Position numbers and translations under genes: made by a program | Shown here: positions 1-52,787 of the stretch, piece by piece | How positions within the stretch are numbered: the stretch's first letter is position 1 | Layout of the letters: each line of letters begins with the position of its first letter | Assembly: GCA_903877645.1 (NCBI GenBank) | Contig: CAIRES010000025.1 | Coordinates: 1 to 52,787 of the forward strand | Length of the DNA stretch: 52,787 nucleotides | Origin: an uncultured Bacteroidota bacterium | GTDB lineage: Bacteria; Bacteroidota; Bacteroidia; Chitinophagales; Chitinophagaceae | Reading direction: 5' to 3' | The notes under the pieces: generated by a model | What the model saw: only the letters and a program-made list of their open reading frames with translations | Database searches by the model: none | Told to the model about the DNA's origin: nothing

Positions 1-31
1 ACACCTTTTTTGAATGCCATATATAAAAATT

Positions 32-68
32 GAAAAGGGTTTCAATTTACACAATTGAAACCCTTTTC
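32..68 (-). terminator. Intrinsic terminator for the PAP2/methyltransferase operon
   Basis: A perfect 16-bp stem (32-47 pairing with 53-68) closes a 5-nt loop. Read on the minus strand it is followed by an AATTTTTA tract. It lies about 85 bases beyond the stop of the minus-strand PAP2 gene, the expected place for its terminator. Nothing else is seen in bases 1-153. Confidence 0.75.
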
Positions 69-153
69 CAGTATAGCTTTCACTTAATTTTTACCAACTA
101 TTTTTGACCACATTGTCAGTTTTTTAATGGCTAAAAAGTTAGCAGAGAATATT

Positions 154-759
154 TTACACTGTACCCGGTATACCCGGGTATTGTTGTTTTAACGCGAAGT
201 AACGATTGAATATTTTTCCGGTGCCAATACCGATGAGTACACCCAGCAATCCACCACAGATAACATCGACAGGGTAATGCACGCCTACATATACCTGTGC
301 GTAGGCCACAACTGTGGCCCATAACAAGGCCACAGGCCAAACCCATTTATGCAGATGCCCTAATGTGATAGCGCTGAAAAGGGCGAGGGCAAAATGATTG
401 GCGGCATGTGATGAAGGGAAGCTGAAACCATTGCTATGGGGCACAAGTACACGCACAATGCCATCAAGCGCAGGATTGTTGCATGGCCTGATGCGGTGAA
501 AGTAGGGTTTGAAAAAGTCTGAACTCGCCTGGTCCGCACACATGAACGTAAGGAGGAAACCTGCGCACCATAGAAATCCTTTGCGCCCGAAATTGAGCGG
601 GATAAATATGGCCAGGAAAAGATACAGCGGCGCCCAGAACAAAGGGTTGCGAAAGAACGGGATCACAAAATCAAAAAATTCATTGTGCCACTGCACATTG
701 AGATAATACCATGCGGTATGATCCCATCCGTTAATGATATGGGCGAAGCTGCTAACCAT
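154..759 (-). CDS. PAP2-family membrane phosphatase
   Basis: This 201-residue integral membrane protein belongs to the PAP2 (phosphatidic acid phosphatase type 2) superfamily, which dephosphorylates lipid phosphates such as undecaprenyl pyrophosphate or phosphatidate at the membrane. The signature motifs are visible in order: KPYFHRIRPC (residues about 79-88), the PSSHA motif (about 115-119) and the C-terminal GVHYPVDV motif (about 159-166) with the catalytic His. Several hydrophobic helices separate them. The start codon overlaps the 3' end of the upstream methyltransferase gene by 8 bases, so the two are translationally coupled. The substrate is not deducible from sequence; a lipid-A or undecaprenyl phosphatase role is inference. 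Confidence 0.88.
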   Translation of the reverse strand: MVSSFAHIINGWDHTAWYYLNVQWHNEFFDFVIPFFRNPLFWAPLYLFLAIFIPLNFGRKGFLWCAGFLLTFMCADQASSDFFKPYFHRIRPCNNPALDGIVRVLVPHSNGFSFPSSHAANHFALALFSAITLGHLHKWVWPVALLWATVVAYAQVYVGVHYPVDVICGGLLGVLIGIGTGKIFNRYFALKQQYPGIPGTV

Positions 760-1486
760 GTTTCTTTTTAAAGATCATGATCAGCCTTGGCGAATCAATA
801 GGGTGGTAGGCACCCAACTGGTAATCACCGAAGGTGCCCACTAAAGACATATCTGCGGGCTTGAATATTTTGATGAAATCGGCAAGTGAGAATGCGGCCA
901 CACTTTCTATATATTGATGCGGCTGTTTATCGGGATCTGTAAAGTTGATCTCTTTAATAATGTGGTTCCGTTCCAGCCGCCTGTTGATATGAAAAGTATA
1001 GCTGCCTCTTTGTGCGGTCTCCTCTGCTACCAGGTTGCTCAGTACGTTTTCGTAGTTGAGATAGTCTATAACCAGCAATCCGTTCTTTTTCAGTCCTGCT
1101 GCAAATGATTTGGCGGCAAGGGAGTGGTCGCGGTCGTGTACAAAATAGCCGAAGCTGGTAAAGAAATTAAAAGCGTAGTCGAAGTAATTAATGTAAAAAG
1201 GGAACCGCATATCCTGTGTGAAGAATTGCAGGTTATCGGTTTCATATCCTTTCGCTATGGCTATGCTTTCATGCGATATGTCTATCCCGGTCACATCAAA
1301 GCCATGTTCGGCAAGCTGGCGGGCAAAGCGCCCTTCGCCACATGCGATATCCAGCATAGCACTGCCCGGCGATGGCTGCAGATATGCCAGCAGGTTCTCT
1401 ACAAATTCGCGGGCTTCCAGCTCATCGCGGTTTTGATAGAGTATTTTGTAAAAAGGCGATCCAAACCAGTTTTTATACCAATCCAT
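752..1486 (-). CDS. Class I SAM-dependent methyltransferase
   Basis: A 244-residue soluble protein with a Rossmann-type SAM-binding domain. The glycine motif LDIACGEGRFA (about residues 45-55) binds SAM, followed by an acidic residue at the end of beta-2 (VTGIDIS) and the motif-II-like FTQDMRFPF. It fits methyltransferase domain 25/11 families acting on small molecules. The substrate is unknown. It is the first gene of a two-gene minus-strand operon with the PAP2 phosphatase (8-bp overlap). The divergent TPR gene starts 113 bases away, so the two share the 1487-1599 regulatory region. Confidence 0.85.
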   Translation of the reverse strand: MDWYKNWFGSPFYKILYQNRDELEAREFVENLLAYLQPSPGSAMLDIACGEGRFARQLAEHGFDVTGIDISHESIAIAKGYETDNLQFFTQDMRFPFYINYFDYAFNFFTSFGYFVHDRDHSLAAKSFAAGLKKNGLLVIDYLNYENVLSNLVAEETAQRGSYTFHINRRLERNHIIKEINFTDPDKQPHQYIESVAAFSLADFIKIFKPADMSLVGTFGDYQLGAYHPIDSPRLIMIFKKKHG

Positions 1487-1575
1487 TGTTTAATTCAAAT
1501 ATCTAAAGGCAAAAGTAGCTGATTGTGATCATCTGCCTCGCGGGTGTGATGTTCTTTACTGTTACAAAAATAAGG

Positions 1576-1583
1576 TATATTTG
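1576..1583 (+). promoter_or_regulatory. Bacteroidota -7 promoter box (TATATTTG)
   Basis: TATATTTG is a full match to the TAnnTTTG -7 element used by the Bacteroidota primary sigma factor. It sits 16 bases before the ATG at 1600, which argues against the in-frame upstream ATG at 1525 because that lies before the transcription start. The -33 TTTG element is not convincing. Confidence 0.65.
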
Positions 1584-1599
1584 CCGCCCAATTAACAAT

Positions 1600-2250
1600 A
1601 TGAATTTAAGAAAGATCGTTGTTTTTTATCGTATTCCTATCGCAGTGCTGTTGATAGCGCTCGGTTTTCTTATAGGTTTTAAGGTCACGTGGTGGATCGC
1701 CTGGATACCATTCCTGTTTGCTATTCTCATGGTAGTGGCCTACTTCCTGGTAGGGCCTATGACGCTGATACAGGGGTATATGGAGAGCGGCGATATGGAA
1801 GGCGCACAAAAATTGTTGGAGCAGGTGAAATTCCCAAACTTGCTGTACAAGCCTATACGCTCGTCTTATTATATGCTTCAATCAAACTTTTCAACTCTTG
1901 GCGATGACCTTGATAAAGCTGAAGAGCAGCTGAGGAAGAGCATAGACATGGGCATGCCCGAAAAGGAATACGAAGGAACAGCCTACCTGCAACTAGGCGC
2001 CATTGCAATGAAGAAGGGCAGTTCTAAAGAAGCCTATGAGCATTTGCGCAAAGCAGTAAAAATAGGCCTTCCTGATAAAGACAATGAAGCTACTGCCTAC
2101 CTTCAGCTATCCAGCATCTGTGTGCAGCGCAGGGATTTCCGCAATGCCAAAATATATTTCAATAAGGCAAAATCCTGCAAAGCTACTAATGCCCAGGTAG
2201 TAGAACAGATCAAAGAAATGTCCAAATACATAGCCAGGATACCAGGCTAA
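1600..2250 (+). CDS. Membrane-anchored TPR-repeat protein
   Basis: A 216-residue protein. The N-terminus has two closely spaced hydrophobic helices (residues about 7-22 and 26-45), then a soluble helical region with TPR-like repeats (AYLQLGAIAMKKGSSKEAYEHLRKAVKIGLP and a second AYLQLSSICVQRRDFRNAKIYFNKA unit). It is probably a membrane-anchored scaffold; the partner is unknown. An ATG at 1525 would extend the frame by 25 residues, but the -7 box at 1576-1583 lies inside that extension, so 1600 is preferred. It is divergent from the methyltransferase/PAP2 operon. Confidence 0.8.
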   Translation: MNLRKIVVFYRIPIAVLLIALGFLIGFKVTWWIAWIPFLFAILMVVAYFLVGPMTLIQGYMESGDMEGAQKLLEQVKFPNLLYKPIRSSYYMLQSNFSTLGDDLDKAEEQLRKSIDMGMPEKEYEGTAYLQLGAIAMKKGSSKEAYEHLRKAVKIGLPDKDNEATAYLQLSSICVQRRDFRNAKIYFNKAKSCKATNAQVVEQIKEMSKYIARIPG

Positions 2251-2421
2251 TCATCTTATACCGGTTTAGTTATTGATTATTAGCATATTTCTGTTGATAT
2301 TTTATTGATATGTGATAGCGATATATTTATCGGATCTCATTAAATGACATTGAATAAAATATGCTTCAATTTGTATTTTATTCAATTGTGTACGTCTTGT
2401 TAAAAAAAGTAACGTATTTCT

Positions 2422-2452
2422 TTTGACCCTAATCTTTTTTATAGTATGTTTA
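2422..2452 (+). promoter_or_regulatory. Promoter of the giant repeat protein gene
   Basis: TTTG at 2422-2425, a 19-base spacer and TATGTTTA at 2445-2452 match TTTG-N19-TAnnTTTG at all but the last base. Transcription would begin near 2457, giving a leader of about 40 bases before the ATG at 2497. The rest of the 246-base gap before this gene is AT-rich with no other gene. Confidence 0.65.
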
Positions 2453-2496
2453 CCCTATAAATTAGGAGTAGTAACTTTTATTTTAATATCAACTGC

Positions 2497-5400
2497 ATGA
2501 AAAAACTTTCTTTACTATCTTTTGTTGCTCTTGTTGCATTGCGCCTCAATGGTAATAAGTCCATGAAATTCTTATTTGCTGCTTTGCTCCTGACCGGCTT
2601 CAGCTATTCAGGATTTGCACAGGTATCGGTGTTCCCGGCTTTTAACGGAACCTCGATTTGTCCTAACACAGCGGTTGGGGGTAGTGCACCTGCTTTTACT
2701 CCATTGACGGATTTTTTCATAGCTGAAAATAATACGAACGATTTTTCCGCTGGAACGAATACGCTCATTATTGCTGCTCCAACAGGGTGGCAGTTCGACG
2801 CATCTGCAACGCTTACCTATGGTTTCAGCGGAGATATTACTTCAGCGACCACTACATCCATTTCGTCAACATCTATAACCATAAGTTTTAATTGTAGCGG
2901 TACTACTAACTTTGACGGGCTGGATGTGAGCGGTATTGCAGTACAGGCTACGTCTACCTCTTCTACCCCTGCATACATTTATGCCTCTACTACAGCGGGT
3001 ATCACTGGCATTACTACCGGTACAAGCGGCACTGATTTCGGTGATCTTTCATTGGCATCGCCTACTGTTCCTTCTGTGACTATTGCTGCATCGCCTACAG
3101 GTTCAGTTTGTTCCGGTTCGGGTATCACGTTTACGCCTACTCCTACCAACGGCGGCGGCTCGCCTTCTTACCAGTGGTTCATCAACGGCTCACTGATTGC
3201 ATCAGGCTCACCATTTGCCACAAGTTCACTCAGTAACGGAGACCTGGTAAATGCAGTGATGACCTCAACTGCTGCTTGCGTTACACCATCTACAGCAACT
3301 TCCAATACTATTACTGCTACTATCCTCCCACTCCCTACTACAGTTACTGTTACCGGTGGTGGTACATTCTGCGGCAGCACTACAGTTACCGCATCAAATG
3401 GTGGCAGTGGCACTATATACTTCCAGGGTACTACATCAAATGGTACTTCAACGGCTTCGCCGGGCGGGTCACAAACTATTTCATCATCAGGGACTTATTA
3501 TTTCCGCGCGCAATCAGCCGGTGGCTGTTGGGGCACACAGGGTAGTGTTACCGTTATCATTAATGCCTTACCTGCCGCAGTTACTGTTTCAGGTGGTGGT
3601 ACATTCTGCGTTGGTTCTGCAACTATTACTGCTGCTAACGGTGGTGATGGTACAATGTATTTCCAGAGTACAACATCAGGTGGCACTTCTACAGCTACTC
3701 CATCTACATCGCAGAGCATTGTTACATCAGGCACTTATTATTTCCGAGCACAGTCTGCTGCAGGCTGTTGGGGCCCGCAAGGTTCTGCCGTAGTTTCTAT
3801 CAACACTCCTCCTACAGCGTTTGCGGTAACAGGTGGTGGTAGTTATTGCGCTGGTGGCACCGGAGTAGCTATCGGCCTTGCCAACTCACAATCTGGTGTC
3901 AACTACCAATTGTTTAATGGCGCTACCGGCCTCGGTATCGTTGCAGGTACTGGATCAGCCATTACATTTGGTTTGATCACTGCCGCCTCTACTTATACTG
4001 TAACTGCTACTAACACAACAAGCGGATGTACCAACGGTATGACCGGCAGTGCTACTGTTGCTATCAATCCGTTGCCTACTCAATATTCAGTGAATGGTGG
4101 TGGTGGTTACTGCGCGGGCGGTACAGGTGTTCTCGTAGGTATGGCTAATTCTGATGCAGGCATCAGTTACCAGTTATTCAATACAGGTGTTGCTACAGGC
4201 AGCGCTATTGTTTCTGCAGGTGGTGCATTTAATTTCGGGTCAGAAACTGCAATAGGCACTTATACTGTTAATGCAACTAATCCTGCTACAGGATGTACTA
4301 ACCCAATGACAGGTAGTGTTGCTGTGTTCACCACACCATTACCTTCAGCGTTTGTAGTAACAGGCGGCGGTGGTTATTGCACAGGCGGTACAGGCGTACA
4401 TGTAGGTTTATTTAGTTCTACAACAGGCATCAACTATCAATTATTTAACGGGGCTACCGCTTTAGGTATAATGGCTGGTACCGGCGGTTCTATTGACTTT
4501 GGCCTCGAAACAGTTGCTGGTACTTATACCGTTGTTGCTACAGACGCAACTACATTTTGCACTAACAATATGACCGGCAATGCGGTCGTAGTGATCAACC
4601 CGTTGCCAACTGCTTACACCGTGACTGGTGGCGGTGGCTATTGCGTAGGCGGTAGCGGTGTTCACGTTGGTCTCTCTAATTCTGATGCGGGTATCAGCTA
4701 TCAATTGTTTAATGGCGCTACAGCAATGGGCAGCCCGGTAGCAGGCACAGGAAGCAGCATTGATTTTGGCTTACAAACTTCACCGGGTCTTTCTTACACA
4801 GTTGTTGCAACTAATACCACTACAGGCTGTACCAATACTATGACCGGTAGTGTTTCGGTAGTGATCAATCCAATACCTGCACCTTTCACCGTTGGTGGTG
4901 GTGGAGCCTACTGCTTTGGCGGTACAGGTATGAATATAACATTAAGTAACTCTGTGGTTGGCATCAACTATCAGTTAAATTATCTTGGAGTACCAACAGG
5001 AGCTCCGGATGCAGGCACAGGGGCTTTGTTGACATTCGGCCCTGAAACAGGTGCAGGCACCTATACTATAGATGCTACTGATGCCACTACAGGTTGTACC
5101 AATAGCATGACTGGCAGCGCAAGCATTTCTATCAACCCGCTTCCTAATGTATATACATTGAGTGCAAGTGGCGGTGGTAGTTTTTGCGCAGGCGGTGCAG
5201 GTGTGGATGTGACGTTGAGTGGGTCTGACGCAGGTATTAACTATCGTTTGATCAGGAATGGCGCTTTCCTCGTAAATACTTTGCCTGGTTCCGGTTTCGG
5301 CCTTGACTACGGTTCTATTTCTACTACAGGCACTTATACTGCTGTAGCGATCAATACGACAACAACTTGTACCATCAACATGAGCGGCGCTCCTGTTGTA

Positions 5401-8400
5401 ACAACAAATCCATTGCCTGCTGCTTATGCAATGTCAGGTGGCGGCACAATATGTTCAGGCGGTACCGGTGTAAGTGTTGATCTTTCAGGTTCTGTTTCCG
5501 GTGTCAGCTACCAGTTGGCGCTCGACGGCTTTGCTTTAGGCACTCCCGTTACCGGCTCTGGTTCTGGAATTACTTTCGGTCTTGAAACTGTGGCAGGTAC
5601 TTATACGGCGGTTGCTACAGATCCTGTTACTGGTTGTACCAACAACATGATTGGCAATGTTATAGTGAGTGTGAATATAACTCCTACAACCTTTGCAGTT
5701 ACAGGAGGTGGCAATTATTGCGCCGGTGGTACAGGTGTTGTAATAGGAGTGAGCGGATCTAATATAGGGGTCAATTATCGATTGATCCAGGGTGTGACTG
5801 TTGAAGCTACCTTGGCAGGCACAGGTGGCCCGATCAATTTCCCTGCACAAACAACAGCAGGTGTATATACTGTGGTAGCTACAAATGCGATCTCAGGTTG
5901 CTTTGCAAATATGAGTGGCTCTGCAACAGTGGTTATCAATCCATTGCCAACCGTATTCACGATGACGGGCGGAGGCAGCTATTGCTCAGGTGGTACCGGT
6001 GTAGATGTAGGCTTATCAGGTTCTGCTTCCGGTATCAACTATCAATTGTATAACGGCGCTACTCTTAGCGGCGGTGCAATGGCAGGTACAGGTGCGAGTC
6101 TTGACTTTGGCCTTGAAACAGTTGCAGGTACTTACACGGTGCTCGCAACTAATGCCATCACAGCATGTACAGTAAATATGACCGGCACTTCGGTAGTATC
6201 CGTCAATCCATTGCCTGTAGCATACACCGTTACCGGTGGTGGTACATTCTGCGAAGGTGGTACCGGAGTACACGTTGGCCTTAGTAATTCAAGCGCTACT
6301 GTTGGGTATCAATTATATATTTCATTCTCAGCATCCGGTGCGCCTGTTACAGGCGTTGGTGGTGCGCTCGATTTTGGATTGCAGACTGCCGACGGCTTCT
6401 ATACTGTAATTGGTACCGACCTTGTTACCGGTTGTACAAATGATATGATTAGTGGTGTTACCGTGCTTCCGCTTCCACTTCCTACAGTACATAGTGTTAC
6501 CGGTGGTGGCAGCTATTGTATTGGTGGTGCGGGCGTTCATATTGGTATGGATGGCACTGATGCAGGTATCAACTATCAGTTATATAACGGTGTTACTATG
6601 GTGGGTACTGCTATGGCAGGTACCGGCGGCGCTATTGATTTCGGATTAGAAACAACTGCGGGCACTTATACAGTAGTAGCTACAGATGCTTCTACATTAT
6701 GCACTAACAATATGGGTGGCAGCGCCACGGTCGTTATCAATCCTTTACCATTGTTCTATACAGTTGGTGGTGGTGGTTTATATTGTGCAGGAGGCACCGG
6801 CGTAGATGTTAACCTGAGCGGATCAGACCTTACAATAAATTACCAGGCACTGTTGGATGGTTCGGTAATAGGCAGTCCCGTAGCAGGTACCGGCAGCGGC
6901 ATTCTTGATTTTGGCCTGGAAACAGCGACAGGTACTTATACAGTGGTAGCTACCAACTCAGTTACAGGTTGTGTGAACTTAATGACCGGCAGCGTTACTG
7001 TATCTACTAATCCACTGCCAATTGCTTATGCGGTTACAGGTGGTGGTGCATATTGTACCGGTGGCGCAGGTGTGGATGTTAGCCTTGCTAATTCTGAGAC
7101 CGGATTCAGCTATCAATTATATAATGGCGTGACTGCTTCAGGCGCCCCGCTTACCGGTACTGCCGGTTCTTCTGTAGACTTTGGCTTAGAACTGGCTGCA
7201 GGTGTATATACAGTTATCGCTACTAACCCTGCTACAGGTTGTACAAATACAATGACCGGTAGCGTAGGCGTTACCGTTAATGTATTGCCTACTGTCTTTG
7301 CTGTAGGTGGTGGTGGTGCATACTGTGCGGGTGGCACTGGTGTTCACGTTACTTTAGGTGGTTCTGATATCGGTGTTAATTACAGGACATTAATAGATGG
7401 TACTGCCTCAGGTGCAGTAGTTGCAGGTACAGGTACTTCATCCCTTGACTTTGGGCTGGAAACAACTACCGGTACTTATACTGTAGTAGCTACAAATGCT
7501 ACCACCGGTTGTGTAAATAATATGAGCGGCAGTGTTACGGTTACTACCAATCCGCTTCCGGGTGCGATCGCCATCTCTGGTGGTGGTAGCTATTGTGCAG
7601 GTGGTACCGGCGTACATGTTGGCTTACCTTCTTCTGTAAGTGGTATCAATTATCAATTATTCCGTGGGTCTACAGTTGTAGGATCTGCAACGGCAGGCAC
7701 AGGCGCTGCAATTGATTTTGGGCTGGAAACAGTAGCAGGTACTTATACTGTTGTTGCTTCAGACGGAACAACAGGTTGTACCAATAATATGACAGGCACG
7801 GCGGTAGTGGTGATCAATCCATTGCCATTGGTTGATGTGATCGCCGGTTCAGCAAACGTTTGCTTCGGAGCTACTACTACGTTGACTGATGACAGCACCG
7901 GTGGCGTATGGGCAAGCAGCGATAATACTACTGCTACCATTGGTACATCTTCAGGTGTAGTAACCGGTGTTGTGGCAGGTGCCGTTACCATCACTTATAC
8001 AATTACTAATTCAAATGGCTGCACGTCTTTTGTTACTGCACCGATAACTGTTCTTCCTGCTCCGGCAGTAGGTGTCGTTACAGGCCCTAACACTGTTTGT
8101 GTGGGCGCAACTATAGACCTCGGTGATGGCATTGCAGGTGGCGTATGGAGTAGCAGTGATATAACTACCGCTACTATTGGCAGCACAGGCACTGTAACCG
8201 GTGTGGCTATAGGTACTGCTAATATGTCTTATACAGTTACCGATCTTAGCTCTTGCACTGCTTCTGCCATCTATCCTGTTACCGTTGGTGCGGGTATCGC
8301 GGCAACATCTGTGTTGCCTGGCGCATCTGCTACGCTTTGTCATGGCAATCCTGTTAACCTGAGCGTATCTCCTGCTCCTACCGGCGTTACTTACGAGTGG

Positions 8401-9000
8401 TTTGTTGATGGTACTTTGATCTCAGGTGCATTCAGTGATACTTATACTGCTACCACACCGGGTTCTTATACAGTAGTATTGAACAATGGATCATGTACAG
8501 AAACATTAAGTGGCACTACAGTGCTGGCTACACCATCACCGGTCATCACGCTTGATTCTCCGGCCAACCTGTTGTTTGCAGGCCCTTATGTTACCTTCCA
8601 GTGGTACCTGAATGGCGCACCAATAGCGGGCGCTACAGATAACAATGTAATGATGACCGCACCGGCAGGCAGCATATACACAGTAGTTGTTGGCGATGTT
8701 AATGGCTGTAGCGATTCTTCAGGCATATTTGTGGTGCCCGGCACACCTGCTTCTGTAAACAATGTTATTTCTGCAGCCAGCATCAGGATATATCCTAACC
8801 CGGTATCTTCTATATTATACATAGACGCACCCGGTAAGACATTCGTATCTGTGATCAGCGCTGATGGTAAAGTATTGATAGACCGCGATGAGGCGATAAG
8901 CCTGAATGTAAGCGGCCTCGCAGATGGCGTTTACCTGATCATGGTATACGATACCAACAACATACTCGTCAAAACAGACAAGTTTGTAAAAATGCAATAA
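2497..9000 (+). CDS. Giant secreted repeat protein with T9SS sorting domain
   Basis: A 2167-residue exported protein. Residues 23-42 form a standard signal peptide (MKFLFAALLLTGFSYSGFAQ), so translation may begin at ATG 2563; ATG 2497 adds 22 residues and is the longer choice. After a Ser/Thr-rich domain (about 43-190) come one Ig-like unit, two GGGTFC...YYFRAQSA units of about 75 residues, then 15 units of about 88 residues. Each of the 15 carries GGG-[YF]C, a GTG motif, DFGLET-like, TYTVVAT, GCTN-x-MTG and INPLP signatures, with two Cys that may form one disulfide per repeat. Two BIG2-like units follow, then further Ig-like sequence and a C-terminal type A sorting domain (IYPNPVSS ... LADGVYLIMV ... 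KFVKMQ). It is likely a cell-surface adhesin exported by the type IX system and attached outside. Target unknown. Confidence 0.9.
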   Translation: MKKLSLLSFVALVALRLNGNKSMKFLFAALLLTGFSYSGFAQVSVFPAFNGTSICPNTAVGGSAPAFTPLTDFFIAENNTNDFSAGTNTLIIAAPTGWQFDASATLTYGFSGDITSATTTSISSTSITISFNCSGTTNFDGLDVSGIAVQATSTSSTPAYIYASTTAGITGITTGTSGTDFGDLSLASPTVPSVTIAASPTGSVCSGSGITFTPTPTNGGGSPSYQWFINGSLIASGSPFATSSLSNGDLVNAVMTSTAACVTPSTATSNTITATILPLPTTVTVTGGGTFCGSTTVTASNGGSGTIYFQGTTSNGTSTASPGGSQTISSSGTYYFRAQSAGGCWGTQGSVTVIINALPAAVTVSGGGTFCVGSATITAANGGDGTMYFQSTTSGGTSTATPSTSQSIVTSGTYYFRAQSAAGCWGPQGSAVVSINTPPTAFAVTGGGSYCAGGTGVAIGLANSQSGVNYQLFNGATGLGIVAGTGSAITFGLITAASTYTVTATNTTSGCTNGMTGSATVAINPLPTQYSVNGGGGYCAGGTGVLVGMANSDAGISYQLFNTGVATGSAIVSAGGAFNFGSETAIGTYTVNATNPATGCTNPMTGSVAVFTTPLPSAFVVTGGGGYCTGGTGVHVGLFSSTTGINYQLFNGATALGIMAGTGGSIDFGLETVAGTYTVVATDATTFCTNNMTGNAVVVINPLPTAYTVTGGGGYCVGGSGVHVGLSNSDAGISYQLFNGATAMGSPVAGTGSSIDFGLQTSPGLSYTVVATNTTTGCTNTMTGSVSVVINPIPAPFTVGGGGAYCFGGTGMNITLSNSVVGINYQLNYLGVPTGAPDAGTGALLTFGPETGAGTYTIDATDATTGCTNSMTGSASISINPLPNVYTLSASGGGSFCAGGAGVDVTLSGSDAGINYRLIRNGAFLVNTLPGSGFGLDYGSISTTGTYTAVAINTTTTCTINMSGAPVVTTNPLPAAYAMSGGGTICSGGTGVSVDLSGSVSGVSYQLALDGFALGTPVTGSGSGITFGLETVAGTYTAVATDPVTGCTNNMIGNVIVSVNITPTTFAVTGGGNYCAGGTGVVIGVSGSNIGVNYRLIQGVTVEATLAGTGGPINFPAQTTAGVYTVVATNAISGCFANMSGSATVVINPLPTVFTMTGGGSYCSGGTGVDVGLSGSASGINYQLYNGATLSGGAMAGTGASLDFGLETVAGTYTVLATNAITACTVNMTGTSVVSVNPLPVAYTVTGGGTFCEGGTGVHVGLSNSSATVGYQLYISFSASGAPVTGVGGALDFGLQTADGFYTVIGTDLVTGCTNDMISGVTVLPLPLPTVHSVTGGGSYCIGGAGVHIGMDGTDAGINYQLYNGVTMVGTAMAGTGGAIDFGLETTAGTYTVVATDASTLCTNNMGGSATVVINPLPLFYTVGGGGLYCAGGTGVDVNLSGSDLTINYQALLDGSVIGSPVAGTGSGILDFGLETATGTYTVVATNSVTGCVNLMTGSVTVSTNPLPIAYAVTGGGAYCTGGAGVDVSLANSETGFSYQLYNGVTASGAPLTGTAGSSVDFGLELAAGVYTVIATNPATGCTNTMTGSVGVTVNVLPTVFAVGGGGAYCAGGTGVHVTLGGSDIGVNYRTLIDGTASGAVVAGTGTSSLDFGLETTTGTYTVVATNATTGCVNNMSGSVTVTTNPLPGAIAISGGGSYCAGGTGVHVGLPSSVSGINYQLFRGSTVVGSATAGTGAAIDFGLETVAGTYTVVASDGTTGCTNNMTGTAVVVINPLPLVDVIAGSANVCFGATTTLTDDSTGGVWASSDNTTATIGTSSGVVTGVVAGAVTITYTITNSNGCTSFVTAPITVLPAPAVGVVTGPNTVCVGATIDLGDGIAGGVWSSSDITTATIGSTGTVTGVAIGTANMSYTVTDLSSCTASAIYPVTVGAGIAATSVLPGASATLCHGNPVNLSVSPAPTGVTYEWFVDGTLISGAFSDTYTATTPGSYTVVLNNGSCTETLSGTTVLATPSPVITLDSPANLLFAGPYVTFQWYLNGAPIAGATDNNVMMTAPAGSIYTVVVGDVNGCSDSSGIFVVPGTPASVNNVISAASIRIYPNPVSSILYIDAPGKTFVSVISADGKVLIDRDEAISLNVSGLADGVYLIMVYDTNNILVKTDKFVKMQ
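3817..7821 (+). repeat. 15 tandem ~264-bp coding repeats
   Basis: In-frame tandem repeats encode the 15 units of about 88 residues in the giant surface protein. Conservation is strongest around the GGG-x-YC, GTG, DFGLET, TYTVVA and GCTN-x-MTG blocks, with variable sequence between. The units are diverged at the nucleotide level, so the array is old rather than a recent slippage expansion. Boundaries are drawn from the residue before the GGG motif to the INPLP linker. Confidence 0.85.
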
Positions 9001-9015
9001 TCAACAAGACTTATA

Positions 9016-9058
9016 AAAAAATGAAGAAGCCCGGTATATCCGGGCTTCTTCATTTTTT
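9016..9058. terminator. Bidirectional intrinsic terminator
   Basis: A perfect 19-bp stem (13 mixed pairs plus an A6/T6 extension) closes the 5-nt loop TATAT. It carries a T-run on both strands. It sits between the stop of the giant gene (9000) and the convergent MazG-like gene (stop 9074), so it can serve both. Confidence 0.9.
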
Positions 9059-9073
9059 AATCGGTTGGCAATG

Positions 9074-9406
9074 CTATTGCAGCTTTTCATTTTCTTTGTG
9101 CCGGTTGGCGTCGCGGATGTTCTTCTTCTCAAAATTCTTTTGCAGGGCATCAGTCAAGTCTATGCCTGTTTGGTTAGCCAGGCACATCAGCACCCACAGC
9201 ACATCAGCCATCTCATCGCCCAGGTCTTTGTGTTTATCGCTTTCTTTGAAGGACTGCTCGCCATACTTCCTCACCATGATGCGCGAAAGTTCGCCTACTT
9301 CTTCCATCAGTATACCCAGGTTAGTGAGTTCATTAAAGTAGCGTACGCCTACTGTGCGTATCCACTCATCTACCTGCTGCTGCGCGGTGCGTATCGTCAT
9401 ATCCAT
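9074..9406 (-). CDS. MazG-like nucleotide pyrophosphohydrolase
   Basis: A 110-residue all-helical protein of the MazG/dUTPase-like NTP pyrophosphatase superfamily, which hydrolyses (d)NTPs to monophosphates and pyrophosphate. The metal-binding acidic motifs are visible: EEVGEL (about residues 35-40) in the first helix and DLGDEMADVLW (about 61-71) in the second, with intervening basic residues. At about 110 residues it is a single-domain form, half the size of E. coli MazG. It converges on the giant protein gene through a shared terminator. A house-cleaning role is inferred from the family. Confidence 0.85.
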   Translation of the reverse strand: MDMTIRTAQQQVDEWIRTVGVRYFNELTNLGILMEEVGELSRIMVRKYGEQSFKESDKHKDLGDEMADVLWVLMCLANQTGIDLTDALQKNFEKKNIRDANRHKENEKLQ

Positions 9407-9494
9407 AAGAATTAAGTATTTGTTGGGGATTTGTATTTGTTTCTTTACACAAAATAATAGAAATTACACGTTTATTAGTAATAGTTACAGATAC

Positions 9495-10460
9495 ATGCAA
9501 TCATATAGTTCAGATATAGAAGCGGCAGACGCACTCAAGGAAAAAGCAGCAGCCATCCGCAAGGCCATAGCAAAGGTAATAGTAGGGCAGGATGATGTGG
9601 TGGAAAAGCTCATCATCGCCATTTTGTGTAATGGACATACCTTGCTGGTAGGTGTGCCAGGCCTGGCAAAAACCTTATTGGTAAAGACCATAGCCGATGT
9701 GCTGGACCTCTCCTTCAAACGCATACAGTTTACCCCCGACCTGATGCCCAGCGACATCACCGGCGCGGAGATACTCAATGAGCAACGCCAGTTCCAATTT
9801 ATTAAAGGCCCCATCTTTGCCAACATCATTCTTGCGGATGAGATCAACCGTACACCCCCAAAAACACAGGCTGCCCTGCTGGAAGCCATGCAGGAGCGCC
9901 GTGTCACTACAGGTGGTGTTGAATACAAATTGCCATCACCATTCTTTGTACTGGCTACACAGAACCCGATAGAGCAGGAAGGTACTTATCCACTGCCCGA
10001 GGCGCAACTCGATCGTTTTATGTTCCAGGTGACGCTCGACTATCCGAGCTTTGCAGAGGAAGTAATGATCGTGCGTAATACCACAGGCGCACTGGTTGCA
10101 GAACTTACAAAAGTGATCACCGGCGACGATATACTTTTGTTCCAGGACTTGGTAAGGCGTGTGCCTGTACCGGATAATGTGCTGGAATACGCAGTGGGCC
10201 TGGTTCAAAAGACTCGCCCCGGTTCTAATACCGCATCACCTGTAGCCACGCAATATATTGCTTATGGCGCTGGCCCCCGTGCATCGCAATACCTCGTACT
10301 TGGTGCCAAGTGCAATGCGCTGCTCAATGGTAAGTACTCGCCCGATATAGAAGACGTACGGGCAATGGCCATGCCTGTGCTGCGCCATCGTGTGCTGCGC
10401 AACTACAAAGCAGAAGCGGAGGGCATAACTCAGGAATCGCTGATCAAACAACTGATGTAA
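9495..10460 (+). CDS. MoxR-family AAA+ ATPase
   Basis: A 321-residue AAA+ ATPase of the MoxR family, chaperone-like ATPases that usually work with VWA-domain proteins. Walker A is GVPGLAKT (about residues 55-62) and Walker B is IILADEINR (about 115-123). The GTYPLPEAQLDRF segment (sensor/arginine region) is typical of MoxR. The lid domain ends about residue 315. ATG 9495 gives the standard MoxR N-terminus; an in-frame ATG at 9354 would add a Cys-rich stretch antisense to the MazG gene and is unlikely. Unusually, no DUF58 or VWA partner follows; the next gene encodes a DUF1569 protein. Confidence 0.9.
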   Translation: MQSYSSDIEAADALKEKAAAIRKAIAKVIVGQDDVVEKLIIAILCNGHTLLVGVPGLAKTLLVKTIADVLDLSFKRIQFTPDLMPSDITGAEILNEQRQFQFIKGPIFANIILADEINRTPPKTQAALLEAMQERRVTTGGVEYKLPSPFFVLATQNPIEQEGTYPLPEAQLDRFMFQVTLDYPSFAEEVMIVRNTTGALVAELTKVITGDDILLFQDLVRRVPVPDNVLEYAVGLVQKTRPGSNTASPVATQYIAYGAGPRASQYLVLGAKCNALLNGKYSPDIEDVRAMAMPVLRHRVLRNYKAEAEGITQESLIKQLM

Positions 10461-10520
10461 TTACAAGTAAATACTTAACGCGTCTGACGGCGTTAAGTCG
10501 TACAGGCTACTTACTACAGA

Positions 10521-10590
10521 GTTGGAGTTTGGGGATTTGGATTTGGAATTTGAATATTGGGGGTTTGGATATTACGATTTGAAATTTAAC
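10521..10590. repeat. TTTGGA-type low-complexity repeat
   Basis: Imperfect runs of TTTGGATTTGGAATTTG occupy the gap between the MoxR and DUF1569 genes. The same motif occurs inverted at 21409-21434 and in a longer block at 50095-50170. No coding potential is seen. Confidence 0.6.
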
Positions 10591-10595
10591 CGGTC

Positions 10596-11066
10596 ATGGA
10601 AAACATCGAACAAAAGGCTGACTTTCTCCGCAACAAATACACAAAAGTATTGGAAGGGCTTGATGCGGATGCACCACGCAAATGGGGCAAGATGAATGTG
10701 CTGCAGATGATAGAGCACATGAGCGACTATGTGCGCATATCCAATGGTAAAACACCGGTGGAAGTAGTAACCGCAGAAGACAAACTGCCGCGCATGCAGG
10801 GCTTCCTGGAAAGCGAAAAAACATTCCCGGAGAACACCCCCAATGTACTGATGCCGGATACTCCGGTGCCAACAAGGCATGCGACAAAGCAAGAGGCTAT
10901 CGATGAATTGCAAACAGAACTCAACGACTTCTTTACCACCCACGAGCAAAACCCCGATAAGAAAACCGCCAACCCTTTCTTTGGCCATCTTTCATTCGAT
11001 CAGCAGGTGCAGTTGTTGTACAAGCATGGTACGCATCATCTGAGGCAGTTTGGTTTAGACTACTAG
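10596..11066 (+). CDS. DUF1569 (DinB-like) protein
   Basis: A 156-residue soluble helical protein resembling DUF1569, a branch of the DinB/YfiT four-helix-bundle superfamily whose members often bind a divalent metal through His residues. Visible support includes the N-terminal helix with MNVLQMIEHMSDYVR (a His near residue 37), the NPFFGHLSFDQQVQLLYKHGTHHLRQFG C-terminal signature and several candidate metal-binding His (HGTHH near residues 146-150). The biochemical function of the family is unsettled; thiol-transferase-like activity is known for some DinB relatives. The start at 10596 follows the low-complexity intergenic repeat. Confidence 0.75.
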   Translation: MENIEQKADFLRNKYTKVLEGLDADAPRKWGKMNVLQMIEHMSDYVRISNGKTPVEVVTAEDKLPRMQGFLESEKTFPENTPNVLMPDTPVPTRHATKQEAIDELQTELNDFFTTHEQNPDKKTANPFFGHLSFDQQVQLLYKHGTHHLRQFGLDY

Positions 11067-11086
11067 CGAGGAAAATATTTTCACCG

Positions 11087-11911
11087 ATGCGAAAGCTATT
11101 TGCGATTGCCTTTGTTTCTTGTGTTACATCCTATCAGGTGCCTGCCCAGAAGCTCGACCCTGTTCTTCGAAATTTAGTGCGGGTAATTAATGATAGAAAA
11201 ATAGTCACAATGAACGAATTTATTAAGGCGGCAGGTTGTTATGTTAAGGACTCAACTGACCTGGGATTTGGTGGGAAGCGGTTTCATTGCCGAATATCTC
11301 AACCCTTGGAAATTTATGTATCGGTCGTTTCATTTGATGGGCAATTGATGGAATATGCCATTAATCCAAAAATAAATGGCAAGTTTGATTACGTCATTAC
11401 GGATGACTCCCTGTACAGCAATTCTATTTTAACAGCAGATAATTTTAAAAGTAAGAAGTCGTTTCTGCATGTAAATAAGCTCGAAGAAAAAAAATACAGG
11501 AAAAAAGTTGCAGATGACTTAGGTGCTCCTTTTAATCCAATCCGAATAGATACTGCGAGGCTGGCATACCAGGTACTATACGACCCGATAAATGAATACG
11601 ATTATGGTACCTCGTGTTATGATGGAGCCGAGCCATTGGGCAGGGTGGCCGCTCATTATTTTAGTAGAAAAAAGGATGTAACAGAAATTAGGTCTCTGAT
11701 CAGTGGATGTAACCCGGAAGGCAGAATATATGCTATAGAGCTATTGCTGACTAAAGCAAATGACGGCGATGTTATATTAACTTCTAATGACAAAATGCTG
11801 ATAAAAAAGGTGATAGGCCTTGATCTTACCATTCATACGTGTACCGGGTGTATTGGACAACGTAAGAAAGGCAACGAAATATTTAGCAACTTTTTGCTTT
11901 TACTGGAGTGA
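11087..11911 (+). CDS. Secreted protein of unknown function
   Basis: A 274-residue protein that I do not recognise. The N-terminus MRKLFAIAFVSCVTSYQVPAQ is a cleavable signal peptide, so it is exported. The mature part is mixed alpha/beta with a Cys-rich C-terminus (YGTSCYD, SGCNPEG, HTCTGCIG), suggesting disulfides or metal binding. It starts 20 bases after the DUF1569 stop and may be co-transcribed. Base composition is slightly more AT-rich than its upstream neighbours. No domain could be assigned. Confidence 0.65.
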   Translation: MRKLFAIAFVSCVTSYQVPAQKLDPVLRNLVRVINDRKIVTMNEFIKAAGCYVKDSTDLGFGGKRFHCRISQPLEIYVSVVSFDGQLMEYAINPKINGKFDYVITDDSLYSNSILTADNFKSKKSFLHVNKLEEKKYRKKVADDLGAPFNPIRIDTARLAYQVLYDPINEYDYGTSCYDGAEPLGRVAAHYFSRKKDVTEIRSLISGCNPEGRIYAIELLLTKANDGDVILTSNDKMLIKKVIGLDLTIHTCTGCIGQRKKGNEIFSNFLLLLE

Positions 11912-11969
11912 GTAGAGATAGTTTTTGCACCATTTGACGCAGTTTGGGGATAGAAGAAAATTCGATTCT

Positions 11970-12395
11970 TTAAAACGAAAGATAATCATTCTCAATATAG
12001 CCGCTGGCTCCTGCATGTATATCTTCACCTATTGATATTGTATGGGTATAGTGGTTAAAGGACAAGTATTCATCGCTGCCTTGGCCATCATTATATCCAA
12101 ATATTAAGATGCTGTCTTTTGAGCGTGCAGAATAGTTCAATGTCGTCGATCCTATCGAAATATTACAGGGATCAATTTCGGTTATTGTCAAAGCAACATT
12201 ATAATATCTTGGCGAATCATTAATAACTGTAGCGCTATGTGGCGTGCTCGTAAGATGAAATGAATCAGTACCGGCAATGAGATAAGTATAAGCCGAACAA
12301 TTGACGGTAGAATTCTTTTTGCAGCAAGAAAAAAATAGGCATAACATAATAATAGCCGGGAGATACAGTAAGGTGGCCTTTCTCATAAAGTGCAA
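11970..12395 (-). CDS. Small putative lipoprotein, unknown function
   Basis: A 141-residue protein beginning with a short basic N-terminus and a hydrophobic segment that ends in LFFSCC, a plausible lipobox; Cys-24 or Cys-25 would be acylated. The rest is predicted beta-rich and resembles no family I can name. The start may be ATG 12395 or the internal ATG three codons later. It begins 3 bases after the stop of the upstream T9SS cargo gene, so the two form an operon. Confidence 0.65.
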   Translation of the reverse strand: MHFMRKATLLYLPAIIMLCLFFSCCKKNSTVNCSAYTYLIAGTDSFHLTSTPHSATVINDSPRYYNVALTITEIDPCNISIGSTTLNYSARSKDSILIFGYNDGQGSDEYLSFNHYTHTISIGEDIHAGASGYIENDYLSF

Positions 12396-12398
12396 TGA

Positions 12399-13322
12399 TT
12401 ACTTGTAAATGAACTTACCCGCAAATACCATGCCGTTAGTTATATCAGTCACCCTATAAAAGTAAATACCAGGAGTATATTTCTTATCTCCGATCAACAA
12501 TTCATCTTTGTTTTGAAATGAAGTGTTGATGACCGTTTGCCCGATGTCATTAAGCACTATCAAAGTACCCGATGATACAGCATAAGGCAGCGCTACCTTA
12601 CTTGCTGTGTTGACCGGATTAGGAATAACAGCTGCATCGTTTGATTTCTGTTGGACTGTTGCAACACCCAAACCAAATGTAAGACTGCAACTGGAGGAGT
12701 TGTCAAAGTAAGAATCGACCATATGGTCAAGCGGGGGAGTGGAGTCATGGGTGTTGAAACAAGTGAGGGTCACGGCGCCTTCAAGCCTGGAAGGATGAGT
12801 TGGGAAGGTGGCTTCATCGAGACACCCGATACCTTCCACTACATAGTAAGGATTATTGACCTCGACTACGGTATCATGTACAGGTACCAGGAACCATACT
12901 CTGTGCTGTGTTCCGTTGATCAATACTGTATCCATAGAATATACATAGCGGGGTATTACATTCGGATAGTAGAAGGTGTCTCCCACATTGAGATTATAAT
13001 CGTAAAGTACATGTTCATCTGTATCAGAAGTAAGCGGATAACTTACCGCTGCCAGTGGCACTATAAACACTTTTTTCAGCGTAGTATCCTCCCTCACCAA
13101 CACGATTGATGCATAATCCGAGAGGAGTTTTTTATAGGTTGTACCATGAAAAATGGTGTCACCTGAAAAACTGTAGGTATATGGGAGGGAATAATAAGGT
13201 ACATCGGCATCGTCCCAATTATAGCCATGCCACACATTTGTGCTATCTGTAAAATGCACCTTTTGTGCAGATACGCTGCCATAGCAAAGGGCAACGATAA
13301 GGGTGAAGATTATCTTTTTCAT
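12399..13322 (-). CDS. Secreted protein with C-terminal T9SS sorting domain
   Basis: A 307-residue exported protein. The signal peptide is MKKIIFTLIVALCYGSVSAQ. The middle is beta-rich without a recognised catalytic domain. The last 75 residues match a type A sorting domain: VIPNPVNTASKVALPY, then LNDIGQTVINTSF, then GIYFYRVTD and the terminal KFIYK. The family rule is that such proteins cross the outer membrane through the type IX system. It is the first gene of a two-gene operon with a lipoprotein 3 bases downstream. Confidence 0.8.
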   Translation of the reverse strand: MKKIIFTLIVALCYGSVSAQKVHFTDSTNVWHGYNWDDADVPYYSLPYTYSFSGDTIFHGTTYKKLLSDYASIVLVREDTTLKKVFIVPLAAVSYPLTSDTDEHVLYDYNLNVGDTFYYPNVIPRYVYSMDTVLINGTQHRVWFLVPVHDTVVEVNNPYYVVEGIGCLDEATFPTHPSRLEGAVTLTCFNTHDSTPPLDHMVDSYFDNSSSCSLTFGLGVATVQQKSNDAAVIPNPVNTASKVALPYAVSSGTLIVLNDIGQTVINTSFQNKDELLIGDKKYTPGIYFYRVTDITNGMVFAGKFIYK

Positions 13323-13534
13323 ACAGTCTTTTTTATATAGACGTTGTTTTTCATCGATCCGTTGGGAAAATTTCTTACGACGATTAACAATAATTCAAGG
13401 TAGCCATCGTCTTCGTATACCTTTATTTATTGGGTTCTGTTGTAAAAATATGATAAAATAACACCTCCTGATACAGCTATAACCTGTTTTTATACCAATA
13501 CCCACCTAAAATTTCTAAATTGCATACTCATTCA

Positions 13535-13580
13535 GAAAGCTCCAAGTAGCTTTCAATTTTTGACTAACGACTTTTGACTT
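13535..13580. other. Hairpin plus inverted copy of the AGTCGTTAGT repeat
   Basis: A 7-bp hairpin (GAAAGCT/AGCTTTC, 13535-13554) is followed by ACTAACGACT at 13563-13572, the reverse complement of a motif repeated at 18.7, 21.4 and 50.0 kb. The rest of the 266-base divergent gap (13323-13588) is AT-rich, with no consensus promoter seen. Confidence 0.5.
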
Positions 13581-13588
13581 AATACAAT

Positions 13589-15637
13589 ATGCAGCAACTA
13601 AAAAACTACGCCGAGGGCAAGTGGGTAAACGGAACGAAGACGGGCGAAACACTACATAATGCGGTAACAGGTGAGGCACTTTACACAGCCAGCAGCGATG
13701 GCCTTGACTTCGGGGGTATGATGCAGTATGCCCGTAAAGTGGGTGGCCCTTCCCTGCGCAAACTTACCTTTCATGAGCGTGGCCGTATGCTGAAGGCACT
13801 GGCCATGCACCTCATGGAGCGCAAAGAATACTTTTATACCATCAGTGCCTATACCGGGGCTACCCGTATCGACTCGTGGGTGGATATAGAGGGCGGTATC
13901 GGCAACCTGTTTGCCAATGCCAGTCTGCGCCGCCAGTTCCCCGATGAGCGGTTTTATGTGGATGGCGACAATGCCAAACTATCGAAGAACAATACCTTCA
14001 TCGGCCAGCACATCATGGTGCCGCGCGAAGGGGTGGCCATACATATAAATGCCTTCAACTTCCCGGTATGGGGTATGCTGGAGAAGATAGCTGTGAACCT
14101 GCTGGCAGGTGTGCCGGCAATAGTGAAACCTGCTACACTTACTTCCTTCCTTACTGAGGTGGTGTTTGAAGAGATCATCAAATCGGGTATACTGCCTGAG
14201 GGCTCGTTGCAGCTCATCTGCGGCTCTGCACGTGGTATACTGGACAGCATAGAAATGCAGGATGTCGTTACATTCACCGGCTCTGCCACTACCGGCAGGA
14301 TGCTGAAGTCGCACCCACGCATACTCTCAGAAGCAGTGCCGTTCAATATGGAGGCTGACTCCCTCAACTGCTGCATTCTCGGCCCTGATGTACACCCCGG
14401 TATGCCGGAGTTCGATATTTTCATTAAGGAGGTAGTGCGCGAGGTAACCACAAAGGCCGGGCAAAAGTGTACCGCCATCCGCCGCATCATAGTACCCGCA
14501 GGCCGGGTAGAAGACGTGCAAATAGCGCTGGGCAAGCGCTTGCAGACAACCACCCTCGGCGATCCTTCTATAAAAGAAGTGCGCATGGGGCCACTGGCGG
14601 GCATCTCGCAACGCAATGAAGTACGCGAAAAAGTGCAACTGCTCGCCCGCACACAGGATATTGTGATCGGTGATATGGAACACTTTGAGGTAATGGGCGC
14701 AGATAAAGAAAAGGGTGCTTTCCTGCCACCGCTGATCTTCCTGAATACAGATCCTTTTAAAAATACTGATTGTCACAACATAGAAGCCTTCGGCCCTGTG
14801 TCTACTATTATGCCATACAATGGTATTGACGAAGCAATACAGCTATCCCGCATGGGCATGGGCTCCCTGGTAAGCTCGGTGATCACCGCCGATGACGACA
14901 TTGCCAAAGAGATTGTGCTCGGCACTGCCAGTATGCACGGCCGCATACTCATCCTCAATGCTGATTGTGCCAAAGAAAGCACAGGCCATGGCTCGCCCAT
15001 GCCTATGCTGGTGCATGGCGGCCCCGGCCGCGCCGGCGGCGGCGAGGAGATGGGCGGCAAGCGCGGTGTATTGCACTACATGCAGCGGACAGCCATACAA
15101 GGCTCGCCAACTACCATTACCCGCATCACCAATATATACCAGCAGGGCGGCAAGCAGCATGAAACAGATATACACCCCTTCAAAAAGCACTTCGAAGACC
15201 TGGAGATCGGCGAAACACTGGTTACTGCAAAACATACCGTTACCGAGGCAGACATCACCAACTTTGCCAATGTAAGCGGCGATAATTTTTATGCCCACAT
15301 GGATGCTACCTCGCTGGAAGGAACCATTTTCACGGGGCGTGTGGCACATGGCTACTTCATACTCTCCAAGGCGGCAGGCCTCTTTGTGGATGCCAAGAAG
15401 GGCCCGGTACTATTGAACTACGGCATAGACGAAGCCCGCTTCACCAAACCCGTATACCCCGGCATGACCATAGGTGTGAAACTGACCGTAAAAGAAAAGA
15501 CCGCCCAGGAAAAACGCACACCCGATGAAATAGCCAAGGGCATAGTAAAGTGGCTGGTAGAAGTATATGACGAAACCAACGAAACTGTGGCGATAGCTAC
15601 CATCCTCACTATGGTAAAAAAGCGAGATCAGCAGTAG
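13589..15637 (+). CDS. paaZ: Bifunctional PaaZ: aldehyde dehydrogenase + MaoC-like oxepin-CoA hydrolase
   Basis: A 682-residue fusion of an aldehyde dehydrogenase (about residues 1-520) and a MaoC hot-dog hydratase (about 540-680), the architecture and length of E. coli PaaZ. In aerobic phenylacetate degradation PaaZ opens the oxepin-CoA ring and oxidises the resulting semialdehyde with NADP+. The expected residues are visible: Glu255 in FNMEADS, Cys294 in GQKCTAIRR, and the MaoC pair Asp565/His570 in SGDNFYAHMD. No other core paa genes (paaABCDE, paaK) adjoin it. A paaG-like hydratase lies 7.6 kb downstream. Confidence 0.93.
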   Translation: MQQLKNYAEGKWVNGTKTGETLHNAVTGEALYTASSDGLDFGGMMQYARKVGGPSLRKLTFHERGRMLKALAMHLMERKEYFYTISAYTGATRIDSWVDIEGGIGNLFANASLRRQFPDERFYVDGDNAKLSKNNTFIGQHIMVPREGVAIHINAFNFPVWGMLEKIAVNLLAGVPAIVKPATLTSFLTEVVFEEIIKSGILPEGSLQLICGSARGILDSIEMQDVVTFTGSATTGRMLKSHPRILSEAVPFNMEADSLNCCILGPDVHPGMPEFDIFIKEVVREVTTKAGQKCTAIRRIIVPAGRVEDVQIALGKRLQTTTLGDPSIKEVRMGPLAGISQRNEVREKVQLLARTQDIVIGDMEHFEVMGADKEKGAFLPPLIFLNTDPFKNTDCHNIEAFGPVSTIMPYNGIDEAIQLSRMGMGSLVSSVITADDDIAKEIVLGTASMHGRILILNADCAKESTGHGSPMPMLVHGGPGRAGGGEEMGGKRGVLHYMQRTAIQGSPTTITRITNIYQQGGKQHETDIHPFKKHFEDLEIGETLVTAKHTVTEADITNFANVSGDNFYAHMDATSLEGTIFTGRVAHGYFILSKAAGLFVDAKKGPVLLNYGIDEARFTKPVYPGMTIGVKLTVKEKTAQEKRTPDEIAKGIVKWLVEVYDETNETVAIATILTMVKKRDQQ

Positions 15638-15665
15638 TGTTGGTTTGTTAATTTTCAATATATAT

Positions 15666-15696
15666 TGTGTAAATTCAAGATCAGTTTGTACTTTTG
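15666..15696 (+). promoter_or_regulatory. Promoter of the unknown gene pair
   Basis: TACTTTTG at 15689-15696 is a full match to TAnnTTTG. A weaker TGTG lies 19 bases upstream at 15666-15669. The predicted start site is close to 15701-15703, making either ATG 15707 or ATG 15719 the first codon and excluding the in-frame ATG at 15665. Confidence 0.65.
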
Positions 15697-15706
15697 TGGT
15701 AGTATT

Positions 15707-15940
15707 ATGAAAGATCAGATGTCGGCACGGGAACGTAAGGAGCTTGATGAGTTCCTTTTAAAAATGACAGCTTCGCATTCCGGCGAGTTGCGGAATGAGC
15801 ATATGTCTGCCTCCAACGCCAAATTGATCAATAATGATAAAAACACTTCCGGCCTTACTTTGATCACAGAAGATAGTGCGGCAATAGTGAGCAGTTTTAT
15901 GACAAGGGTTTTTGGGGCAAATCCATTTATAACACAGTAA
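15707..15940 (+). CDS. Small protein of unknown function
   Basis: A 77-residue protein that I do not recognise. The N-terminal third is a charged helix (ARERKELDEFLLKM), the middle is polar and the C-terminus is mildly hydrophobic. There is no signal peptide or Cys. The start follows the -7 box ending at 15696, with ATG 15719 as the alternative. It lies 10 bases ahead of a second unknown gene and both probably come from the same promoter, so they may act together. Confidence 0.6.
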   Translation: MKDQMSARERKELDEFLLKMTASHSGELRNEHMSASNAKLINNDKNTSGLTLITEDSAAIVSSFMTRVFGANPFITQ

Positions 15941-15950
15941 CGTTATAAAG

Positions 15951-16535
15951 ATGGTAGTAGATTCTGCGTTTCTTGAAAAAGAATATGGTGCTAAAATTGC
16001 TCAACGAATAGAAGAATACACAAAAGCCATAGCTCTTTTTGCAAAAAAATTCGGCAAAGATAATCCTACTTTAGAGCTATTTGTGGCCGATCATGCCGCA
16101 CGAAATTTAACTTACTTGTATTTCAACTGGTGTTACAACTTAGTGAAGCCATCTGTGCGGGAACTTGCCGACCGTTATAAGATAGCATCTACCACACAGT
16201 TTGCCATTTGCTATGTGCAGCCTTTTTCTGTCGCAGGTTTCAGTGAGGAAGAGAATAGAGGCATCAATGCTAATTTTGCATTTTTTACTGCGTTTAATAT
16301 TATCCTCAACTTTAATGAGGAGACAGATATAACTCATTATACAGAACCAAACCTTTCATTCGATGGAGCTATTGCTCCTATGGAAGATAAGATGGACAAA
16401 ATACTGGAGAATCATCGCCGCTACCTGGCCGCATTAAGTAGCGTACATGAAAGTCCTGCCATTATTTCTAATGCCTTTACACTAGAATTGATCGACCTGT
16501 TTTTTAAATTCCGGTGGCAGGCATTGATGGTTTGA
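15951..16535 (+). CDS. Unknown cytoplasmic protein, second gene of a pair
   Basis: A 194-residue protein, mostly predicted alpha-helical, with no signal peptide and no domain I can name. Aromatic-rich stretches (LTYLYFNWCYNLVKPSV; ANFAFFTAFNIILNF) suggest a compact helical core. It is the second gene of a two-gene unit with 10-bp spacing, downstream of a 77-residue protein. Codon use is more AT-rich than that of paaZ. It converges on the winged-helix gene at 16562. Confidence 0.65.
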   Translation: MVVDSAFLEKEYGAKIAQRIEEYTKAIALFAKKFGKDNPTLELFVADHAARNLTYLYFNWCYNLVKPSVRELADRYKIASTTQFAICYVQPFSVAGFSEEENRGINANFAFFTAFNIILNFNEETDITHYTEPNLSFDGAIAPMEDKMDKILENHRRYLAALSSVHESPAIISNAFTLELIDLFFKFRWQALMV

Positions 16536-16561
16536 TGACTACATTATGAAATGTCGGCAAC

Positions 16562-16810
16562 TTAATCCACCTCATGCCGCATCAGCCGCACAGTACCTTC
16601 ATAGGTGATGTTGCCGGATGCGGCATCTTCTTTGGTGCTGATCTGCAACATGATCTCATCCCTGTGTTCCAGTTCTGTAAGCAGCGATACCAGTTTGCCG
16701 GGTGTTATATCCAGTGTCGCTGCCAGCTCGTTGATGCCTACCTGCCGGTTGTGCCTTTGAGTAGCTATGGCTGCCAGCTTTTCTAATATGGTTGATGAGT
16801 TGAACTCCAT
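16562..16810 (-). CDS. Small winged-helix-like protein
   Basis: An 82-residue protein whose predicted secondary structure reads as a helix-turn-helix (ILEKLAAIATQRHNRQVGINELAATLDITPGKLVSLLTELEHRDEI) followed by a short beta wing (MLQISTK...NITYEGTVRLM). This is the layout of a winged-helix DNA-binding domain. A regulatory role is inference. It is divergent from the amidohydrolase gene, with 69 bases between start codons. Confidence 0.6.
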   Translation of the reverse strand: MEFNSSTILEKLAAIATQRHNRQVGINELAATLDITPGKLVSLLTELEHRDEIMLQISTKEDAASGNITYEGTVRLMRHEVD

Positions 16811-16879
16811 AAGCGTACGTATAATAATATGATGCCAAAAGAAATTTTATTATTTTACACAGGTCAAACCATCCACATC

Positions 16880-18730
16880 ATGAAAAAGGTAATTCTGTTT
16901 AGTCTTCTATTAGGTATCTCTGCCACAACTTGCTGGAGTCAGGACAGTAAGCAACCAAAGGAAACCATACTGGAAAATGGCTATTATTTCAATGGGAAAA
17001 CATTTGAGCATTTCGGAGAGATAGTCATTAAAGACGGAAAAATAGCGGCCATATCCGCGCATGTAAGTGAGGCAAGCGGCAACCGCGCCCCCCTCAACGG
17101 CAAATACGTAATACCCGGCCTCACCGATGCTCATATGCACCTTTCCGGCAGCCCCGCTCAGCCATATGTATATTCAGATCCCAAGCTGAATGCGAACAGT
17201 GTACTCAACTGCGGTGTTACGACACTTATCGATCTCTTCTACCCCGAAGACGGCTGCAAAGCAATAAAGGAAGAGACCGGCAGATCCCCTGAAGACTATC
17301 CAACGCTCATCATGTCTGGCCCTATACTTACTGCGCCCGGTGGGCACGGTACCGAGTATGGTTTGCCTACGCGCACTATCACATCAGTAGCAGAAGCAAC
17401 GAGGATCACCAATGAAGTAATAGCCGGCGGGGTAGATGTCATCAAGCTGGTGTATGAGGCTGACGACCGCAAGTACATACCCTCTATGAACATTGATGAG
17501 GTAAAAGCTATCGTGGTGGCAGCCCATGCACACCACAAAAAAGTGTTTGCCCATATAGACCTTGCTGCACAGGCCACAGCGTGTGCCGAGGTGGGCGTGG
17601 ACGTGATCGCCCACATGCCCGCCGATGAATTGACCGACGCCCAACTGCACAAGATCAAAGCTTCTGGTGCTATCATCATACCTACGGCTACTGTGCTGCA
17701 GTCTTTATTTGACGGGCATGATGCCGCTTATATGTCGGACTCGCTGCTGTGGAAAACAGCGAACCCGATCTATATGGCCGACTTCAGCCGTAGCGGATTG
17801 CCTAAAATAGCCATGCGCGGCAACTTTGCAGACATTCTTAAAAACCAGAAGTACAAAGCTAACATCGCCCACTGCATCAAGGCAGGCATTCCCATACTGG
17901 CAGGCACAGATGCGGGCAACTATGGGGTTTTCTTCGGTTATTCGCTGCACAACGAAATTGCGCAATATGTGCTTGCCGGCATGACACCCGCGCAGGCCCT
18001 CTGCACCGGCACCGAAAACATAAAGCTGGTATTCCCCGGTATAAAAACAGGCAAAATAGCAGTGGGCTATGATGCCGACCTGGTGGTGCTGGATACCGAC
18101 CCCCTCAAAGACATCAACAACACCAAAAAGATAAATATGGTGCTGCACAAGGGCAGGGTAGTAGAGAACCTCATCGCTAAGTTGCCTCCTATTGCTGCGG
18201 TAAAGTCTGTAGCCTACGACCCCACTGTTTTTAATATACCTGCCCCAGGTGCATTGCCCGATTATATCAACGTATTCACAGACAAAAAAATGGGTGGCAG
18301 CTCTGAGCTTTATGCCACTGCGCGCAAAGATGCCTCGGGTGCTGATTGCCTGCACATCACCGGGAAAATAGTAAAGAAGGGCTACATGGGTTTTGGAAGT
18401 GTAGGCTTCAGTATGGCCAAAACAGAGGAGATGCACCCTACTGATATTGACGGCTACACCGCCATCGAGTTTGATGTAAAGGGCAATGGCGAAACCTACT
18501 CTGTCCTTACGGTATCTTCATTAGTGAAGGACTACAATTTTCACACCGCATCATTCACCGCCCCCACCGAATGGAAGACAGTACGCATCCCCTTTACAGA
18601 TATGAAACAAAGCCCCTACTTCGGCAAGCAGATAGCCCTCGACCTAAAAACGATCACCGACATCAGCTTTGGTGCATCAGGCAAGGACTATTTGGTAGAT
18701 ATGGATCTGAAGAATATTCATTTGGTTAGG

Positions 18731-18733
<3 letters not shown>
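16880..18733 (+). CDS. Secreted amidohydrolase fused to a CIA30-like domain
   Basis: A 617-residue exported protein. The signal peptide is MKKVILFSLLLGISATTCWSQ, which fixes ATG 16880 over the in-frame ATG at 16829. The amidohydrolase domain (about residues 35-440) has the DAHMHLSG metal motif, VIKLVYE (the Lys region), two further His in HIDLAAQ and DVIAHMP, and the GTDAGN aspartate motif, as in imidazolonepropionase/prolidase-like members. Residues about 465-617 form a beta-sandwich resembling the CIA30/NDUFAF1 family, a carbohydrate-binding-like fold. Substrate unknown; cleavage of a cyclic amide or peptide in the periplasm is inferred. Confidence 0.85.
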
Positions 18734-18785
<52 letters not shown>

Positions 18786-18819
18786 TGAGACGAGCAGATG
18801 CTTTCGTTTTGAGTGTTCC

Positions 18820-19210
18820 TGTGGCGTCTTACCGCATCTTCTGCGGGAGACTCCACGGTTCGCACTGGGCAGGGAATGAATTACCTGAAAATAAAGCTAC
18901 AGACCATTTTGTCATTTCGACGTAGGAGAAATCTATACTCGCGCAGGGCAGGAAATGAGTGCGGTGGATTGTGTTACCCCCTCGATCGCTAGCTACAGAG
19001 TCCCCATTGAAGGAATGGGAGACTCTGAGGTAACACAAAAGGTTTACGGCCCACTTGTCATTTCGACGTTAGGAGAAATCTACTCTCGCGTGAACTTCCT
19101 TCGCCAAGGGCAGGGAATGAGTGTGGTGATTGTGTTATTCTCCATCGCGAGCCGCAGAGTCCCCATTGAAGGAATGGGAGACTCTGCGGGGACGCAAAAT
19201 CTTCGGTAAC
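18820..19210. repeat. Tandem intergenic repeat with embedded hairpin
   Basis: Two similar units of about 155 bases, and a partial third at the left, share GTCATTTCGACG(T)AGGAGAAATCT, a GGGCAGGGAATGAGTG-like stretch and an identical 30-nt hairpin at 18997-19026 and 19156-19185 (6+6 bp stem, one bulged A, loop GAAGG). No plausible gene is present. Confidence 0.75.
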
Positions 19211-19272
19211 ACAAACTTTACAGGTGTTTTTCATTAAATTTACATCATACCAAATAAGATACCAATAGTGAT

Positions 19273-19440
19273 ATGGGTTTAATAAACTGTAAATCGTGCG
19301 GAAAGCAAGTAAGCGATGCTGCATACAGATGTCCATATTGTGGTGATGGTACATTACAGAATGAGAAAACAGCTAAAATATTTGTTAGATTTTTCTGGAT
19401 AGTTGTAATCATTGCTGCTTTGCTTTATTTATTTGGTTAA
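19273..19440 (+). CDS. 55-residue zinc-ribbon membrane protein
   Basis: A short gene of 55 residues. Residues 6-23 carry two CxxC knuckles (CKSCG and CPYCG, 10 residues apart), a minimal zinc ribbon. Residues about 38-54 form one hydrophobic transmembrane helix near the C-terminus. This layout is common in small zinc-ribbon membrane proteins of unknown role. The zinc ribbon would face the cytoplasm if the tail is anchored. The ATG at 19273 follows the repeat zone; no consensus promoter is clear. Confidence 0.65.
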   Translation: MGLINCKSCGKQVSDAAYRCPYCGDGTLQNEKTAKIFVRFFWIVVIIAALLYLFG

Positions 19441-19474
19441 TAGTATGTATATCGTTGCTGTGAAATTTTATACT

Positions 19475-19693
19475 ATGAAAGGAAAAAATAAATTCACTAA
19501 GAAAGATGCTAAGGAAATTAGAAAATTGCTTGCTATTTTGCGTGAATCAAATAGGGAAGACCAAAAAAAGTTGCGCAATACACTAAGGAACAAATGTTGT
19601 TTCCATATTCGGGACTTTACACAGTCCAATAATGGATTTACCATTAATGATTTTGATGATTTGGAAAAAAACGGTAAAATAGTCGTGATTTAA
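19475..19693 (+). CDS. Small charged protein of unknown function
   Basis: A 72-residue protein that I do not recognise. It begins with a strongly charged helix (KFTKKDAKEIRKLLAILRESNREDQKKLRNTLRN), followed by a possible strand region (CCFHIRDF) and an acidic tail. In-frame ATGs at 19412 and 19445 exist; 19412 would overlap the zinc-ribbon gene. It lies 34 bases after that gene and is probably co-transcribed. Confidence 0.55.
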   Translation: MKGKNKFTKKDAKEIRKLLAILRESNREDQKKLRNTLRNKCCFHIRDFTQSNNGFTINDFDDLEKNGKIVVI

Positions 19694-19726
19694 ACGTTAT
19701 GTTTTCCAATCGAGCCCCCCCCCTCG

Positions 19727-19772
19727 TCCTCGAATTTTTCGAGGATGCCCCGGCAGTGCGTTTGCAACGCAC
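19727..19772. other. Two adjacent hairpins after a C9 run
   Basis: An 8-bp stem with a TTT loop (19727-19745) and a 7-bp stem GTGCGTT/AACGCAC (19756-19772) sit between convergent genes, just after a run of nine C. They may act together as a terminator, though neither has a strong T-run. Confidence 0.45.
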
Positions 19773-19781
19773 GAACAAATA

Positions 19782-20435
19782 CTAAAACCTCGTCGACAAC
19801 CCTCCCGAAAACACACCCTTGTACCCCGCGCCTATTTCCACAAAGCCGGCTATGTTGCCGCCAAACCGTATGCCAAAACCTGTGACCTGGAAGTTGAAAT
19901 TGGTGCGGTGGTAGTCGTATGGGTTGGAGGGCAGCGCTACCGGTGGGCCATACGGAGCATTAGGGTCTATAGTGCATTTATCGTCATAGAACGTTACGCC
20001 TGCACCCACGCAGCCATACATCATTACCTTATCCCGTTTGAAGTAAGCGAGCAATGCTTCAGGCGCAAAGGTATAGGCGTGCATTTTGTAATGTCCGCTC
20101 ACGCCGTCCAGGCCGGTAGAGGTCATTTCGGGGTTGCCATAAGATAGGTCTCCGCTTTCCATATCCATACCTGCGGTAAAACCGAGGGCGAACCGTTCGG
20201 TAAGGAAATGCCGGTAGGTCACAAAGATGGCCCCCGTCACTGCCGATGGCATCGACACATAGCCGCTCAGCACAGGAGGCCCGGCCCAGCCATTGATCTC
20301 GGCACCGGATATAATGCCTTCGCTCAGGTATAGATAGTTATTCCCGGCTTCGTTATTGCTTCTGTTGTATTGGGCGTGCAGCATCACCGGGCACAAGATG
20401 ATCAGCACAAGAGTGGGTAGGTGGGTGTGTTTCAT
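19782..20435 (-). CDS. Outer-membrane beta-barrel-like protein
   Basis: A 217-residue exported protein. The signal peptide is MKHTHLPTLVLIILCPVMLHAQ. The remainder has alternating hydrophobic/polar strands with glycines and aromatic girdles (TGAIFVTYRHFLTERFALGFTAGM; MYGCVGAGVTFY; FQVTGFGIRFGGNIAGFVEIGAGYKGVFSGGLSTRF) and ends in a C-terminal Phe, as outer-membrane barrels do. An eight-stranded porin/OmpW-like barrel is plausible. Function unknown. Confidence 0.7.
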   Translation of the reverse strand: MKHTHLPTLVLIILCPVMLHAQYNRSNNEAGNNYLYLSEGIISGAEINGWAGPPVLSGYVSMPSAVTGAIFVTYRHFLTERFALGFTAGMDMESGDLSYGNPEMTSTGLDGVSGHYKMHAYTFAPEALLAYFKRDKVMMYGCVGAGVTFYDDKCTIDPNAPYGPPVALPSNPYDYHRTNFNFQVTGFGIRFGGNIAGFVEIGAGYKGVFSGGLSTRF

Positions 20436-20525
20436 AAAAGTGTTTTTATGTGTATATCATAAAGTGTGCCATATTTTATACAATAGATAGGATAAGTGCT
20501 TAGCTTATGATCGTGCTATCCAGGG

Positions 20526-20636
20526 CCACCACATAGGCACATAGAGCACATAGGAGCGAGTAATTGCAGTTATGTATACTTTGAAATTATGAGTGGAGAC
20601 CACATAGGCTATGTTTTCTATGTGCCTATGTGGTGG
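20526..20636. repeat. Inverted repeat, 20-bp perfect arms
   Basis: The arms at 20526-20545 and 20617-20636 are perfect reverse complements built from CACATAGGCACATAGA. An inner 10-bp stem (CCACATAGGC/GCCTATGTGG, about 20600-20633) is nested in the right half. The element fills much of the 311-base gap upstream of grpE; no gene is seen. Confidence 0.7.
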
Positions 20637-20713
20637 GAGATCTTACGCAAGTCCGTACTTCTAAAGTGTGGCACAACTGTACGTAGCCTCCGCCATTTTG
20701 TCCAAAATCACCA

Positions 20714-20742
20714 TTTGGCAAAAAAATTGCACCCTATATTTG
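20714..20742 (+). promoter_or_regulatory. grpE promoter
   Basis: TTTG at 20714-20717 and TATATTTG at 20735-20742 (full TAnnTTTG match) with a 17-base spacer. The -7 box ends only 4 bases before ATG 20747, so an mRNA starting here would be leaderless for that ATG, or have a leader of about 24 bases for ATG 20771. Confidence 0.7.
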
Positions 20743-20770
20743 CTCTATGTTTTTTAAAAAAAGAAAGGAT

Positions 20771-21352
20771 ATGACGGATAATAAGAACGCTATGAATGAG
20801 AATGCCGACAACTTGTCACAAAACGAAGAAATGGATGAACTTTCGAATATGCTGAACAGCGATGATAGCCGTGCAGGCACCGAATTGCCTGAAAGTAATA
20901 ATGACGAAGTTGAAAAACTGCAGGCCGAGATCGCAGAACTGAAAGACAAGCACCTGAGGCTCATAGCTGAGTTTGATAACTTCCGCAGGCGCACAGCCAA
21001 GGAAAGGGTAGAGCTCACCCAGACAGCAGGTAAAGACATTTTGCAGTCGTTGCTGGTAGTGCTGGATGATGTGAACCGTGCTGCAAAGCAAATGGAAACT
21101 ACCGATGATGTTGCTGTACTTAAAGAAGGTATCTCATTGGTATTCAATAAGTTTAAGGCCATTATGCAAAGCAAAGGACTGAAGGAAATGGAAGCGCAGA
21201 ATGCGGAATTCAACGCAGACCTGCACGAGGCGATCACCGAGATTCCTGCCCCTAATGCAAAGATGGTAGGCAAGGTAATGGACGTGGTGGAGCAAGGGTA
21301 TTACCTGAACGACAAGCTCATCAGGCATGCCAAAGTGGTGGTAGGAAAGTAG
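20771..21352 (+). CDS. grpE: Nucleotide exchange factor GrpE
   Basis: A 193-residue GrpE, the exchange factor that releases ADP from DnaK. The acidic, disordered N-terminus leads into a long coiled-coil (EVEKLQAEIAELKDKHLRLIAEFDNFRRRTAKER), a four-helix dimer region and the C-terminal beta-wing with the family signature EITEIPAPNAKMVGKVMDVVEQGYYLNDKLIRHAKVVV. ATG 20771 is preferred because AGAAAGG lies just upstream and the promoter box ends at 20742; ATG 20747 would add eight residues. dnaJ follows after 179 bases, the usual grpE-dnaJ pairing. Confidence 0.93.
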   Translation: MTDNKNAMNENADNLSQNEEMDELSNMLNSDDSRAGTELPESNNDEVEKLQAEIAELKDKHLRLIAEFDNFRRRTAKERVELTQTAGKDILQSLLVVLDDVNRAAKQMETTDDVAVLKEGISLVFNKFKAIMQSKGLKEMEAQNAEFNADLHEAITEIPAPNAKMVGKVMDVVEQGYYLNDKLIRHAKVVVGK

Positions 21353-21435
21353 TCTTTAGTCGTTAGTCTTTAGTCGTTAGTAGATAGTTTGCGAGTAAGA
21401 GGGAGATCCCAAATATAAAATTCCAAATTCCAAAA
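21351..21435. repeat. Composite AGTCGTTAGT + TTCCAAATT repeat
   Basis: AGTCTTTAGT and AGTCGTTAGT copies (21358-21367, 21372-21381) with a TAGATAG unit follow the grpE stop directly. They are followed by the inverted form of the TTTGGAATTT motif (21409-21434). Both halves recur together at 50034-50170. Confidence 0.65.
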
Positions 21436-21531
21436 TGGCGTTTGGTGAAGAATAAAGAATATCACACATATTATTAACATCCTTGAGTTGTTTGATTTGA
21501 GGGAAATGTTCGCTTCGGCGTATGGTGGTTT

Positions 21532-22704
21532 ATGGCAAAGAGAGATTATTATGAAATATTGATGGTGACCAAGTCATCGTCGGCTGATGAGATCAAAAAG
21601 TCCTATCGCAAGATCGCGCTCCAGTTTCACCCCGACAGAAACCCGGGCAATAAGGAGGCTGAGGAGAAATTTAAAGAAGCAGCTGAGGCGTATGAAGTAT
21701 TGAGTAACAGCGAGAAGCGTGCTTCATATGATCGGTTTGGCCATGCGGGTACGGGTGGTAACGGCGGCTTCGGCGGCGGTGGCGCCGGTGGTATGCGCAT
21801 GGAAGATATCTTCCAGAATTTTGGAGATATTTTCGGAAATGATATGTTTGGTGGTATGTTCGGTGGCCAGGGCGGCGGCGGTGGTCGCAGGCAGGGCAGC
21901 CGTGGTGCCAACCTGCGCATCAAACTGAAAATGGATTTTGCCGAGATAGCCAACGGTGCAACCAAAAAGATAAAAGTAAAGAAACACATCACTTGCCAGC
22001 AGTGTACCGGAAGTGGTGCTAAAGATAAAGCTTCTATACAGTCGTGTGGTACATGTGGTGGTTCAGGCCAGGTGCGCCGGGTCACGAATACCTTTTTGGG
22101 GCAGATGCAGACTGTAACCACCTGCCCTACCTGTAACGGCGAGGGCAGTCAGATCACCCAGAAATGCACCGCCTGCAAAGGCGAGGGTAGAGTATATGGC
22201 GAAGAAACACTAAGCCTTGATATACCGGCAGGTGTACAGGACGGCATGCAACTAAGCATGAGCGGCCGGGGCAATGCCGGCGAGCGCGGTGGCCCTCCGG
22301 GTGACCTGCTGCTGATAGTGGAAGAAGAAAAACATGAATTCCTTACCCGCCACGATCTGGACGTAGTATATCCATTGCATATATCTTTCCCCGAGGCGGT
22401 GCTGGGTATGCAAGCCGAAGTGCCAACCATAGATGGTAAGGCCAAAATTAAAGTTCCGGCAGGTACACAGAGTGGTAAGATATTCAGGCTCAAGGGGAAA
22501 GGCTTTCCGTCCTTCCAATCTTACGAGAAAGGGGATCAGTTGATCGAAGTGAATGTTTGGTCGCCTCAGCACCTGACCCATGAGGAGAAAGAAATGATGG
22601 AGCGCCTCAAGAACTCTCCCAACTTCCAGCCTGGCCCCGATGCCAAAGCGGAACGTGAGGAACGAGGGTTCTTTGATAAGATAAAAGATGTATTTGGTAG
22701 TTAA
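21532..22704 (+). CDS. dnaJ: Molecular chaperone DnaJ
   Basis: A 390-residue type I DnaJ (Hsp40), which delivers unfolded clients to DnaK and stimulates its ATPase. The J-domain (residues 1-70) has the HPDRNPG tripeptide motif. A Gly/Phe-rich linker (about 71-125) includes [16 protein letters not shown]. Four CxxCxGxG zinc motifs follow ([32 protein letters not shown]; about 160-235), then the two substrate-binding barrels and dimerisation tail. Length is standard. It follows grpE in the same direction after a repeat-filled 179-base gap. Confidence 0.96.
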
Positions 22705-22771
22705 AAGATTATTTCAATAATCTTCATTAATTATTGATAATCAATGAAATGATTTATTTTATACTCAAAAT

Positions 22772-22919
22772 AACATAGCCCATGGCTTTAGCCGTGCGTT
22801 TAAAAATGCCCCTGATATTGTAAAGGTTTTCACCGTTTGGGTGGCGCATATTCAAACCGTTAAAACGGTTGCAGGATCACTATTTCCATGTACCCACGGC
22901 TAAAGCCGTGGGCTATGTT
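22772..22919. repeat. 148-bp palindrome-ended intergenic element (REP/MITE-like)
   Basis: Arms 22772-22796 and 22895-22919 are reverse complements at 24 of 25 positions. The right end holds a near-perfect palindrome of its own (CCCACGGCT-AA-AGCCGTGGG, 22893-22912), and the middle holds AACCGTT-AA-AACGGTT (22855-22870). There is no gene in 22705-23203; the remainder of that gap is AT-rich and featureless apart from a promoter. Confidence 0.8.
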
Positions 22920-23170
22920 CTTTTCCTTAGTACCACTTCTATAGTCGTGAAAATGGAAGTTTTATTTACTTTTTCCCGACCTTTTTAACTTCATGCCGTA
23001 GGTTTTCCGAAAATATTTTTTGCCGGGCCATTGGTAATGAAGATTAGTTCTGAATTGATAGCCAATTAGTTGCGGGCAAAAAGTAAAGCACAGGATCGCT
23101 TTGCTGATTTTCTTTACCTCACAGCATTGTAAATTATGTGCTTTTTAGGTATCAATTACCAATAAGTTAT

Positions 23171-23178
23171 TAATTTTG
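23171..23178 (+). promoter_or_regulatory. -7 box for the enoyl-CoA hydratase gene (TAATTTTG)
   Basis: TAATTTTG is a full TAnnTTTG match, ending 25 bases before the ATG at 23204. No clear TTTG lies at the standard distance upstream. Confidence 0.55.
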
Positions 23179-23203
23179 TATTCTCCTAATCAAACACACA
23201 GCT

Positions 23204-23980
23204 ATGCGCCACGCCGAAGGTTATGTATCCCATGAAATAGAACATGGTATTGCCACCATCGAATTCTTCCACCCATCCAGCAATGCATTACCTGCTGCTA
23301 TCCTTACCGATCTGGCCAAGACAATCAATGATGTTGGCATCGACAACAGGGTGAAAGTAATAGTGCTGCGTAGCGCCGGCGATAGGGCGTTTTGTGCAGG
23401 TGCATCATTCGATGAGCTCATGGCCATCAACAATGAGGCAGAAGGCAAGAAGTTCTTTAGTGGTTTCGCTCATGTGATCAATGCTATGCGTAAATGCCAC
23501 AAACTGGTGATCGGCAGGGTGCAGGGCAAGGCTGTAGGTGGCGGGGTTGGCCTCATAGCAGCTACTGATTATGCTATAGCTACTACCGATGCTGCTGTGA
23601 AACTCAGCGAGTTAGCTGTTGGTATTGGTCCGTTCGTGGTAGGTCCGGCGGTGGAGCGCAAGGTAGGTTTATCGGGCTTTTCACAGTTAGCCATTGATGC
23701 CACCGAGTGGCGCTCGGCCGAATGGGCAAAACGACATAGCCTCTATTCTGAGATACATAATACCATTCATGAGGTCGATGATGCAGTGAGTAAGTTAGCA
23801 CAGCGCCTGGCACATAGCAGCCCCGAAGCAATGGCGCAATTAAAGAAGATGTTCTGGCATGGTACTGAGAACTGGGATACCCTTTTGTCGGAGCGTGCAG
23901 CCATCAGCGGCCACCTGGTACTCAGCGATTTCACCCGCAATGCTATCAATAAATTTAAGGCAAAGAGTGTTAAGCAATAA
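23204..23980 (+). CDS. Enoyl-CoA hydratase/isomerase family protein (PaaG-like)
   Basis: A 258-residue crotonase-fold protein. The oxyanion-hole segments are visible: RAFCAGASFDEL (about residues 64-75) and GKAVGGGVGLIAATDYAIA (about 108-126). LSELAVGIGPFVVGP covers the region of the second catalytic acid. Family members hydrate or isomerise enoyl-CoA thioesters. The form with FCAGASFDEL is one I associate with Bacteroidota paa loci, and paaZ lies 7.6 kb upstream, so a phenylacetate role is possible but inferred. Its 3' end overlaps the convergent RsmB-like gene by 11 bases. Confidence 0.87.
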   Translation: MRHAEGYVSHEIEHGIATIEFFHPSSNALPAAILTDLAKTINDVGIDNRVKVIVLRSAGDRAFCAGASFDELMAINNEAEGKKFFSGFAHVINAMRKCHKLVIGRVQGKAVGGGVGLIAATDYAIATTDAAVKLSELAVGIGPFVVGPAVERKVGLSGFSQLAIDATEWRSAEWAKRHSLYSEIHNTIHEVDDAVSKLAQRLAHSSPEAMAQLKKMFWHGTENWDTLLSERAAISGHLVLSDFTRNAINKFKAKSVKQ

Positions 23981-25067
23981 TGGCGATAAACATGCTATCT
24001 GCTTGAATATCAATTCCTTTAATTGTTTTTTGTTCTATTAATTTTTTGCCGGTATTCTTAAGGAGGGCCGCCACCACTTCTTCATTCTCTTGTTTGAACA
24101 CAGAACAGGTAATGTAGATAAGTGTACCATCCTCCTTCAAAAGGCCGGCCGCATTAGTAGCTATCTGCTCTTGTAAAATAGAGAATTTGTTAATATTTTC
24201 CGCGTCAAAGAAGTACATCTGCTCGGGTGTCCTTGCCCAGGTACCCGATCCGCTGCACGGCACATCGCAAATGATATGATCAAATTTTTTAACGCCAAAT
24301 GCCTGCTTCAGCGCTTCTTTGTCTGATACATTAGTTACATGCGTTTCAGGCACCGGCAAGCCATATTGGCGGAACCGTTCCTTCAGATTATGAATGATAT
24401 TTTCCCTGATGTCTGTAACTGTGAGTTGCACGGATGGCAGAATATCCTTAAGTAACAGAGACTTGCCCCCCGCTCCCGAGCAGCAGTCGTACCACTGCTC
24501 TTTTGCCACAGGATGAAAATACTCGCCTGTTTTTTGGGAAGAAGCATCCTGCACTACATAGCTATCCTTTGGTAATATATCATCTATCTTGGCTCCATTC
24601 GGTAAAGACAGGCAATGGTCGGAAATGAAGTGATGAACAATGTTGTGCTTCGACAGTAGGTTTACGATCTTATCTTTATTTTTCCTGATGCGGATAAACA
24701 AGGCAGGCTGGGTAAGCATGGACCGTAGCCATTCCTCCCGGGTGATACCATTAGACAGGGGAGTATCGTAAGGGAACAGTTTACTTATATTAAAACGCAA
24801 TGCCTCGTGTTGCCTTAGCCAATCCGGTATATCGGGTTGGTATTGTTTATCGGCAGTCATAGTTGCCATTAGCGTATCGGGCCATTCTTTATTGTCTGTC
24901 CCTTTGCCTATCCTGTAATAGGTATAAGCAAGTGTGCTCAATATCTTCCTGTCCCTGCTGCCCAGAATAGGGTACTGCTTGAAGTAGCCTTTCAGGAAAT
25001 GGGCAAGAGGTGTGGTGCCATTATAGGTAGCTATAATGGTTTTGATATGTAGGCCGAGATATTTCAT
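23970..25067 (-). CDS. RsmB/NOP2-family RNA (cytosine-5) methyltransferase
   Basis: A 365-residue SAM-dependent m5C RNA methyltransferase, most likely acting on rRNA. Motif I is DCCSGAGGKSLLL, motif IV is DVPCSGSGTW (with the release Cys), and motif VI is ITCSVFKQENEEVV (TCS carries the nucleophilic Cys). The N-terminal part (about 1-150) fits the RsmB/NusB-like helical region. It starts one base after the argS stop, so argS and this gene form an operon, a sensible pairing of translation functions. It converges on the hydratase gene with an 11-bp overlap. Confidence 0.9.
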   Translation of the reverse strand: MKYLGLHIKTIIATYNGTTPLAHFLKGYFKQYPILGSRDRKILSTLAYTYYRIGKGTDNKEWPDTLMATMTADKQYQPDIPDWLRQHEALRFNISKLFPYDTPLSNGITREEWLRSMLTQPALFIRIRKNKDKIVNLLSKHNIVHHFISDHCLSLPNGAKIDDILPKDSYVVQDASSQKTGEYFHPVAKEQWYDCCSGAGGKSLLLKDILPSVQLTVTDIRENIIHNLKERFRQYGLPVPETHVTNVSDKEALKQAFGVKKFDHIICDVPCSGSGTWARTPEQMYFFDAENINKFSILQEQIATNAAGLLKEDGTLIYITCSVFKQENEEVVAALLKNTGKKLIEQKTIKGIDIQADSMFIAIIA

Positions 25068-25068
25068 A

Positions 25069-26865
25069 TTACATTTTCTCCGGCAGGCGTATGCCCAGCA
25101 GGTTCATTCCGTGACGTAATACTGATGCCGTCATAATAATGATCATGAGGCGCAGTTGTTTCTTTTCTTCGCTCTCAGCCTTCGATATGCTATGGTCGGC
25201 ATAAAAGGTATTGAACAACTGTGCCAGTTGGAAACAGTAGTTGCATACCGCCGATGGGTTGAGTTCATTTGCGGCATCCTGCAATATCATTGTATATTCC
25301 TCCAGGGCCAATATGATCTTACGCTCCATCAGTGACAGCTCTGCTGTTTGCCTGAAGCCGCTGAATATATTCGTATCTGGCTGCTGCGGTACATGCTCTT
25401 TACGCAATATGGAGCAGATGCGGGCGTGCGCATACTGTATAAAGGTAGCTGTAAACCCGTGCAGGTCTATAGACTCCTTCGGGTCAAAGATCATTTTCTT
25501 CTTAGGGTCTACGCGCAGCAGGTAAAATTTGAGTGCGCCCAGGCCTATAGTTTCATAAAGCGTACTCAGTTCTTCAGGGGTAAAGCCTTCGGTCTTGCCG
25601 GATTGCTCTGTTTGCTCACCGGCAAGGCGCACCATCTCGGCCACCATATCATCAGCATCTACTACAGTACCCTCCCGGCTCTTCATACGGCCTGTCGGCA
25701 GTTCCACCATGCCATAAGACAGGTGATGAATGCCATCGGCACATGGTTCGCCCATTTTTTTGAGGATGGCCTTTAATACCTGCATGTGGTAGTTCTGCTC
25801 ATCTGCTATTACATATACGGATTGATCGAGGTGGTAATCGTCGTACTTCAGCTTGGCAGTACCGAGGTCCTGGGTCATGTAAACAGAAGTACCATCGCCA
25901 CGGAGGAGGAGCTTTTCATCCAGTCCATCGTCCTTCAGATCCACCCATACCGACCCGTCCTCCTTTTTGAAGAGTACACCTTTATTTAATCCTTCTTCCA
26001 CCAGTTGCTTGCCAAGCAGGTAGGTGTCACTTTCATAATATAGTTTGTCAAATGAGATGCCCAGCTTATCATACGTTTTGTCGAAGCCTTTGTACACCCA
26101 GCCGTTCATGGTATGCCACAGGTCGCGCACCTCTTTATCTCCGGCCTCCCATTTGCGCAGCATATCCTGTGCGCCACGCATCAGCGGGGCTTCTTTCTCC
26201 GCTATCTTTTCTGATACACCGCTATCAATAAGCGCAGCCACCTCAGCTTTGTAAGCATCATTGAACTTTACATAGTAGTCGCCCACCAGGTGGTCACCCT
26301 TAGTGCCGGTCGACTCAGGTGTCGCGCCCTTACCATACTGTTGCCAGGCTATCATAGACTTACATATATGAATGCCGCGGTCATTGATCAGGTTGGCCTT
26401 GATCACTTCATTGCCATCATTCTTTAATATCTGTGATACTGCAGCACCCAAAAAGATATTGCGGAGGTGCCCGAAGTGCAGCGGCTTATTAGTATTGGGA
26501 GATGAGTATTCCACCATCACGCGGCGGGAATTCTCCTTGAGGCCATATCCGCTATTGGTATAATTGGCCGTGAGGTATTGTACCCAGAAGCTATCTTTGA
26601 TGCTCAGGTTCAAAAAACCGCTGACGATCTCGTAACCGCCGAACAGGTCAGACCCCTCGCATAGTTTGTCGCCCAGCAGCTTGCCGATCACATCCGGTTT
26701 CTGCCTCAGCAGCTTCAGAAATGGGAAGAGCACGATGTTATAGTCGCCGGAAAACTCAGGTTTTGTCTGGTTCACGCCGATCATGCTTAGTTCTATAGTT
26801 ACATCAGGATAAAGCTGTTTGAGCGCGCTTTGAGCTTCCTGTTTTATCCGGCTGGCAAGGGTCAT
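25069..26865 (-). CDS. argS: Arginyl-tRNA synthetase
   Basis: A 598-residue class I aminoacyl-tRNA synthetase charging tRNA-Arg. Visible are the N-terminal tRNA-binding domain (about 1-110), the HIGH-type signature in SSPNTNKPLHFGHLRN, a GRMKSREG segment at the KMSK position (ArgRS usually lacks a canonical KMSK), and the C-terminal DALR anticodon-binding domain (FIQYAHARICSILRK ... HGMNLLGIRLPEKM). The length is standard. The ATG at 26865 follows a strong promoter (26882-26912). The RsmB-like gene begins one base downstream. Confidence 0.96.
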   Translation of the reverse strand: MTLASRIKQEAQSALKQLYPDVTIELSMIGVNQTKPEFSGDYNIVLFPFLKLLRQKPDVIGKLLGDKLCEGSDLFGGYEIVSGFLNLSIKDSFWVQYLTANYTNSGYGLKENSRRVMVEYSSPNTNKPLHFGHLRNIFLGAAVSQILKNDGNEVIKANLINDRGIHICKSMIAWQQYGKGATPESTGTKGDHLVGDYYVKFNDAYKAEVAALIDSGVSEKIAEKEAPLMRGAQDMLRKWEAGDKEVRDLWHTMNGWVYKGFDKTYDKLGISFDKLYYESDTYLLGKQLVEEGLNKGVLFKKEDGSVWVDLKDDGLDEKLLLRGDGTSVYMTQDLGTAKLKYDDYHLDQSVYVIADEQNYHMQVLKAILKKMGEPCADGIHHLSYGMVELPTGRMKSREGTVVDADDMVAEMVRLAGEQTEQSGKTEGFTPEELSTLYETIGLGALKFYLLRVDPKKKMIFDPKESIDLHGFTATFIQYAHARICSILRKEHVPQQPDTNIFSGFRQTAELSLMERKIILALEEYTMILQDAANELNPSAVCNYCFQLAQLFNTFYADHSISKAESEEKKQLRLMIIIMTASVLRHGMNLLGIRLPEKM

Positions 26866-26881
26866 TTATATAGTATTTATG

Positions 26882-26912
26882 CAAAAATACTTCTTATAGG
26901 GGGGAAAGCAAA
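26882..26912 (-). promoter_or_regulatory. argS promoter
   Basis: Read on the minus strand: TTTG (26912-26909), exactly 19 bases, then TATTTTTG (26889-26882). This is a full match to the Bacteroidota consensus, 16 bases before the argS ATG. The -33 element lies in the stem of the upstream gene's terminator. Confidence 0.85.
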
Positions 26913-26934
26913 GTAAACCCCAAAGGTTTACTTT
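26910..26934 (-). terminator. Terminator-like hairpin after the PEBP gene
   Basis: A perfect 10-bp stem AAAGTAAACC/GGTTTACTTT with a 5-nt loop begins 13 bases past the PEBP stop. The T-run after it is weak (TTTGCTTT). It overlaps the -33 element of argS. Confidence 0.6.
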
Positions 26935-26946
26935 GGGTTTAGCGCT

Positions 26947-27552
26947 CTACCTGTAATCCTTATCATACAAAGCCACCAGTTCTCCCCAGCCCAGTATATG
27001 GCCTTCCATTATTTTCAGCAGATCGGCTTTGCTGGCATTGCGGCTCAGGTTCAGTTTGGTATCAAGGGCATATACTTTGAAGTGTATATGGTGCGCGCCT
27101 TTTGATGCGCACATACCTATGTAGCCCCTGGCGCTTGCAGTGTTGAGGCCCTCAAAGTCGTTCTTATAATTCTCGGGTATGAAGCTGCCGGTATCTATGT
27201 TCCAGGTCAGCCAGTTCACATAGCAGGTGTCGGCTTTTACTACGGCCATGGGTGCCTTTACTTTTCTTACGTGGTGGCCTTTCTTTACGGGCTTGGGTGG
27301 CGCTACATATTTCTTATCCAGAAAGCGGGTGTAGTCGGCATCCTCTACGATCACGGCCAGTGAGCGGGTCCCGGCGGGCAGGTTGGCAATATTGAGCGGA
27401 GGGCTGGCTCCCTGGCCCAGGCAGGTGTATTTTACAGGGATATAGCCATTGGGCTTAATAGCATAGCTGGTAACGGTAAGGCTCTTCTTATAGGAAAAAG
27501 AAGTAAGCCCGAAAAGTACGATAACGAGTAACGAGTTGAGGAAGGTGCGCAT
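26947..27552 (-). CDS. YbhB/YbcL-type PEBP (Raf kinase inhibitor-like) protein
   Basis: A 201-residue protein of the phosphatidylethanolamine-binding protein family, bacterial YbhB/YbcL branch. The fold signatures are visible: IPVKYTCLGQGASPPLNI (about residues 38-55), SLAVIVEDADY (about 63-74), VNWLTWNIDT (about 115-124) and GAHHIHFKVYALDTKL (about 155-170). A hydrophobic N-terminus (MRTFLNSLLVIVLFGLTSFSY) suggests export, unlike cytosolic YbhB. An insert of Lys/Pro residues (PPKPVKKGHHVRK) sits in the middle. The biological role of bacterial PEBPs is mostly unknown. Confidence 0.87.
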   Translation of the reverse strand: MRTFLNSLLVIVLFGLTSFSYKKSLTVTSYAIKPNGYIPVKYTCLGQGASPPLNIANLPAGTRSLAVIVEDADYTRFLDKKYVAPPKPVKKGHHVRKVKAPMAVVKADTCYVNWLTWNIDTGSFIPENYKNDFEGLNTASARGYIGMCASKGAHHIHFKVYALDTKLNLSRNASKADLLKIMEGHILGWGELVALYDKDYR

Positions 27553-27628
27553 GTGTATGTGTTTGCTTATTCAGCAATAAAATCATACCATCAGCACTAT
27601 ATACATAGTGATGCAATTGTTATCTTAA

Positions 27629-28285
27629 CTATTCGTGAACAACGAGGTTCTCAGCAAACACCCGCGATACGGTTGTTGTACTGCTCTTGCCCAGTTTAAT
27701 GACCACCGAGCTATCGAAGGGTATTTTTTCGATCATAGTGATCTTAGTACCTATACCGATATCTAATTTTTTAAGGTATTGCAGGAAGGATGGGCTGGTA
27801 TCTTTTACGGCCACCACACGGCAACTACCGCCTTCGGGTATCTCTGCCAGCACAGTTTTGTAGGTAACTGCGGTTTCGCCATTGGCTTTGGGTATGGGGT
27901 CGCCATGAGGGTCGTATTCAGGGAAGCCCAGGAATTTATCGAGGCGGTCGGCCAGCTCGGCATGTTGTACATGCTCCAGTTGTTCGGCCATTTCATGCAC
28001 TTCTTCCCATCCGTAGCCTAGTTTCTCCAGTAGGAACACCTCCCACAGTCTGTGTTTACGGACCACGATGATGGCTACATTGCGGCCCTTCTCTGTGAGT
28101 TTTACACCCTTGCTTTTTTCGTATTGCAGCAGCTTTTTGTCCACCAGCTTGCGCAGCATATCCACTACCGATGCGGGGTTATTATTCAGCGCCTCTGATA
28201 TGGCAGTAGGCGTTATCTTCTTCAGCCCCTGCTTATCGAGGTTGTAGATGATCTTTAAATAATTCTCCTCTGAAAGTGTTTGCAT
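27629..28285 (-). CDS. mntR: DtxR/MntR-family metal-dependent repressor
   Basis: A 218-residue metalloregulator of the DtxR/MntR family. The N-terminal winged helix (about 1-65; SEENYLKIIYNLDKQ...TPTAISEALNNNPASVVDMLRKLVDKKLL) binds DNA. The central helices (about 70-130) carry metal-site and dimerisation residues (EVHEMAEQLEHVQHAELADRLDKFLGFPEYDPHGDPIP). An FeoA/SH3-like domain ends the protein (about 145-218). It is divergent from an Nramp transporter gene across a 120-base gap holding a perfect palindrome, so it most likely represses mntH when Mn2+ is bound. Iron sensing is an alternative. Confidence 0.9.
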   Translation of the reverse strand: MQTLSEENYLKIIYNLDKQGLKKITPTAISEALNNNPASVVDMLRKLVDKKLLQYEKSKGVKLTEKGRNVAIIVVRKHRLWEVFLLEKLGYGWEEVHEMAEQLEHVQHAELADRLDKFLGFPEYDPHGDPIPKANGETAVTYKTVLAEIPEGGSCRVVAVKDTSPSFLQYLKKLDIGIGTKITMIEKIPFDSSVVIKLGKSSTTTVSRVFAENLVVHE

Positions 28286-28334
28286 AATGGTATAGCAGGC
28301 ATAAAGTTATAAAATTGTCAGTAAAATGTGAAAA

Positions 28335-28350
28335 ATTAGTCTTGACTAAT
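28335..28350. promoter_or_regulatory. Probable MntR operator
   Basis: The perfect palindrome ATTAGTC-TT-GACTAAT lies between mntR and mntH, 9 bases upstream of the mntH -33 element. Size, symmetry and the TTAG...CTAA edges fit DtxR/MntR-family operators. It could control both divergent genes. Confidence 0.7.
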
Positions 28351-28358
28351 AAATATAC

Positions 28359-28389
28359 TTTGGTTGATGGTATTTTATGGCTAAGTTTG
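28359..28389 (+). promoter_or_regulatory. mntH promoter
   Basis: TTTG at 28359-28362, a 19-base spacer and TAAGTTTG at 28382-28389 are full consensus matches. The predicted start near 28394 leaves a leader of about 12 bases before the GTG at 28406. Confidence 0.8.
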
Positions 28390-28405
28390 CTTTAAAATAA
28401 ATAGA

Positions 28406-29710
28406 GTGAACTGGCATAAAAAGGGCAACGATCATAGCTTATCAGAGGTATTCTCTTCTGTGAAAGTGCCCGTTAATGGCAGTTTTATGAAAAAGCTGCT
28501 TGCTTTCTCAGGGCCGGGTCTGATGGTAGCTGTAGGGTATATGGATCCGGGCAACTGGGCAACTGATATAGCCGGTGGGGCGCAGTTTGGCTATACGTTA
28601 CTTTCTGTAATTTTCATTTCCAACCTGTTTGCAATGCTGCTGCAATACCTTGCCCTGAAGCTGGGCATTGCGACAGAACGTGACCTGGCACAGGCTTGCC
28701 GCGATCATTACGGGCGCACGACCAACTTTATACTGTGGCTGCTATGCGAAGTTGCGATAGCCGCCTGCGACCTGGCCGAGGTGATAGGCGCTGCGCTGGC
28801 ATTGAACCTGCTATTTCATATACCCCTCACCTGGGGTGTCGTGATCACCTCGATGGATGTGCTGCTGATATTGCTGTTTCAGCACAAGGGTTTCCGGTTT
28901 ATAGAGATAATAGTAGCCTCGCTCATTTTTTTGATACTGGCCTGCTTTGCATACGAATTGATCGCTTCCCACCCTGCATTTGCACCGGTGCTCCAAGGAT
29001 TAATGCCTACAAGGGAGATAGTAGTGAACCCTTCTATGCTCTATATAGCCATAGGTATACTGGGTGCTACGGTGATGCCGCACAACCTGTACCTGCACTC
29101 CAGCATTGTACAAACCCGCGACTACGAGCGCAATGAAACCGGGAAGCGCATGGCCATAAAATTTGCCACTATAGATAGTACGGTATCGCTGTTCTTTGCC
29201 TTCTTTATCAATGCGGCTATATTGATCCTTGCAGGGGCAGCTTTTCATAACGGGCATAAAGAAGTGGCAGATATTACGGTTGCTTATAAGCTGCTTGATC
29301 CGGTACTTGGTGTGACGCTGGCCAGCACTTTGTTTGCAGTTGCGCTGCTGGCATCGGGGCAAAACTCCACACTCACAGGCACGCTTGCCGGGCAGATAGT
29401 GATGGAGGGTTTCCTGAAAATAAAATTGCAGCCCTGGCTGCGCCGGCTTATAACGAGGGTCATTGCCATTATACCTGCATTTTTTGTAACACTCATTTAT
29501 GGGGAGAAGGGTATTGCCAACCTGCTCGTATTGAGCCAGGTGATCCTGTCCATGCAGCTGAGCTTTGCAGTGATACCACTCATCATTTTTACCAACGATA
29601 AGAGCAAGATGGGGGTATTTGCCAACAGGCTGCCCATGAAGGTGGCGGTGTGGACTACGGCAGGCATTATATTGTTGCTGAATGTGTATTTGTTGTGTAC
29701 GATGGTGTGA
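28406..29710 (+). CDS. mntH: Nramp-family Mn2+/Fe2+ transporter
   Basis: A 434-residue proton-coupled divalent metal importer with about 11 transmembrane helices. Diagnostic Nramp motifs are present: FSGPGLMVAVGYMDPGNWATD (the DPGN metal-binding motif of helix 1), the conserved transport motif around GATVMPHNLYLHSS (MPHN of helix 6), and ASGQNSTLTGTLAGQIVMEGFL. Translation starts at GTG 28406, just after a full-consensus promoter; an ATG at 28487 would lose the conserved N-terminal SLSEVFSSVKVP segment. It is divergent from the DtxR-family regulator, with a shared operator. Confidence 0.93.
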   Translation: MNWHKKGNDHSLSEVFSSVKVPVNGSFMKKLLAFSGPGLMVAVGYMDPGNWATDIAGGAQFGYTLLSVIFISNLFAMLLQYLALKLGIATERDLAQACRDHYGRTTNFILWLLCEVAIAACDLAEVIGAALALNLLFHIPLTWGVVITSMDVLLILLFQHKGFRFIEIIVASLIFLILACFAYELIASHPAFAPVLQGLMPTREIVVNPSMLYIAIGILGATVMPHNLYLHSSIVQTRDYERNETGKRMAIKFATIDSTVSLFFAFFINAAILILAGAAFHNGHKEVADITVAYKLLDPVLGVTLASTLFAVALLASGQNSTLTGTLAGQIVMEGFLKIKLQPWLRRLITRVIAIIPAFFVTLIYGEKGIANLLVLSQVILSMQLSFAVIPLIIFTNDKSKMGVFANRLPMKVAVWTTAGIILLLNVYLLCTMV

Positions 29711-29755
29711 ACATCAGTATAATCTTCAAAAAAGGAGCAGGTACAACTCTTGTTA

Positions 29756-29769
29756 TCCACATCTGTGGA
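29756..29769. promoter_or_regulatory. Perfect palindrome upstream of the nuclease/UPRT-like pair
   Basis: TCCACA-TC-TGTGGA lies 46 bases upstream of the ATG at 29816. Its left half is part of TTATCCACA (29753-29761), a DnaA-box 9-mer. It may be an operator for the two-gene unit; a single box is not evidence of an origin. Confidence 0.4.
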
Positions 29770-29815
29770 AATTGATTGCCGCTATTTTTTTCATACATTA
29801 AGTAACTTGCTACCA

Positions 29816-30715
29816 ATGATAACGCTTGATCAGTTAAAAGCAATATATAATGATGCGGAAGCAGATGCTCATTTTGCTTACTTAGGTAATAAGCATAGAG
29901 GTGGTGTTAATAATTCGAAAGGAAATACTTTTGAAAACTTCTTTACAGTATACCAGGTGGCTAAGTCATTTAACGATGATGATGACCATGAACGTACATT
30001 TCTTTCATCCCAGGTTCGTGCATTTATAGATGACCTGGTCATTGAATCCCCTGATAAGCAATTGAGCAAATTTTTCCAGATCAAAGATGTTCAAAATCTG
30101 AGTTGGACAACGGGCGACCATCCTATTCAAGATGATTTTGAAATGCAATATAATGTATGCACTCAAAACGGCAAGGATGCTGAATTGTATCTTACAGTTT
30201 CCCGCACAGAATTATGTGATATACTTGTTGCGGGATTGCCTGAAAAGATCAGCACTTATACCAAAGTCATTCATTTTGGTACAGCAGATTCTATTAATAG
30301 CTTGATCAGAACAAACAATGATTTTAAGGATGAATTGGTTAAAATGTGTGCTATATCTAACCCCTCATCAGACACTCTGGATGCTTTAGGCACAATAGTA
30401 TTAGGTGCATGGGATGGAACGAATAAAACCAACGTATCTATAGCCCACATTCTTAACAAATGTTACGATGAAAATCCTAACTATATAAAAGGATTTGAGA
30501 ACAGGGTCTCTGAAAACTTAAATAGAGTACTTGGGTCAATAAATGGGTTTACTTTTGTGGTGGAGCATGGTTACATTGTGTGGAACTATTTGAATTCAGA
30601 TAAGGGTATCTTGCAGTATGCAATAGGCACAAGGCAATATGTACAATGGGAGAATGACATTACTAATTCAGGAGCAGAGATCACATTTGAAATACTGGAA
30701 CCTTTTTTAAGCTAA
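29816..30715 (+). CDS. Putative PD-(D/E)xK nuclease (Cap4/DUF4297-like)
   Basis: A 299-residue soluble protein. The N-terminal 95 residues carry a pattern like that of Cap4/DUF4297-type dsDNA nucleases: RGGVNNSKGNTFEN with a candidate Glu40, then a hydrophobic helix, AFIDDLVI with Asp72/Asp73, and FFQIKD with Gln88 and Lys90 (a D...QxK active site). The remaining 200 residues match nothing I know and could be a sensor or partner-binding region. ATG 29816 is preferred; an in-frame TTG at 29750 reads through the palindrome. The next gene starts 5 bases after the stop. Nuclease assignment is by motif only. Confidence 0.6.
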   Translation: MITLDQLKAIYNDAEADAHFAYLGNKHRGGVNNSKGNTFENFFTVYQVAKSFNDDDDHERTFLSSQVRAFIDDLVIESPDKQLSKFFQIKDVQNLSWTTGDHPIQDDFEMQYNVCTQNGKDAELYLTVSRTELCDILVAGLPEKISTYTKVIHFGTADSINSLIRTNNDFKDELVKMCAISNPSSDTLDALGTIVLGAWDGTNKTNVSIAHILNKCYDENPNYIKGFENRVSENLNRVLGSINGFTFVVEHGYIVWNYLNSDKGILQYAIGTRQYVQWENDITNSGAEITFEILEPFLS

Positions 30716-30720
30716 ATAAT

Positions 30721-31413
30721 ATGGGAAGAAAATACCAGGGGGGAATTACCGGAGAGACCATTAGTTTGCTTGATAAATTGATCAATGAACAAACGAATAG
30801 TACTGAATATGCCCATGCTATGTATGAGCTTGGCAAAGTATTTGGCAGTATTCTTCTTTCATCTGTAAGCAATGCCGAAACAGTAGCGCTCGCAAGTACT
30901 GTAGAAGATGCTGATTTTTTAGGAAAAGGCATAATAGATGTGTTGGAAAATAATGGCAAGAAAGTACTACTAACCGTTTTCTGGAATAAACGATTTAAAC
31001 CAAATTCGGAAAACAATCTTTCTGTTGCACCTATTTTACGTGAGTTTCACCAGGAAGGATATAATAAACCAGGTGTGCTTATAGTTATAAAGTCGATTAT
31101 AGCTAACTCGTGCGTTGTGAGGACAAATCTTACAAAACTTATAGAAGAATCAAATCCGAACGAAATTTTTATAGTGGCGCCGGTATTATTAGTCGGGGCT
31201 ATTAAAAACCTGGAAAGTGAATTTGATAAGCAGATAAGCGACCGGTTTAGTTACCTGTATTTTGCAGAAGACAATGAGAAAACCAAAGAAGGAATGGTAT
31301 TGCCCGGAATAGGTGGAGATGTCTATCAGCGACTTGGGTTCAGCAATCAGGATACAAAAAATAAATTCACTCCACGGATCGTAAAAGAAAGAAGAGCTAT
31401 AGCTATAAAATAA
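30721..31413 (+). CDS. Divergent uracil-phosphoribosyltransferase-like protein
   Basis: A 230-residue cytosolic protein whose layout follows uracil phosphoribosyltransferase. The N-terminal helix region (TNSTEYAHAMYELGKVFGSILL, residues about 25-46) resembles the UPRT EFR...G..L..E segment. The strand-loop-helix VLIVIKSIIANSCVVRTNLTKLIE (119-142) stands where the PRPP loop (DDxxxTG) should be. GMVLPGIGGDVYQRLG (191-206) resembles the C-terminal uracil-binding YIVPGLGDAGDRLFG motif. The PRPP-loop acidic pair is absent, so it may be inactive or altered. It is the second gene of a tight pair with a nuclease-like protein and is followed by a terminator. The assignment is tentative. Confidence 0.5.
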   Translation: MGRKYQGGITGETISLLDKLINEQTNSTEYAHAMYELGKVFGSILLSSVSNAETVALASTVEDADFLGKGIIDVLENNGKKVLLTVFWNKRFKPNSENNLSVAPILREFHQEGYNKPGVLIVIKSIIANSCVVRTNLTKLIEESNPNEIFIVAPVLLVGAIKNLESEFDKQISDRFSYLYFAEDNEKTKEGMVLPGIGGDVYQRLGFSNQDTKNKFTPRIVKERRAIAIK

Positions 31414-31417
31414 TAAA

Positions 31418-31444
31418 AAGAGGCTACCCACCGGATAGCCTCTT
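31418..31444. terminator. Bidirectional terminator
   Basis: The 9-bp stem AAGAGGCTA/TAGCCTCTT with a 9-nt loop lies 5 bases after the UPRT-like stop and 24 bases before the convergent gene's stop. Confidence 0.75.
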
Positions 31445-31467
31445 CTCAAAGATAATATCGAACTCAT

Positions 31468-32541
31468 CTACCTGTTGATGATGATCTTTTCAGTGGTCGT
31501 CATATTGTTACTGTGCAGGGTGATGAAGTAAACACCTGATGCCAGGCCCGACTGCCAAATAGATTCTTTATTTGCTGTGAGCTTCAGATTAGCCACTTGC
31601 TGGCCCAGCAGGTTAGTGATTACGGCTTCAGCAGGTTGCTGATCGTTTGTATTGTAGGTAATAGCGAAAGAGCCGGTAGAAGGATTAGGGTATATATTCA
31701 ACGCAGAGAGGTGTGCAGATACATTCTTAACGCTTACGCCTATAGGCGTGTCGCAGTTAACAACCGTTATAGCAGATGTTTCATTGAATGTACCACAGGA
31801 ATTGACCAGGTTGTAGGAGATCGTGGTAGTACCAGCTGTAAGTCCCTGGAATACGCCGAACGGAAATGCCAGAGCGGCTATAGTAGTATCAGCCGCCGAC
31901 CACATACCACCTCTTGCAGAATCTGCAATCAGGAAAAAAGAATCTATGCAGATGGTGCCGGGTGTGGCGATAGGCGATGCAGGTACTTCTACCCTCATGC
32001 GGATACGGACACTATCCTTGCAGCTACCGGTAGTGATCTTGTAGTAGACCGACGCATTTCCGGGAGTTACCGGAGTTACTGCACCTGTAGAACTTACGGT
32101 AAGTACGGCGGTATTGTTGGATGACCATGTTCCGCCAGCTACACTATCCAGAAGGGTTTCGCTGTTGCCGAGGCATATATTGGCGGTGCCTGTAATGATG
32201 CTCGGGCGAACATTTGGGTTCACGGTCATTACAATATAATTAGAGGTATCCAGTATGGTAGTACCGGAGGTGTCAGTGACATAGCACCACACCGTATCGC
32301 CATTAGCTAATGTTGTTGTTGTGTACGTTGGTGCCGGAGTGCCAACCAAACCTCCGTTCACGCGCCAGCTGTAACGATGAGCAGCAGTATCAGTGGTGGT
32401 AGCCCTGAAGCGTACCGGAGTATTGGCGCATACTGTATCGCCGGGCAATACAGTAATGGTGGCCGTTTGGCCAGAAGACGGCATCGCTCCGAGCAGGAAA
32501 GAGAGGACAAAACCGACGCTAAGTAAAAATTTACATTTCAT
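31468..32541 (-). CDS. Secreted Ig-like repeat protein with T9SS sorting domain
   Basis: A 357-residue exported protein. The signal peptide is about residues 1-25 (MKCKFLLSVGFVLSFLLG...SSGQ). Residues about 27-110 form one Ig/PKD-like unit, and 112-190 a BIG2-like unit (ICLGNSETLLDSVAGGTWSS...VTPVTPGNASVYYKI), with a further related unit to about 265. These units resemble those near the C-terminus of the 2167-residue protein at 2.5 kb. The C-terminal domain (LNIYPNPSTGSF ... GLASGVYFITL ... KIIINR) is a type A sorting signal for the type IX system. Likely surface-exposed; ligand unknown. Confidence 0.82.
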   Translation of the reverse strand: MKCKFLLSVGFVLSFLLGAMPSSGQTATITVLPGDTVCANTPVRFRATTTDTAAHRYSWRVNGGLVGTPAPTYTTTTLANGDTVWCYVTDTSGTTILDTSNYIVMTVNPNVRPSIITGTANICLGNSETLLDSVAGGTWSSNNTAVLTVSSTGAVTPVTPGNASVYYKITTGSCKDSVRIRMRVEVPASPIATPGTICIDSFFLIADSARGGMWSAADTTIAALAFPFGVFQGLTAGTTTISYNLVNSCGTFNETSAITVVNCDTPIGVSVKNVSAHLSALNIYPNPSTGSFAITYNTNDQQPAEAVITNLLGQQVANLKLTANKESIWQSGLASGVYFITLHSNNMTTTEKIIINR

Positions 32542-32784
32542 GTTGTGTACTTTAAGATATTTAATTGAAAGATTATCAGTGGCGAAAGTAGATATTTGGC
32601 TTTAAACAGTCAAATAAATTATGTTTTGTTGTGGTAAGCGCCAGAATAATAAGGGATATTTAACAAACCGGATCTGTATCTGGCATAGTCCTTGCGCCAA
32701 ACAAGGCATAAACATTAACAATTTTTATTGTCTGCAAAACATTTAGGGAAATAAAAAGCGTATAATTTTACCACTTCTCCACTG

Positions 32785-33162
32785 ATGAATTTTAAAAAGA
32801 GCATAGCTACCTTATTGGTATTATTGTTGCAGGTATTCAGCAGCACTAATTTTGCTTACGAAGTATATGCTTCGGGTGGGAAAATAGCCGATCATGCAGA
32901 AAGGATCCAAGGATGCGTAGCCGGTAGCCGGGCAAACGATATTTCGGTCATCAGTAGGCCCGTTCAGAAGAAAGAACATCAGCGGGTAAGGTACATGGGC
33001 GGCGAGTGCAGCTATGTATCGCCATGCACAGTACATTTTGTTTCCGTTACGCTACATGCTGTGCAAAAGCACGATCTTTTTTCATCTTCATTTATTGTAG
33101 CTACCTGTCCTGTCTTATTTAAGCTAAGAGGGCCGCCGTCTTTTTATTGCACTGCTTGTTAG
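32785..33162 (+). CDS. Small exported protein, unknown function
   Basis: A 125-residue protein with a hydrophobic N-terminal segment (FKKSIATLLVLLLQVFSSTNFA) consistent with a signal peptide. The C-terminal LRGPPSFYCTAC tail resembles small hypothetical proteins I have seen upstream of transport genes in Bacteroidota. Several Cys and His are present (GGECSYVSPC, LHAVQKHD). Function unknown. TAATTTTA (32763-32770) is a 7-of-8 match to the -7 box, 14 bases before the ATG. No other gene lies in the preceding 243-base gap. Confidence 0.5.
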   Translation: MNFKKSIATLLVLLLQVFSSTNFAYEVYASGGKIADHAERIQGCVAGSRANDISVISRPVQKKEHQRVRYMGGECSYVSPCTVHFVSVTLHAVQKHDLFSSSFIVATCPVLFKLRGPPSFYCTAC

Positions 33163-33215
33163 TTAATTGGTTAAAGCGTTATTAGCCAAAGGTGTTTTCT
33201 CTGTAACCCTTTTAT

Positions 33216-33223
33216 TATTTTTG
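33216..33223 (+). promoter_or_regulatory. -7 box for the coiled-coil protein gene (TATTTTTG)
   Basis: A full TAnnTTTG match, 59 bases before the ATG at 33283. The leader would contain the perfect palindrome GTGGCA-CC-TGCCAC at 33248-33261. The -33 match is weak. Confidence 0.55.
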
Positions 33224-33282
33224 GGATATTATTATTCACCTGCTGCGGTGGCACCTGCCACGGGCGCACACATCTTCTTTTT

Positions 33283-34476
33283 ATGAAAAAACTGCTGGTC
33301 TTCTGTTTTTCATTGTGCCTGTTTACACAGGCCCATGCTTCCGTTGGTGATTCGGTACTGTCTGAAAAGGGGGTAAGGGAGAAAATACTGAACGATATAC
33401 AGGAAAACCTGAACCATAAGAACAGGACCATCGATTCCACGATCACTACACTAGACAATAGGGTAGGCAAACTGGACAGTGTGCTGAAAACAACCGGCAA
33501 CCCGAAGGAGCGCATAGATAAGCTGGTGGAGCGTGTGCAGGTACTCGAAGAGAAGCAGAAAGCCATAGAGCAGAATGAGCTTAATGTGTATGAGGCCAAC
33601 TACCAGTCGGCGCTCATTAATCTTGTATCTATGGACCGGGAGATAAAGCCGCTGGTGCTGTTCCGCTGCACAAAGGACTTTTTTGATGCACTCACGGAAA
33701 CCGGCAACCCCATCAATTATGCGGGTTTCCGGGATGGGTATGATAAGTTCCGGGTGTATATAGATAAGACCAAGGACAAGAACGCAACGCTGAAAGCGGT
33801 GAGTGAAGTAGTGGGGGCATCGGGTGGGTTTACGGCAGGTATACCTATTGTGGGGGCCTATTCGCAATTGTTGTTCTCAGGCATGGCAGAGTATATCAAT
33901 TCTATAGGGCATAAGAGAAGGGATTTGAAAGAAGGGGCAGAAAAGATGTTTGCGATCACTACCGCATTGAGCCAGTTTGCTACAGATAAAAACCAGATAG
34001 AAACGGAGTGGGATGGCATTACACAATCGCTGGAGGAGATGCAGGTGTCTTACGATTCTGTAATGAACCGTAATATGCGCATGGTAGGCCTGGATATATG
34101 TGATATGGGCAACTGCTATACCAAACAAAGCGATGCCAGCAAACGCTATCAATACCTGACCATGCTGCGCGAGAAGGCTGCCGCCCATGTATTGGAAGTA
34201 CATAAAGATAACCCTAAAGAGTGGAAGGAAGATATCTACTACCAACTGATGGATGTACAGACCCTAAAAATAAGGTATGGCGATATTGCCTACCGCATTA
34301 CGCACCACATTAACATGTACAGTACGCTGATAGCGCATTATAAGAACAATAAGGAAATAGGGGAGCATGTAGCAAAACTTGATGAAAAGCTGGGACAATT
34401 GAAGTCAACATTTGACGACACCTTTGAGCCAACACAGTATGCACATGCGGCTACCCAAATGTATAAAGTACTATAA
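33283..34476 (+). CDS. Exported coiled-coil protein with a central hydrophobic segment
   Basis: A 397-residue protein that I cannot assign. The signal peptide is MKKLLVFCFSLCLFTQAHA. Residues about 30-110 form a heptad-rich coiled coil (NRTIDSTITTLDNRVGKLDSVLK...RIDKLVERVQVLEEKQKAIEQNE). A short hydrophobic, Gly-rich stretch (about 183-210; VVGASGGFTAGIPIVGAYSQLLFSGM) interrupts an otherwise helical protein, followed by further long helices. Long helices around a membrane-seeking hairpin recall alpha-helical pore formers, but that is only a structural analogy. It is followed 26 bases later by a coiled-coil lipoprotein gene, now disrupted, with which it may act. Confidence 0.7.
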   Translation: MKKLLVFCFSLCLFTQAHASVGDSVLSEKGVREKILNDIQENLNHKNRTIDSTITTLDNRVGKLDSVLKTTGNPKERIDKLVERVQVLEEKQKAIEQNELNVYEANYQSALINLVSMDREIKPLVLFRCTKDFFDALTETGNPINYAGFRDGYDKFRVYIDKTKDKNATLKAVSEVVGASGGFTAGIPIVGAYSQLLFSGMAEYINSIGHKRRDLKEGAEKMFAITTALSQFATDKNQIETEWDGITQSLEEMQVSYDSVMNRNMRMVGLDICDMGNCYTKQSDASKRYQYLTMLREKAAAHVLEVHKDNPKEWKEDIYYQLMDVQTLKIRYGDIAYRITHHINMYSTLIAHYKNNKEIGEHVAKLDEKLGQLKSTFDDTFEPTQYAHAATQMYKVL

Positions 34477-34655
34477 AGTCATCTTTTAAATTATTTATCA
34501 TAATGAGCAATAAAATAAAATTCGTATCGGGCATGTGTGCGATGCTCCTCATTATTTTTGCAGCATCCTGCAAAAACAATGACGCACCTGCACAGCAGGC
34601 GAATGCTTTGCTACATACTGATTCATCACTCGTGGTCAGGGACAGCCTGCAGGCA

Positions 34656-34663
34656 AAATACAA
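34656..34663. repeat. Target site duplication AAATACAA, left copy
   Basis: An 8-bp direct repeat identical to 35169-35176, flanking the 505-bp inserted element. Confidence 0.85.
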
Positions 34664-34719
34664 AATGACTATCGGTTTAACTGAACCTATTTATTATCTT
34701 TGTGACAAAATAGCATGTT

Positions 34720-34974
34720 ATGCAAAATAAAGCTTTAGAACATTTAGCACTCCCTCCTTTGGTAATACCTGTGCATATTGTTAATGGTGCAGTGTATTAC
34801 GTTACCCAAACTAATTTAGACGAATTTAAAAATATTTTTGATTGGGTCGATGCAAATAGTATCCGCGAACGTATTTTGATACTTGGTAAAAGCATTCTGT
34901 GGGGTCAGGTTTGCATTATCGAAATTAACGGGGATTCAAAAACCATTACGGAATACCCGCCATTTACTCGATAA
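34720..34974 (+). CDS. Small ORF inside the 505-bp element
   Basis: An 84-residue predicted protein, not recognised. It is compact and mixed alpha/beta (LALPPLVIPVHIVNGAVYYVTQTNLDEFKNIFDWVDANSIRERILILGKSILWGQVCIIEI), with more regular hydrophobic patterning than a random frame. The ATG overlaps the stop of a 21-residue frame beginning in the left inverted repeat (ATG 34665). Its 3' end overlaps the opposite-strand ORF by 11 bases. Whether it is expressed is unknown. Confidence 0.45.
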   Translation: MQNKALEHLALPPLVIPVHIVNGAVYYVTQTNLDEFKNIFDWVDANSIRERILILGKSILWGQVCIIEINGDSKTITEYPPFTR

Positions 34975-35167
34975 AAGACGGCATACCAACAACCGTTCCA
35001 GAACGTATTTTATCTAAATTACTATTAATCCACACCCCCATTTCGGGGGATATGTAACACATTTTTACATACTCACTCCAACTCATTTCGCCATTATTAT
35101 TTATAGGCGTATTGCCGTCTGCCAAATCGTCTGATTTATTTTTAGGTTCACTTAACCCGACAGTCAT
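34964..35167 (-). CDS. Second small ORF inside the 505-bp element
   Basis: A 67-residue predicted protein read from an ATG inside the right inverted repeat, beginning MTVGLSEPKNKSDDLADG. The left repeat encodes the related MTIGLTEP on the other strand. The remainder (MSWSEYVKMCYISPEMGVWINSNLDKIRSGTVVGMP) is not recognised. Convergent with the plus-strand ORF. Expression unproven. Confidence 0.4.
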   Translation of the reverse strand: MTVGLSEPKNKSDDLADGNTPINNNGEMSWSEYVKMCYISPEMGVWINSNLDKIRSGTVVGMPSFIE

Positions 35168-35168
35168 T

Positions 35169-35176
35169 AAATACAA
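35169..35176. repeat. Target site duplication AAATACAA, right copy
   Basis: Direct repeat partner of 34656-34663. Confidence 0.85.
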
Positions 35177-35898
35177 TGCTGCACATAACCAGATAGACCA
35201 GATGAGCTCACAAACGACACTATTAGACAGCCAGCTACGACAGAAGGACGCAGAGATAGCGAAATTGAAAACGCAGGTCGCTCACATTTCAAAGAAGAAC
35301 AGGTCTTTGCTGGCAGAGGTGAATAAAGATAAAAAGTTCATCAATTCACTGAAGGATGAGCTGAGTGACAAGGCAAAAGCATTTGCTGAAAAGCTGGGGC
35401 TGCTGCAGAACGAACGTGATGCACTGGCATCGGCCAAAGACGACTTACTGGTAAAATACAATCACCTGAAGGAACTGGGCTCAGTATTGCATGCTTCTAA
35501 TATCAGGCTCACCGCTATACACCTGAAACACCATGGCACCAAAGAAAAGAGAACGGCCTGCGCCCGCAGGGTAAACGAGCTGAAACTGGACTTTGATATA
35601 GATGAGAACCGTATAGCAGATGACGGCACCAAAAACCTGTATATAGTGATCAAAGACCCTGCGGGTACTGTGCTGACTGACGTTGCCTCAGGTACACTTA
35701 CCCAAAGCAATGGTTCGGGGCTTGGTTATAGTATAGAAACACAGGTAGCGCTGAAACAGAATGAGCGGGTAAAGGATGTAATAGAAGATTGGAAAAAAGA
35801 TACGGACTACAAGAGGGGCCTATACGATATAGCCATCTACAACGGAGGCTATAAAATAGGTGAAGGCGAAGTGGCGCTAAAATAAAAGTATGAGTATA

Positions 35899-35947
35899 AG
35901 AAGAGTGCCTTGATTACTTTTACGCAAGGCGTTCTTCTGTTTTTTTA
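35899..35947 (+). terminator. Intrinsic terminator after the split lipoprotein gene
   Basis: A 14-bp stem (35899-35912 with 35925-35938, two G-T wobbles) is followed by a run of seven T. It lies 14 bases past the stop at 35885. Confidence 0.85.
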
Positions 35948-35977
35948 TACATAACAAGTTCTCATTAAAAGAAGATA

Positions 35978-37381
35978 ATGAATAGTAGCGATACGCAATG
36001 GTATAAACTATTGACAGGCAAGATATATAATGAACGAGTGCGTGCTAATGTACTACAGGCATTTCCGTATTGGATAGCCTCTTTGATCACCGGTGTGGTG
36101 GCGGTGCTTTATGCAAGGTTATTTGCATACGCCGAGAACCTTTCTAATATGACGCTTGAAGGTCATCGATGGTTGTTGTTCATCATTACACCGGTATGTT
36201 TTGTGGCGGCCTGGTGGATCGTGAAGCGGTTTGATCAATATGCAGCCGGGAGTGGTATCCCACAGGTAATGGCTGCTATAGAATTGGCCAATCCTAAGTA
36301 TAATTACCTGGTTGATAGATTTTTGAGCCTGAAGGGAATAACAATAAAGGTGCTCTCTACTATACTGATGATATTTGGGGGTGGCGCTATAGGCAGAGAA
36401 GGCCCTACTATACAGATAGCCGGTAGCATATTCAGAAAAGTAAACCAGTTGCTGCCTGCCTCCTGGCCTAAAATATCAAAAAAGAATATGATCATGACGG
36501 GCGCTGCAGCAGGGCTTGCGGCGGCATTCAATACTCCGTTGGGAGGTATTGTGTTTGCGGTAGAAGAGCTGGCGAAGACGCACATTAATTTTTTCAAAAC
36601 GGCCTTGTTCACCGCTGTGATCATAGCCGGGCTTGCGGCGCAGGCTATGCTGGGACCTTATCTGTACCTGGGGTATCCTGATGTGAGTAATGCATCGTCC
36701 TACATTATTCTCACGGTAATCGTGGTGGCCTGCATTTCGGGTTTTATAGGCAGCCTGATGTCTGTGGCGATTTTGCGGGTACTTACCTGGAAGAAAACGC
36801 TGAAGCAATATGGTGCGCAGCTTCTTTATGTAGTATTGTGCGCATTGCTGGTGGCCACGGTGGCCTACTTTTTCAATTATGGTATTTTAGGATCGGGGAA
36901 GGAGGAGATGTCGCGTATATTATTTACAAAAGATAAGAGCGTAGGCATAGGGCTGCCCTTAGTAAGGGTGCTGGGGCCGATAGTGGCTTTTACCACAGGG
37001 GGCGCGGGTGGTATATTCGCACCTGCGCTTGGCGCCGGAGCAACTATTGGCGCATTTATAGCCGAATTGTTCCATTTTACTGCTGCAAATGCTAATATAC
37101 TCATACTCTCAGGGATGGTAGGTTTTCTTACGGGTGTTACCCGGTCACCTTTTACCTGTGCAATACTGGTATTGGAAATGACTGACAGGCACAACATTGT
37201 CTTTCACCTGATGCTGGCCGGTATGGTAGCGAGTTTATTCTCTAACCTTATAGATAAGCACTCGCTGTATGACCATCTGAAAGACGGATACCTGGATGCG
37301 GCTTATAAGGAGGACGCTGAGGATGCGCAGCGTGGCGTTGTACATCCGGAAAGCTATCCCGAGACCGATGACAACGGATAA
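35978..37381 (+). CDS. ClC-family chloride channel/transporter
   Basis: A 467-residue membrane protein of the ClC family, which moves Cl- alone or in exchange for H+. The three selectivity-filter signatures are present: GSGIPQV (about residue 89), GREGPTIQIA (about 136, with the gating Glu) and GGIFAPALGAGA (about 345). There are about 10-12 hydrophobic helices. The C-terminus ends in an acidic hydrophilic tail without CBS domains, unlike many longer Bacteroidota ClC proteins; a separate CBS fragment lies inverted at 37898-38107. Confidence 0.92.
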   Translation: MNSSDTQWYKLLTGKIYNERVRANVLQAFPYWIASLITGVVAVLYARLFAYAENLSNMTLEGHRWLLFIITPVCFVAAWWIVKRFDQYAAGSGIPQVMAAIELANPKYNYLVDRFLSLKGITIKVLSTILMIFGGGAIGREGPTIQIAGSIFRKVNQLLPASWPKISKKNMIMTGAAAGLAAAFNTPLGGIVFAVEELAKTHINFFKTALFTAVIIAGLAAQAMLGPYLYLGYPDVSNASSYIILTVIVVACISGFIGSLMSVAILRVLTWKKTLKQYGAQLLYVVLCALLVATVAYFFNYGILGSGKEEMSRILFTKDKSVGIGLPLVRVLGPIVAFTTGGAGGIFAPALGAGATIGAFIAELFHFTAANANILILSGMVGFLTGVTRSPFTCAILVLEMTDRHNIVFHLMLAGMVASLFSNLIDKHSLYDHLKDGYLDAAYKEDAEDAQRGVVHPESYPETDDNG

Positions 37382-37552
37382 GTTGCAGATACAGAACGTG
37401 GCGGCTTTCTGCACCCGGCCGTTGTGCCATAAAAAAGAGATTGTCTTTTGCCTGTTGGCTGGCTATTTCTATAGCAAATGTATATTGTGTTTGGTTTCTG
37501 GAAAGGGATAAAAATAGATTTGGAATGGAAATGAGATTATATTTACAGTACC

Positions 37553-37885
37553 ATGCCATTCATCTATCATGCCCCGGCTACAGTACTCAGTCCAAAAAAA
37601 TTCATTAGACAGGTAGATGTGTTGTATGATGGTGGTGTCACCGGGTTCTCGCTGGCTATGATAGACTGGGAGGGGGTGCCGCACATAGGTATGCGGTGGA
37701 ATGTAGCCCTTAAAGAGCAAGCAGATAGCTCCAAACAGACCGGCACTGTGCCATGCGATGGGTCGCCCTCAGCAAAGGGTATTCCTTCCTGGTTCATATT
37801 GCCGCGCGAGTTGTTTGACCCAACGTTGTTTGATAAAGACAGCAGTACCTTCCTGCAACTTGTAGCAGGGTGGAAGAAGCAATAG
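37553..37885 (+). CDS. Conserved-looking hypothetical protein
   Basis: A 110-residue protein without signal peptide or membrane helix, predicted alpha/beta (IRQVDVLYDGGVTGFSLAMIDWEGVPHIGMRWNVALKE). The balanced composition and the C-terminal SWFILPRELFDP region suggest a real folded protein, but I cannot name a family with certainty. TATATTTA (37538-37545) is a 7-of-8 match to the -7 box and ends 7 bases before the ATG. The 170-base gap upstream holds nothing else. Confidence 0.55.
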   Translation: MPFIYHAPATVLSPKKFIRQVDVLYDGGVTGFSLAMIDWEGVPHIGMRWNVALKEQADSSKQTGTVPCDGSPSAKGIPSWFILPRELFDPTLFDKDSSTFLQLVAGWKKQ

Positions 37886-37897
37886 CCCCTGAAATGA

Positions 37898-38107
37898 TCA
37901 GCTTTTATTTTTTACAGACGTTACCCTATTCTGGCGTTTTACCATCATTTTTAGTGTTTGCCTTTTTATAGACAGGTGCTTGCCGGCAGCGCTGTTTTGC
38001 TCTATGTCTGTTTTGTAAGCGGATAATATGTTTTTGTAAGACAATACCCCTGTAATATCCTGGTTGGCATCAATTACGGCCAATACCTCCGCCCGCTCCC
38101 GTATCAT
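37898..38107 (-). pseudogene. CBS-domain fragment (3' remnant, probably of a ClC gene)
   Basis: A 69-codon frame whose first 35 residues (IRERAEVLAVIDANQDITGVLSYKNILSAYK) match the second half of a CBS domain as found at the C-terminus of Bacteroidota ClC transporters. The upstream part of that gene is missing: at about 38107 homology stops abruptly and a plus-strand nuclease fragment begins. It is therefore read as a truncated remnant. Confidence 0.65.
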
Positions 38108-38542
38108 TATGAATTGTGGTTATATTTTCAAAGTGTAATAAGTTGGGTAAGGGCTGTATTCCCTACTTACCGAAAAGAAATGAAGGGTTTGCAATGGGGA
38201 TTTTTTTACAACGATTTTAAGAATGGGAAATTTGATACTAAAAAAATAGAAAAACAGATAGCGGAATTAATGCAAGATGAAGATGTGACAAACAAGAAGG
38301 GTATTTATGAGTATATCCTAAGCGGAAATGAAAAGCATTTGAATATTCGTGCCTTTAGCGATAACCAAAAAAGAGAAGCATACGAAAGGCAAAAAGGTAT
38401 TTGCGCAAAGTGTGGTGCTCATTTTGAATTATCAGAAATGGAAGCCGACCATATTAAACCGTGGCACGATAGCGGTAAAACTTCTGCTGATAATTGCCAA
38501 ATGCTATGCCAAGACGACAATAGAAGAAAATCGGGCAAATAA
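38108..38542 (+). pseudogene. 3' remnant of a DUF262/HNH nuclease gene
   Basis: The frame from 38108 has no convincing start codon (a TTG at 38114 is the only early option) and begins mid-domain: YELWLYFQSVISWVRAVFP...YRKEMKGLQWGFFYND resembles the C-terminal half of DUF262 (GmrSD-type) proteins. It ends in an intact HNH motif, CAKCGAHFELSEMEADHIKPWHDSGKTSADNCQMLC..DNRRKSGK. The family cleaves modified DNA or phage DNA. The N-terminal DUF262 NTPase part is absent, so this is a decayed defence gene unless the HNH piece alone is expressed. Confidence 0.7.
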
Positions 38543-38623
38543 CCAATTTTAAGTTATACATTTTTACTTTTTTATTTTAACCCTTATTTGTCCTGCAAGG
38601 GATAGTTCCGAACATTTTTAAAG

Positions 38624-38645
38624 CCTTCCTCTAGTCTGAGGAAGG
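38624..38645. other. Hairpin in the 38543-38778 gap
   Basis: A perfect 8-bp stem CCTTCCTC/GAGGAAGG with a 6-nt loop and no T-run. It may be a weak terminator for the HNH remnant. Otherwise the gap holds nothing recognisable. Confidence 0.4.
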
Positions 38646-38778
38646 AATTCATACTAGGGCAATTGATTGTACTTGACGTGTCTGAATTTGAAGACGAATG
38701 AAGAGGGTTTTTTATAACTCCAATGCCTTAATAAATCTGGCACACTTTTTGCTTTAATTAACGGAATGAACATTTACA

Positions 38779-39042
38779 ATGGCAGTGAATATAAATAGTA
38801 CCCGGCATAAGTGGTCTCCAGCGTGGGATGATGTGGAAGATGCGTGTATTGATAAGTGTAGTAGGTGCGGGATGAAGCGTAGGAAAAGAACCTGCTACAT
38901 AAAAGGTACAATGATAACCTATGGTACCATAAATGAAATACTCGATGGTAATTCATGGAGGCCGCAGGAGGATACTGATATTTGTATCAGTAAAGATGAT
39001 TTCAAGAGGAATCTTATATTTTCTGAAACTAAAATGCTGTAA
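38779..39042 (+). CDS. Small protein with a CxxC knuckle
   Basis: An 87-residue protein that I do not recognise. A central CSRCGMKRRKRTCY segment with nearby Cys (ACIDKC) suggests a one-knuckle zinc or DNA-binding site. The rest is polar. The AT-rich, low-codon-bias composition matches the surrounding decayed region, so it may be acquired or degenerate. No clear promoter is seen. Confidence 0.45.
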   Translation: MAVNINSTRHKWSPAWDDVEDACIDKCSRCGMKRRKRTCYIKGTMITYGTINEILDGNSWRPQEDTDICISKDDFKRNLIFSETKML

Positions 39043-39098
39043 AATGGATATAAGAGAAAGAGCGCGAATCATGATGTCCTACTTGCCTTGCAAGGGAT

Positions 39099-39296
39099 AT
39101 GACATTAGAAGTATTCAAACTTAATGTAAAAAAACACCCTGATAGCTGGAATGCATATGACAGCATGGGCGAGGCCTATGGCATAGCCGGCGACCATGCC
39201 CAATCACTCAGTTTTTACAAAAAGGCGCTCACAAAAGCCCCGAATGATCAGAAAGAGCGCATACAAAAGATCATTACTTTGCTGGAAAAAGGGTAG
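39099..39296 (+). pseudogene. C-terminal TPR remnant
   Basis: A 65-codon frame reading LEVFKLNVKKHPDSWNAYDSMGEAYGIAGDHAQSLSFYKKALTKAPND matches the final TPR motifs that close many Bacteroidota serine hydrolase or esterase proteins. The upstream enzyme domain is missing. It could be an independent single-TPR protein, but a 3' fragment of a deleted gene is more likely. Confidence 0.55.
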
Positions 39297-39472
39297 TGTC
39301 GTGGTAGTTCCGGCGAATTAAATGAAATCTGCTGAATTTTATTAAGGTGCATATACACGGTCACGTTCAGTATGTAATGAATGCGCATTATTGTGTACTT
39401 TAGAGCGTCCCGCTCACAAACCGCGGCAGCAATTGGTACTAATGAAAGCACCTATTACCCTTTATTTTATCT

Positions 39473-40635
39473 ATGAGATTTTGTCTGGCCATAGTCCTTG
39501 CATTTATTGCGCATAACGTATCAGGCCAAAATAAATTGGCTCCGGATATCTATAAGGAACGCAACCAGGTGAACGGGCAGATATTGAGTGGAGGTTATAA
39601 AGGTTTTGACGTGGTGACATTCGAACTATCTGCAAGCGGTACAATGGATACCGTTGACATTGATCACTACGAGTATTTTCCTTCAGGTCTCATCAAAGTG
39701 GCCAGCCACTATGATTATGGCACCTGGGATGCTGCCAGGGAGCAGCCTTTCGGCCGCAGGCTAAGTATGCTGAAACAAGGAGAGCGGACGAGCTACACGT
39801 ACGACCCAAACGGCAACATGCTCACCAAAAGGACGTACCAACTGGCTCCCGCGAATTCTTATATCGCTCTACAGGAAACTGCTATGCGGCCTGCTATGGA
39901 CGAGTGGCGGCCCGAAGATGGTGGCCATCCTGATATGGAAAAGGGGATCAGTAATATAGATTCTTTGATAACAGCAGGTATACCGGAGATTGAAAATATT
40001 ACGGCCAGTGAGCAGTATACTTATAACAAAGATGGCAACCCCATTTACTCAGTAGATTCCATAAGCAGGAAGGAAACAAGATATACCTACCGTTATGATA
40101 AAAAAAAGCGTGTGATCGCTGAACGCAGGACTGCGAATTCCAGGTACACATTTGCTGAATACCATTTCGGGTATGATAAGTATGGCAATGCCGACACCAT
40201 CAGGTTTATAAAAGTGACGGTGATACCACAACGCCTCCGGGCCCGCAGAATATGGTATACGTAACCCGCAGAGTTTATAATGCCGGGAACCAAATGGTGC
40301 AGGAAGTATTTACCACGCATGATCGAAGATCATCGTTCTCAAAGAAAAATATATACACCCTCAGCGATACGCTGATAATGGCTGTTGTAACCATTGATCT
40401 GAATGGCAGAAATGATACAGAATCGGTGTATGCTAACACATATGATGCCCGGCATAAAATTATTGAGCAAAAGAATTATACATTCAGTGGTGGCAAACGC
40501 AGCCTCTTAAAACTTGAAGAATACAGCTATGCCACCGAAGGCAATATAAGCGAAGTACGGTATAGCCGGCAAGGGTTGGAGCCGGGCGCGAAGCGTACAA
40601 TGTATAAGCGGGAAATGTTCTTGTTGTACAAGTAA
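39473..40635 (+). pseudogene. Secreted YD-repeat-like protein gene with a frameshift
   Basis: Two frames, 39473-40264 and 40252-40635, form one 387-codon gene if one A is added to the A-run at 40210-40213. The first frame has a signal peptide (MRFCLAIVLAFIAHNVSGQ) and YD/RHS-like motifs (YTYDPNGNM, YTYNKDGN, YTYRYDKKKRV, YDKYGN). Past the A-run its reading (VIPQRLRARR) is unnatural, while the second frame gives SDGDTTTPPGPQNMVYVTRRVYN and continues the repeat pattern. Natural decay or a sequencing error are both possible. The gene stops one base from the convergent DUF4249 stop. Function unknown. Confidence 0.7.
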
Positions 40636-40636
40636 A

Positions 40637-41437
40637 CTAAGGCACAACCACACTCTGGGCACTTGATGTATGCGCGCTGAAATACCCGAGGCAGCCGCCT
40701 GTAATATTGCTCACAGGGTTTGCAGGCGAAGCGGAGTTGGCGTTTTCTGATTGTTGCAGCCCGTAATAATATTGATACACTGCTGAGTCTATACACTCTA
40801 AGTAAACCACGACTACATCGCCGGGTATCACCTTACTGCCGCCACCGCCATTGAGTGGCTGCGCAACAGCCCTTCCATTCACAAGGTTGTCATTCCTGAT
40901 GTATATTGCTGAGACAACTGAATCATTCTTTATTTCCACAAAATGGTAATTATTGCCTTTAGCTATAGGATCTGTATATACAGGCACCACCTGGTAATCA
41001 TCGGCCCTGAAAGAAGACGATTGGGTATATAAACTGTCCAGCGATATTGCAGCAGGCATAGTGCTTGACCCCGTAAATATGCTGGATGCGGCATTTACAT
41101 ACAATGAATAGGTATGCCCTGAAACGCCAGCTAATAAATGGGTAGTATAGTTGCCGGGTGATGTTCCTTTAAGGGTATCTATGATGCCTGCAGTATTGTC
41201 GGTGATCACTACCGTTGCGCCACTTACAGTAGGGTAGGTATTATCCTGATCAAAGTTTACAGACTTGGTAATGGTGACGGTATATGGCCCGGGCTGATCT
41301 GTTACATTGGCCTCAATAACGTATTGTGGCGTAGCATTGTTCAGGTTCACCTTAACCACCTTCTGGCACGAGGCAAGGGTAAGTAAAGTAAGCAGGATAG
41401 CCGAAGGGTACAAATATTTTGAAGTGCTCATGATCAT
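40637..41437 (-). CDS. DUF4249 lipoprotein, partner of a TonB receptor
   Basis: A 266-residue lipoprotein: signal segment with lipobox LTLASC (Cys about residue 24), then the DUF4249 beta-rich domain beginning KVVKVNLNNATPQYVIEANVTDQPGPYTVTITKS. DUF4249 proteins commonly sit beside TonB-dependent receptors in Bacteroidota and are thought to be surface or periplasmic partners. The stop of the receptor gene and this ATG overlap as TAATG, so the two are translationally coupled. The start could also be the third codon. Ligand unknown. Confidence 0.88.
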   Translation of the reverse strand: MIMSTSKYLYPSAILLTLLTLASCQKVVKVNLNNATPQYVIEANVTDQPGPYTVTITKSVNFDQDNTYPTVSGATVVITDNTAGIIDTLKGTSPGNYTTHLLAGVSGHTYSLYVNAASSIFTGSSTMPAAISLDSLYTQSSSFRADDYQVVPVYTDPIAKGNNYHFVEIKNDSVVSAIYIRNDNLVNGRAVAQPLNGGGGSKVIPGDVVVVYLECIDSAVYQYYYGLQQSENANSASPANPVSNITGGCLGYFSAHTSSAQSVVVP

Positions 41438-43779
41438 TAGAATTTGAAGTTGTAGGCAATGGATGGTACCCAGCGGAATAAAGAAGTTTGCAGCGCCTGC
41501 GTTCTGTTGGGGTCATTAGGGTCTGTCTGGAATTGGATGATGTATGGGTTCTCATGGCCATATACATTGTAAATGCCAAAAGTAACTTCAGATGAGAATT
41601 TCTTATGTACCTTCAGTTGTTTAGTAAAGCTGATATCGAGCCTGTTGTAGGATGGCATTCTCCCGCCGTCTCTTCCCGTATATACGAGGTAATTATTGTT
41701 GATAGCAGCTACACCGGGCATCCCGTTATTCAATGAGTATTTGCCGCTGGGGAAGGTAACTGCATTCCCTGAATAGAAAACGAAGTCGGAGGAGACAGTC
41801 CATTTTGGTGATAGCTGGTAAATGCCAACTACAGACAGGTCGTGTGTTCTGTCCTGTGTGGCAGCATACCATTTGTCGTTGTTGATGCCATTGATCTTCA
41901 GTTCGGTGCGCGATAAAGTATACGATACCCAGCCGGTAAATTTGCCCGCCTTTTTCTTCAGGGACAGCTCAAGGCCATAGGCCCTGCCGGTACCAAACAG
42001 CAGTTCAGGCTCTATAGCATTGTTGTTTACTATATTTGCGTCATCACGGTAATCTATTTCGTTTTGCATGTACTTAAAGTAGCTTTCCACACTAAATTCG
42101 TAGTGGTCATTTTGCAGGCTTCTGAAGTACCCTGCCGAAACCTGGTCTGCTATTTCAGGTTTAATGATATTATTGCTCGCTACCCATTTGTCTGTTGGGT
42201 TGCTGGATAATGAGTTGCTGATGAGGTGCATGTACTGCGAGTTGTGTGTATAAGAACCCTTGAGCGAAGACACCTCGTTTAAAAGGTAGCTTGCCGATAT
42301 GCGTGGCTCGGGTATGAAGTAGATCTTCACTATCTGTCCCTGGCTGTAACGAAGGGTATCCTGTATATTACTATTAGCATCTAAGTTATAAAGGTTCGAT
42401 CCGCCCAAAACAGAAAACGCACTCAGTCGGATGCCGTAATCCACATTCCATCTTTTTGATGCTTTCCAACTGTTTGTGATGTAAATAGCATTTTCCCAGC
42501 TATGGTTGTCAGGCTGGTCAATTGCTGTAATACCACTGCCGGATACTTCGCCCGGTGTGATGGTATGGTATACAGAACTGAACCCAAAACGTATGGAGTT
42601 GGTGGGATTGGCAAACAGTTCTAATTCTTCTTTCAGGTTCCAGTCGCGGATCGCTGAGCGGATATTGGCGCTGATGCCCGAGGCATTTACATTGATGTTG
42701 TAGCTGTAGTCGCTGTAGATCAACGAGAGGTTGGAGAACAGTTTATCAGAGATCAGGTGGTTCCACCTAAGTGTGCCGGTGGCATTGCCCCAGTTGATGC
42801 CGAAGATGCTGCCAATACCCAGGTCATCCTGTCCGAAGTACCCGGAAAGGTATAGCCTGTCTTTTTTTGATAGCTTGTAGTTCAGTTTCGTATTCAGGTC
42901 GTAGAAGTATAGCCTGCTTTTCTTTAAAGTAGTATCACTGGATAGTTTAAGGAACAGGTCGGCATAGGTGCGGCGTGCTGTTATCAAAAAGGACCCCTGG
43001 TCTTTTACAATGGGCCCTTCAATATCGAGCTTCGAGGAGATAAGCCCTATGCCGCCGCTTACGTGGTAGTCCTGGTCATTGCCATCGTTCATCTTTACAT
43101 CCAGCACGCTCGATAGCCGGCCACCGTATTGTGCCGGTGCTGTGCCTTTGTAGATCGTCACATCCTTAATGGCATCCGAATTGAACGTAGAAAAGAAACC
43201 AAGCAGATGAGATGGATTATAGACCAGTGCATCATCCAGCAATATCAGGTTCTGGTCTGCCGCGCCGCCACGCACAAAAAAACCGCTGCTGCCATCTCCG
43301 GCCGATTGCACGCCGGGAAGCAGTTGAATCGTCTTAAGTACATCTTTCTCACCAAAGATCACCGGCACCATATTGATCTCTTTAATGTTCAGTTTGTCCA
43401 TACCCATCTGCGCAGACCTAATAGTGTTGGCTTTACTGCTTACGGTTACTTCCTTTAGGTCTGTTTCCTGGGCAGGCATGGCCACATCCATACCCGTATG
43501 TTTTTCAGGGGTTACGTCGATTTCCTGTTCTTTAAATCCGGCATAATCTACCAGCAGTTTATAATTGCCGGTAGGCAGTGTCAGGGAGTAAAACCCATAT
43601 TCATTTGTTATTGTGCCTACGGTTGCATTATCCGCCACCTTTATAGTTGCGCCTATCAGCGTTTCGCCGTTTTTCTTATTACGTATGGTGCCACTGACTG
43701 TAAATCTGGTCTGCGCAGCCGCATGTATCGAAAATGTAAGGACAATTAAAGTTATGATGCTTCTTATATAATTACTCAT
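41437..43779 (-). CDS. TonB-dependent receptor with carboxypeptidase-like regulatory domain
   Basis: A 780-residue outer-membrane receptor. The signal peptide covers about residues 1-22. The carboxypeptidase-regulatory-like beta-sandwich (about 24-105; FTVSGTIRNKKNGETLIGATIKVADNATVGTITNEYGFYSLTLPTGNYKL) is followed by the plug (about 110-230; VPVIFGEKDVLKTIQLLPGVQSAGDGSSGFFVRGGAADQNLILLDDALVYNPSHLLG) and the 22-stranded barrel ending in Phe. It imports a large ligand using TonB energy. Without SusD it is not a typical polysaccharide system; paired with DUF4249, the substrate remains unknown. Confidence 0.93.
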   Translation of the reverse strand: MSNYIRSIITLIVLTFSIHAAAQTRFTVSGTIRNKKNGETLIGATIKVADNATVGTITNEYGFYSLTLPTGNYKLLVDYAGFKEQEIDVTPEKHTGMDVAMPAQETDLKEVTVSSKANTIRSAQMGMDKLNIKEINMVPVIFGEKDVLKTIQLLPGVQSAGDGSSGFFVRGGAADQNLILLDDALVYNPSHLLGFFSTFNSDAIKDVTIYKGTAPAQYGGRLSSVLDVKMNDGNDQDYHVSGGIGLISSKLDIEGPIVKDQGSFLITARRTYADLFLKLSSDTTLKKSRLYFYDLNTKLNYKLSKKDRLYLSGYFGQDDLGIGSIFGINWGNATGTLRWNHLISDKLFSNLSLIYSDYSYNINVNASGISANIRSAIRDWNLKEELELFANPTNSIRFGFSSVYHTITPGEVSGSGITAIDQPDNHSWENAIYITNSWKASKRWNVDYGIRLSAFSVLGGSNLYNLDANSNIQDTLRYSQGQIVKIYFIPEPRISASYLLNEVSSLKGSYTHNSQYMHLISNSLSSNPTDKWVASNNIIKPEIADQVSAGYFRSLQNDHYEFSVESYFKYMQNEIDYRDDANIVNNNAIEPELLFGTGRAYGLELSLKKKAGKFTGWVSYTLSRTELKINGINNDKWYAATQDRTHDLSVVGIYQLSPKWTVSSDFVFYSGNAVTFPSGKYSLNNGMPGVAAINNNYLVYTGRDGGRMPSYNRLDISFTKQLKVHKKFSSEVTFGIYNVYGHENPYIIQFQTDPNDPNRTQALQTSLFRWVPSIAYNFKF

Positions 43780-43897
43780 GAGTATGGCCTGACGAATTTT
43801 AGTGGGTGCAATTTAGGTACAATAACTATCACTTGATGGCGAAGCAAAAGATACATAAAGCAACTATCGTATATTGTGGTTTGGAATGTAACAGTAC

Positions 43898-44527
43898 ATG
43901 GACACTAATAAAGAAGCAGTAGCAATTTTTGATAAACTTGCAAAGCAATACCAGGATAAATTCATGGATGTGGGTATCTATCAAGATTCCTTAGAGCGGT
44001 TTTGCAATGAATTGCATAGGAACGGTGCATCTGTGCTGGATATTGCCTGCGGCCCGGGCAATATCACTAAGTATTTGTTAAATAAGCGTCCTGACCTGAA
44101 CATATTGGGAATAGACCTCGCTCCCAATATGGTGGCATTGGCTTGCTTAAATAACCCGCAGGCTGCATTTCAGATAATGGATTGCCGCGAGATCAGCACC
44201 CTTGGTAATAAATACGATGGGGTAGTGTGTGCTTTTTGTTTGCCCTACCTATCCGAAGAAGAAGTAGTAAAACTGGTCAATGATGTCGCGAAAATGTTAA
44301 ACCCGGATGGTGTGTTTTACATCAGCACTATGGAGGAAGATGAGCAGAACAGTTCAAGGTACAAAACATCAAGCGCCGGTGATCAGATATACATACATTA
44401 TCACACCGGCAGTCATTTGATTGCTGCGCTTCAGGCCAATGAGTTGAAGATAATTGATACGCAGCGCATCACTTATTCAACCAACGGAGAAAACGTAACC
44501 GATCTTATCATCATTGCGGGGAAGTGA
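43898..44527 (+). CDS. Class I SAM-dependent methyltransferase
   Basis: A 209-residue soluble methyltransferase. Motif I is VLDIACGPGNITKYLL (about residues 46-61), the acidic residue after beta-2 is in LNILGIDLAPNMV, and the motif-IV region is YDGVVCAFCLPYLSEEEVV. It resembles methyltransferase domains acting on small molecules or ubiquinone-type precursors; the substrate is not deducible. Divergent from the TonB receptor gene with 118 bases between, where no full-consensus promoter was found. Confidence 0.85.
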   Translation: MDTNKEAVAIFDKLAKQYQDKFMDVGIYQDSLERFCNELHRNGASVLDIACGPGNITKYLLNKRPDLNILGIDLAPNMVALACLNNPQAAFQIMDCREISTLGNKYDGVVCAFCLPYLSEEEVVKLVNDVAKMLNPDGVFYISTMEEDEQNSSRYKTSSAGDQIYIHYHTGSHLIAALQANELKIIDTQRITYSTNGENVTDLIIIAGK

Positions 44528-44565
44528 GCGACTAAATCTGAGACACCGTTATTTAAGGACGAAAA

Positions 44566-44585
44566 CACCCCGCTTTTGCGGGGTG
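44566..44585 (-). terminator. Intrinsic terminator of the cyclophilin gene
   Basis: The perfect stem CACCCCGC/GCGGGGTG with a 4-nt loop is followed on the minus strand by TTTTCG. It lies 31 bases past the minus-strand stop at 44616 and could also stop the convergent methyltransferase transcript. Confidence 0.8.
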
Positions 44586-44615
44586 CCTCAGAAAATCTGA
44601 TTAGACCATTCAATA

Positions 44616-45095
44616 TTATTCTTCCACCTCCACACTATTGATCACCACATGCTCCAGCGGGCGGTCACCCGCAGCAGTTGGGGCGGCCTCAATGCTCTTG
44701 ACCACTTCCATGCCTGCGGTAACGTGCCCGAATACAGTATGCTTAGAGTTAAGAAAATCGTTATTGCCCAGGTTGATGAAGAACTGGCTGCCATTGGTAT
44801 TCCTGCCGGCATTAGCCATCGAGATTGTTCCCGAATGATTGCTGTTGGTAGCAGTGATCTCGTCATCAAACTTATAGCCAGGGCCACCTGTGCCCCATGC
44901 CGACATCCGCGCATCGTCCTTCGTCAGCGGATCGCCGCCCTGTATCATAAACCCTTTGATCACCCTGTGGAATTTTACCCCATCATAAAACCCGGCCTTT
45001 GCCAGCTTTATAAAATTGGCAACCGTCTCCGGTGTTTCCTTATCATAAAAGTCAATAGAAATATCGCCTTTGTTTGTTTTTAGTGTCGCTTTCAT
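44616..45095 (-). CDS. Cyclophilin-type peptidyl-prolyl isomerase
   Basis: A 159-residue single-domain cyclophilin catalysing cis/trans isomerisation of X-Pro bonds. The active-site segments are visible: VKFHRVIKGFMIQGGDP (Arg and Phe of the catalytic pocket), GTISMANAGRNTNGSQFFINL (Met, Gln and Phe) and KHTVFGHVTAGMEVV. There is no signal peptide, so it is cytoplasmic, like PpiB. Length is standard. It ends before a strong terminator. Confidence 0.94.
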   Translation of the reverse strand: MKATLKTNKGDISIDFYDKETPETVANFIKLAKAGFYDGVKFHRVIKGFMIQGGDPLTKDDARMSAWGTGGPGYKFDDEITATNSNHSGTISMANAGRNTNGSQFFINLGNNDFLNSKHTVFGHVTAGMEVVKSIEAAPTAAGDRPLEHVVINSVEVEE

Positions 45096-45149
45096 TGTTT
45101 ATCTTTTTTTAACTGGTGGTGAAAGTAACGAATTTCGGCTGATCTCATT

Positions 45150-45710
45150 TTAGATTTTGCTCCATTCTTCCAAAGTGGTCACATCCGCCCGCTTTGTGAA
45201 GATCTTTGTGGTGAGTACGCGATGCACTTCTTCATCGCCATCCCCACAGCAGTTTTCTATTACGGTCATCTGGTAATCCTTGTCCGCCGCTTCAATAACG
45301 GTTGATAAAACCACGCCACTGGTGGCTATGCCGGTAAGTACCAGGTGCTGTGTGCCATATGCCCTTAATATTACCTCAAGATCGCTGCCGGTAAAAGCAC
45401 TTATCCTGCGCTTGGTAACGATCACTTCTCCGGCCTGTGGTGCCAGGTCATTGTGTACTTTCATAAAAGCGTCCATATCCATCTCTTCGAATCTGCGCTT
45501 GCCTGCACCAAAACTCTTGTTATTCAGGCTTACCTCGGGTGCACCTTTTCTAAACCCCACTACCACATAAATAACCGGGATGTGCTTACTGCGGGCATGG
45601 GCTATTGCTTTGGCCATGTTTGCTATCAGCGGCTGCGCGCCGGCAAAGTTGCCGAGGATACCATCCTGCATATCCATGACCAACAGGGCTTTGTTTTGTT
45701 TCTGTTCCAT
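45150..45710 (-). CDS. Isochorismatase-family hydrolase lacking the usual Cys
   Basis: A 186-residue alpha/beta protein of the isochorismatase/cysteine hydrolase superfamily. The first catalytic Asp is in LLVMDMQDGIL, and the Lys region is VIVTKRRISAFTGSDLEVILR. The nucleophile region reads LTGIATSGVVLSTVIEAADKDY: the position normally Cys is Gly, as in true isochorismatases and many related family members, so a cysteine-hydrolase mechanism is unlikely. ATG 45710 gives the standard N-terminus; the frame extends upstream to 45872 over the divergent gene's promoter and is rejected there. Substrate unknown. Confidence 0.85.
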   Translation of the reverse strand: MEQKQNKALLVMDMQDGILGNFAGAQPLIANMAKAIAHARSKHIPVIYVVVGFRKGAPEVSLNNKSFGAGKRRFEEMDMDAFMKVHNDLAPQAGEVIVTKRRISAFTGSDLEVILRAYGTQHLVLTGIATSGVVLSTVIEAADKDYQMTVIENCCGDGDEEVHRVLTTKIFTKRADVTTLEEWSKI

Positions 45711-45718
45711 TTGTTTTG

Positions 45719-45748
45719 TTTGCTGTGCAAATATCTTTCTTATTTTTG
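45719..45748 (+). promoter_or_regulatory. Promoter of the DUF4268 gene
   Basis: TTTG at 45719-45722, an 18-base spacer and TATTTTTG at 45741-45748 (full match), 14 bases before the ATG at 45763. On the other strand GATATTTG (45735-45728) is a one-mismatch -7 box for the isochorismatase-like gene. Confidence 0.7.
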
Positions 45749-45762
45749 GGATAAGCGAAACC

Positions 45763-46215
45763 ATGTACACCAAACAAGAAGCATCAAAACAAAAACAGGC
45801 TTTCTGGACAGCCTTTGGACAATACATGCAACCCGTCCTTTCTGCCGAAGGAAGTAAAGTGAACTGGGTCAATTATAAAACAGGTGTGCCGGGCATCTAT
45901 TTTAAGATGGATGCAGATAACAAGCACGCAGAGATCAATATTGTCATTGCGCCCAACGATAAAGAAATACAAGCCCGGCATTATCAAACATTGGAGCAGC
46001 TAAAAGCAATGTTACATGGTGTACTGGGCGAGCAATGGCAGTGGGAAAAGGAACATGAGGATGAATATGGTAAGGCACAAAGCAGGGTAGGCAAAACGAT
46101 CGATGGTGTAAACATCAACCGTACCGAAGACTGGCCTGCGCTCATTTCTTTCTTCAAAACCCGGATCATGGCACTAGATGAATTCTGGAGCAGTGCTCGG
46201 TATGCGTTTGAATAA
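45763..46215 (+). CDS. DUF4268 domain protein
   Basis: A 150-residue cytoplasmic protein resembling DUF4268, seen alone in Bacteroidota and also as a C-terminal domain in restriction-related proteins. Characteristic stretches are QAFWTAFGQYMQPVLSAEG, WVNYKTGVPGIYFKMDAD, AEINIVIAPNDKEIQARHYQTLEQLK and ALISFFKTRIMALDEFWSSARYAFE. Function is unknown. ATG 45763 follows the promoter closely; a longer in-frame start at 45580 would overlap the divergent gene and is rejected. Confidence 0.85.
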   Translation: MYTKQEASKQKQAFWTAFGQYMQPVLSAEGSKVNWVNYKTGVPGIYFKMDADNKHAEINIVIAPNDKEIQARHYQTLEQLKAMLHGVLGEQWQWEKEHEDEYGKAQSRVGKTIDGVNINRTEDWPALISFFKTRIMALDEFWSSARYAFE

Positions 46216-46222
46216 ACTGCAT

Positions 46223-46254
46223 AAAAAAAACCTCCTATTACCAGGTGGCTTTTG
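46223..46254 (-). terminator. Degenerate terminator after the tRNA 3' remnant
   Basis: Read on the minus strand, a GCCACCT...AGGAGGT stem with one internal mismatch is followed by a run of eight T. It is a diverged copy of the terminator at 46554-46584, including the shared TTTGAAAA flank. Confidence 0.55.
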
Positions 46255-46259
46255 AAAAG

Positions 46260-46307
46260 TGCTTCTGGGACTCGAACCCAAGACCCTCCCGCGAAAAGCG
46301 GGATGCT
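46260..46307 (-). pseudogene. 3' half of a tRNA-Lys-like gene
   Basis: On the minus strand this reads GAGCATCCCG, a loop with TTT at the anticodon position, CGGGA, GGGTC, then an intact T arm (TTGGG-TTCGAGT-CCCAG) and a shortened acceptor strand. The 5' acceptor and most of the D arm are replaced by the end of the GIY-YIG ORF, whose TAG stop lies in the D-arm sequence. Confidence 0.7.
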
Positions 46308-46553
46308 CTATCCTTTCTGAATAAGTTGATCAATATAAATTCTTGATTTCTTCTTCTTGATCTCCAGTTCTCTCTTTTTTGCTTCAGGCAACGAGGCAAA
46401 TTGTTCTGTGTACTTTAGTTCCCACGGCATGCCTGTTGAAGTGAATTTCGAATGGCCGATATTATGCTCATACAATCTTCTTTCAAGATTGGTGCAAGTG
46501 CCAATGTAGTACTTGTTTACTTTGGCAGAATAAATGATATACACACATGCCAT
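46308..46553 (-). CDS. Small GIY-YIG nuclease-domain protein (URI/YhbQ type)
   Basis: An 81-residue protein made only of a GIY-YIG domain: VYIIYSAKVNKYYIG holds the GIY and YIG-like motifs, ERRLYEHN carries the catalytic Arg and His region, and LPEAKKRELEIKKKKSRIYIDQLI is the C-terminal helix with the Glu. The family cuts DNA or is of unknown activity (YhbQ). The gene lies on the same strand as, and between, an intact tRNA-Lys and a half tRNA. Its ATG directly follows the T-run of the tRNA terminator, and its TAG stop comes from tRNA D-arm sequence. An in-frame extension upstream reads through the tRNA and is rejected. Confidence 0.82.
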   Translation of the reverse strand: MACVYIIYSAKVNKYYIGTCTNLERRLYEHNIGHSKFTSTGMPWELKYTEQFASLPEAKKRELEIKKKKSRIYIDQLIQKG

Positions 46554-46584
46554 AAAAAAAGCCTCCCATAAATAGGAGGCTTTT
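46554..46584 (-). terminator. Terminator of the intact tRNA-Lys
   Basis: Read on the minus strand: the GCCTCC/GGAGGC stem with an 8-nt loop, extended by A/T pairs, and a run of seven T that ends at the base before the GIY-YIG ATG. Confidence 0.8.
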
Positions 46585-46591
46585 GAAAAAG

Positions 46592-46664
46592 TGGCTTCGT
46601 TGGGACTCGAACCCAAGACCCATACATTAAAAGTGTATTGCTCTACCAACTGAGCTACGAAACC
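46592..46664 (-). tRNA. tRNA-Lys (anticodon UUU)
   Basis: All 73 bases fold as a cloverleaf: acceptor GGTTTCG/CGAAGCC (one G-T), D arm GCTC/GAGC, anticodon stem ATACA/TGTAT with loop CTTTTAA (anticodon TTT), variable GGGTC, T arm TTGGG-TTCGAGT-CCCAA, and discriminator A. CCA is not encoded. It is preceded by a full-consensus promoter 148 bases upstream and a truncated tRNA copy. Confidence 0.93.
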
Positions 46665-46701
46665 AATATTTTAAAGAACTGTGTACTAAACTATTTTATT
46701 T

Positions 46702-46763
46702 GACTCGAACCCAAAGACCCTCCCGATAAAAACGGGATGCTCTACCAACTGAGCTACGAAACC
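46702..46763 (-). pseudogene. Truncated tRNA-Lys copy (5' two-thirds)
   Basis: On the minus strand the acceptor 5' strand, D arm and an anticodon arm (TCCCG-TTTTTAT-CGGGA, TTT at the anticodon position) are intact. The sequence then breaks in the T arm after TTCGAGTC, with no 3' acceptor strand. It cannot fold into a functional tRNA. Confidence 0.75.
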
Positions 46764-46811
46764 ATTACTTTTTAAGAACTATTTTCACCTCTTCATTTCT
46801 GAATTGGTGTG

Positions 46812-46841
46812 CAAAGATAAGCATATACTTTCTCCGACAAA
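46812..46841 (-). promoter_or_regulatory. Promoter of the tRNA-Lys array
   Basis: Read on the minus strand: TTTG (46841-46838), 18 bases, TATCTTTG (46819-46812), a full -7 match. Transcription would start near 46807 and run through the broken copy into the intact tRNA. Confidence 0.75.
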
Positions 46842-46876
46842 ATGTTTTTTAAGATTAAATTAATGAACATGCCGGA

Positions 46877-46905
46877 ATCCTTTACTGTAAAGCAATGTAA
46901 AGGAT
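46877..46905 (-). terminator. Hairpin after the second TonB receptor gene
   Basis: The 9-bp perfect stem ATCCTTTAC/GTAAAGGAT with an 11-nt loop lies 16 bases past the receptor stop. There is no strong T-run, so termination is probable but not certain. Confidence 0.45.
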
Positions 46906-46920
46906 ATAAACAATGGTTAT

Positions 46921-49341
46921 TTAAAACTTAAACAGCAACTTTACGTTCAGCAGGCGGCTCGTAAGGCGGTTAGGCACAGCATACGTTTTCTGGCTGGTGT
47001 CGTCCTGTATCCATGAGTAGGAGAGGGTATTCTGTATGCCCAGCAGGTTGAAGACCTCCAGGCTGGCCCACACACTCTTCAGGTTATTAAAGAAGCTGTG
47101 CGACGGATGCTGCCTGCGGTTCACGTCCAGCAGTAATGCAGAGAAGCCGATATCCACGCGCTTGTAATCCGGTATACGGATCACGTCCTGGTACAGGTGG
47201 CCTGTAGGCGGGCCCACCGGCAGGCCACTGGCATATATGGCATTGATGTGTACTTTAAAATTCTTATTGCGTGGCAGGTAGTCTTCAAAGTACATCCCCA
47301 GCATGAAATGCTGGTCGCTGGGCATAGCAAAGTAATTGTTGTAGCCGGGTATGCTGCCGCTGTCTGTTATCTTCTGCATAGCCCGCATCAGCCCTATACT
47401 CACCCAAGATGTGGCATCCTTTACCAGGTCGCCATACAGGCGCACCTCGCCGCCATAGATGCGTCCTATTGCATCATTCTTGCCGGTATATTCTATCTGT
47501 ACATTGTTATAGATGTAGGGGTCAATGTTCCAAAGGTTTTTGTAATAGGCTTCCGCTGTGATCTTAAAAGGCCGGCCATACATCTTGAAATTATAGTCCA
47601 TGCCCAGTACAGTCTGAAACGATTTTTGCGATTTCAGTTGCGTGTTGATGTTGCCTGTCATGTCGCGCATCTCCCTGTAAAACGGCGGCTGGTCATAGAT
47701 GCCTGTAGCCAGTTTAAAGACGATATCTTTCTTGCCTTCAGGTTTATAAGCGATCTGCGCCCTCGGGCTGATGATCGATTCGCTGTTCAGGAAACTATAG
47801 CCATACCTCAGCCCTATTGAAGCAGTAAATCTGTCGGCCGAGTCGAAGCGGATATTGTCCTGTACAAAGCCGGAGATGCGGGTATAATTAAAGGTGGCAG
47901 TCGAATTGTAGAAGTAGGCCATCGTCAGGTTGCTCGGGTCATATGGCTGGTTGAAGGCCGCGCTGTCCCTTTGTTCCCATTGGTGCAGGTCGTCGCTGAT
48001 GTACGTCACGGTAGCATTACCGCCAAACTGTAGGAAATTATTCCTGAGGTTATAAGAACCCCTCATGCCCACATCGCCCACACTCACATTCAGGTAGTTG
48101 CGGGCAAAGTCATGTATCTCGCCTGTACCCAGGTAGGTCTTGATCTGCCCGAAATTGGCCTTGCTCAGATCCGTCTGCAATTCGCCAAACAAGTACTGCC
48201 CGTCTATATCATAGGTCTCATACTCGTTGGTCTGGAAGCCAGAGGCAAGGAATTTCAGTTTCAGCTTTTCATCTTCAGAGCGGTAGGTGGCAGATATGCC
48301 GCCAAAACGGGAGTCGAACTGGTCCAGTTCACTGCCGGCATAAAATACATCAAGCTGGTAGGCTTGGTTCAGCACGCCAAAGCTGCTGGTCATTGTCTCC
48401 GGAAAGAATGTGAACCTGTTGCGTGCATAGTTGGCTATTACTTCAAGCTCCCATTTACTGTTGAACCGGTAATTGATCAGCGCCTGCAGGTCAGAGAAGG
48501 ATGGATTGTATACGCCCTTTGTAGGCTGCGATTGCAGCAGGTATTGGTTGGTTTTTTCCCGGGCACCTATCAGGTAAGTGAGTTTCTGGTTTTTAGATGC
48601 GCCCTCCAGGTGCATGCTGGCACCCAGCAGGCTCAGCGTCACAGACCCTGCAAATTCTGTGGGCCGTTTATAGCTCACATCCAGCACACTGCTCATCTTA
48701 TCGCCATACTTGGCCTGGAAGCCACCTACCGAGAAGTTTACATTAGATACCAGGTCGGGATTCACAAAACTGAGGCCTTCCTGCTGGCCGGTGCGCACCA
48801 GGAAGGGCCTGTATATTTCAAAATCATTTACATACACCAGGTTCTCATCATAGCTGCCGCCACGCACACTGTATTGCGATGTCAGCTCATCGTGCGAGCC
48901 TACGGCCAGTTTTATAAGGTCTTCAATATTGCTATTGACACTAGGGTTCATAGTTACTTTGCTGATATCGAGGTACACGCTGCCGGCTTCGGTACGTTTA
49001 TGTTCACTTTTTACAGTAAATTCTTTGAGCTCGGCGATCTTCATCACTACATCTATTGTCCGCGTCGCGCCTGCCTGCAATGATATATGCCTGAATACGG
49101 AATTATACCCGGCAAACCCGTATAGTACGGTGATATTCTTATCTGCCGCTATCTCCAGCATATAATATCCCTTCGCATTGGTGAAGGTGCCCAGCCCTGT
49201 CTGGTTATCAGCTACTACTGCACCTTCCACAGGCTTCCCTGCCTCATCGCGCACTATACCCGTAATGGTGGCACGCTGCGCATATGCGCATACGCACATC
49301 AAAAACAGGGTAATAGACAACAATAAGTGCTTCAGATACAT
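46921..49341 (-). CDS. TonB-dependent receptor with carboxypeptidase-like regulatory domain
   Basis: An 806-residue outer-membrane receptor. The signal peptide is about residues 1-21 (MYLKHLLLSITLFLMCVCAYAQ). The regulatory-like domain (about 23-110; ATITGIVRDEAGKPVEGAVVADNQTGLGTFTNAKGYYMLEI) precedes the plug (about 130-230; SNIEDLIKLAVGSHDELTSQYSVRGGSYDENLVYVNDFEIYRPF) and the barrel, which ends LKFKF-like (VKLLFKF). It is only distantly similar to the receptor at 41.4 kb and has no DUF4249 or SusD partner next to it. Substrate unknown. rpe lies 33 bases upstream on the same strand and may be co-transcribed. Confidence 0.92.
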   Translation of the reverse strand: MYLKHLLLSITLFLMCVCAYAQRATITGIVRDEAGKPVEGAVVADNQTGLGTFTNAKGYYMLEIAADKNITVLYGFAGYNSVFRHISLQAGATRTIDVVMKIAELKEFTVKSEHKRTEAGSVYLDISKVTMNPSVNSNIEDLIKLAVGSHDELTSQYSVRGGSYDENLVYVNDFEIYRPFLVRTGQQEGLSFVNPDLVSNVNFSVGGFQAKYGDKMSSVLDVSYKRPTEFAGSVTLSLLGASMHLEGASKNQKLTYLIGAREKTNQYLLQSQPTKGVYNPSFSDLQALINYRFNSKWELEVIANYARNRFTFFPETMTSSFGVLNQAYQLDVFYAGSELDQFDSRFGGISATYRSEDEKLKLKFLASGFQTNEYETYDIDGQYLFGELQTDLSKANFGQIKTYLGTGEIHDFARNYLNVSVGDVGMRGSYNLRNNFLQFGGNATVTYISDDLHQWEQRDSAAFNQPYDPSNLTMAYFYNSTATFNYTRISGFVQDNIRFDSADRFTASIGLRYGYSFLNSESIISPRAQIAYKPEGKKDIVFKLATGIYDQPPFYREMRDMTGNINTQLKSQKSFQTVLGMDYNFKMYGRPFKITAEAYYKNLWNIDPYIYNNVQIEYTGKNDAIGRIYGGEVRLYGDLVKDATSWVSIGLMRAMQKITDSGSIPGYNNYFAMPSDQHFMLGMYFEDYLPRNKNFKVHINAIYASGLPVGPPTGHLYQDVIRIPDYKRVDIGFSALLLDVNRRQHPSHSFFNNLKSVWASLEVFNLLGIQNTLSYSWIQDDTSQKTYAVPNRLTSRLLNVKLLFKF

Positions 49342-49374
49342 ATCGGTAACCTAATAAACGCAATGAATATAGAT

Positions 49375-50028
49375 TTATTTCCCCACCTGCTTCAATCTTT
49401 TTATGGTGTCGGTCGGGTCGGGCGATGCAAATACGGTATTGCCTGCCACCAGCACATCGGCGCCCGCCTCTATTATAGATGCTGCGTTATCCATAGTTAC
49501 ACCCCCATCTATCTCTATCAGGGTGCTCGCTCCCGCTGCTGTGATCAGGGCCTTTGCCTTGCGGATCTTATTGTAGGTAAGCGGCAGAAATTTTTGTCCG
49601 CCAAAGCCCGGGTTGATGCTCATAACCAGCAGCAGGTCTATTTCATGAATGATGTCCTGTACCATCTCTACCGGTGTATGTGGGTTGATGGCCAGCCCGG
49701 CCTTCATACCCAGCGCGCGGATAGAGGTAAGTGTGCGGTGTATATGGTAGCCTGTTTCGTAATGTACGGTGAGGTAGTCGGCGCCTGCTTTTTTAAAATC
49801 TTCAAGGTAGCGCTCCGGGTTTTCGATCATCAGGTGCACATCACAGGTCTTGGTTGCGCGTTTTTTGATCTGTGCTATAATGGGCATGCCATAGCTGATG
49901 TTGGGTACAAAAAGGCCATCCATTACATCCAGGTGAAACCAGTCGGCCTCGCTGTTGTTGATCATATCTATTTCTTCGCCCAGCTTCAGAAAATCGGCAG
50001 AGAGCATGGAGGGTGCTATGAGTGGCAT
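49375..50028 (-). CDS. rpe: Ribulose-phosphate 3-epimerase
   Basis: A 217-residue TIM-barrel enzyme interconverting ribulose-5-phosphate and xylulose-5-phosphate in the pentose phosphate pathway. Family signatures are clear: APSMLSADFLKLGEEI at the N-terminus, WFHLDVMDGLFVPNISYG (metal-binding His and catalytic Asp), CDVHLMIENPE (metal-binding His), VMSINPGFGGQKF (phosphate-side loop) and EIDGGVTMDNA (catalytic Asp). Length is standard. Confidence 0.96.
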   Translation of the reverse strand: MPLIAPSMLSADFLKLGEEIDMINNSEADWFHLDVMDGLFVPNISYGMPIIAQIKKRATKTCDVHLMIENPERYLEDFKKAGADYLTVHYETGYHIHRTLTSIRALGMKAGLAINPHTPVEMVQDIIHEIDLLLVMSINPGFGGQKFLPLTYNKIRKAKALITAAGASTLIEIDGGVTMDNAASIIEAGADVLVAGNTVFASPDPTDTIKRLKQVGK

Positions 50029-50033
50029 GTTGT

Positions 50034-50170
50034 AGTCGTTAGTTTTTAGTCGTTAGTATATAGTAGATAGTCGTTTCGGATTATTTCCCTTTTGGTATTT
50101 GGTATTTGGTACTTGGAATTTGTTATTTGTTATTTGGTACTTGGAATTTGGTACTTGGAATTTGTTTATT
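50034..50170. repeat. Composite AGTCGTTAGT + TTTGGAATTT repeat
   Basis: Two AGTCGTTAGT copies (50034-50043, 50048-50057) and a TAGATAG unit are followed by about ten imperfect copies of TTTGGTA(C)TTTGGAATTTG (50095-50170). It fills the gap between rpe and the upstream TPR lipoprotein gene. Confidence 0.7.
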
Positions 50171-50178
50171 GGAATTTA

Positions 50179-51201
50179 TCATTTCACGCCAAGCCTTTGC
50201 AATGCCAGCTTTGGGCTTTTGTAAGCTGTATCCATTGATGCGGCCATTCTATAGTCTGCTACTGCGTTCCTCAGGCTGTCCATAGCCTCGCTGCAATAGC
50301 CCCTGTTATAATACCCAGTAGGGTTCCTGGGGTCTATTTTGGTTACAATATCATATTGGTGATAGGCCTTTTTTACAGAGTCCTGCTGCATATATACATA
50401 TCCCATATTGAAGTAAGCATCTACATAATGGTTGTTGCGAATGATGCACTTTTTATACTCTTCCTTCGCCTTTTCGTAATCCTTGATTTGCTGGTAATAC
50501 ATCCCCCGCGCATAGATCGGGAACACATCAGAGCTGTCAGCAATGAATGCGTCATTCAGATACTCTAATGCTATCGGGTCTTTTTTGGCTATATACAGTA
50601 CGCCCAGTTGTATAAGTGCGTCATGATAGTCGGGCGCATACTGCCGCGCCGTAAGAAAGTTGGATATAGCCTTAGCCGTATCTTTCATATCCTTATACAA
50701 CATGCCTTTAAGAAAATAGGCCTCCGGGCTGAATACGTTTTTGCGCAACACTATATTGATCTCGGCAAAAGACTTTGGGTAGTCCTTTATATAGAGGAAC
50801 AGTTTGGCTATTTTCAGGTGCGCCTTCTGGTCGGTCGGATTTTTATCGATCGCTTTTTGCAACCATACTATCGATCCCGTCAGGTCCCTGTCTTCAAAAA
50901 GCAGGTTGCCTATCGCCGACAGGTATTCAGCATTGTTAGTATCTAATGATGCTGCCGTTCTAAAATCTTTGAAGGCCAGCGAGTCCATTTGCATTCTTTG
51001 CAGCATATTGCCCCTGTTATAATAAAGCACCGCATCATTGGGCGAGTTGTGTATCTTCTCGGTAAGCTTCTTTAAATTGGGGTCGGTATTCAAAACAGGG
51101 TCTGTGTCCGCCGGTGCAGTAGTATGGTTGTGGCTGTTACAGGCAATAAAAAGCATTATTCCTGCCAATAACGGAAAATACTTCCACCATCTAAGTTTCA
51201 T
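50179..51201 (-). CDS. TPR-repeat lipoprotein
   Basis: A 340-residue lipoprotein. The signal segment WWKYFPLLAGIMLFIAC gives a lipobox ending at Cys-21. Residues about 50-335 hold roughly eight TPR motifs (for example AVLYYNRGNMLQRMQMDSLAFKDFRTAASLDTNNAEYLSAIGNLLFEDRDLTGSIVWLQKAIDKNP and PTGYYNRGYCSEAMDSLRNAVADYRMAASMDTAYKSP). It is a membrane-tethered periplasmic scaffold of unknown partner. The -7 box ends 4 bases before the ATG, so the mRNA is probably leaderless. Confidence 0.88.
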   Translation of the reverse strand: MKLRWWKYFPLLAGIMLFIACNSHNHTTAPADTDPVLNTDPNLKKLTEKIHNSPNDAVLYYNRGNMLQRMQMDSLAFKDFRTAASLDTNNAEYLSAIGNLLFEDRDLTGSIVWLQKAIDKNPTDQKAHLKIAKLFLYIKDYPKSFAEINIVLRKNVFSPEAYFLKGMLYKDMKDTAKAISNFLTARQYAPDYHDALIQLGVLYIAKKDPIALEYLNDAFIADSSDVFPIYARGMYYQQIKDYEKAKEEYKKCIIRNNHYVDAYFNMGYVYMQQDSVKKAYHQYDIVTKIDPRNPTGYYNRGYCSEAMDSLRNAVADYRMAASMDTAYKSPKLALQRLGVK

Positions 51202-51205
51202 AGCG

Positions 51206-51213
51206 CAAACTTA
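51206..51213 (-). promoter_or_regulatory. -7 box abutting the TPR lipoprotein start (TAAGTTTG)
   Basis: Read on the minus strand TAAGTTTG is a full consensus match, and only four bases (CGCT) separate it from the ATG, so transcription should begin at or next to the A of the start codon. Confidence 0.65.
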
Positions 51214-51261
51214 AAGAAAAACTGCTTAAAAGGTTATTGAAATAAATGTAATTTTAGCCGC

Positions 51262-51504
51262 ATGATCTCAATTAAGACATTAAGGCTGTCGGCAGTCATT
51301 ATCACCATAGTGGGTATGGTATTCAACGTTATCGCGGTGGTGCTGGCCGTTACCCATAAGGGAAATTTCAAGCCTGTACTTTTTTGGGGGCTCGGCCTTG
51401 TTTTGCTGGGTAATGTCATCAATGGTATTGTATACATCCAGCAGAAGTCGGGCGGAGGTATTAAAAGCTCACGGCGCAGTTCTAATTTAATTTGCTTATC
51501 TTAG
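51262..51504 (+). pseudogene. Small two-helix membrane protein gene, tail replaced by an IS
   Basis: The present frame encodes 80 residues: two hydrophobic helices (about 9-29 and 37-58) and a short polar tail whose last residues (RRSSNLICLS) come from IS sequence. Deleting the IS (51473-52530) plus one target duplication gives an 88-codon protein ending LYTANDFLKNGPKHGIVF, with its stop at 52592-52594. The membrane part is intact, so a modified product may still be made. A 7-of-8 -7 box (TAATTTTA, 51249-51256) lies 5 bases before the ATG. Function unknown. Confidence 0.75.
51465..51472. repeat. Target site duplication AAGCTCAC, left copy
   Basis: An 8-bp direct repeat identical to 52531-52538; 8-bp duplications are usual for the IS1595 family. 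Confidence 0.88.
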
Positions 51505-52530
51505 CCAAATGAAACACCTTGAGTTTATAGAGGCCTTCCGGCAATTGTCCTATGCGGACAAGGAAAGAACTATTGCAGAGCTGGGGGCAGAATGGGAGAG
51601 CCAAAGGGGGCTTATGGCTGAGCTGAGTTTACAAATTGAACAAAGCCGACCAGGATCGATGATATGTCCGCATTGTAATTCCGTCAAAACCATTCGTAGA
51701 GGTATTGTCAAAGATGTAGAGCAATTCACCTGCAAAGATTGTAAGAAACATTTCCGTGGAAGTTATGGTACAGCATTGTTTCGGATCCAGCGCAAAGACA
51801 AATGGCAAGGGTATCTGCGCTTGATGGAGCAAGGGTATTCCATTAAAAAGGCAGCCAAAGAACTGGGAATATCTATTCAGACATCATTTAATTGGCGCCA
51901 TAAAATATTGGCATCATTGCAAACCACCCTGCCGGACCAAGTAGGGGGGATAGTAGAATGTGACGAGCTACAACTTACTGAAAGCGCCAAAGGGAAGCGG
52001 AACATAGATCGTAAACCTCGCAAAAGAGGTAGCGATGGACATAAACACAATAGCGGGAAAGTAAGTGTTATTACGGCCATAAGTCGCAATAAGGGTTTGA
52101 TAACAGCCGTAGTAGGTTCAAAAAAAATTGATGGGAAAGAAGCAGAAATGGCTCTTGGAGGACGGCTGGAAGCAAATACGGTACTGATAACTGACGAAAA
52201 CCGTGCCTATAATGCAGTAAAAAGGAAGAATCAAGGTATTACCCACATTAAAATCAACAGTAAGAAAAACCAAACAGAAAAGCCGAAAAACAAAATGCAT
52301 CTTCAGACGGTTAATAACCAACATAAACAGATTAGGGATTTTATGGACCCGTTTAATGGGGTGGCAACCAAATACCTACCTAACTATTTGAACTGGTTTA
52401 ACTACCGTCAAAGTCAGAAAGAAAACAAGGAAAAAGTAAAATCGATGATGGCAACTTGCCTGTCGGCAACTGCTGCTCTACCGTTCCTTATAGAATTAGC
52501 CAAAAACGCAATTTTAACTAGAACTTAGCC
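51473..52530 (+). mobile_element. IS1595-family insertion sequence, 1058 bp
   Basis: The terminal inverted repeats match at about 18 of the first 23 positions (left GGCGCAGTTCTAATTTAATT..., right, reversed, GGCTAAGTTCTAGTTAAAAT...). They are flanked by identical 8-bp duplications and contain one transposase gene. Boundaries are exact from the duplications. The element looks complete and potentially active. Confidence 0.92.
51509..52528 (+). CDS. IS1595-family transposase
   Basis: A 339-residue transposase. The N-terminal zinc ribbon (about residues 50-75: CPHCNSVKTIRRG...FTCKDCKKHF) is followed by a helix-turn-helix (YSIKKAAKELGISIQTSFNWRHKIL) and an ISXO2-like DDE domain: GGIVECDELQLT (first Asp), LITDENRAYNAV (second Asp) and the region LPNYLNWFNYRQ near the end. 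IS1595 enzymes use a DDE/DDN-type triad. The TAG stop lies inside the right terminal repeat. The frame is uninterrupted. Confidence 0.93.
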   Translation: MKHLEFIEAFRQLSYADKERTIAELGAEWESQRGLMAELSLQIEQSRPGSMICPHCNSVKTIRRGIVKDVEQFTCKDCKKHFRGSYGTALFRIQRKDKWQGYLRLMEQGYSIKKAAKELGISIQTSFNWRHKILASLQTTLPDQVGGIVECDELQLTESAKGKRNIDRKPRKRGSDGHKHNSGKVSVITAISRNKGLITAVVGSKKIDGKEAEMALGGRLEANTVLITDENRAYNAVKRKNQGITHIKINSKKNQTEKPKNKMHLQTVNNQHKQIRDFMDPFNGVATKYLPNYLNWFNYRQSQKENKEKVKSMMATCLSATAALPFLIELAKNAILTRT

Positions 52531-52538
52531 AAGCTCAC
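52531..52538. repeat. Target site duplication AAGCTCAC, right copy
   Basis: Direct repeat partner of 51465-51472. Confidence 0.88.
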
Positions 52539-52662
52539 TTTATACGGCAAATGATTTTCTAAAAAACGGGCCTAAGCATGGCATAGTTTTTTAACCGTAT
52601 GCAAATCATATGCAAACTCAACCCATTTATACGGAGACTGACCTGGTAATACCAATTAGACA

Positions 52663-52787
52663 TTAAAAGACGGCAAAGTAATTTTCAAGGTAATAGTCAT
52701 AGGATGTTATAGATTTTATGGTTTCACTTTTCAGATCAACAATAATTTGCGATAAGCGCAGGGAAAGATCGTCGAGTGTTTTGAAAA
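52663..52787 (-). CDS. 3' end of a gene running off the window
   Basis: A minus-strand frame open from the window edge to a TAA at 52663-52665 encodes about 40 residues ending LRLSQIIVDLKSETIKSITSYDYYLENYFAVF. The helical, amphipathic pattern suggests a real C-terminus, but the fragment is too short to identify. The gap 52595-52662 shows nothing. Confidence 0.45.
   Translation of the reverse strand, partial: FKTLDDLSLRLSQIIVDLKSETIKSITSYDYYLENYFAVF

What the first reader, a model, noticed from the sequence alone, without database searches (positions are those of the whole stretch)
29816..31413. Two-gene unit: Cap4-like nuclease plus UPRT-like protein, a candidate undescribed defence or stress module
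Seen: two genes 5 bases apart, an upstream palindrome and a downstream terminator make a compact unit. The first protein has Glu40, Asp72/73 and Gln88-x-Lys90 in the spacing of Cap4/DUF4297-type nucleases. The second follows uracil phosphoribosyltransferase layout with a UPRT-like C-terminal PGIGGD motif. Known: Cap4-type nucleases are effectors in anti-phage systems. Inference: the UPRT-like protein could sense a nucleotide or PRPP, or make a signal that controls the nuclease. I know no named system with this pair. The region immediately downstream (31.5-40.6 kb) is rich in rearrangement scars and a decayed HNH gene, as defence regions often are.
Basis: partly seen in the sequence, partly recalled or inferred. 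Interest (0 to 1): 0.78.

Follow-up and report, generated by a model that had tools for sequence, protein, structure and literature searches.

The report
DNA-cutting enzyme paired with altered uracil enzyme
Two neighbouring genes, one for a predicted DNA-cutting enzyme of a family used in anti-virus defence and one for a protein shaped like a uracil-salvage enzyme but with its active site rewritten, form an unnamed unit found in many kinds of bacteria that probably destroys DNA when infection is sensed.

The parts
29816..30715 (+). gene 1: 299-aa Cap4-clade PD-(D/E)xK nuclease; E40, D72/D73, Q88-x-K90; nuclease domain about residues 31-225, further C-terminal part about 226-299
30721..31413 (+). 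gene 2: 230-aa UPRT-fold protein with rewritten PRPP site (E62-D63-x-D65; K124-S125-x-I127...C131) and UPRT-like C-terminal PGxG (195-199)
30716..30720 (+). 5-bp intergenic gap; in relatives often a 4-bp overlap or a gap of a few bases
31414..31448 (.). hairpin between convergent genes; terminator-like on the minus strand only

Best explanation
A two-gene, horizontally spread defence (abortive-infection or toxin-antitoxin-like) module. Gene 1 is a Cap4-clade metal-dependent DNA nuclease, the effector. Gene 2 is a UPRT-derived pseudoenzyme that binds gene 1 and keeps it inactive. Its rewritten PRPP pocket reads a nucleotide or another small molecule whose level changes on infection. The change releases or activates the nuclease, which degrades DNA and stops phage replication. 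Shown here: the fold matches, conserved catalytic residues, gene pairing, defence-rich context, and gene 2 surviving without gene 1 but not the reverse in the sets examined. Inferred: binding, restraint, ligand, trigger and DNA cleavage.
Confidence: 0.55

Rival explanations
1. Gene 2 is a positive partner (scaffold or activator), needed to assemble and switch on the nuclease; defence, but no antitoxin role.
For: Known Cap4-clade nucleases work with a partner that holds and directs them (HamB constrains HamA: PMC12278908, abstract start, passages). UPRTs form oligomers (recalled).
Against: Intact gene 2 persists without gene 1 at 4 of 80 loci and beside partial gene 1 at 9, and in IMG/VR contigs; a pure activator would have no use alone.
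Confidence: 0.22
2. A plasmid or genome addiction (toxin-antitoxin) module, with phage defence secondary or absent.
For: Same loss asymmetry; the pair sits on a 10.4-kb cyanobacterial plasmid near its replication gene and on a conjugative cyanobacterial plasmid (both genes confirmed by profile), and beside an integrase-like ORF in an IMG/VR contig (L181).
Against: Strong defence-gene context; catalytic and pocket residues conserved beyond what simple binding would need.
Confidence: 0.13
3. Gene 2 is a working enzyme with new chemistry on a PRTase fold that makes or destroys a signal controlling the nuclease.
For: The replacement residues are invariant (E62, D63, D65, K124, S125, C131: 70 of 70), as in an active site; the UPRT-like PGxG is kept.
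Against: The UPRT residues that bind PRPP are replaced (their role is recalled); no recurring third gene (largest group 4 of 76 loci).
Confidence: 0.1

Closest known systems
Cap4 (CBASS effector; 6vm6, 6wam)
   Different: Gene 1 has 299 aa and the match covers mainly the nuclease part; partner is UPRT-like
Hachiman HamA / HamB (8zue)
   Different: Partner is a helicase in Hachiman (PMC12278908, passages), a 230-aa UPRT-fold protein here
Lamassu LmuA (9nxx, 9ux7)
   Different: Lamassu's partner is SMC-like (PMC10586767, abstract start only); here it is UPRT-like
HerA-DUF4297 (9c1m)
   Different: Partner is the HerA ATPase (recalled; two-component system per abstract start of PMC12198126)
Uracil phosphoribosyltransferase (1xtt, 3g6w)
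   Different: PRPP signature and ILRAG loop replaced by K-S-I-I and E-D-A-D
DprA-PRTase system and retron type III PRTase
   Same: PRTases in anti-phage systems (PMC9122126 and PMC12548924, passages read)
   Different: Partners are DprA, or a retron reverse transcriptase with a winged-helix protein; gene 2 hit no PADLOC model at E 1
DefensePredictor E. coli systems (PMC13092281)
   Same: 13 of 31 validated systems have PD-(D/E)xK domains and a figure legend lists a PRTase domain (section 5, outline and passages read)
   Different: I could not see which system has the PRTase; Xenorhabdus and Chimaeribacter copies of the present pair had no DNA match in the 5,426 E. coli genomes, though copies below about 65-70% DNA identity would be missed

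Membership tests
Cap4/DUF4297-clade PD-(D/E)xK nucleases | Nuclease fold of the clade | tested here: met
Cap4/DUF4297-clade PD-(D/E)xK nucleases | Catalytic E, D, (E/Q)xK | tested here: met
   E40 70/71, D72 and D73 71/71, Q88 70/71, K90 71/71; motif definition recalled
Cap4/DUF4297-clade PD-(D/E)xK nucleases | Match to a curated family model | tested here: not met
   no Pfam or NCBIfam match over cut-off; no nuclease family among Pfam matches of 24 relatives; PADLOC PDLC00744 only E 0.013
Cap4/DUF4297-clade PD-(D/E)xK nucleases | DNA cleavage | not testable with these tools
   needs protein
CBASS (Cap4 effector) | SAVED domain and a CD-NTase neighbour | tested here: inconclusive
   match to Cap4 is mainly the nuclease; no recurring third neighbour (largest group 4 of 76 loci); no cyclase-specific search was run
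Uracil phosphoribosyltransferase (fold superfamily) | UPRT fold and detectable sequence kinship | tested here: met
   PF14681 matches 7 of 30 relatives at E 0.1, best 0.0014
Uracil phosphoribosyltransferase (enzyme) | PRPP signature DxxxATG | tested here: not met
   K at the D position in 70 of 70, register
Uracil phosphoribosyltransferase (enzyme) | ILRAG loop | tested here: not met
   one search puts E62-D63-x-D65 (70 of 70) in its place; the full-length alignment registers this region otherwise, also without ILRAG
Uracil phosphoribosyltransferase (enzyme) | Catalysis uracil + PRPP to UMP | not testable with these tools
   needs an assay; 22 of 24 genomes tested hold a full-length PF14681 match elsewhere, the own genome only a partial 34-bit one, one genome none
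Toxin-antitoxin module | Two adjacent co-oriented genes; toxin not kept without antitoxin | tested here: met
   0 full gene 1 without full gene 2 (13 cyanobacterial genomes with gene-1 match; 80 loci baited with gene 2)
Toxin-antitoxin module | Gene 1 toxic, gene 2 neutralises | not testable with these tools
   needs expression

The most novel reading that the evidence does not exclude
A new immune principle: a uracil-salvage enzyme turned into a sensor by swapping the charges of its PRPP site. It reads phage-driven change in pyrimidine or PRPP-like pools and directly unleashes a Cap4-clade nuclease, and phages carry solo copies of the sensor to disarm the nuclease.
Probability: 0.27. Interest if true: 0.86.

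Novelty: new variant of a known kind. Interest (0 to 1): 0.72.

Why it matters
The Cap4-clade nuclease is a shared effector plugged into several immune sensors: SAVED receptors, a helicase, SMC-like proteins, HerA, STAND proteins (matches; partners partly recalled). A UPRT-fold partner would add a nucleotide-metabolism protein to that list. It makes testable whether cells watch pyrimidine or PRPP-like metabolites as an infection sign. The invariant charge-swapped pocket is a concrete target for ligand discovery, and the solo copies in IMG/VR contigs suggest a natural antidote.

Tried and rejected
Upstream palindrome as a module element: rejected, 0 of 62 relatives. Downstream hairpin as the module's own terminator: not supported on the plus strand. 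Gene 2 as the cell's UPRT: not favoured, as PRPP residues are replaced and 22 of 24 genomes tested keep a full-length true UPRT; the own genome shows none. A conserved third gene: the largest recurring neighbour group covers 4 of 76 loci. Fusions of gene 1 and gene 2 lie outside the length window of the protein search and were not excluded. Clean empty site: mntH orthologues (78-79%) lie near mntR in four congeners (with 1.5 to 2.7 kb between them in L205 and L204; argS also seen in L202 and L203), and the pair and the window's other downstream genes were not found in the fetched stretches, but for a 29% match of the T9SS protein in L204; so this is a variable-region boundary, not a precise insertion. 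Named collections: no phage record match, two cyanobacterial plasmids, no E. coli match. Literature: the answered searches showed no nuclease-UPRT pair; only open-licence PubMed Central papers are held, so this is weak evidence of absence. Supplementary files were not open to me, so the PRTase system of PMC13092281 stays unidentified.

Rows dropped: of 390 neighbour ORFs at 76 loci 276 were aligned and scanned; dropped were 11 over 1200 aa, 70 under 130 aa and 33 others, among them all of L022, L025, L028, L035, L074, L076 and L081; L020 had no neighbours. The outputs show 25 of 203 and 25 of 144 families. The matched test used all ORFs of 130-1200 aa among the nearest three per side at 20 loci each (98 and 106); one search shows 25 of its 204 families.

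Full report
What is there. Gene 1 (29816-30715) and gene 2 (30721-31413) are intact, co-oriented and 5 bp apart. Neither reaches a curated cut-off in Pfam or NCBIfam; the best PADLOC match is E 0.013 for gene 1 and none for gene 2. Where a source names a relative it is nearly always 'hypothetical protein' among the rows listed (25 for gene 1, 120 of 309 for gene 2); one gene-2 relative is called phosphoribosyltransferase in UniRef.

Active sites. Gene 1 keeps E40, D72, D73, Q88 and K90 in 70-71 of 71. In gene 2, profile alignment to 20 true UPRTs puts E62-D63-A-D65 on the ILRAG loop and K124-S125-I-I on DPML of the PRPP signature, while PGIGG lies on PGLGD. That cut alignment has E 2e-5 to 3e-5 and probability 46-78%; the full-length global one has E 1.1e-9 and 96%, but registers the first loop differently. 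The K-on-D register of the PRPP signature is also given by the independent alignment to S. solfataricus UPRT; the first-loop register rests and on the order of predicted strands and helices. E62, D63, D65, K124, S125, I127 and C131 are 70 of 70. So the site has been rebuilt under strong selection rather than left to decay, which speaks for binding something other than PRPP, or for another role at that surface.

Unit and spread. A scan of genome contigs returned 80 loci (the tool's maximum, and all that were confirmed among 142 stretches) from Bacteroidota, Cyanobacteria, Pseudomonadota, a Fimbriiglobus, a Nannocystis, a Paceibacterota and others. Gene 1 or part of it lies upstream in 70 of 80; both are full in 61. 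Distances of the two families correlate at 0.90 over 62 loci, though shared host descent contributes. The unit is rare: gene 1 in 1 of 392 genomes of the window's phylum (the own one), gene 2 in 2 of 392, one marginal at 20 bits; 1 of 253 in the class of a Rugamonas, the centre genome itself; 13 and 18 of 242 in the class of a Calothrix. It is also on two cyanobacterial plasmids.

Loss asymmetry. In the cyanobacterial sample all 13 genomes with a gene-1 match have full gene 2 within 150 bp. Of the 11 full gene 1 copies two carry a stop; the other two genomes hold gene-1 remnants. Full gene 2 also occurs without gene 1 in one genome (G594), nearly full near a contig end in another (G619), and as fragments in three. 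Among the 80 loci no full gene 1 has a broken gene 2; 4 have full gene 2 without gene 1, 9 have partial gene 1 (two at contig edges, one borderline at 84%), and 6 have only fragmentary gene 2. In IMG/VR contigs L085, L086 and L088 gene 2 is identical to that of L087 at the nucleotide level, while gene 1 is gone except for its last 31 bases; L084 also has gene 2 without gene 1. These contigs are near-identical there, so they may reflect a single event.

Context. Among the families shown, neighbours hit BREX helicase, Hma, Gabija, Septu, DRT, PifA, Druantia, SIR2 and other PADLOC models (lists capped at 25). In a matched test in the same 20 genomes, module neighbours hit 204 models and true-UPRT neighbours 10. 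In the window the pair follows argS-YbhB-mntR-mntH (YbhB is my reading of 26947-27552; mntR and mntH) and opens a region not found in the stretches fetched from four congeners. The nearest defence-like gene found is a restriction-enzyme remnant at 38114-38542.

Reading. I take gene 1 as effector and gene 2 as restraint plus sensor. Nuclease fold and residues: about 0.93. Real two-gene module: about 0.97. Defence role: about 0.75. Gene 2 restrains gene 1: about 0.55. Ligand of pyrimidine or PRPP type: about 0.3. The comparison with Hachiman, where HamB constrains HamA (PMC12278908, abstract start and passages), is an analogy and not a test.

Novelty. The nuclease clade is known; the partner is new to it as far as these searches show. 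I call it a new variant of a known kind. The main threat to novelty is the unidentified PRTase system of PMC13092281 (outline, section 5 and passages read).

Noticed in passing
window 38114-38542: HNH protein of 142 aa aligning only to residues 231-372 of a 372-residue type II restriction-enzyme model (E 2.2e-57): a remnant restriction enzyme.
   Followed up: partly
window 39473-40264: Short protein with a weak RHS-repeat match (E 1.7e-4), possibly a fragment of a larger RHS gene.
   Followed up: no
L084-L088, L020: Phage-like contigs carry gene 2 with or without gene 1; downstream ORFs look like tail proteins and in L085 a tRNA-like sequence precedes gene 2, both read by eye only.
   Followed up: partly
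L181:1140-2899: A divergent gene 1-gene 2 pair (profile E 4e-49 and 8e-76) beside an integrase-like ORF (read by eye) in an IMG/VR contig.
   Followed up: partly
G000 (whole genome): Only partial PF14681 matches (best 34 bits in a 172-aa frame); no clear full-length UPRT gene.
   Followed up: no
P0115, P0124, P0129, P0131: Gene-2 relatives with an added DUF2188 domain (PF09954; C-terminal in P0115 and P0129).
   Followed up: no
L003:1462-2112: A 216-aa protein in a congener with weak kinship to gene 2 (profile E 5.7e-7) and no gene 1 in the 3.2 kb held; perhaps an ordinary PRTase.
   Followed up: no
L022, L074, L076: Three loci of Calothrix and Dulcicalothrix share the same neighbours around a gene 2 without gene 1, full in one and broken in two.
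   Followed up: partly
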